Virus record (IMG/VR): IMGVR_UViG_3300042935_000525
Location: 1 to 31,410 of that record
Source: a virus
Reading direction: 5' to 3' (one strand)
Length of the DNA: 31,410 nt
A model generated the notes under the pieces. The model saw nothing but the letters and a program-made list of their open reading frames with translations. It was not told the DNA's origin and ran no database searches. Shown piece by piece: positions 1 to 31,410 of the stretch. Position 1 is the first letter of the stretch, and every line of letters starts with the position of its first letter. The translations under genes were made by a program, and so were the position numbers.

Positions 1-1
1 T

Positions 2-34
2 GAGGCTTACGTTATTAAAGCAAAGAATAAATAA
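2..34 (+). CDS. C-terminal tail of an upstream gene (partial)
   Basis: The frame is open from the window edge and reads EAYVIKAKNK before a TAA at 32-34. The lysine-rich end resembles the ends of other genes here, and the next gene starts 16 bases later behind its own promoter. Only ten residues are visible, so no function can be given and it may be chance. Confidence 0.35.
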   Translation, partial: EAYVIKAKNK

Positions 35-38
35 CCTC

Positions 39-44
39 TATACT
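39..44 (+). promoter_or_regulatory. leaderless -10 box TATACT
   Basis: TATACT is followed by exactly six bases (agataa) and then the ATG at 51. No Shine-Dalgarno sequence precedes the ATG. The 19-base block at 37-55 that includes this box is repeated identically at 341-359 in front of the next gene. Confidence 0.65.
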
Positions 45-50
45 AGATAA

Positions 51-338
51 ATGGCTCTCAATCCTGACCAATTTTCGGTGGAATACCCTTACCCACGGCT
101 TAGAGAGTCATATGCACGGCATTGGGCTATTGAACTCGCAACTTCTCCAAGCGAGGATGCTGGGGAGGCTCCTATACATCCCATAGAAGCACTACATAAT
201 GGCAGGTGGTCAGCAGATCAAGTTGTGAAAATGCATTTGATGGACCCTAACAAACCAGCGGCAAAGAAGTTACTGATTGAAAAAGGCTTTAAAACTAGAC
301 ATGATATGAGGAAACAGTATTCCTCATGGTTTAATTAA
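51..338 (+). CDS. tagged small phage protein, function unknown
   Basis: This 95-residue protein has no recognised domain. It begins MALNPDQFSVEY, a variant of the short N-terminal tag shared by many small genes here; the gene at 6021 begins MALSPDQF. The rest is charged and soluble, with no membrane segment, and ends KQYSSWFN. The ATG lies six bases after a TATACT box, so the message should be leaderless and this start is well supported. It is the first clear gene of the effector-like cluster, with its own promoter separate from the ParB-like gene downstream. By position and tag it is probably another effector or cargo protein, but that is inference. Confidence 0.8.
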   Translation: MALNPDQFSVEYPYPRLRESYARHWAIELATSPSEDAGEAPIHPIEALHNGRWSADQVVKMHLMDPNKPAAKKLLIEKGFKTRHDMRKQYSSWFN

Positions 339-342
339 CATC

Positions 343-348
343 TATACT
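343..348 (+). promoter_or_regulatory. leaderless -10 box TATACT
   Basis: TATACT plus six bases (agataa) precedes the ATG at 355. It is a copy of the promoter at 39-44 within a 19-base identical repeat, which suggests that promoter and gene start were duplicated together. Confidence 0.65.
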
Positions 349-354
349 AGATAA

Positions 355-744
355 ATGGCGGCTAACGAACACCTCAACCACGAACAGTTGCGTATGTTCG
401 TACCTGCCAAAGAACTAATGACCTACACCGCAGGGCATACCGAAGGCTCTAACGAGGATTACCTACCTCTGTCTGAGTCTCCTGGTGTTTACCATAAAAT
501 GCTGTCAGAATCTAAAAGTGGGTCTGCTCATGACACATGGGATTCAAAGAAAAAAGGCAAAGACAGTCTTTACGACAGTATTAAAAAAGAGGGTGTAAAG
601 TCCCCAGTTGAATTGCGAGTATTCAAAAGACAGTGGTCTCAACCAGTCGGAGAAACCGTAACTCAGATTAACAATGGAAATCACCGAGTCGTAGCGGCTA
701 ATGACATCAACCCAGACATGGAAGTACCAGTAAGGTATTCTTAG
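355..744 (+). CDS. ParB/sulfiredoxin-like fold protein
   Basis: The protein has 129 residues. Its second half has the layout of the ParB N-terminal/sulfiredoxin fold: a segment SIKKEGVKSPVELRVF (about residues 74-90), then NNGNHRVVAANDINP (about 105-120), matching the family's G-x-H-R-x-x-A nucleotide-binding motif. ParB-like domains bind CTP or ATP and in phages can act as nucleases, kinases or transcription modulators; which applies here is not visible. The N-terminus MAANEHLNHEQLRMFVPAKELM carries the shared tag and is closely matched by the paralogue at 6362 (LNEAQLAMFIPAHKLM). Leaderless start behind TATACT. It is followed three bases later by a GNAT gene, so the two are probably co-transcribed. 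Confidence 0.75.
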   Translation: MAANEHLNHEQLRMFVPAKELMTYTAGHTEGSNEDYLPLSESPGVYHKMLSESKSGSAHDTWDSKKKGKDSLYDSIKKEGVKSPVELRVFKRQWSQPVGETVTQINNGNHRVVAANDINPDMEVPVRYS

Positions 745-747
745 TAG

Positions 748-1065
748 ATGTCAGCACATGAGAGCCTCAGCCACCAGTTCATAGACAAGCGTGGCAAGGA
801 GCACACGATCCGTACGACCCCGTTTGGGGACGTGGAGGCACGCAGTGGTAAGACCACGACTGGTCGCTTAGGCGTCATGTTGAACTTCCAAGAAGGTGGA
901 GAGCGTCCACACATGGTGTTCGGTATCGCCACGAACAAACGGTATCAAAACAGAGGTGTAGCCACCGCAATGTTCAACGCCGCCGAGTCCCACTATGGTC
1001 CAATTGACATTGGTCCGACTTCATCTGATGAAGGTGCAAACTGGAAAAAGAAGATGGGTCAATAG
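748..1065 (+). CDS. GNAT-family N-acetyltransferase-like protein
   Basis: The protein has 105 residues. GNAT enzymes transfer an acetyl group from acetyl-CoA to an amine. Motif A is seen as NKRYQNRGVATAMFNAAE (about residues 63-80), where R-G-V-A is the CoA-pyrophosphate loop. The C-terminal SSDEGANWKKKMG fits the last strand and helix of the fold. It is short for the family (usually 140 or more), so it may be a minimal domain. The N-terminus MSAHESLSHQF is the shared tag, here fused directly to the domain. The start follows the preceding stop by three bases with no ribosome-binding site, suggesting translational coupling. The substrate is unknown; a host protein is a reasonable guess for a phage effector. 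Confidence 0.7.
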   Translation: MSAHESLSHQFIDKRGKEHTIRTTPFGDVEARSGKTTTGRLGVMLNFQEGGERPHMVFGIATNKRYQNRGVATAMFNAAESHYGPIDIGPTSSDEGANWKKKMGQ

Positions 1066-1479
1066 ATGTCAGCCCAAGAACACCTCAGCCCGAAGTTGTT
1101 TCATGGCTCTGCCCATATGTTTACTCCAGGCGACACTGTAAATCCTGTACCAAAAAGCGAATGGCATCACGAAATGTTTGGTTCTTATGCGTATGCTACC
1201 AATAATGATTTGTCTGCTAAATCCTATGCTGGACAAAAGGCTCAAGAACAAGGACAGTTGTTTGCCCCAGTGTATGAAGTAGAGCCAGTAGACCCGACAG
1301 AGCACACTGAGTACCCTGGTAACAATGGAGCCAACGCCAGTCCTAAAGAATTTGCTGAAAGAGGCACATCACATGCTGTTCACAGCAAAAAAGGATTTAA
1401 AGTAGTTAAGCATCATGGTTGGGGTACGAATCCTGACGCTTGGGTTCACCCTGACCAACGACGATGGGACACACCCTAA
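1066..1479 (+). CDS. Arr-like (rifampin-type) ADP-ribosyltransferase
   Basis: The protein has 137 residues, the usual size for Arr. Arr enzymes transfer ADP-ribose from NAD; the founding members inactivate rifampin. The family's landmarks are present in order: LFHGSAHMFTPGDTVNP (His13, equal to the catalytic His), YAYATNNDLSAKSYA (Tyr41 or 43), and VYEVEPVDPTEHTEYPGN (Asp77, in the context of the Arr Asp84 motif and its PGN end). A drug is an unlikely substrate for a phage; host RNA polymerase or another host protein is more plausible, but that is inference. The N-terminus MSAQEHLSPKLF fuses the shared tag into the first strand. It abuts the previous stop and shares TAATG with the next gene. 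Confidence 0.8.
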   Translation: MSAQEHLSPKLFHGSAHMFTPGDTVNPVPKSEWHHEMFGSYAYATNNDLSAKSYAGQKAQEQGQLFAPVYEVEPVDPTEHTEYPGNNGANASPKEFAERGTSHAVHSKKGFKVVKHHGWGTNPDAWVHPDQRRWDTP

Positions 1480-1748
1480 TGCCTCGCCTAGACGGACAGC
1501 AGTTCCGTAAGGTAGGAAACCATAAAATGTACCGTCACGGTACAGGTAACTGGGAGACCACCGACAACTACCACTTCCAGCAAGGCACCCCACCTACTAA
1601 CTTGTGGAACGTGCATGACCTCCGAGATGTGGATGCATGGGAACCAGTGTTTGAAACACAGCACGGTAACCTACAGAGTGCACATGCAGAGTTCAGGCAG
1701 TACCACCCTGAGCGTGAAGCGGGCAAAAAGCCGCTACTGGACTACTAA
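1479..1748 (+). CDS. tagged small phage protein (MPRLDGQQF type)
   Basis: The protein has 89 residues and no recognised domain. I chose the ATG at 1479, which overlaps the previous stop as TAATG, over an in-frame ATG at 1464. This start gives MPRLDGQQF, identical to the first nine residues of the gene at 2128. The sequence is rich in His, Trp and Tyr (for example DNYHFQQGTPPTNLWNVHD) and has no membrane segment. It overlaps the next gene by one base in the same way. The shared first nine residues on two otherwise different proteins suggest a transferable N-terminal module. Confidence 0.7.
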   Translation: MPRLDGQQFRKVGNHKMYRHGTGNWETTDNYHFQQGTPPTNLWNVHDLRDVDAWEPVFETQHGNLQSAHAEFRQYHPEREAGKKPLLDY

Positions 1749-2128
1749 TGGCGGCAAGAGACCACATTGGTGACCAATTCAAGGTAGTCCATCAGAAACT
1801 AGGTGAAGGTGTAGCCGCTAACAGGGGCTGGCATTCTCTAACGCTTCAAGACCCAAAAGAAGGTACAGACCTTGCTCGTGTGTCTTTTGAGCACTACAAC
1901 GACCCACATTCTGAACCATCGTCAAGAATAGACATAGATTACCTAAAGAGCAATGTTGAGGGACAAGGACATGCCCAGCGACTCATGGAGCACATGTACA
2001 ACCGATACCCAAAATCACACATTGACTGGGGTTTGACAATCAACCCAACATCCACACACATTGCTTCAAAGTTTGAAGACAAGTACTATGACAGGACTTC
2101 ATATCAACCAGAAGAGGGTATGGACTAA
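1748..2128 (+). CDS. GNAT-family N-acetyltransferase-like protein
   Basis: The protein has 126 residues. The acetyl-CoA-binding motif A is visible as YLKSNVEGQGHAQRLMEHMY (about residues 64-83), with Q-G-H-A in place of the usual Q/R-x-x-G-x-G/A loop. It is followed by a strand (HIDWGLTINPTS) and an SKFEDKYYDR helix, typical of the C-terminal half of the fold. The N-terminus MAARDHIGDQFKVVH carries the shared tag. This is the second acetyltransferase-like gene of the cluster and is clearly different from the one at 748, so they probably differ in target. One-base overlaps on both sides place it in the same operon. Substrate unknown. Confidence 0.68.
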   Translation: MAARDHIGDQFKVVHQKLGEGVAANRGWHSLTLQDPKEGTDLARVSFEHYNDPHSEPSSRIDIDYLKSNVEGQGHAQRLMEHMYNRYPKSHIDWGLTINPTSTHIASKFEDKYYDRTSYQPEEGMD

Positions 2129-2283
2129 TGCCACGTTTAGACGGACAGCAGTTCAATGACTATGTGTGGATAGACGGTGAGCCTGTCGCCCGACAAGAGA
2201 TCCACAAGGCCGCTGGATTCACCAAGCGTGACCCTGAGTACCTGCTAGAGAAGAATAAGCAAAAACAGGAACGGAAGAAGTAA
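2128..2283 (+). CDS. 51-residue tagged protein (MPRLDGQQF type)
   Basis: This small gene starts at an ATG overlapping the previous stop (TAATG) and ends at a TAA overlapping the next ATG. It begins MPRLDGQQFNDYVWIDGEPV, sharing its first nine residues with the gene at 1479. The 15 bases encoding the end of the tag (gacggacagcagttc) are identical in the two genes. The tail is basic (EKNKQKQERKK). It could be a tag attached to a short adaptor, or a shortened version of a larger protein. The exact tiling between two genes and the shared start make it a credible gene despite its size. Confidence 0.7.
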   Translation: MPRLDGQQFNDYVWIDGEPVARQEIHKAAGFTKRDPEYLLEKNKQKQERKK

Positions 2284-2537
2284 TGGCGGCGCATGAAGCC
2301 ATTAACTGGGACCAACATTACGGTAAAGCATTCCGTATCGCTAAAGCCCCACGTGAGGCAGTGAACGGTCCTGGAGATGATGCATGGTCTATTGTGACTC
2401 CAGAGAACGGTGACTCATGGAACGAGTGGCCTGATGCCTCCCCAGAACACATTGCGTCTGCTAAAAAGAACTGGAGCACCATCCAGTCAGGGATTGCTGA
2501 CTACAAAATGGGTCAAATACGTAGGAGTATGAAGTAA
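2283..2537 (+). CDS. tagged small phage protein (INWDQ type)
   Basis: The protein has 84 residues and no recognised domain. It begins MAAHEAINWDQHYGKAF, nearly the same as the start of the ADP-ribosyltransferase at 3778 (MAAHEGINWDQF). The first 33 bases of the two genes differ only at a few positions. The remainder is Trp-rich (DAWSIV, WNEWPD, KKNWST) and ends with a basic helix. It overlaps the previous stop by one base and is the last gene before the promoter at 2568. Function unknown; the tag groups it with the effector-like set. Confidence 0.72.
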   Translation: MAAHEAINWDQHYGKAFRIAKAPREAVNGPGDDAWSIVTPENGDSWNEWPDASPEHIASAKKNWSTIQSGIADYKMGQIRRSMK

Positions 2538-2567
2538 CCTCTGCATAATTTTTCGGTGACAACCGTC

Positions 2568-2573
2568 TATAAT
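2568..2573 (+). promoter_or_regulatory. leaderless -10 box TATAAT
   Basis: A perfect TATAAT followed by six bases (tgacct) and the ATG at 2580. An inverted repeat CGGT-gaca-ACCG (2554-2565) lies just upstream and could be a small operator. No convincing -35 box is seen. Confidence 0.7.
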
Positions 2574-2579
2574 TGACCT

Positions 2580-2939
2580 ATGCAAGATCCTCGCAGACCA
2601 CTTCCGCCTCGTGCTAAAGAGCGTGTAACTAACTACACCTCGTTAAGAGGCGACTCAGAGCCTCGTAAGCCTATGGGTAGATATACAGACGACGTAGAGC
2701 AGGAAGAATACGGAGACATCTCAATGGGTCCCCGTAATATGGGTCGTATTCGCCCTAATCAGGCTGAATGGGGCGACTATATCCAAGAGGCACAGACCGA
2801 TTACCTGTCTGGTATTGCTTCGGGAGAGATTGAACTACCGAAAGTGAAGACCAAAGACGCTAGAAAAGCAGGATTTTCTGGTTTAGGGAACGTTTCTGGC
2901 GAAAGAAGGGCACATATGTCGGAGCAGTTCGGAGAATAA
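2580..2939 (+). CDS. phage protein of unknown function with C-terminal MSEQF
   Basis: The protein has 119 residues, is rich in Arg and Pro and probably partly disordered (MQDPRRPLPPRAKERV). No domain is recognised. It ends ERRAHMSEQFGE. MSEQF resembles the LSxxQF tag found at the N-terminus of neighbouring genes, but here it is C-terminal. Leaderless start behind a consensus TATAAT box. The stop lies two bases before the next ATG, where GGAGAATAACG provides a weak ribosome-binding site, so the two genes probably form an operon. Confidence 0.75.
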   Translation: MQDPRRPLPPRAKERVTNYTSLRGDSEPRKPMGRYTDDVEQEEYGDISMGPRNMGRIRPNQAEWGDYIQEAQTDYLSGIASGEIELPKVKTKDARKAGFSGLGNVSGERRAHMSEQFGE

Positions 2940-2941
2940 CG

Positions 2942-3778
2942 ATGGCTAAGTACTATTCTGACAAAAATCCTTATGACGGAAACGAACGTTATGAGGAAGT
3001 TCACGCAATTAGTGACCGTCCTAACGCTAGAGGTATGTACCCACGTGCACAAATGACTGTTAGACATTCAAAAGCCCGTGAGCATGCGAATTTCAAGCAA
3101 CTAGAAGACAACACCGACCTCACCCGAAGCCGAGCACATCAACAAGTCTATGACGAAACAGGCTATGACAGGGGAGAAGTCACAAGGGAACTAGGTGACT
3201 CTTACCATATGGCAGTATCCGCCGCCCGCCAACTTAACGAATATCGTGATAATTCTACTGATCCCACAGCACAAGAATTTGCAAAGCATTACCGCCGTTA
3301 CGCTGGGATAAATTATGCACAAAACATCAGAGATATTAAAAGAGGAACATCCCAATTCTTTACACCTCAACCTGCAACCACAGAAATACGTGGGGCTTTT
3401 GCTCATACATCCATGAAAGCCCATATCCCTGTTATGGGAGCGTACTTTCATCAGAAGTATGGTGAACTCACAGCATCTGAAGACCTGTCAGAACATAGTT
3501 CACGCATGACTGAACATGCCGAAAAACTAGGACTTCCTGTAAAGCGCAGTGAAGATAACCCAGATCTAGACGTTACAAACTCTTACGACTTTAATAATAG
3601 CGATATGGTTGCTTCTGCTACACCGTTTAGTACATCTAGTACTACACGAATCCCTGACGAGACCATGAAATCCGCAAAGCAACACTACAAAGCACTCCGT
3701 GGTATTGGTAAGAGCACCCCTAAGCCGTTGAGTACTCAATTTACCCAGCCTCAACTCCCAGGAATGGAGGACAAGTAA
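2942..3778 (+). CDS. phage protein of unknown function (278 aa)
   Basis: This is a soluble, charged protein with no recognised domain and no membrane segment. The middle (about residues 70-130) is helical, for example GEVTRELGDSYHMAVSAARQL and AQEFAKHYRRYAGINYAQNIR. The C-terminal third is Ser/Thr-rich and probably flexible. It ends FTQPQLPGMEDK; a short Q-x-x-LP stretch also occurs at both ends of the protein at 7925. The gene overlaps the ADP-ribosyltransferase gene by one base (TAATG), which suggests coupled translation and perhaps a shared role. No homologue is recognised from sequence alone. Confidence 0.78.
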   Translation: MAKYYSDKNPYDGNERYEEVHAISDRPNARGMYPRAQMTVRHSKAREHANFKQLEDNTDLTRSRAHQQVYDETGYDRGEVTRELGDSYHMAVSAARQLNEYRDNSTDPTAQEFAKHYRRYAGINYAQNIRDIKRGTSQFFTPQPATTEIRGAFAHTSMKAHIPVMGAYFHQKYGELTASEDLSEHSSRMTEHAEKLGLPVKRSEDNPDLDVTNSYDFNNSDMVASATPFSTSSTTRIPDETMKSAKQHYKALRGIGKSTPKPLSTQFTQPQLPGMEDK

Positions 3779-4296
3779 TGGCGGCGCACGAAGGTATTAA
3801 CTGGGATCAGTTTGATGAAAGTTACGAAAAGGGTCATGCTCCATACCTGCAAGGTACTGATGCAGAGGCTGACATGGAGCAGTGGTCACATGGAACCACT
3901 AAATGGCCTAAAACGTATCTACGAGAAGTAAGAGATAGGCGTAGTGAGCCATATCAAAACATGCAACAACATTTAAGGGATGAAGTCAACCTCCCCGATC
4001 AGGTGCAGGTAACCCACAGAGGCAGTGTCCCTAAGGGCGCTAAAGTAAAAAGTGGATCTATAAACCCTAGTTGGACGGGAAGTAACCCAGATAGTGAACT
4101 TGGGATACATCACTACGGGCAAGACAACAAACTACACATTTACCTAGTTCCCCGTGAACACATTATCGGTGTAGGTCATCCAGGTGAAGACGAAGTATTC
4201 TTTGACCAGGGAAGCCCAAAGAAGAAAGCACCTGCTCCAGGTCTTGGTCAAAAGGGAAGAGCCAAAGCAAGAAACAACTTAAAGCGTCTTAAGTAG
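3778..4296 (+). CDS. R-S-ExE-type ADP-ribosyltransferase-like effector
   Basis: The protein has 172 residues. The catalytic signature of the arginine-type (C3/iota/mono-ART) class can be read in order: VQVTHRGSVPKG (Arg81), SGSINPSWTGS (about 92-102, in place of the Ser-Thr-Ser strand), and HPGEDEVFF (Glu137-x-Glu139, the ExE motif followed by the usual EV hydrophobic strand). Such enzymes modify host proteins; T4 Alt, ModA and ModB are phage examples. The spacing between R and ExE is short, so the fold is compact. The N-terminus MAAHEGINWDQF is the clearest copy of the tag. The C-terminus is very basic (KGRAKARNNLKRLK), which could bind nucleic acid or the virion. Activity is inferred, not shown. 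Confidence 0.72.
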   Translation: MAAHEGINWDQFDESYEKGHAPYLQGTDAEADMEQWSHGTTKWPKTYLREVRDRRSEPYQNMQQHLRDEVNLPDQVQVTHRGSVPKGAKVKSGSINPSWTGSNPDSELGIHHYGQDNKLHIYLVPREHIIGVGHPGEDEVFFDQGSPKKKAPAPGLGQKGRAKARNNLKRLK

Positions 4297-4298
4297 GT

Positions 4299-4304
4299 TA
4301 ATCT
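4299..4304 (+). promoter_or_regulatory. leaderless -10 box TAATCT
   Basis: TAATCT, six bases (ctactc), then the ATG at 4311. It begins three bases after the stop of the preceding gene, and no ribosome-binding site is present. Confidence 0.55.
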
Positions 4305-4310
4305 CTACTC

Positions 4311-4952
4311 ATGCTCCCTTTAGAAGCCTTCAAAGACCTCTATAAAGGTAAAACCATCTGGGTCCTAGGTTCTGGTGGCTCATTAGATTTCTTAACACCA
4401 TCCTTCTTTGATGACAAGGTATGCGTCGGAGTAAACTTTGTCGGCAAAACGTTCAATCTATTGAACTACTACACGTTTTCGCATTATCACGGCGATTCGT
4501 TGGAGATGTCAGAATGTTCAAACTACGTGTTTGCGCCTAAGAAACAACACGGTAACGCTGAAGAGTGGGTCGGAGACGTACCCGACAACGTTGTGCTGTT
4601 TGAAACACACACAGGACAGCCTGGAGAGAGTTTTGACCCTTTCGGTAAAGACGACCCAGTAGATGGTCTGATAATCGGCGCATCCAGTATCCACGGCTCT
4701 ATGCACCTAGCCGCTTACATGGGAGCCAAGCACATCGTGCTAGTTGGTGCGGACTGTGGCAAGTTGAACGGTAGAGACCGTTTCGGCGCTTATGTTGAAG
4801 GTGACAACCCTTGGGAACTGTACAACAAGCAATTAATTGTTATGAAGCGATGGTTAGCAGAGAGGTTTGGCTGCACCGTGTACTCGCTGAACCCTTTTGT
4901 CAATTTCAACCTAGAAGGCGTGAACTTCACAGGCACTGCCAACATCAACTAG
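4311..4952 (+). CDS. DUF115/MptE-like Rossmann-fold protein
   Basis: The protein has 213 residues. The N-terminus has KTIWVLGSGGSLDFL (about residues 14-28), the G-x-G-x-S-L start of the DUF115 (MptE-like, motility-accessory-factor-like) fold. Later IHGSMHLAAYMGAKHIVLVGADCG (about 126-149) matches the second conserved block, in which a helix precedes a strand ending in G-x-D. Members are found in flagellin or surface-glycan modification and in many marine and freshwater phages. The reaction in phages is not established; transfer or synthesis of a sugar for surface modification is a reasonable inference. Leaderless start behind TAATCT. It stands alone between the effector operon and a regulatory intergenic region. 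Confidence 0.65.
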   Translation: MLPLEAFKDLYKGKTIWVLGSGGSLDFLTPSFFDDKVCVGVNFVGKTFNLLNYYTFSHYHGDSLEMSECSNYVFAPKKQHGNAEEWVGDVPDNVVLFETHTGQPGESFDPFGKDDPVDGLIIGASSIHGSMHLAAYMGAKHIVLVGADCGKLNGRDRFGAYVEGDNPWELYNKQLIVMKRWLAERFGCTVYSLNPFVNFNLEGVNFTGTANIN

Positions 4953-5033
4953 AAACTTAGTTTAACTGCCAACCAACATGTGTACGAAATATACATATGT
5001 AATTTTTCGCTAAATTGGGTAAACAGAGATCGC

Positions 5034-5063
5034 ACTAAATTTGGTACTAAATTTAGTACTAAC
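5034..5063 (+). promoter_or_regulatory. tandem palindromic operator (ACTAAATTTRGT)2
   Basis: Two 12-base units, ACTAAATTTGGT (5034-5045) and ACTAAATTTAGT (5046-5057), lie head to tail, followed by a partial third unit ACTAA. The second unit is part of a perfect 16-base palindrome GTACTAAATTTAGTAC at 5044-5059. It lies 23 bases upstream of a TTGACA box. This is the form expected of a binding site for a dimeric repressor or activator; the protein is not identified. Confidence 0.55.
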
Positions 5064-5085
5064 CACAAATAAACCACTAAAAGGT

Positions 5086-5113
5086 CTTGACAACTCGTAT
5101 ACATCAGTGATAC
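5086..5113 (+). promoter_or_regulatory. sigma-70-type promoter TTGACA-16-GATACT
   Basis: A consensus -35 TTGACA (5086-5091), 16-base spacer and GATACT (5108-5113). It lies in the 205-base gap between the genes at 4311 and 5158, downstream of the tandem palindrome. Transcription would start near 5120 and give a leader of about 40 bases before the ATG at 5158. It could drive the whole second effector set to 6730. Confidence 0.55.
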
Positions 5114-5145
5114 TTTGGGGGTGAGCGGGTAATTTTGTTTAGTTG

Positions 5146-5151
5146 TACAAT
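5146..5151 (+). promoter_or_regulatory. leaderless -10 box TACAAT
   Basis: TACAAT, six bases (cagtac), then the ATG at 5158. It may act in addition to the promoter at 5086, giving both leadered and leaderless messages. Confidence 0.55.
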
Positions 5152-5157
5152 CAGTAC

Positions 5158-5388
5158 ATGGCAAAACGCAACGTAAATAAGAACAACCCTGATCCAAGTT
5201 CCCCACCGTCTGCTCCGACTAGTATTTCTGCCGACCGTATTGGTGCATCTGACCAACCAAACCCTACAACTCGCCCTATGCGTCAGGCGGCTTTCCTTGG
5301 TGCAGTAGCAGGTGACTGTGGTTGCCCACGCTGTTCTGGTTACCGTGACATCGCACATATGGTCATGAACCCAGGATCAGAATACTAA
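5158..5388 (+). CDS. small Pro-rich protein with CGCPRC motif
   Basis: The protein has 76 residues. The first half is a Pro/Ser/Asn-rich, probably disordered segment (KNNPDPSSPPSAPTS). The second half has a compact Cys motif, AGDCGCPRCSGYRDIAHMV, with three Cys in C-x-C-x-x-C form that could hold a metal ion or be redox active. I chose the ATG at 5158 because it sits exactly six bases after TACAAT; an upstream TTG at 5143 would overlap that box. The function is unknown, though small CxxC phage proteins often bind host machinery. The next gene follows 12 bases later. Confidence 0.65.
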   Translation: MAKRNVNKNNPDPSSPPSAPTSISADRIGASDQPNPTTRPMRQAAFLGAVAGDCGCPRCSGYRDIAHMVMNPGSEY

Positions 5389-5400
5389 ACTAGACAATCA

Positions 5401-6021
5401 ATGTCAGCGCCACTTAATAACTATCTATTTGGCGAGCATTTTAAAAGAATGCATGGAATGAGTGTTGAAGACGCACTATCTGGCAAAGTTGCCAAAATCA
5501 ATGACACTCTATTAACTCCAGAAGAATATGACGATGCATGGTCTGGATCTCGTATCGGAAAAGGTATGCGACCTTTTGCTGAATCTCACGCTGAACTAAC
5601 ACAACCAACAGACGTCAGCGCAACTATCCACCAGTTTCAAAGAGAACGTGGGGAACATCTAGTTGGAAACCCTCATCGTGTTGCCGCTGGGTTGCGTGAC
5701 CTCACACAGGCTGTGCGTGGTGCTAGTCGTGAAAACGAATCCACTCTGTATCGTGGAGCACGGCGGGCACCTTCACTAGATGTTGGTGAGTCTAAAGACA
5801 AGGCTCTGTCCTTTTCTTCTGATGTGAACGTTGCTCGTTCTTTTGCCGCACCTCGTGGTGGTTCTCGTGGCTCTATCTTTAAAGCCGCTCCAGGTTTAGT
5901 ACGTGGCGTACCCTTGGCTGAGTTAGGCGGTATGCCTAGAACTGTGGGAGAAAAGCGTCGCCCAGAGGCTGAATGGTTGATTGACCCAGCATCGGTTCCT
6001 ACTGAATGGCCTAAAAAGTAA
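5401..6021 (+). CDS. R-S-ExE ADP-ribosyltransferase (ART) effector
   Basis: The protein has 206 residues. The C-terminal half carries a good arginine-type ART signature: STLYRGAR (Arg118), ALSFSSDVNVARSFA (about residues 135-149, the STS strand and helix) and RRPEAEWLIDP (Glu189-x-Glu191, ExE). Order and spacing match ADP-ribosyltransferase exoenzymes and phage Alt-like enzymes. The N-terminal 110 residues are a separate helical region (VEDALSGKVAKIND, VAAGLRDLTQAVRG) that may recognise the target or inhibit the enzyme. The start MSAPLNNYLFGEHFKRMHG is a looser form of the shared tag. A TAAACT box nine bases upstream may give a very short leader. It shares TAATG with the Arr-like gene that follows. 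Confidence 0.82.
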   Translation: MSAPLNNYLFGEHFKRMHGMSVEDALSGKVAKINDTLLTPEEYDDAWSGSRIGKGMRPFAESHAELTQPTDVSATIHQFQRERGEHLVGNPHRVAAGLRDLTQAVRGASRENESTLYRGARRAPSLDVGESKDKALSFSSDVNVARSFAAPRGGSRGSIFKAAPGLVRGVPLAELGGMPRTVGEKRRPEAEWLIDPASVPTEWPKK

Positions 6022-6365
6022 TGGCTTTAAGTCCAGACCAATTTCCATCAACCTTTTACCATGGTTCAAAATCTCCAGATATGGCAGTTGGTTCGTTTAT
6101 TGTACCTGCACCTCCAACACGAAATCGCTATCACGAAACATGGGCAACTGATAATCCTGATGCGGCACATGCAGAAGCATCAATAAACAGTGAAAATAAA
6201 CATTTAGAAAGTCCTGTAAGAATATGGGAAGTAAAACCTATGCGAGGTGGTCAGGATCTCTACGGTCCAACATCTAGTGAACGCCATCCCACTGCAAGAA
6301 ATTACGCATCTCGTCATGGTTGGCGTGTTGTTAGGGAACACCAAGATCAGGGAGGCGCACAATGA
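6021..6365 (+). CDS. Arr-like ADP-ribosyltransferase, short and divergent
   Basis: The protein has 114 residues. The start MALSPDQFPSTFYHGSKS joins the tag to an Arr-type first strand with the catalytic-type His14 (Y-H-G). HETWATDNPDAAHAEA (about residues 38-53) takes the place of the Arr Y-x-A-T-x-x-x-x-A segment, with Trp for Tyr. VRIWEVKPM (about 66-74) corresponds to the V-E-P strand, but no clear Asp follows it at the third catalytic position. It is about 20 residues shorter than usual and may be inactive or altered in chemistry. The TAATG junction upstream and 4-base overlap downstream put it in an operon with another ART and a ParB-like gene. Confidence 0.68.
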   Translation: MALSPDQFPSTFYHGSKSPDMAVGSFIVPAPPTRNRYHETWATDNPDAAHAEASINSENKHLESPVRIWEVKPMRGGQDLYGPTSSERHPTARNYASRHGWRVVREHQDQGGAQ

Positions 6366-6730
6366 CTAAAAGGAAGCACGTCCTTAACGAAGCCCAACTG
6401 GCTATGTTCATTCCTGCACATAAGTTGATGGATATGATCCCACTAGATCAGCCAGAAACGGATAAGCCACAAAAATACAAAGATCTTCCTCAAGTAACTT
6501 CTCGTAAAGTACAAGAAGCAAAAACTGAAGGTTTATACAACGAAATTAAGAGTGAAGGTGTACAAGACCCAATCACAATAGGTCAACACCCTTTCCGTGT
6601 TCGTGGTCGTACTTACGACTACTTTCCTGGAGCCGACTATAAAGGCCCTGTCATTGAAGATGGTCACCACCGCATTGCGGTTGCCAATGACATCAACCCC
6701 AACGCAGAAATCCCTGTTCAATACGACTAG
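6362..6730 (+). CDS. ParB/sulfiredoxin-like fold protein, paralogue
   Basis: The protein has 122 residues and is clearly related to the gene at 355: LNEAQLAMFIPAHKLM compared with LNHEQLRMFVPAKELM near the N-terminus, and DGHHRIAVANDINPNAEIPVQYD compared with NGNHRVVAANDINPDMEVPVRYS at the C-terminus. The G-x-H-R motif of ParB-like folds is at about residues 100-103, preceded by YNEIKSEGVQDPITI, the usual helix-strand. Thus one ParB-like gene occurs in each half of the effector region, each near ART genes. Whether it is a nuclease, NTPase or regulator is unknown. Its TAG stop is part of the -10 box of the next gene. Confidence 0.75.
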   Translation: MTKRKHVLNEAQLAMFIPAHKLMDMIPLDQPETDKPQKYKDLPQVTSRKVQEAKTEGLYNEIKSEGVQDPITIGQHPFRVRGRTYDYFPGADYKGPVIEDGHHRIAVANDINPNAEIPVQYD

Positions 6731-6733
6731 ACT
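6728..6733 (+). promoter_or_regulatory. leaderless -10 box TAGACT
   Basis: TAGACT, six bases (tttgtt), then the ATG at 6740. The first three bases are the stop codon of the ParB-like gene, so coding end and promoter are merged. Confidence 0.6.
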
Positions 6734-6739
6734 TTTGTT

Positions 6740-6913
6740 ATGCCAACATATGCTTATAAATGCGGTAATGACCACCGTCATGAAGAAACCCGTAGTATCT
6801 ATGACGAACAACAAGTAATCAATTGTCCAGACTGCGGTGAGCAGTTACGCCCCGTCTACTTCTCCCCAGCAGTCAATCTGGTCGGTCGTGGATTTTATTC
6901 CAACGGAGGATGA
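6740..6913 (+). CDS. FmdB-family zinc-ribbon protein
   Basis: The protein has 57 residues. It begins MPTYAYKCGNDHRHEETRSI, the typical start of the FmdB/CxxC_CxxC_SSSS zinc-ribbon family (MPTYEYxCxxCxHxFE). A second metal pair follows, NCPDCGEQLRPVYF (Cys29 and Cys32), and it ends GRGFYSNGG like the family's G-x-G-F-Y end. In this copy the first knuckle is C-x4-H-x-H instead of C-x2-C-x-H, so His may replace Cys as ligand. The family's role is not firmly known; regulatory or metal-binding functions have been suggested. Leaderless start behind TAGACT. It is followed by a GGAGG-led membrane protein gene. Confidence 0.85.
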   Translation: MPTYAYKCGNDHRHEETRSIYDEQQVINCPDCGEQLRPVYFSPAVNLVGRGFYSNGG

Positions 6914-6916
6914 ATC

Positions 6917-7126
6917 ATGACCAAATCGGTTATACTTAAACCCCTTATGACTACATTTATCATTGCCGCCATTATCATATTCGCTATTCGTTCATTTCAC
7001 CGTTTGGTTATGCGCTCTGTGGAATCTTATGACTATGTTCCGCACCCTCCCGCAGAAGACCCACATCAAGACACTTACGCATACCTTGGTACCCACACGG
7101 ACTTCAAGAGGCGTCATAAAGTCTGA
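6917..7126 (+). CDS. small single-pass membrane protein
   Basis: The protein has 69 residues. A hydrophobic helix spans about residues 9-25 (LMTTFIIAAIIIFAI), followed by a basic flank (RSFHRLVMR) and a polar, acidic tail rich in Pro, Asp and His. This predicts one membrane pass, with the tail orientation set by the RSFHR positive charges (probably cytoplasmic). A good ribosome-binding site GGAGG (6905-6909) lies seven bases before the ATG, overlapping the end of the FmdB gene. It could affect host membrane functions such as superinfection exclusion, but there is no direct evidence. Confidence 0.7.
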   Translation: MTKSVILKPLMTTFIIAAIIIFAIRSFHRLVMRSVESYDYVPHPPAEDPHQDTYAYLGTHTDFKRRHKV

Positions 7127-7137
7127 CCGTCTGTAAG

Positions 7138-7165
7138 TTAGTTGTTTTTAAACTAATCTTTATTT
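7138..7165. terminator. possible bidirectional terminator
   Basis: Inverted repeat TTAGTT (7138-7143) and AACTAA (7151-7156) with a 7-base loop, followed on the + strand by TCTTTATTTTT. It lies between two convergent genes, and the stop codon of the reverse-strand gene is inside the stem. The stem is short and AT-rich, so termination may be weak. Confidence 0.4.
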
Positions 7166-7728
7166 TTAAACCTAAAGGCTAGTTGCCAATCGTCAATACC
7201 AATCGTGTGCCAAATCAAATCTGGAACGTACTTATCTTTCCATGAGTTGTTTTTAGGTATCTCATGGATAACATTTTCTATATCTACAAACTTTAAGTCT
7301 CTAAGTAACGTCTCTACACGCTTCTCATGAGCATTCCAATGATGTGGTGCGTTATCCCACCATGGGTTATCTCCGATATCGTCTGGCTTCATATGTTGGT
7401 GCTCCAACACCGCCTCAACTAACCACCATGGTATTTTTCCTTCATGCCACAACTTGATGGACTTGTAAGCATCAGGACAAACAATGAGCATTGGAGCGCC
7501 TGGTTTAGCCACACGAGACATATCTTTAAGGAATGCAGGAACCTCTGCCCACGCAATATGTTCTAAAACATGACTCATCAGTACAGCGTCAAAGGTGTTT
7601 TCTTCAAACGGGTATGGTTCACCTGGCTTAAGAAGCACGTCGGGGCGTGTCTCCTCATTTTGCCAAACGTCAGTATTTACCCAACCAGCGGCATAATGGG
7701 TGCCGCACCCTGCATTTAAGAGTTTCAT
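7153..7728 (-). CDS. class I SAM-dependent methyltransferase
   Basis: The protein has 191 residues and is one of only two reverse-strand genes called here. It begins MKLLNAGCGTHYAAGWVNTD, the SAM-binding motif I (N-x-G-C-G-x-x), with the following acidic residue in VNTDVW. Motif II and post-II follow as FDAVLMSHVLEHI (about residues 46-58) and RVAKPGAPMLIVCPD (about 72-86), typical of the Methyltransf_11/23 group that modifies small molecules, sugars or proteins. Relatives are common in phage and surface-glycan gene sets. Its start at 7728 shares a single -10 region with the divergent gene at 7746. The substrate is unknown. Confidence 0.82.
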   Translation of the reverse strand: MKLLNAGCGTHYAAGWVNTDVWQNEETRPDVLLKPGEPYPFEENTFDAVLMSHVLEHIAWAEVPAFLKDMSRVAKPGAPMLIVCPDAYKSIKLWHEGKIPWWLVEAVLEHQHMKPDDIGDNPWWDNAPHHWNAHEKRVETLLRDLKFVDIENVIHEIPKNNSWKDKYVPDLIWHTIGIDDWQLAFRFKNKD

Positions 7729-7733
7729 TGATG

Positions 7734-7740
7734 TAAACTA
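7734..7740. promoter_or_regulatory. bidirectional leaderless promoter TAAACTA
   Basis: On the + strand TAAACT (7734-7739) is followed by six bases and GTG 7746. On the - strand TAGTTT (7740-7735) is followed by six bases and ATG 7728. The two -10 boxes overlap by five bases and each has the exact leaderless spacing. Confidence 0.55.
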
Positions 7741-7745
7741 TACAT

Positions 7746-7904
7746 GTGATTGTTACTTACCCGATTCATACCCCTGGAATGCAGGATGCCATTGATCAAG
7801 CAATGCGTCTCGCCAAGGCTCATGGCTACAAATCGTCTGTTTTATTAAACATTCGGTCTGTAGGAGTAGGTGCATGGGAAGTAAAACTTCAAGTACTGAA
7901 GTAG
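7746..7904 (+). CDS. 52-residue protein, function unknown
   Basis: The GTG start is chosen because it lies exactly six bases after TAAACT. The product reads MIVTYPIHTPGMQDAIDQAM then RLAKAHGYKSSVLLNIRSVG and a final strand GAWEVKLQVLK. The pattern beta-alpha-beta-beta with alternating hydrophobic residues looks like a real compact fold, and codon use is like that of neighbours. No domain is recognised. It is divergent from the methyltransferase and 20 bases upstream of the gene at 7925, with which it may share a transcript. A small regulator or subunit is possible. Confidence 0.6.
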   Translation: MIVTYPIHTPGMQDAIDQAMRLAKAHGYKSSVLLNIRSVGVGAWEVKLQVLK

Positions 7905-7924
7905 AACTTGGATTAAAATAGATC

Positions 7925-8686
7925 ATGGCAAAAAAGAAACCCCAACAAGAACAATTGCCATTGGACTATGGTCCAGGTGGGGACACTTTGCGGTATGGTA
8001 CGCCCGTACAAGAATTGTCTGATGTTGCTAGTCATTTTGCTTCCCGTATAGGTCGCACCCACAACCCAGACCAATTTGCCAACATCCGTGCAGGGGAGTC
8101 ACACTACACATCTGCACTGGCTGTACGCCCTGCATATGCATCTCCAAAACCTTTAACTCGCCCAATGCGCCGCAGTTATGATGCCCTAACTAACATTATT
8201 AATGAGCAATACACACATTTGACTACCCCTAAAGAACAAGGTGGTGCAGGTCTTACTGTTGAAGTAACCCATGAAAACCCCTACGAGCACCCACGAGAGA
8301 TGCACGAGGACATTGCTAAAAACCGCAGACTGCGTGTTTTATCCACTGAATCAACAGGTGGTCATAGTTTATGGACAAATGAACAGAATGATAAATTCCG
8401 TGCTGTACATGACGCTCTTGGTCACCTTGCTATCGGTCGTGATTTCTCACGGCATGGTGAAGAAGCCGCCTATGAGAGCCATGCGACAACAATGCCAAAG
8501 CAAGCACATCGTGCCCTTGCCGCTGAGACTCGTGCTCAGAATGCTTACATGATCCATGATCCTAATAAAGATTTCCCGCCTAATGCCGCAATTAACGTCC
8601 CATCATGGATGACGAGCACCAAAGGTATCCCTAAGCCTAAAAAAAGTAAACAAGCACGTAGCGAACAACCAGAACTACCTTTCTAG
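7925..8686 (+). CDS. phage protein with HDxxGH and HGEEAAY motifs
   Basis: The protein has 253 residues. A conserved-looking core spans about residues 158-208: KFRAVHDALGHLAIGRDFSR, then HGEEAAYESH, then AAETRAQNAYM. I recall this combination (VHDxxGH, HGEE, TExRxQN) from other phage proteins of unknown function. Three His and several Glu in these blocks could form a metal site. The spacing of HDxxGH loosely recalls the iron-binding HExxGH of aromatic amino acid hydroxylases, but this is only a resemblance. The ends carry QEQLPLDY and QPELPF. NPDQF, like the effector tag, occurs at about residues 47-51. A TAAAAT box five bases before the ATG may give a leaderless message. Confidence 0.75.
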   Translation: MAKKKPQQEQLPLDYGPGGDTLRYGTPVQELSDVASHFASRIGRTHNPDQFANIRAGESHYTSALAVRPAYASPKPLTRPMRRSYDALTNIINEQYTHLTTPKEQGGAGLTVEVTHENPYEHPREMHEDIAKNRRLRVLSTESTGGHSLWTNEQNDKFRAVHDALGHLAIGRDFSRHGEEAAYESHATTMPKQAHRALAAETRAQNAYMIHDPNKDFPPNAAINVPSWMTSTKGIPKPKKSKQARSEQPELPF

Positions 8687-8705
8687 TACATCGTTAATTT
8701 TCATG

Positions 8706-8711
8706 TACAAT
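8706..8711 (+). promoter_or_regulatory. possible -10 box TACAAT for a structured leader
   Basis: TACAAT lies 68 bases before the small open frame at 8779. A transcript starting near 8718 would begin with the hairpin at 8731-8760. No clear -35 is seen. Without this, the 146-base gap from 8687 to 8832 has no explanation. Confidence 0.35.
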
Positions 8712-8730
8712 GTATTACCGAGACTCAACG

Positions 8731-8765
8731 AGGACGGGTTGCCTGCGGGCGGCCCGTCTTTCGTG
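8731..8765 (+). terminator. GC-rich hairpin, terminator or leader structure
   Basis: GACGGG near 8733 pairs with CCCGTC near 8753-8758, with an inner GCC/GGC stem, followed by TTTCGTGTTT. This is the most GC-rich stretch of its surroundings. It could end transcription from the gene at 7925, or act as an attenuator in front of the tail-fibre block, since transcription could continue to the 14-codon frame at 8779. Confidence 0.5.
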
Positions 8766-8778
8766 TTTAAGGAGTCAC

Positions 8779-8823
8779 ATGAGTAAAAGTGTCTTTATAA
8801 AAAACAACGACTCCGTAGAGTAA
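8779..8823 (+). CDS. 14-codon open frame, possible leader peptide
   Basis: ATG at 8779 follows AAGGAG (a good ribosome-binding site) and reads MSKSVFIKNNDSVE before TAA. The stop codon is the first three bases of the TAAACT box of the next gene. Position after a hairpin and before the tail operon suggests a leader peptide or a remnant. The strong ribosome site is the only real support. Confidence 0.35.
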   Translation: MSKSVFIKNNDSVE

Positions 8824-8826
8824 ACT
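8821..8826 (+). promoter_or_regulatory. leaderless -10 box TAAACT
   Basis: TAAACT, six bases (tattac), then ATG 8833. It would drive the tail protein block that begins at 8833. Confidence 0.65.
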
Positions 8827-8832
8827 TATTAC

Positions 8833-11726
<2,894 letters not shown>

Positions 11727-11727
<1 letters not shown>

Positions 11728-12086
11728 TGGCACATTACGCTTTTCTATACAACAACATCGTTACCGAAGTGATTGTTGGTATTGATGAAACGGAACTTAT
11801 TGAAGGTTTGCCACCAGAGCAATGGTATGGCAATTTCAGGAAACAGCCTTGTGTTCGCACCTCATACAACGGCAACATTCGCAAACAGTACGCAGGCATT
11901 GGCTACACTTACAATGCGGATTCCGATGTTTTTATTAGTCCGCAACCATATCCATCGTGGTCTTTAGATGAAAATTATGATTGGCAACCTCCGACACCAA
12001 TGCCAGAAGACGGTATAGGCTATGACTGGGATGAACTGAGCCTATCTTGGCAAGCCTCAATGGTTGAAGAAACAGAGAGTGAGTAA
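11727..12086 (+). CDS. phage tail-associated protein ([13 protein letters not shown] type)
   Basis: The protein has 119 residues, with start at ATG 11727 overlapping the previous stop. It has the pattern [18 protein letters not shown], then [20 protein letters not shown], then [20 protein letters not shown], which I recognise as a small protein common next to fibre genes in marine and freshwater phages. Its function has not been established to my knowledge; fibre assembly or attachment is likely from position. A decayed copy of its central motif lies at 18881-19036. The C-terminus is acidic (MVEETESE). Confidence 0.8.
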
Positions 12087-12091
12087 ATAAC

Positions 12092-14671
<2,580 letters not shown>

Positions 14672-14680
14672 GGAGCAATC

Positions 14681-15040
14681 ATGGCAATTGGTAAAGTTTT
14701 ATTGAGCGGTTCAACACAGGGTCAGCCCATTACGGTTGTTGCAACTGCGTCTACGGGTACAACTATTCATGCAACAGGAACTTCATCTTCAATCATTGAT
14801 GAGGTTTGGCTTTATGCAAACAACACTTCAACTTCACCTGTATTGTTGACGGTTCAATTTGGTGGAACTGGTGCAGTGCAACACGCCAAACCAATCACTC
14901 TTTCACCACAGTCGGGTGACGTTTTGATTGTTGCTGGTTTGCCGTTGACGGGTACAGGTGCAGCAGCGAACACCGTTTATGCTTTTGCTGGAACCGCATC
15001 AGTTATTACGATTTCGGGTTATATAAATAGGATTTCGTAA
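14681..15040 (+). CDS. small beta-rich virion-type protein, copy 1
   Basis: The protein has 119 residues. The pattern KVLLSGSTQGQPITVVATAS, then IDEVWLYANNTSTSPVLLTV, then ISGYINRIS is shared with the protein at 20753 (TLSGSVDGKPTAVAATAT, HEIWLYAVNT, IHGYINQIA). The fold looks all-beta. Relatives of this kind are common near tail-fibre genes in aquatic phages and are probably structural. AAGGAG six bases upstream is a good ribosome-binding site. It overlaps the next Gly-rich gene by one base. The exact role is unknown. Confidence 0.78.
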   Translation: MAIGKVLLSGSTQGQPITVVATASTGTTIHATGTSSSIIDEVWLYANNTSTSPVLLTVQFGGTGAVQHAKPITLSPQSGDVLIVAGLPLTGTGAAANTVYAFAGTASVITISGYINRIS

Positions 15041-15948
15041 TGGCAAGCCCGTTAGCCAGAGGTCAAGCAAGTGGTGGGGTTTCTAATGGGTTGCAGGGTA
15101 CTAACTACACTCCGTTTGCAGATACATCTTTTTTTACTCCGCATGGTTTGCGTTTGCAACAAACCATTCAGTCAAGTGGTGCGGTGACTATTCCTGCTGG
15201 AATACTTTGGGTGTACGCAATCGTTATCGGGGGCGGTGGCGGCGGAAGATACGACCCCGTTGCTGGAGGCGGTGGCGGTGGTGGTGGAGTCGCTTATGGT
15301 TGGACTCTTGCCCAATCAAGTTGCATCGTTGGTGCTGGTGGTGCTGCTGTTTCTGGTGGATATTCAAGATATGGACACATAATCGCAGGTGGTGGAGGTA
15401 CTGTAAGCACTGGTGGTGTTTTGGGTGGTGCGGCAGGTGGTGTAACCGATGAAGGGAATGGTCTTTCTGGCTCCACAAACTACTTTGGGCAACCAGGAGG
15501 TGGTGGCAATGTTAATGGTGGTTTTGGAAGTTTTGGTGTTTCTGGCGGCAGCGGTGGTGGTCAATTTACAATAACCCTAAGTGCTGTTAACGCAGGAAAC
15601 TCTGGCGGAGGTGGTTCACCGTCAAGGTCTGAGAGGACTTCAGGCGTAACTGCTGGCAACGGAGGAAGTGCATTTTTCACTGGTGGTGGCGGTGGTTCAG
15701 CACGAGCAACTAGCAGTATTACGGTTACTGCTGGTAATGGCGGTTCAACATTTACTTTCTCTGGTGGTACTGGTGCAACACGGGCAACTCTTGGACAGGC
15801 TCCTAGTGGCGGAGGTGCAGGATTTCTTGGTGCTGGGTCCAATGGTTCAGGAACCACGGGCGGTGCTGGTGGTGCTGGAGGCGGCGGTGGCGGTGCAGGA
15901 AACACGGGTGGAACTGGTGGAGCAGGCTGTGTCCTGCTTTACTACTAA
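15040..15948 (+). CDS. glycine-rich fibre tip protein
   Basis: The protein has 302 residues. The first 40 residues (MASPLARGQASGGVSNGLQG) are low-complexity, then HGLRLQQTIQSSGAVTIP leads into the beta strand ILWVYAIVIGGGGGGRYDP and long Gly-rich runs up to the end GGAGCVLLYY. It matches the genes at 16004 and 16931 in this junction sequence and in its last residues, so these three are tandem duplicates. In the first two, stretches such as TLAQSSCIVGAGG are almost identical in DNA. A receptor-binding or adhesin role is inferred. It shares TAATG with the preceding gene. Confidence 0.82.
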   Translation: MASPLARGQASGGVSNGLQGTNYTPFADTSFFTPHGLRLQQTIQSSGAVTIPAGILWVYAIVIGGGGGGRYDPVAGGGGGGGGVAYGWTLAQSSCIVGAGGAAVSGGYSRYGHIIAGGGGTVSTGGVLGGAAGGVTDEGNGLSGSTNYFGQPGGGGNVNGGFGSFGVSGGSGGGQFTITLSAVNAGNSGGGGSPSRSERTSGVTAGNGGSAFFTGGGGGSARATSSITVTAGNGGSTFTFSGGTGATRATLGQAPSGGGAGFLGAGSNGSGTTGGAGGAGGGGGGAGNTGGTGGAGCVLLYY

Positions 15949-15957
15949 AGAGAAATT

Positions 15958-16011
15958 ATGAAAACAAGTATCCATCAAAACTTACTGTATAGTGATACTC
16001 CATATGCGTAG
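15958..16011 (+). pseudogene. 17-codon remnant of a Gly-rich fibre N-terminus
   Basis: An open frame after AGAGAAATT reads MKTSIHQNLLYSDTPYA and then stops. It matches the first 17 residues of the gene at 16931 (MGVNIYQNSQFSDTPFG) at several positions, including the Q-N-x-x-x-S-D-T-P core. It therefore looks like the N-terminus of a paralogue, cut off when the gene at 16004 acquired a different beginning. Its last bases overlap that gene's start. Confidence 0.5.
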
Positions 16012-16921
16012 TCATCGCCGTGGGCAGCCTGGTTCTGAAGTTTCATCATGGATGCCTTCTTCAAGTGGAGTCACTGATGTTGCAGACTCATCTATTTTTG
16101 CACCACATGGTTTGCGTTTGCAGCAAACGATTCAGTCAAGTGGTGCAGTAACTGTTCCAACCAATGTAACTTGGGTGTATGTAATCGTTATCGGTGGTGG
16201 TGGTTCTGGTAGACAGGATTCAGTGATGTGTGGTGGTGGTGGTGGTGGTGGTGTTGCTTGGGGTTGGACTCTTGCCCAATCAAGTTGCATCGTTGGTGCA
16301 GGTGGTAGTACTGGTGCTTCAGGTGGATATACAAGATATGGACACATTATTGCTGGTGGTGGTGGTGCTGGTATTGGTATTGCTGGATTGCTTGGTGGTG
16401 CAGCAGGTGGAACTCTGGACAACAATAATGGTACTAATGGTTCAATAAACTTTTATGGACAACCAGCAGGTACGGGGAATACGCAAACGGTTGTTGGTAC
16501 TGCTGGTGTTAGTGGTGGTGGTGGTGCAGGGAATCCGTCAGCCAATTTTATTGCGCTATTGAGTGCGCCATCAGCAGTTATTTCTGGTGGTGGTGGTTCG
16601 GGTACAAGTCAATCGTCAGGGAATGTTGGTGGTAACGGTGCGTCAGCATATTTTACTGCTGGTGGTGGAGGAAATGCAGTAGGTACTTCTGCTGCAACTG
16701 GTGGGAATGGTGGTTCAACATCTACTTTTTCTGGTGGTACTGGTGCAACACGGGTAACTGGTGGACAGGCTGCTAGTGGTGGTGGTGCAGGGTTTCTTGG
16801 TGCAGGTTCAAACGCACCAGCCACAACCACAGGAGGTAATGGTGGTGCTGGTGGTGGTGGTGCTGGTGGAGGAAATACTGCTGGTACGGGTGGTGCAGGC
16901 TGTGTCCTGCTTTATTACTAA
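16004..16921 (+). CDS. glycine-rich fibre tip protein, paralogue
   Basis: The protein has 305 residues from the ATG at 16004 (a GTG at 15992 would add four). It begins MRSHRRGQPGSEVSSWMPSS, unlike its relatives, and from about residue 34 it follows them closely: HGLRLQQTIQSSGAVTVP, VYVIVIGGGGSGRQD, then Gly-rich runs ending GGAGCVLLYY. A TATAGT box ten bases upstream could give a short leader. The different N-terminus and the remnant at 15958 indicate that the gene was rebuilt by recombination. Probably a tail-fibre tip or adhesin. Confidence 0.8.
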   Translation: MRSHRRGQPGSEVSSWMPSSSGVTDVADSSIFAPHGLRLQQTIQSSGAVTVPTNVTWVYVIVIGGGGSGRQDSVMCGGGGGGGVAWGWTLAQSSCIVGAGGSTGASGGYTRYGHIIAGGGGAGIGIAGLLGGAAGGTLDNNNGTNGSINFYGQPAGTGNTQTVVGTAGVSGGGGAGNPSANFIALLSAPSAVISGGGGSGTSQSSGNVGGNGASAYFTAGGGGNAVGTSAATGGNGGSTSTFSGGTGATRVTGGQAASGGGAGFLGAGSNAPATTTGGNGGAGGGGAGGGNTAGTGGAGCVLLYY

Positions 16922-16930
16922 GGAGAAACT

Positions 16931-18511
16931 ATGGGCGTAAACATTTATCAGAATTCTCAATTTTCGGATACCCCGTTTGGATTGAAATTACAACAGACGA
17001 TTACTTCAAGCGGTAGTGTCACGATTCCTAGCAACATCAAACGGGTGTATGCTGTTTGCATCGGTGGTGGAGGTGGTGGTGGAACGGGAACGCTTCCAAA
17101 CATTCGCAATATCACAGGCATCTCAGGAAACGGAACAACTGTCACCTATACCTGTGCAAACAACTTTGTTGCAGGAATGGAAGTAACAACGGTTGGCTCA
17201 AGTATTGCTGGATACAACCTCACCAACACGGCTATTGCTACGGCTTCCGCAACTGATTTTACGGTAACTAACGCAACTACTGGTACACCAACTTTGACAA
17301 ACGCTACCGCTACGGCAAGAACGGTAACTACTGGTGCTGCTGCAGGTGGCTCAATAACTGCTGTCACAGCAGGCTCACCTTCTGCAGGTCAAGTTACATA
17401 CAGCACCACAACTGCTGTTCCAGTTGGTGTGCCAGTAGTGATTTCTGGTGCAACACCTGCTGGATATAACGGAACATTTGTTGTTGTCGCAAGCAATGCT
17501 GGAACAAGTTTTACTGTCACCAATGCAACTACTGGTGCTGCAACTGGAACTATCACATTTACTGGAGTAGTTAGATATACCGCTGCAAACAACTACAAGG
17601 TTGGTTCAGTAATTACTATGACGGGTCACACTGCTGCAGGGTTCAACTTGGCAACACAGGTTGTAGTTAGAGCAAGTTCTACCGAATACTCTGTTGCTAA
17701 CACTCTTGCTCAATCAACGGCTTGGTCTAGCGGTGGTAACTCACAGTTTACGCAATCAACAACATCAAGTTTTGGTGGTGGTGGTGCTGGTGGATTTTCT
17801 GCTGGTTGGACGTTTGCTTCTAATACTTGCACCGTTGGCGCAGGTGGTGCTGGAGGTCAAATGGAAATGGCTTTCACAACAACTAGCACAACTTTTACTT
17901 CAAATAACCCAAACGGAAACGGCTTTAGAGGTGGTGACACAGTTTTCGGAATGGTTGTTGCTGGAGGCGGTGGTGCTGGGGCTGGTGTGAGTACAACTGC
18001 AAACTTAATCCCCAATAATGGTGGGGCTGGTGGTGGTAACTCGCTTCATGTCAACGGAACAGCAAGTGGTGTTTCTTTTACTGGTGCGCCATCTGCACCA
18101 GTAAATGTCATTGGTTACGGTGGAGGCGGTGGACAAACTGCTGCTGGTGGTGCAGGTGTTTCTGGTGGAGGCGGTGGACTAACAAACTCTGCTGTTACAA
18201 CCGCTTCAATAACTGCCAATGGTGGCGGTCAAGGTCTTATCGGTGGTGGTGCTGCGAGTGTCACGGGATTAAATACGGTTACTGGTGCGTCTGGTGGTGC
18301 TGGAGACAGGTTTGCTGCTGGAACTGGAACAAGTGGCACAGGTATCCTTGTTGGTGCTGGTGGTGGTGGCGGTGGATATATTTCTGCTGGTGCGAACGCT
18401 TCAACCGTCAACGGTGGTAATGGTGGTGGCGGTGGTGGCGGTGGTGGCGCAGGCATGAATAACGGCGCAGGCGGAACTGGTGGCAACGGTGTTATTTATC
18501 TCTACTACTAA
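16931..18511 (+). CDS. glycine-rich fibre tip with inserted beta repeats
   Basis: The protein has 526 residues. The start MGVNIYQNSQFSDTPFGLKL and the strand VYAVCIGGGGGGG are those of the family. At about residue 54 the Gly-rich part is interrupted by some 200 residues of Thr/Ala-rich beta repeats. Three repeats can be read, each with a T-A/C-A-N-N-or-V-P, G-x-x-V/P-V, A-G-Y/F-N-x-T, and S-x-x-F/Y-x-V-x-N pattern (for example NFVAGMEVTTVGSSIAGYNL). The Gly-rich part resumes at FGGGGAGGFSAGW and ends GVIYLYY. The insert resembles Ig-like or bacterial adhesin repeats. AAGGAG provides the ribosome site. Likely a fibre with an added binding module. Confidence 0.82.
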   Translation: MGVNIYQNSQFSDTPFGLKLQQTITSSGSVTIPSNIKRVYAVCIGGGGGGGTGTLPNIRNITGISGNGTTVTYTCANNFVAGMEVTTVGSSIAGYNLTNTAIATASATDFTVTNATTGTPTLTNATATARTVTTGAAAGGSITAVTAGSPSAGQVTYSTTTAVPVGVPVVISGATPAGYNGTFVVVASNAGTSFTVTNATTGAATGTITFTGVVRYTAANNYKVGSVITMTGHTAAGFNLATQVVVRASSTEYSVANTLAQSTAWSSGGNSQFTQSTTSSFGGGGAGGFSAGWTFASNTCTVGAGGAGGQMEMAFTTTSTTFTSNNPNGNGFRGGDTVFGMVVAGGGGAGAGVSTTANLIPNNGGAGGGNSLHVNGTASGVSFTGAPSAPVNVIGYGGGGGQTAAGGAGVSGGGGGLTNSAVTTASITANGGGQGLIGGGAASVTGLNTVTGASGGAGDRFAAGTGTSGTGILVGAGGGGGGYISAGANASTVNGGNGGGGGGGGGAGMNNGAGGTGGNGVIYLYY

Positions 18512-18520
18512 GGAGCAATG

Positions 18521-18739
18521 ATGGCAAACTATGCAATGGTAAACGGCAACACTGTGTCAAACATAATTGCCGCAGACGATAAAGAGGCGACAGAGGCGGT
18601 ATTGCGCTGTACCTTAATTGAAATTACACCAGAGAATCCGATTGGTACTGGATGGACACTTGTTGATGGTGTTTGGGAAGCCCCACCAATAATTGAAGTC
18701 TTACCAGTTGAAGAAACAGAGGAGATAGTTAATGATTGA
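18521..18739 (+). CDS. small tail-associated protein
   Basis: The protein has 72 residues. I chose ATG 18521 (five bases after AGGAG) over ATG 18518 (two bases). It reads MANYAMVNGNTVSNIIAADD, the typical beginning of small phage proteins found near fibres (A-x-V-x-x-x-x-V-x-N-x-I-x-A-D). It ends in an acidic tail (VLPVEETEEIVND). The first part has the same MAxYAxxxxNxVxxxI pattern as the protein at 11727, so it may be a shortened relative. It overlaps the next gene by 8 bases. Function unknown. Confidence 0.7.
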   Translation: MANYAMVNGNTVSNIIAADDKEATEAVLRCTLIEITPENPIGTGWTLVDGVWEAPPIIEVLPVEETEEIVND

Positions 18740-18917
18740 GACCCCAAATGGTCCTTTTTCCAAATATGATGAAACGGCTGAGACCCCGAATGGTGCGTTC
18801 CCTAACTATGTTGAGGAACAAACAGAAACCCGTCAGCAGTACATTGACAGGATTTTTAGTCAATGGTTGGAATGGGCTGAAGGCTCAACACAGCAAACAG
18901 CCAAACTGTTACACTAG
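18732..18917 (+). CDS. small protein with ETPNG repeat
   Basis: The protein has 61 residues. The N-terminus holds a duplicated unit, ETPNGPFSKYDE followed by ETPNGAFPNYVE. The remainder is a helix (QQYIDRIFSQWLEWAEGS). The beginning IETPNGPFSKYDET resembles IETTLGPLVKYNET in the gene at 21765, so the two may share an origin. The frame is followed directly by a decayed gene in another frame, so its C-terminus (TAKLLH) may be the product of a frameshift. Confidence 0.55.
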   Translation: MIETPNGPFSKYDETAETPNGAFPNYVEEQTETRQQYIDRIFSQWLEWAEGSTQQTAKLLH

Positions 18918-19036
18918 GTCTTGAAGGCGAATGGTTGCAGACAAGTTACAACAACAACTTTAGAACCCGTTATGCAGGTGTTGGCATGATTTACAACCCA
19001 ACACTTGATGAGTTTGAACAACCACAATTATTGTAA
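18881..19036 (+). pseudogene. decayed copy of the [17 protein letters not shown] gene
   Basis: In the frame ending at TAA 19034-19036 the sequence reads LGLEGEWLQTSYNNNFRTRY then AGVGMIYNPTLDEFEQPQLL. This matches the motif [20 protein letters not shown] of the gene at 11727. The frame has a TGA at 18878-18880 and no plausible ATG before the motif. It lies out of frame with the gene at 18732. I read it as a truncated or frameshifted remnant; a sequencing error or programmed frameshift joining it to 18732 is the alternative. Confidence 0.6.
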
Positions 19037-19043
19037 AAGATGA

Positions 19044-19049
19044 TATAGT
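19044..19049 (+). promoter_or_regulatory. leaderless -10 box TATAGT
   Basis: TATAGT, six bases (tcccac), then ATG 19056. It sets the methyltransferase/glycosyltransferase pair apart from the fibre operon. Confidence 0.65.
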
Positions 19050-19055
19050 TCCCAC

Positions 19056-19664
19056 ATGCAACAACACGGGGAATACCAGTACAACCAAGAACTAGCAAGC
19101 AAAATCGCTAAGGCGTTTACCGCCGCCAGTTCTGACAAGTCCACTTATCATGCGTACCATGAGACTTACGCACATATCCTTGAAGGCCGTGACGTTAAGT
19201 CTTTCTTAGAAATTGGACTATTCCTTTGGGATACTCCAGAGACTGACCTTCACGCATGGGCAGAAGTCTTCCCAGAAGCAGACATCTGGGGCGCAGATAT
19301 TAAACAGCACCTACTCTTCAATGAAGATCGCATCTCTTGTTTATACATTGACCAAGCAGACTCTGACACATTCCCACCAGTGCGTGACGCTATCGGTGGC
19401 AAGGTAGATGTAATCCTTGATGACGCTTCCCATGTCTACAGTTTGACTATCAACACATTTGAAAACATGTTTGATCTTGTGGCTCCTGGTGGTGTCTACA
19501 TGATTGAGGACATTCTGCTCAACGGAAAACCTGGAGTTGACTGGGAACAGAACGTTAAGGAACTTGACAATTACTTTAAAAAGACAGACTATAACTACGA
19601 GTTTTACAGCACCTCTACAATTGACAGGTGCATAGATAGCGTTGTACTAGCCATTTACAATTAG
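19056..19664 (+). CDS. SAM-dependent methyltransferase (Methyltransf_24/TylF-like)
   Basis: The protein has 202 residues. VKSFLEIGLFLWDTPETDL (about residues 48-66) replaces the usual E-x-G-x-x-x-G motif I; the missing Gly residues make this loop unusual. A strand with ADIWGADIKQH follows (acidic residue binding the SAM ribose), then VDVILDDASHVYSLTINTFE and LVAPGGVYMIEDIL. D-D-A-S-H and G-G-x-Y-x-I-E-D are characteristic of sugar O-methyltransferases such as MycE/TylF and of cephalosporin-hydroxylase-like proteins. The glycosyltransferase follows after 7 bases. Together they could make and methylate a sugar on a fibre or host glycan. Leaderless start behind TATAGT. Confidence 0.75.
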   Translation: MQQHGEYQYNQELASKIAKAFTAASSDKSTYHAYHETYAHILEGRDVKSFLEIGLFLWDTPETDLHAWAEVFPEADIWGADIKQHLLFNEDRISCLYIDQADSDTFPPVRDAIGGKVDVILDDASHVYSLTINTFENMFDLVAPGGVYMIEDILLNGKPGVDWEQNVKELDNYFKKTDYNYEFYSTSTIDRCIDSVVLAIYN

Positions 19665-19671
19665 GAGTGAC

Positions 19672-20730
19672 ATGAGATTTCATGTTGTAAGTCTTCCCCA
19701 CACAAACACAACCCTTGACTTCACGGCTTGTGCGTTCACTGAGAAGTGTCGCAAGTTCGCTATCATGATGAAGTCACTAGGTCACACCGTCTATATGTAC
19801 TCAGGTGAGTTCAATAGCGCACCGTGTGATGAGCACATCCCGTGTTTAACAAATGAAGAGCGCTTGGAAGCAATTGGTGACGCTCACTACACGATGGCAT
19901 CATTTGACTACAACCTCCCTCATTGGCGTAAGTTCAACGGCAATGTCATTAAGGGCATCCGTGAGCGAGCAGAACAGAAGGACTTCATCTGTGTGATTGG
20001 TGGTCTAGCCCACAAAGAGATCGCTGATGCATTTCCAAACATGATGACCGTAGAGTTCGGCATTGGTTACGGTGGCGTATTTGCCCCATACAAAGTATTT
20101 GAATCCTATGCATGGATGCACACGGTCTATGGTTCCTCTAACTCAAACCCAAATGCCATTGACGGTAAGTTCTTTGACGCCGTCATTCCTGCCTACATTG
20201 ACATGGAACAGTTTCCATTTAGGGAAGTTCCAGACGACTACTACCTATTCATGGGTCGCCTAACTGAGCGTAAGGGTTATCAAATCGCTGTTGACGTTTG
20301 TAAACACATGAACAAAAGGCTTATTATCGCTGGACAGGGGACACCTCCTGCCTATGGCGAGTACGTGGGCGTAGTAGGGGCTGAGAAGCGTGCAGAACTC
20401 TTTGGAGGGGCGATAGCCTCATTTGCCCCCACAATCTACATTGAGTGTTTTGGAACTGTAGTAATAGAGTCTCAAGCATGCGGAACCCCTGCGCTGACCA
20501 CCGACTGGGGTGCCTTTACGGAGACCGTAATCAATGGTGTCTCTGGGTACCGTTGCCGTACCCTCAAAGAGTTCTGTGAAGCCGCAGAAAACGCCAAGTA
20601 CCTAGATCGGGCTAAAGTACGTGAGCACTCATTTAACCATTACAGCCTTGAGGTCATCGCCCTTGAATATGACAAGCACTTTAGGCGCTTGTCTACGCTT
20701 TGGGAAGATGGCTGGTATTCTCTTAAGTAA
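19672..20730 (+). CDS. GT-B glycosyltransferase (GT4-like)
   Basis: The protein has 352 residues, within the GT4 range. The N-terminal domain begins RFHVVSLPHTNT. The C-terminal nucleotide-sugar domain shows FMGRLTERKGYQIAVDVC (about residues 193-210), KRLIIAGQG (about 215-223), and IECFGTVVIESQACGTPALT with Glu258 and Glu266 as the E-x7-E motif of GT4 enzymes. The reaction is transfer of a sugar from a nucleotide-sugar donor with retention of configuration. The acceptor is unknown; the Thr-rich collagen fibres just upstream are attractive candidates. GGAGTGAC before the ATG serves as ribosome-binding site. Confidence 0.85.
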   Translation: MRFHVVSLPHTNTTLDFTACAFTEKCRKFAIMMKSLGHTVYMYSGEFNSAPCDEHIPCLTNEERLEAIGDAHYTMASFDYNLPHWRKFNGNVIKGIRERAEQKDFICVIGGLAHKEIADAFPNMMTVEFGIGYGGVFAPYKVFESYAWMHTVYGSSNSNPNAIDGKFFDAVIPAYIDMEQFPFREVPDDYYLFMGRLTERKGYQIAVDVCKHMNKRLIIAGQGTPPAYGEYVGVVGAEKRAELFGGAIASFAPTIYIECFGTVVIESQACGTPALTTDWGAFTETVINGVSGYRCRTLKEFCEAAENAKYLDRAKVREHSFNHYSLEVIALEYDKHFRRLSTLWEDGWYSLK

Positions 20731-20752
20731 GCATTAACTAAGTAAGGAAACT

Positions 20753-21106
20753 ATGGCCTCGTACAGCAAACTAACTCTAAGCGGATCAGTAGACGGTAAA
20801 CCAACTGCGGTAGCCGCAACTGCAACCCCTGGAACCCTCATTCATACAGGTTCAACAAATGTCAATATCTTGCATGAGATCTGGCTATACGCCGTGAACA
20901 CACATACTGCGGCTATCAAACTCACTGTTGAGTGGGGTGACGCAACAACCGCTAACAACATTGAGTACACCGTGGCGGCTGAAAATGGTCTTTATCTAAT
21001 TGCCCCAGGCTTGTTACTTAAGGGTAACGCCACTGCATTGACAGTCAGAGCGTTCGCCCCAACCGCAGGAATTTCAATCCACGGGTACATTAATCAGATA
21101 GCCTAA
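20753..21106 (+). CDS. small beta-rich virion-type protein, copy 2
   Basis: The protein has 117 residues and is a paralogue of the gene at 14681 (SYSKLTLSGSVDGKPTAVAA, HEIWLYAVNTHTAAIKLTV, IHGYINQIA). The pairing of one copy after the large fibre and one after the glycosyltransferase suggests duplication of a structural unit. TAAGGAAA lies six bases before the ATG. Probably a minor capsid or fibre-base protein; there is no direct evidence for either. Confidence 0.78.
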   Translation: MASYSKLTLSGSVDGKPTAVAATATPGTLIHTGSTNVNILHEIWLYAVNTHTAAIKLTVEWGDATTANNIEYTVAAENGLYLIAPGLLLKGNATALTVRAFAPTAGISIHGYINQIA

Positions 21107-21110
21107 TATC

Positions 21111-21605
21111 ATGGCCTTTGAGTCTCGGTATATGTCCGAGCCTAGTGTCGGTTCCTGGATGACAGGTACTGGGACTTTAAACACTTTTTATACATGCTCT
21201 GGTGGCGAAACGCCAAGCGGTTCTACTTGCCCCAAAACTTGTTATACCCCTGTGTACGGTTGCAACGGTACGTTTAACGCTACAACTACCCCTAATGGTT
21301 GCGCTGTGTCTACTGCGGCTAGTTGTAACTTTGCTGGTTATGACTGTTCTGGAGCCGTTCAAGGTAACCCAAACGCTTACAACTGTGACTACCCAACATG
21401 TACTGCATACCGTTGGGTAACAACTCCAGGTGGTTATGCTTACACAAGCAATGGCGTTCCATCAACCCCTACTTACTATTACGGAGCAGACGCACTTATT
21501 GGCTACACCCCATATGATTGCTCGTATGCGGCGACAGCAAACTACTTCACGACTTATCCAAATCTGCCTGTGTATACTAGGAGAAACCCGAGAATAAAAA
21601 GGTAA
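21111..21605 (+). CDS. cysteine-rich phage protein
   Basis: The protein has 164 residues with 10 Cys, mostly in the middle third (STCPKTCY, VYGCNGTF, NGCAVS, ASCNFAGYDCSG, YNCDYPTC). It starts MAFESRYMSEPSVGSWMTGT without a signal peptide. The segment TFYTCSGGETPSGSTC resembles the Y-x-C-x-x-G-x-x-x-x-G-x-x-C units seen in some phage tail proteins. The many Tyr, Thr and Asn fit a beta-rich extracellular structure. Such spacing suggests disulfide-bonded loops in the mature virion, possibly for stability in the environment. The C-terminus is basic (YTRRNPRIKR). The exact role is unknown. Confidence 0.72.
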   Translation: MAFESRYMSEPSVGSWMTGTGTLNTFYTCSGGETPSGSTCPKTCYTPVYGCNGTFNATTTPNGCAVSTAASCNFAGYDCSGAVQGNPNAYNCDYPTCTAYRWVTTPGGYAYTSNGVPSTPTYYYGADALIGYTPYDCSYAATANYFTTYPNLPVYTRRNPRIKR

Positions 21606-21607
21606 TC

Positions 21608-21760
21608 ATGGTACAAATTGAAGATCAAAAAGAACGCATTGCTATCTGCGCAGAGTGCCCTAGGCTCTTTAAACCAACATACACCTGCAAAGAGTGTGGT
21701 TGCTTTATGAAAGTAAAAACCCATATCAAATCACAAAAGTGCCCAATAGGAAAGTGGTAA
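21608..21760 (+). CDS. 50-residue Cys-cluster phage protein
   Basis: The sequence ICAECPRLFKPTYTC, KECGCFMKVKTHIK and KCPIGKW has six Cys in a C-x2-C-x9-C-x2-C-x-C-x12-C pattern. I recognise this arrangement (CxxC, CxxCGCFMxxK, CPxxKW) as a small protein widespread in aquatic phages. It is likely to bind zinc. Its role is not established. The start is set by the preceding stop three bases upstream, and the stop by the next ATG four bases after. Confidence 0.85.
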   Translation: MVQIEDQKERIAICAECPRLFKPTYTCKECGCFMKVKTHIKSQKCPIGKW

Positions 21761-21764
21761 CCAC

Positions 21765-22082
21765 ATGGCATACGAAATCATTGAAACAACCCTAGGACCT
21801 CTTGTTAAGTACAACGAGACCTACGCATCTTTGCAGGATTTTCAGACTCTTTTTGATGTCATGGAAGAAGACCCAACTTTTATGGATGCCATGAAGACCC
21901 ACATCCTTGCATCACTTGAAAATGCAGTAGGGGATATCACAGAAGCATTTACCCTCGGTATTGGCACCAGCCCATCTAAGTTGTATGGCTATATAAACGC
22001 CATCTCAGCCCACACTGCCTTTATACAACAGCACTGGCCTAACTACCTACGTAGCATTCAGCAGGCTCAACAGGCTCAATAA
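21765..22082 (+). CDS. phage protein of unknown function (105 aa)
   Basis: The start MAYEIIETTLGPLVKYNETY resembles the beginning of the gene at 18732. The remainder is helical (LQDFQTLFDVMEEDPTFMDA, LGIGTSPSKLYGYINAISAH) with a Gln/Ala-rich end (IQQAQQAQ). No domain is recognised and there is no membrane segment. It sits between the Cys-cluster gene and the peptidase. Function unknown; a tail or chaperone role cannot be excluded. Confidence 0.7.
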   Translation: MAYEIIETTLGPLVKYNETYASLQDFQTLFDVMEEDPTFMDAMKTHILASLENAVGDITEAFTLGIGTSPSKLYGYINAISAHTAFIQQHWPNYLRSIQQAQQAQ

Positions 22083-22091
22083 CATATAGGG

Positions 22092-22097
22092 TAAAAT
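22092..22097 (+). promoter_or_regulatory. leaderless -10 box TAAAAT
   Basis: TAAAAT, six bases (ggtgcc), then ATG 22104. It gives the peptidase gene its own promoter. Confidence 0.65.
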
Positions 22098-22103
22098 GGT
22101 GCC

Positions 22104-22679
22104 ATGACAAAGATGCCTTGGCCCGTAGTTCCTATCAAGTTCTGTGAACACTTGCAAGGTAAGAAGCCTTCTCAGATCACTCCTGCGATGCTTCGCAAGT
22201 TGTCTGTTGGTGGTCAGATGCACCATTGTGCTGCTCGTGCTTTTGAAGCAATGAAAGTCGCCGCCGCAAAGGATGGCGTCAAGTTGGCTCCGACTTCCAG
22301 CGGGGACACATTCCGCAGTATTGAGACCCAGACCAGAGGATTCCTTTCCAGATACCAAAAGGAATTAATCCCAGGTGCCACCACCCGTACATGGAATGGT
22401 GTGAAGTGGTACCTGAAGAAGGGTAACGCCCCTCTAGCGGCTCCTAATGATGACGCTAAGACCTGCTCACGCCACATGCTTGGTATCGCCATTGACATTG
22501 CTAACACTGGCAACAAGAAGATCATGGACTGGCTCTTGGCTAACGAACAGAGATTTGGTTTTAGCCATGAGGTAGTGACCATGCCTGGAGCAGAAAGTTG
22601 GCACATCCGTTTCACCGAAGGCAAGGCAATGCCACAGGCAGTCCTTGACTACGAAGCAACCCTTCCGCCACAGGCGTAA
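22104..22679 (+). CDS. M15 (VanY-type) peptidase, probable endolysin
   Basis: The protein has 191 residues. M15 peptidases are zinc enzymes that cut peptidoglycan cross-links (D-Ala-D-Ala carboxypeptidase or L-Ala-D-Glu type). The metal site can be read: SRHMLGIAIDIA (His124 and Asp131, the S-x-H-x-x-G-x-A-x-D motif) and ESWHIRF (His167 in the W-H motif). Glu164 is the likely catalytic base. The N-terminal 60 residues are helical and may recognise the wall. No signal peptide is seen, so a holin is needed for export (candidates at 27806 and 30227). An alternative is a tail-borne peptidase. Leaderless start behind TAAAAT. Confidence 0.88.
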   Translation: MTKMPWPVVPIKFCEHLQGKKPSQITPAMLRKLSVGGQMHHCAARAFEAMKVAAAKDGVKLAPTSSGDTFRSIETQTRGFLSRYQKELIPGATTRTWNGVKWYLKKGNAPLAAPNDDAKTCSRHMLGIAIDIANTGNKKIMDWLLANEQRFGFSHEVVTMPGAESWHIRFTEGKAMPQAVLDYEATLPPQA

Positions 22680-22690
22680 TGTAGAGCCTT

Positions 22691-23146
22691 ATGGCACCAC
22701 GACCTAAACCAGGATTAAGTAAATCGGCAAAAGAGCGTTTTGCTGAAGGGTTGAACTACTACTCAGGTCAGTACGCTATTGAAGAAGAGCGTGTACGAAA
22801 TCGTGTAAACGAAACGAAGTTTAAGTCATCGGACATGATCCCAATTCAATGGGATCCAAACACCACTTATTATCACCCCCCAGATGAAAGTAGTCGTGTG
22901 GAAGCCTTCCGATACGTTGCTACTGACGGTCAACCAGGTGCTATTGGGTACAGTGGCATACTCTTCGTTCGCTTTATCAAAAATGGTACCCCTTGGAAAT
23001 ACTTAAACGTTCCAGAACATGTTTATCAAGCGTTTGCGTCTGCTCAGTCAAAAGGGCGCTATATTAACTCGGTACTTAATAACTTTCCAAACAGTAGGGC
23101 GTCAGGCGATGAACAGAGCACGTTTTTCGTACAATCTCAGATGTAG
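22691..23146 (+). CDS. KTSC-domain phage protein
   Basis: The protein has 151 residues. The C-terminal half reads GYSGILFVRFIKNGTPWKYL, VPEHVYQAFASAQSKGRYIN and SVLNNF, matching the KTSC domain (VxFxxGxxYxYxxVPxxVYxxFxxAxSKGxYxN). The first strand of the domain is SSDMIPIQWDPNT. KTSC domains are common in phages and in lysyl-tRNA synthetase-associated proteins, with no settled function. The region before it is basic and probably helical. A TAATGT box eight bases before the ATG may act as a promoter with a very short leader. Confidence 0.8.
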   Translation: MAPRPKPGLSKSAKERFAEGLNYYSGQYAIEEERVRNRVNETKFKSSDMIPIQWDPNTTYYHPPDESSRVEAFRYVATDGQPGAIGYSGILFVRFIKNGTPWKYLNVPEHVYQAFASAQSKGRYINSVLNNFPNSRASGDEQSTFFVQSQM

Positions 23147-23148
23147 TT

Positions 23149-23415
23149 ATGAATAGGGTCCATGCATTTGGACTCCTGTATTGGATTGCCAGAGATTTTG
23201 CAAACCTTAATACACCTTTGATGTGTAAAGGCATTATGAAAGAAACCGACTACCCATGGAGACATGGTAAAGGTATTCAGTTTCGTACCCGCAAGTACAC
23301 ACTACAGATAGGTTACTGTAAGCGTGTACAGATGAGAGATGAAACAGACGGTGTTCTACAAGCAATAGGTGGTCGTGAAATGGACACACCTGCACAAGAG
23401 ATTGGGATGTGGTGA
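23149..23415 (+). CDS. phage protein of unknown function (88 aa)
   Basis: The protein begins MNRVHAFGLLYWIARDFANL and is followed by a basic segment (YPWRHGKGIQFRTRKYTLQI) and a C-terminal IGGREMDTPAQEIGMW. There is no recognised domain. The mix of aromatic and basic residues suggests a small nucleic acid- or protein-binding fold. The ATG follows the previous stop by two bases; the TGA overlaps the next ATG. Its position just upstream of the terminase suggests a late gene. Confidence 0.68.
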   Translation: MNRVHAFGLLYWIARDFANLNTPLMCKGIMKETDYPWRHGKGIQFRTRKYTLQIGYCKRVQMRDETDGVLQAIGGREMDTPAQEIGMW

Positions 23416-23651
23416 TGGGTTTCTTTAAAAAAGAAGAAGAGCAGACAGCCAGAAGAGAAGTACCAAAGCGTGTACAGAATCTAGACCGAGCCTCACTCCT
23501 CCAATGGTTTGATACCACGATCATGGGTCTTGGTGCTTCCTTTGACCGCTGGCGCTATCACGGTGGTCCTGACGGTGAGGTAACCGATGCTCTTAAGGCT
23601 CTGGAAGATATTTGGGAAGAATTACAGCAACGGGTTGATGCCACGAAATAG
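23415..23651 (+). CDS. phage protein of unknown function (78 aa)
   Basis: I chose ATG 23415, which overlaps the previous TGA, over the GTG at 23409. It begins MGFFKKEEEQTARREVPKRV and continues LLQWFDTTIMGLGASFDRWR then TDALKALEDIWEELQQRVDA. It is mostly helical and strongly charged. The middle (FDTTIMGLGASFDRW) is amphipathic. It may be a scaffold, adaptor or small packaging factor since it precedes the large terminase by two genes; that is inference from position only. Confidence 0.65.
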   Translation: MGFFKKEEEQTARREVPKRVQNLDRASLLQWFDTTIMGLGASFDRWRYHGGPDGEVTDALKALEDIWEELQQRVDATK

Positions 23652-23657
23652 AAGTGG

Positions 23658-23663
23658 TACTAT
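23658..23663 (+). promoter_or_regulatory. near-leaderless -10 box TACTAT
   Basis: TACTAT, seven bases (caaattc), then ATG 23671; one base longer than the standard spacing. Confidence 0.45.
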
Positions 23664-23670
23664 CAAATTC

Positions 23671-23940
23671 ATGTCAAAACCAACTATCAACAACATAGAA
23701 GCAACCGAAAAACGACGCCTTATTAATGCAGTTCATGACCTCTTTTTGGTCACTGAATCTTATTCCCCAAAGGTCTTTCAGACATCCGAAGAAGACCCTG
23801 AAAGTGTCTCCGTAGACATCAAAACCCTCACTATGGTTATTGAAGACTCAGCCGCTTTGATCTCAGAATTGCGCCCACGACGCCCAATATTCAATGACGA
23901 GTCGCAATTCCAAATGAAGTTTGACAACAGCGACTACTAA
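23671..23940 (+). CDS. phage protein of unknown function (89 aa)
   Basis: I chose the ATG at 23671, after the TACTAT box, over longer starts that run into the previous gene. It reads MSKPTINNIEATEKRRLINA, then HDLFLVTESYSPKVFQTSEE, and a C-terminal helix DIKTLTMVIEDSAALISELR. It is acidic and helical. Small acidic proteins just before the large terminase can be small terminase subunits, but no helix-turn-helix is visible here, so this is weak. It ends 18 bases before the terminase start. Confidence 0.65.
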   Translation: MSKPTINNIEATEKRRLINAVHDLFLVTESYSPKVFQTSEEDPESVSVDIKTLTMVIEDSAALISELRPRRPIFNDESQFQMKFDNSDY

Positions 23941-23946
23941 TTAGTC

Positions 23947-23952
23947 TATGAT
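23947..23952 (+). promoter_or_regulatory. leaderless -10 box TATGAT
   Basis: TATGAT, six bases (tggtct), then the GTG at 23959 that begins the terminase. The spacing supports the GTG start. Confidence 0.6.
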
Positions 23953-23958
23953 TGGTCT

Positions 23959-25518
23959 GTGCTCACAGACGACGAACTAGACGAGAACCTCTTAGCCGAG
24001 GACGTAGCAGACGAACTGGACGAAACTTCAGCAGAGTTTGTGGACGTGTTGGTAAAACGCATTATTGTGTTTACCGAGGAATTCTGCGATGTGGAATTAT
24101 TCCCGTATCAGATACCTATTGCCTACCGATTGATTGAGTCTGTCATCCTTGGTGACGGTGAAGAAATGACGGTAGTGGCTACACGCCAGTCAGGTAAATC
24201 TGAGGTTCTCTCTAACGTCATGGCTTCACTCATGGTAATCCTGCCTAAGTTAGCAAGGGTCTATCCGACATGGCTTGACAAGTTTGAAAAAGGCTTTTGG
24301 TGTGGCGTGTTCGCCCCAGTAGAAGACCAAGCAGACACCGTGTTTAGTCGCATCGTTGGCAAACTCACCAGTGAGCATGCAATGGACTTCTTGCTGGATC
24401 CTGAGATTGACGACAAAGCAACATCAGGTGGCGCTCGTGGTAAGGGACGCATCATTACTTTGAAGCACTCTGGATCGCTTTGCCGTATGCAAACCTGTAA
24501 CCCAAAAGCAAAGATTGAATCAAAGACGTACCACTTCGTCATGATTGACGAGGCTCAGGAAGCCGACGAGTACATGATTGCTAAATCAATTAAGCCGATG
24601 TTGGCGTTTAACAACGGCAGTATCTGTTTGACAGGTACGGCTACCCGTAACAAGTCTTACTTCTACAAGATGATCCAGTACAACAAGCGACGCATGGTCA
24701 ACGGTAAGAAGTCACGGCCTTGCCACTTTGAGTACGACTATCGTGTTGCCTCAAAGTACAACCCGAACTACGCCAAGTTTATTGCTAAAGAGAAGTTGCG
24801 GATTGGCGAGGACTCGGATGAGTTCCAGATGTCCTATTGCAACAAGTGGGTACTTGACCGAGGTATGTTCGTAACTGACGAGCGCTTAGAGCGGTTGTAT
24901 GACCCTTCTATGGCTTTGGTCAAGCAGTGGTGGCGTACCCCTGTAGTAGTCGGTATTGACGTTGCCCGATCCAATGACTCCACCGTAGTGACAGTCTGCT
25001 GGGTTGACTGGGACCATCCAGACCCATTCGGCTTCCATGAACACCGTGTTCTCAACTGGCTAGAGATCAACAACGAAGAATGGGAATCTCAGTACTTCCA
25101 GATTATTGACTTCTTAAGAAACTATGACCCGATCAGAATCGGCATTGACTCTCAAGGTGTCGGTGGAGCCGTAGCAGAGCGCTTTCAAATCCTGTTGCCA
25201 GATATTGATGTCGTTGCTATCTCATCAGACTCAAAGGCACAACATGAAAGATGGGTACATCTTACAGAGTTGATTCAGAGAGATCAATTAATAATTCCAG
25301 GTCACTCCAAAGCACGGCGTACTCGTGGATGGAAACGCTTTAATCAGCAGATGAGCGACCTAGAAAAGACATACCGTGGTCCATATATGTTGGCTGAAGC
25401 ACCTGAAGAAAAGGGCGCTTTTGATGACTACCCAGACTCTTTGGCTATTGCCTGCTTCATGTCCATGCATGACACCCTGCCTACGATCCAAGTAGCAGAA
25501 AATCCATTCTTTAATTAA
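23959..25518 (+). CDS. terL: terminase large subunit
   Basis: The protein has 519 residues, the usual size. It packages DNA into the prohead using an ATPase motor and cuts the concatemer with an RNase H-fold nuclease. ATPase: Walker A variant ATRQSGKSEV (about residues 74-83), Walker B FVMIDEAQEAD (about 193-203), and coupling motif LTGTATR (224-230). Nuclease: VVGIDVARSNDSTVV (Asp334), RIGIDSQGVGG (Asp397) and FDDYPDSLAIA (Asp490 or Asp493), the three acidic positions. The N-terminal 40 residues are strongly acidic (DDELDENLLAEDVADELDET). GTG start set by the leaderless TATGAT box. No small-subunit gene is obvious beside it. Confidence 0.95.
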   Translation: MLTDDELDENLLAEDVADELDETSAEFVDVLVKRIIVFTEEFCDVELFPYQIPIAYRLIESVILGDGEEMTVVATRQSGKSEVLSNVMASLMVILPKLARVYPTWLDKFEKGFWCGVFAPVEDQADTVFSRIVGKLTSEHAMDFLLDPEIDDKATSGGARGKGRIITLKHSGSLCRMQTCNPKAKIESKTYHFVMIDEAQEADEYMIAKSIKPMLAFNNGSICLTGTATRNKSYFYKMIQYNKRRMVNGKKSRPCHFEYDYRVASKYNPNYAKFIAKEKLRIGEDSDEFQMSYCNKWVLDRGMFVTDERLERLYDPSMALVKQWWRTPVVVGIDVARSNDSTVVTVCWVDWDHPDPFGFHEHRVLNWLEINNEEWESQYFQIIDFLRNYDPIRIGIDSQGVGGAVAERFQILLPDIDVVAISSDSKAQHERWVHLTELIQRDQLIIPGHSKARRTRGWKRFNQQMSDLEKTYRGPYMLAEAPEEKGAFDDYPDSLAIACFMSMHDTLPTIQVAENPFFN

Positions 25519-25564
25519 TGGTACTCTAGTAACAAGTTAAAAAACCCCTATTACGGAGGCTTAC

Positions 25565-25966
25565 GTGAACGTAGCACCAGCACCACAATTTCCAGAACGC
25601 TCCCCGAACGTTTACGAGCGTTCAATGGCGCCAAGTATCCCAGGCAACCGTGGACCACTTCGCTTTGAAGAAGGCGTAGCCACAGACACAGATGTACCTA
25701 ACGACTTTGCTCGTGGTGCATATGCTGATCCAACGTCGGCTCCTGGTCGTCAGAACCACAACAACCCTGAAATGTTCTACAAGTACCCTGAAGAGACAAT
25801 GCGTGAGCGTGCTCACGTAGGTTCGGCTTCATGGATTGAAGCACCTTCGGTTCTTTCAGAGTTCGTTCAAGGTTCAATGTCAGGCGACGGTATGCCAGCA
25901 TTTGAGTACGAATATAACAGCGGCGGTCACATGAACCGCATGAATCCAACGGTCGTTAACGACTAG
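25565..25966 (+). CDS. phage protein of unknown function near terminase
   Basis: The protein has 133 residues. The GTG start has the strongest ribosome-binding site of the region, GGAGG five bases upstream. It begins MNVAPAPQFPERSPNVYERS and is Pro/Asn/Arg-rich, with EMFYKYPEETMRERAHVGSA and WIEAPSVLSEFVQGSM in the second half. The last part resembles a small phage protein seen near the terminase in other aquatic phages, but I cannot name it. No membrane segment. High predicted translation suggests a structural or assembly protein made in many copies. Confidence 0.72.
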   Translation: MNVAPAPQFPERSPNVYERSMAPSIPGNRGPLRFEEGVATDTDVPNDFARGAYADPTSAPGRQNHNNPEMFYKYPEETMRERAHVGSASWIEAPSVLSEFVQGSMSGDGMPAFEYEYNSGGHMNRMNPTVVND

Positions 25967-25968
25967 TT

Positions 25969-26427
25969 ATGGAAGGCGGCGCCGACGCAGGCGCCAGCAC
26001 AACTGACAGCGCTGTTGAGAGTGGGGGGAGTCCAACGACTCCCCCTACTAATACCCAGTCTGGGATAGCGATTGGTCAAGTGTATGCTGGGGCAGGATTC
26101 TTTACGGGGGCAATGAAAACCCGTAAACAACAATTCCACGAGACCCACCAACAGTACCGACGCCCTGATTACGGTACAAGTGACCGTAACCCACTAATTG
26201 GAAAAACCCCAGGACCTAGGGGTGGAATTGACATGAAGCGCAACATGTCAGGACTTGGTGTCGGTTACCAAGATGCGCTTGATCTGTTTAAGCCTTTGCG
26301 ATCTGGTTTAAACAAAGTCTCTAACGGTACTCGTATGAACCACCGCCCGCAAGACCCAATGCGTCGCCGTGCACAAGGCACTCGTGCATACACAGAGGCT
26401 AATCCTGAAAACAAAGACGGCATCTGA
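25969..26427 (+). CDS. phage protein of unknown function (152 aa)
   Basis: The N-terminal 40 residues are low-complexity (Gly, Ala, Ser, Thr, Pro: GGADAGASTTDSAVESGGSP). Then comes a short glycine-rich stretch (AIGQVYAGAGFFTGAM) and a basic second half (MKTRKQQFHETHQQYRRPDY, MRRRAQGTRAYTEA). This layout is suggestive of an intrinsically disordered or nucleic acid-associated structural protein. It starts two bases after the preceding stop and overlaps the next gene by one base (TGATG). No domain is recognised. Confidence 0.7.
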   Translation: MEGGADAGASTTDSAVESGGSPTTPPTNTQSGIAIGQVYAGAGFFTGAMKTRKQQFHETHQQYRRPDYGTSDRNPLIGKTPGPRGGIDMKRNMSGLGVGYQDALDLFKPLRSGLNKVSNGTRMNHRPQDPMRRRAQGTRAYTEANPENKDGI

Positions 26428-27794
26428 TGGCGGCTAAGAAAAAGAAGGCTAAAGCCAAAAAAGCGGGACCAGACCTATCTAACCGAGTACTTGAGTTTAG
26501 TGATCTTTCAAAGAAGGACCAATCAGACGCTGTAGGAATGGTTAGCCGTGTGTCTGAGACGATGCCACAACAAATGGCAACACTTGCAGAACGTGGTTTG
26601 AAGTCACCTAGACCAGGAATGCAATCAAAAGGAAAGCGTTATGCCGCTGCTGCTCCTCAAATGGTTTCTAAAGCATTGTCTATGGATGACATGGTTAACG
26701 CTCGCAAACAAGCCTTTCATTCTGCTACAACAGGTAGCGTTCGGTTACCAGAAGAAAGTATTGCTGGTCAAGAATTCTATTTCCAACATCGTAAAGAACT
26801 TGACGAAACCACTGGTGGTGGAAACATCCCCATTGATCGTGTTGTTAACGCAACCAGCCGTTTGAGTATTCAAACAAAACCTGAAAGTGAAAAGGCCGCT
26901 CTGTCTGCATTAACTAAGGCGCATTCAAGTGGGACAGTTCATTTTAAACCTGAGATGGTTGAAGCATTAGGTTCTCAGAAAGTAATGGTGCCTACTGAAC
27001 TCCACGGTAAAGAAGTTGCTTTTAAAGATCTTCCAGGTCATGTAGTGCAAGGTATTACCGAGCCATCAATCCGTGGAACCGTAGAGAAACACTCTAAAGG
27101 TGTAGACGTTACAAATATGGCAAAAACGTCTATGCGCTCAAACCTTCAGTATGCTCATGAAGCCCTACAAGGTACCCGTTCTGTGTCTCCAACAGATAAC
27201 CCAAAGTTATTCTCGTATGGTAGAGGTCATGAACTTGCTGTCCCAAATAGTCCAGAACACCGTGAGTATCAATTGCGTGCTGGGCACGTTGGACGGGTAA
27301 AGCGTGGACAAGAAGCCGCTGGTCAAGGAATGTTTGATTTTGAAGGATTGCGCTCCAGTAATGAAGGGGTCTTGTCTAATCAACTTCAAACACCTAATGA
27401 CTCTTGGATGCTCGCTAATGAGCGTCAGCAACCACAGGAAGTGCGCAAAGTAGCGGGAGACGTTAGCCTCTCTACAAAGCAAATGAAGACCAAGCGTGGT
27501 CGTCAAATGGCTGTAGGTGTGGGTAACAAAGACATTACTCCTGCGGGAATTCAACATGCAGTTGGTGCTGAGGCTACAACTCGTGCCGCTAGTGAGATCC
27601 AAAAAGATCTTGGTCTTGACTTTACTGTGCCATCCATGATGGTTCAAGAAGGTGTTTGGGCAGCAGAACGACGTCAGGCTAACGCAGATGCTCCATTTAA
27701 CGCCCGTCAGCGAGCCGCACAACCTAAGAAAGAAAAGCGCCAAGCCGCAACTAAATCACTTCCTGGCATTAACTGGGATCATTTCAAGAGTTAA
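26427..27794 (+). CDS. 455-residue phage protein with C-terminal INWDHF tag
   Basis: A soluble protein with a basic start (MAAKKKKAKAKKAGPDLSNR) and many helices. A C-terminal segment DITPAGIQHAVGAEATTRAA, FTVPSMMVQEGVWAAERRQA (about residues 370-415) recalls a domain in actinophage proteins that ends in a Q-x-x-x-W-x-x-x-R helix, but I cannot assign it. GQGMFDFEG (about residues 295-303) is a short hydrophobic motif. Most striking is the end, LPGINWDHFKS, which matches the INWDQF tag at the N-termini of the effectors at 2283 and 3778. It may be a scaffold or virion protein that shares the same docking site. Confidence 0.75.
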   Translation: MAAKKKKAKAKKAGPDLSNRVLEFSDLSKKDQSDAVGMVSRVSETMPQQMATLAERGLKSPRPGMQSKGKRYAAAAPQMVSKALSMDDMVNARKQAFHSATTGSVRLPEESIAGQEFYFQHRKELDETTGGGNIPIDRVVNATSRLSIQTKPESEKAALSALTKAHSSGTVHFKPEMVEALGSQKVMVPTELHGKEVAFKDLPGHVVQGITEPSIRGTVEKHSKGVDVTNMAKTSMRSNLQYAHEALQGTRSVSPTDNPKLFSYGRGHELAVPNSPEHREYQLRAGHVGRVKRGQEAAGQGMFDFEGLRSSNEGVLSNQLQTPNDSWMLANERQQPQEVRKVAGDVSLSTKQMKTKRGRQMAVGVGNKDITPAGIQHAVGAEATTRAASEIQKDLGLDFTVPSMMVQEGVWAAERRQANADAPFNARQRAAQPKKEKRQAATKSLPGINWDHFKS

Positions 27795-27805
27795 CGGAGA
27801 CTGTT

Positions 27806-28042
27806 ATGACCGATGCATGGGCGCTTATTATCGCCACACTTATCACCACTGTTGCTGGAGTTGTCGGCGCAGGGATTAAGCAACTAAAAGAACTCCGTAG
27901 AGAGAACCGCAATGACCACGGAATGGTCATGCTTCATTTAAAGAGTGTAAGACGCAGTATTGACAATGTTGGAGAAAAGGTAGAAGCAGTCTCCGAGCGC
28001 CTTGACAACCATATTGATTGGCACCTAGATAATAAGAAGTGA
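27806..28042 (+). CDS. holin-like membrane protein with coiled coil
   Basis: The protein has 78 residues. One transmembrane helix lies at about residues 4-24 (WALIIATLITTVAGVVGAG), followed by a basic turn (KQLKELRRENRNDHG) and a coiled coil with heptad pattern (LKSVRRSIDNVGEKVEAVSE), ending HIDWHLDNKK. This layout resembles the DUF2746-type small membrane proteins of actinophages, some of which are treated as minor holins. The M15 peptidase at 22104 lacks a signal peptide and would need such a protein. ACGGAGA gives a ribosome site. Confidence 0.68.
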   Translation: MTDAWALIIATLITTVAGVVGAGIKQLKELRRENRNDHGMVMLHLKSVRRSIDNVGEKVEAVSERLDNHIDWHLDNKK

Positions 28043-28045
28043 TAC

Positions 28046-28075
28046 ATGACACACCCATGAATTGGGTGCTAGGAT
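28046..28075 (+). promoter_or_regulatory. promoter ATGACA-18-TAGGAT with inverted repeat
   Basis: ATGACA (28046-28051) and TAGGAT (28070-28075) form a -35/-10 pair with an 18-base spacer. The spacer contains a perfect inverted repeat CACCCA-tgaat-TGGGTG (28052-28068), so a bound repressor would block this promoter. The next gene encodes a candidate DNA-binding protein, which suggests autoregulation. A short hairpin terminator for the gene before is an alternative. Confidence 0.5.
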
Positions 28076-28116
28076 ATTCCTGACCGTAATTCTGAATTGG
28101 AAAAGGTTAGGTATTT

Positions 28117-28416
28117 GTGAAACAACAAGAGCAGAAAATATCCCTGCTGGACGCCCTGCTTTCTCCCCGAACTAATCCCTCGGCAGACGCATGTAAGTTC
28201 AGCCGAACAGTAGCCAAAATGTCTACTGAAGAGCAGGAAGCAATAAACCGTGCAATTGAACTCATTCGTGAGGACAACGGTTTAGGTAAAAGCAAATCAT
28301 ATAGCGCATCATGGCTTACCAGAGTTATGCGTCAACATGGTTACAACGTGAGTATAAGTACAATCCAGCGACACGTCAACAAAGAGTGTTGCTGTTACCA
28401 AGGAGATGCACAATGA
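28117..28416 (+). CDS. small DNA-binding protein (HTH-like)
   Basis: The protein has 99 residues and a GTG start with AAAAGG upstream. The helices STEEQEAINRAIELIRED (about residues 50-67), SASWLTRVMRQHGYNVSIST and IQRHVNKE (about 74-93) look like a helix-turn-helix of the kind W-L-T-x-x-M-R-x-x-G-x-x-V-S-x-x-T-I-x-R-H. It ends with three Cys (ECCC). Phage proteins of this form are repressors, activators or small terminase-like factors. The upstream inverted repeat is a candidate operator. It overlaps the metallophosphoesterase gene by four bases. Confidence 0.68.
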   Translation: MKQQEQKISLLDALLSPRTNPSADACKFSRTVAKMSTEEQEAINRAIELIREDNGLGKSKSYSASWLTRVMRQHGYNVSISTIQRHVNKECCCYQGDAQ

Positions 28417-29567
28417 GTGAACTAGCAAAAGCGTTAACAACCGCACCACAAGACAAAAGTAAGTTGCTTGGCAAGTTAGTTGAAATGCTTGAAAGCAAGA
28501 ACATTGATATCAATGAAATTGGTGATATCAAACGTGTCAAGTTGTATCAAGCAATGTCCAAGGACTCAGATGGTGAGGCGCACATTCATGACCTCGCCGC
28601 TATTCAGTTTTCTCCTAAGTGGGAAACTGGTCCTGAGTGGCCTGTTGTTACACAAGGTCCTGCAATTAAAATGCCAGTACCTAAAGCAAAGGTAAAGAAA
28701 GCAGCAACATTCAAAACATGTGTTGTTGTTCCTGACATTCAGATCGGTTATTACCGTGGACGTGATGGAACACTAGAACCAACTCATGATGAGAAGGCAC
28801 TTAGCGTTGCACTCAAGATCATTGAAGAAGTGAATCCTGATGCTGTTATTTGTGTTGGTGACAACCTTGACTTTCCTGAGATGGGTAAGTACTTGACGTA
28901 CCCTGCGTATGCACAAACAACACAAGCATCAATTGATCGTGCAACAGTGTTCTGTGCACAGATGCGTTCTGTGGCTCCTGATGCAGAGATAGTATGGCTT
29001 GCTGGTAACCACGAAGAGCGTATGCCTAAGTACCTCTTGGTTAACGCATCAGCCGCTTACGGTTTGCGCAAGGGAAACACCCCAGAATCATGGCCTGTTT
29101 TGAGTGTTCCATACCTTTGTCGTATGGATGACTTCAATGTAATTTACAAGCCAGGTTATCCAGCATCTGATTATTGGGTCAATGAAAAACTACGAATCAT
29201 TCACGGCGATCGTGTGAAGTCGTCAGGTTCAACTGCACACATTTACCTCAACCAAGAAAAGACAAGTGTTATCTACGGGCATATTCACCGCATTGAAACG
29301 GCGTTTAAAACACGTGAAGACTTTGATGGTCCACGAACCATCATGGCTGCATCACCAGGTTGTCTTGCTCGGATAGACGGCGCAATTCCGTCCACTCGTG
29401 GAGGCGTAGATCTTGACGGACGCCCGTTGACTCGTCATGAAAATTGGCAACAAGGACTCGGTATTGTTCGTTATGAAGATGACAACCAACACCGTTTCTC
29501 TTACGATGTGATTCCTATCTACAACGGATGGGGAATGTACCAAGGCAAAGAGTACCAAGCGGACTAA
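28413..29567 (+). CDS. calcineurin-like metallophosphoesterase
   Basis: The protein has 384 residues from ATG 28413, which has AAGGAG seven bases upstream; a longer frame from 28311 overlaps the HTH gene and is rejected. The metal-binding motifs are VVVPDIQIGYYR (Asp108, with Gln110 where the family usually has His), VICVGDNLDF (Gly149-Asp150-Asn151), WLAGNHEER (198-201), then RIIHGDRV and IYGHIHR nearer the C-terminus. Such enzymes cut phosphate esters, nucleotides or nucleic acid ends. The first 100 residues are an extra helical region (LLGKLVEMLESKNIDINEIG) that may bind a partner. Its stop overlaps the start of the proteasome-like gene (TAATG). The substrate is unknown. Confidence 0.85.
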   Translation: MSELAKALTTAPQDKSKLLGKLVEMLESKNIDINEIGDIKRVKLYQAMSKDSDGEAHIHDLAAIQFSPKWETGPEWPVVTQGPAIKMPVPKAKVKKAATFKTCVVVPDIQIGYYRGRDGTLEPTHDEKALSVALKIIEEVNPDAVICVGDNLDFPEMGKYLTYPAYAQTTQASIDRATVFCAQMRSVAPDAEIVWLAGNHEERMPKYLLVNASAAYGLRKGNTPESWPVLSVPYLCRMDDFNVIYKPGYPASDYWVNEKLRIIHGDRVKSSGSTAHIYLNQEKTSVIYGHIHRIETAFKTREDFDGPRTIMAASPGCLARIDGAIPSTRGGVDLDGRPLTRHENWQQGLGIVRYEDDNQHRFSYDVIPIYNGWGMYQGKEYQAD

Positions 29568-30199
29568 TGACAACAATCGTTGGCATCCAAGGTGACGGCT
29601 TTGCCGTGGTATGTGTTGACTCACGTATCTCTACTATGTTTGCTGATGGTCTTGCTCAAACTGGAACGCTTCGTGAAGGTTCAAGCAAGGTATCTACTAA
29701 CGGTAAGTACTTGCTAGGAGCGGCTGGAGATGTGCGTGCAATCAATATCTTGCACCATGTCTTCCAGCCCCCAGCAGTTCCACCAAACCTAAAAGGAAAG
29801 AAACTGGATCAGTTCTTTACTGCCAAGTTCATTCCTGCGTTACGTGAGTGCTTTGACGCACAAGGGTATTCAATACCCGACCTCAATGAAAACAAACAAC
29901 ACATTGCAGAACAAGGATCCAGCATCATTGTGGTAGTTAATGGTGTTATCTATATGGTGGATGGTGACTACGCATGGTGCTCTGAATCCAGTGGTATCTA
30001 CGCCATAGGTTCTGGCGCACACTACGCACTAGGTGCCCTACAGGTCATGATGAACAAAAAGAAGTGGACAGCCCAACAGGCTAAGACAAGTGCCCTCAAG
30101 GCTCTCACTATTGCGGCTCGGTTTGACCCTTACACGGGTCCCCCATACCAGTCCTACATCCAAGGACAGGAAAGCACCCGAACCCGTAAAACGGTATAA
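29567..30199 (+). CDS. proteasome beta/HslV-like Ntn hydrolase
   Basis: The protein has 210 residues, with the start at ATG 29567 overlapping the previous stop. After Met removal it would begin TTIVGIQGDGFAVVCVDSRI, as HslV and proteasome beta subunits do, with Thr1 as nucleophile. Asp17 (V-D-S-R) and Lys40 (EGSSKVS) correspond to the other catalytic positions (Asp17 and Lys33 in the family). LLGAAGDVRA and AIGSGAHYALGAL are the conserved Gly-rich strands. A self-compartmentalising peptidase or a single-chain amidohydrolase is possible. Roles in head maturation or in degrading host proteins are both speculative. A TATAAT box lies over its stop codon. Confidence 0.8.
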   Translation: MTTIVGIQGDGFAVVCVDSRISTMFADGLAQTGTLREGSSKVSTNGKYLLGAAGDVRAINILHHVFQPPAVPPNLKGKKLDQFFTAKFIPALRECFDAQGYSIPDLNENKQHIAEQGSSIIVVVNGVIYMVDGDYAWCSESSGIYAIGSGAHYALGALQVMMNKKKWTAQQAKTSALKALTIAARFDPYTGPPYQSYIQGQESTRTRKTV

Positions 30200-30200
30200 T
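30195..30200 (+). promoter_or_regulatory. -10 box TATAAT, leadered
   Basis: A consensus TATAAT overlaps the end of the proteasome-like gene. Transcription would start near 30207 and give a 20-base leader containing AAGGAG before ATG 30227. It therefore differs from the leaderless promoters elsewhere. No clear -35 is seen. Confidence 0.5.
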
Positions 30201-30226
30201 CGGTCTAAACCTATTCAAGGAGTCTT

Positions 30227-30493
30227 ATGAAGACAGAACAAACCAAAAGCATGCTCGCATCGTACGCCCGTTCAGTACTTGGTGCTGGTCTCGCCCTCTA
30301 CATGTCAGGTGTAACTGACCCAAAAACACTTGCTTACTCACTATTGGCGGCTGTTGCTCCAGTAGCATTGCGAGCGCTTAACCCTAACGATAGCGCTTTT
30401 GGTCGCCTCCCAGCCGTTGAAGAAGTAGCCGTTGCTTTGACAAATGTTCCTGTCAAGAAGGCTCCTGCTAAGAAAGCAGCCGCTAAAAAGTAA
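30227..30493 (+). CDS. small membrane protein, holin candidate
   Basis: The protein has 88 residues. Two hydrophobic stretches, SVLGAGLALYMSGV (about residues 16-29) and TLAYSLLAAVAPVALRAL (about 34-51), can form two membrane helices, followed by LNPNDSAFGRLP and a basic Lys/Ala tail (KKAPAKKAAAKK). This form, with NPNDSAFG after the second helix, is one I associate with small phage membrane proteins that are often listed as holins. It has its own TATAAT promoter and an AAGGAG site. It overlaps the next gene by one base. Confidence 0.7.
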   Translation: MKTEQTKSMLASYARSVLGAGLALYMSGVTDPKTLAYSLLAAVAPVALRALNPNDSAFGRLPAVEEVAVALTNVPVKKAPAKKAAAKK

Positions 30494-31101
30494 TGGCAAA
30501 AATGCGTAAGAAGCAGGTTGGGGAACTTACCTCAGATGTAAACGCAGAAATTGCCAAAGAAGGCTTTTCAGGTTGGTCTGTCCGTGCCTATAGTCCGAAT
30601 GCTAGTGCTAAGGCTAAAGACTCCTATATGGTGGCATTGCCTAAAGAGCAAGTAGAAGAAACCATTAAAGCCCCTGTTAATTCTCGTGCAATTAGCCGCT
30701 ATCAGAGGAAGTTTAAAGGGCTTCTTACTGGTTCTAACATGTATCACGGTGGTTGGGTACCGTCTGAAGGGATGGGTACTCAGGACGTTTCAGAAGCACT
30801 ACCACGCACAGATGAGGGGTTTATGACCGCTTATACAAAAGGTGCCCGTAATCGTCAGCAAGCAGTTGGTGAGGTTAATGAGACAGGTGGGTACGTTGGG
30901 GGAATAGATATCCCACAGCACCTACATCCAAAACCAGACTGGGTAGTTGGGCACTCTGGGGATTGGGCACGTGGTACTGCTACTGACCCAATGAAACCAA
31001 AGGTTTCTCAGTCAGGTAACACTGTGAAGATCACTCCTAGCCGAGAAGAAATGGCTGGCGTTTACGCTTCTGAAGAACTCCTAAACCGTAAGAAAAAGTA
31101 A
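30493..31101 (+). CDS. phage protein of unknown function (202 aa)
   Basis: The protein begins MAKMRKKQVGELTSDVNAEI. The central part, LLTGSNMYHGGWVPSEGMGT and LPRTDEGFMTAYTKGARNRQ followed by QAVGEVNETGGYVGGIDIP, looks like a beta-alpha enzyme or virion fold. No family is recognised. The C-terminus is basic (ELLNRKKK). It overlaps the holin-like gene by one base (TAATG) and, on the opposite strand, the end of a zinc-knuckle gene by 40 bases. Confidence 0.68.
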   Translation: MAKMRKKQVGELTSDVNAEIAKEGFSGWSVRAYSPNASAKAKDSYMVALPKEQVEETIKAPVNSRAISRYQRKFKGLLTGSNMYHGGWVPSEGMGTQDVSEALPRTDEGFMTAYTKGARNRQQAVGEVNETGGYVGGIDIPQHLHPKPDWVVGHSGDWARGTATDPMKPKVSQSGNTVKITPSREEMAGVYASEELLNRKKK

Positions 31102-31244
31102 GTCATCCACGAATTGTGCTTGTCACAAAACTTGAATCTTCCTTTTCCTATACCCCAACGGCGCTCATCACCACATAGGTCGCATACTGCTGGTTGAACT
31201 GAATCTAGTTTGAGTTTCCAAGTGTCTACTTTCATGACGCCCAC
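31062..31244 (-). CDS. reverse-strand zinc-knuckle protein
   Basis: The protein has 60 residues. I chose the GTG at 31244 because GGAGGAGG (31249-31256) lies 4-7 bases before it; an ATG at 31235 and a GTG at 31259 are alternatives. It reads KVDTWKLKLDSVQPAV, then CDLCGDERRWGIGKGRFKFC and DKHNSW, a C-x2-C-x15-C-x2-H metal site. It is convergent with the gene at 30493, overlapping its end. Zinc knuckles of this size often bind DNA or RNA. It may be a regulator or HNH-like fragment, but no catalytic HNH motif is seen. Confidence 0.6.
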   Translation of the reverse strand: MGVMKVDTWKLKLDSVQPAVCDLCGDERRWGIGKGRFKFCDKHNSWMTYFFLRFRSSSEA

Positions 31245-31336
31245 GATACCTCCTCCCACACCGACTCACAACACGCTATTGTTAACACAGGCTACAATTT
31301 ATACACCTACAAATTTGAATAGGGGCACATGTCCTA

Positions 31337-31410
31337 ATGGCAGTTGATTTTTGGTCGCCATCATATAGAGCATCTTCAAGCGACCTAACGGTTGCTATAT
31401 CCCCGCTTGG
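31337..31410 (+). CDS. start of a further gene (partial)
   Basis: ATG 31337 opens a frame running to the window edge: MAVDFWSPSYRASSSDLTVA and on. AGGGG lies 11 bases upstream. A two-codon frame ATG TCC TAA (31329-31336), which has closer spacing to AGGGG, ends just before this ATG. The 92 bases between this gene and the reverse-strand gene hold an AT-rich region with TACAAT (31291-31296), a possible promoter. The function cannot be told from 24 codons. Confidence 0.45.
   Translation, partial: MAVDFWSPSYRASSSDLTVAISPL

Follow-up and report, generated by a model that had tools for sequence, protein, structure and literature searches.

A gene for a proteasome-like Ntn hydrolase with a predicted N-terminal catalytic threonine and no propeptide was identified between the terminase and portal genes of a 31,410-base virus record (the window), which is probably a fragment. 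Its product is best modelled as a threonine peptidase of the HslV/BPH type that, like BPH, assembles with itself and works without an ATPase, a reading to which we give a probability of about 0.58. This kind of protein is already known: it constitutes PHROG 1040, falls among the 'group I' proteasome homologues, and has been annotated in actinophage DSL-LC01.

Gene, product and coding start

The gene lies exactly at the coordinates given by a sequence-only reading of the window, which had called it a phage-encoded proteasome/HslV-like hydrolase with an intact Thr/Asp/Lys set; that identification is borne out by Pfam and PHROG matches, the predicted fold and invariant residues.

29567..30199, plus strand: proteasome-like (Ntn hydrolase) CDS without propeptide (ORF, Pfam and PHROG matches; AlphaFold2 pLDDT 85.1, pTM 0.81)

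The ORF encodes 210 amino acids plus a stop codon, and the product begins MTTIVGIQGDGFAVVCVDSR. It matched the Pfam Proteasome model (PF00227) at 33 bits (E 6e-8; curated threshold 22.4 bits) and PHROG 1040, 'peptidase HslV family', at E 3.7e-25. An in-frame upstream start at 29528 was rejected, as stop codons occur there in most close relatives and ATG-ACN is always kept. By this comparison the true start is ATG29567 and the protein begins Met-Thr; since the upstream frame is closed in most relatives while ATG-Thr is retained, no propeptide is predicted. Removal of the Met would expose Thr at the mature N-terminus. The Asp17/Lys40 numbering of the sequence-only reading is correct when counted from this mature Thr1; the same residues are Thr2, Asp18 and Lys41 in the unprocessed chain.

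Catalytic residues and selection

Homologues were dereplicated at 85% identity to 34 representatives, in which the following positions were compared.

29570..29572, plus strand: Thr2 (mature Thr1), predicted nucleophile, codon ACA; 34/34 representatives; aligns with residue 1 of BPH, HslV and beta subunits
29618..29620, plus strand: Asp18 (mature Asp17), codon GAC; 34/34 representatives
29687..29689, plus strand: Lys41 (mature Lys40), codon AAG; 34/34; matches Lys37 of Td-BPH (PMC5777263) and proteasome Lys33
29717..29728, plus strand: G51-G54 (GAAG), oxyanion-hole segment; G51 32/34, G54 30/34
30011..30013, plus strand: Ser149 of the GSG motif, codon TCT; Ser in 26, Thr in 7 and Cys in 1 of 34, flanking Gly 34/34; matches BPH Ser139

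Seven residues (T2, D18, K41, G148, G150, A154, and G156) were invariant in all 34 dereplicated phage homologues, and the invariance of the catalytic set spans homologues down to approximately 25% identity. G54 is mature Gly53, and its distance from the Lys equals that of Gly50 in BPH. At 181 of 181 homologue loci Thr came straight after the start codon, a count helped by a start picker that sought [MVL]T, the alignment being the better evidence. Relatives of the window protein were encoded at 147 IMG/VR loci; a second, more distant group (ct2KA10-like, approximately 34% identical) accounted for 199 IMG/VR loci. Pairwise dN/dS against close relatives was 0.02–0.09 for pairs with unsaturated dS, and as judged from these alignments the gene is under strong purifying selection with its catalytic set intact.

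Predicted fold and subfamily

A monomer structure was predicted with AlphaFold2 from an alignment of 26 sequences, including the window protein and proteins from IMG/VR and genome-contig loci. The model contained the expected strands and four helices, H1 (56–64), H2 (77–98), H3 (151–161), and H4 (169–186). The sequence-only reading had hinged on an Ntn-type fold and on conservation of Thr2 among homologues. Thr2 was conserved throughout the representatives, and the predicted fold is of the Ntn/proteasome type, with an alpha-beta-beta-alpha arrangement, N-terminal Thr, Asp17, the equivalent of Lys33, and an oxyanion Gly.

Foldseek ranked BPH and HslV at the top, with 20S beta subunits also among the best matches. 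VIA-align superposed residue 2 of the model on residue 1 of the BPH, HslV and beta chains, and gave Z scores of 17.7–19.1 over 170–179 residues for archaeal beta, BPH, HslV, M. tuberculosis beta, and Anbu chains (Anbu, Z 17.8, about level with the beta and HslV chains); in the model these values are essentially tied and fold alone does not pick the subfamily. A profile search of the PDB returned HslV at 62 bits, BPH at 56 bits in one full-length stretch, and 20S beta subunits at no more than 38 bits; by these scores, HslV and BPH are nearer in sequence than the 20S beta subunits are. The segment at the pore-loop position (residues 99–118) has 20 residues and was modelled with low confidence; its acidity is mild (net charge −2), so its likeness to BPH is weak evidence.

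Three assignments were rejected: HslV proper (TIGR03692, 29.8 versus 157.75 bits; NF003964, 30.9 versus 137 bits), a 20S beta subunit (TIGR03690, 18.7 versus 191.9 bits; no propeptide), and PPH (the protein has 210 residues and helix H2 is present at 77–98).

Gene neighbourhood

The genes around the peptidase gene are as follows.

23959..25518, plus strand: terminase large subunit, upstream border of the peptidase module (phrog_2, 1.9e-27; PF17289)
28117..28416, plus strand: small HTH-like gene; its TGA overlaps ATG28413 (ATGA)
28413..29567, plus strand: metallophosphoesterase, likely true start ATG28413 after AAGGAG (PF00149, 4.3e-6; phrog_20266, 5.8e-81)
30227..30493, plus strand: small hydrophobic gene following the peptidase gene, retained in most relatives
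30493..31101, plus strand: accessory 202-aa ORF (w202), in some close relatives only
31337..31410, plus strand: start of the portal protein gene (ATG31337), running off the window (portal of relative G004: phrog_64, 4.9e-42)

The metallophosphoesterase stop codon (TAA) and the peptidase start codon (ATG) overlap as TAATG, and the HTH-like, metallophosphoesterase and peptidase genes form a three-gene overlapping cassette. The order was terminase, followed further on by the HTH-like gene, metallophosphoesterase, peptidase, the small hydrophobic gene (not always present), portal, scaffold, and major capsid; among the close relatives with enough sequence to judge, only the 205-kb phage L077 departed from it. 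The head genes of the relatives belong to phrog_64 (portal) and phrog_1357 (capsid), and the scaffold was labelled from its position and from an annotated scaffold in Streptomyces phage Alone3. In contig L106 the metallophosphoesterase-peptidase pair lies outside a head module and is preceded by a similar small gene. The metallophosphoesterase was rejected as an obligate partner, the gene being common in actinophages that lack the peptidase. The G004 metallophosphoesterase shares 43% identity with that of Clavibacter phage CN1A, and the record of Clavibacter phage CN77 has a relative of it in an annotated lytic cassette.

Two other groups of genes were observed in the window. Small, otherwise dissimilar proteins sharing a short N-terminal tag (MAAHEGINWDQF, MAARDHIGDQF, MSAHESLSHQF, and MALSPDQF are examples) are encoded at 51-6730 and also at 53.8–59.9 kb of G004 (L095). 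The tag was found in 10 of 13 proteins against 0.9 expected after shuffling, with a regular expression picked post hoc; it could be a packaging or ejection tag. Two of the tagged proteins have weak ADP-ribosyltransferase- or GNAT-like similarity, and a 455-aa head-module protein (26427-27794) ends in PGINWDHFKS (27765-27794), a C-terminal likeness to the tag. Two collagen-like proteins of 422 and 859 aa with G-x-T/G-P-T repeats (9546-10814 and 12092-14671) stand among tail-fibre-like genes, with glycine-rich proteins around them.

ATPase partner and host

The sequence-only reading had noted that no ATPase partner was visible. This is true of the window but uninformative for a 31-kb fragment, and larger relatives were therefore searched, none giving a match above cut-off: AAA (PF00004) was absent at that level from near-complete relatives of approximately 95–98 kb, and AAA_2 (PF07724; HslU/ClpX/ClpB-type) had no match in six relatives of that size. 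L077 has a peptidase copy 69% identical to that of the window and encodes AAA+ proteins, none adjoining the peptidase gene. A dedicated phage ATPase was rejected, as none was found in the relatives of approximately 97 kb and the AAA+ genes of L077 lie 9–52 kb from the peptidase gene. This 205-kb phage, otherwise unrelated, encodes a ThiF/E1-like protein, an AAA ATPase and a ClpB-D2-like AAA+ protein (L098:2977-3756, 4128-5732; L202); the likeness of the last to the ClpB D2 ATPase was read from the translated sequence, not from a family search.

WhiB genes were present in G004 (two) and in G012, a ct2KA10-type genome (one), and the hosts are therefore probably actinobacteria. Table 1 of PMC8665760 has no mark for HslV under Actinobacteria, and a host HslU is accordingly unlikely. 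The sole match in the genome collection, L106:5001-5630, is on a phage-like contig in a MAG labelled Gammaproteobacteria; the contig carries a WhiB-like gene and is, for that reason, probably a misbinned actinophage contig.

Phylogeny

In a maximum-likelihood tree, a phage clade with proteins beginning 'MTT...', which includes the window protein, was separate from a clade beginning 'MTC...' or 'MTV...' (support 86/83). The latter contained sequences from plasmids of Rhizobium, Mesorhizobium, Streptomyces, and Paraburkholderia and from phages of Moorella, Psychrobacter, Vibrio, and Pseudoalteromonas, and is plausibly the AAH/PPH side of a tree built without reference AAH sequences. The window protein may be an AAH or belong to a further group I subfamily. 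The E. coli HslV sequence was checked against the PDB; the BPH and HslV branches are very long, leaving the root and the position of BPH unsure. The nearest homologues on the tree were those of L077, L106 and the DSL-LC01 group, all outside head modules. The two lineages with the gene in a head module were not sisters, and copies from outside head modules fell between them.

Proposed activity and alternatives

The peptidase gene would be an auxiliary gene of myophages that infect freshwater actinobacteria. Cleavage of Met1 by the methionine aminopeptidase of the host would leave Thr1 exposed, to be activated by Asp17 and Lys40, with Gly53 and Ser148 completing the site as in BPH. By analogy with BPH, the protein would most likely self-assemble into a closed ring or double ring; a monomer prediction cannot show a ring, and ring formation is putative. 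We infer that the enzyme would work without a dedicated ATPase and trim peptides or unfolded or damaged proteins late in infection, late expression being suggested by the location of the gene in the late module.

Several other roles are possible. A host ATPase (Clp or Mpa/ARC) could serve as partner, in which case the protein would be the peptidase half of an ATP-dependent protease, with a host AAA+ unfoldase replacing HslU. The HslV-type fold and sequence are consistent with this, an unfoldase from the host would be needed for folded substrates because no phage ATPase was found in the relatives of approximately 97 kb, and L077 does encode a ClpB-type AAA+ protein; however, HslU is improbable in these hosts, the pore loop is BPH-like, and there was no sign of co-conserved ATPase genes, and we regard such a partnership as unlikely. 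The proposal that the protein mimics, competes with or replaces a host 20S beta subunit by docking onto the alpha rings of the host, made in the sequence-only reading, was not upheld. Many Actinobacteria have 20S proteasomes, the fold is the same and beta subunits score in structure searches, but the bacterial beta model gave only 18.7 against 191.9 bits, the propeptide carried by most beta subunits (PMC8665760) is lacking, and the sequence is nearest to HslV and BPH, which form homo-oligomeric double rings; docking is the least probable of the roles weighed here. Because connectase, a relative in the same fold family, is a ligase and not a protease (PMC8665760), the catalytic set by itself does not tell the activity, and the protein might be a specific transpeptidase or ligase or process a single substrate. 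Connectase is, however, monomeric and without H1-H2, whereas the phage protein has both helices in the model and groups with HslV and BPH; we regard a specific ligase or single-substrate enzyme as very unlikely.

A role in head maturation, also raised in the sequence-only reading, is favoured by the position of the gene among the head genes, but homologous modules function where it is absent, and its nearest homologues lie elsewhere. In the strict form of this idea, a proteasome-type enzyme would replace the usual serine protease and digest the scaffold or trim head proteins. It was favoured at first for portal adjacency in two lineages and because known head proteases were lacking there. The gene stands between terminase and portal, ahead of the scaffold and capsid genes, in the long-enough close relatives except L077. 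The ct2KA10-type phages form an unrelated 39-kb lineage whose terminase and portal are of other families, though the capsid belongs to the same PHROG; at 80 of 81 loci in this lineage the portal gene is followed immediately by the peptidase gene. No S78, ClpP-type or S49 protease was found in 13 genomes with the peptidase in the head module (the Peptidase_S77 search was run without a positive control), whereas a distinct capsid protease is present in DSL-LC01, G020 and Arthrobacter phage Pitbull, where the peptidase gene stands outside this position. An obligate head protease was set back by three cultured Streptomyces phages with the same gene order: Alone3 and BRock, with portals 53–54% and capsids 57–58% identical, and Kumquat, with a capsid 58% identical to the ct2KA10 type. 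A whole-genome profile search found no peptidase in them, and a search covering S78 and ClpP-type (S14) proteases likewise found none. As these phages have neither gene, homologous heads evidently form without the peptidase. The capsid proteins also have no large N-terminal delta-like extension, and the copies of L077, L106 and the DSL-LC01 group are outside head modules. We consider a prohead protease improbable, and the site next to the portal gene may be explained by late expression or by ease of insertion there. A facultative head role is conceivable; a peptidase of Ntn type recruited to head morphogenesis, cleaving the scaffold or the short tags at the N-termini of packaged cargo proteins, is in our view quite unlikely, and if true would be the first capsid protease of this type.

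The BPH-like threonine peptidase thus favoured here is of interest on several counts. No function is known for any phage proteasome homologue catalogued in PMC8665760, and this clade is abundant (147 and 199 confirmed IMG/VR loci in two subgroups) and strongly constrained. With an anatomy that lacks HslU and resembles BPH, it may represent a compact, possibly ATPase-independent relative of the proteasome. Its fixed site beside the portal gene poses a testable question, namely a virion or head role versus a free peptidase.

Comparison with known systems

Phage-borne homologues, PPH and AAH, have been placed in group I together with HslV and BPH, with no AAA+ partners or function-giving context (Fuchs, Alva and Lupas 2021, PMC8665760). 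PPH has approximately 140 aa and is without helix H2 (PMC8665760). The 2021 survey found no Actinobacteria-specific phages encoding AAH (PMC8665760); the present clade is carried by actinobacterial phages. All 30 homologues tested matched PHROG 1040. Such proteins have been annotated in a Citromicrobium phage (PMC8953757) and in a Salmonella jumbo phage, for which HslV without HslU was remarked (PMC7823757). The protein of the Actinomycetia phage DSL-LC01 (WJZ48484.1, 'ATP-dependent protease subunit') is 48% identical over 95% and has the same catalytic set. Its gene sits in a small-gene region beside WhiB, with a separate capsid protease, whereas the window copy is between terminase and portal.

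With PrcB, the bacterial 20S beta subunit, the phage protein has the fold and catalytic residues in common, but the sequence score is much lower and no alpha subunit was seen in the phage. HslV (ClpQ) is similar in fold, in Thr1, Asp17 and Lys, and in having no long extension; it differs in that the spacing from Asp17 to Lys is seven residues longer in the phage protein, the pore loop is longer, and the phage has no HslU. The top structural match was BPH of Thiobacillus denitrificans (5OVS; TM 0.69/0.77, Z 19.0 over 179 residues). Its gene occurs in bacteria, mostly betaproteobacteria, and the protein is only about 20% identical to that of the phage. The BPH site consists of Thr1, Asp17, Lys37, Gly50, and Ser139; BPH lacks a propeptide, has a lengthened pore loop and is not known to have an unfoldase (PMC5777263). 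The phage set T1/D17/K40/G53/S148 matches T1/D17/K37/G50/S139 with identical spacing from Lys to Gly, and both proteins have no propeptide, no partner unfoldase found, and an extended loop at the pore position.
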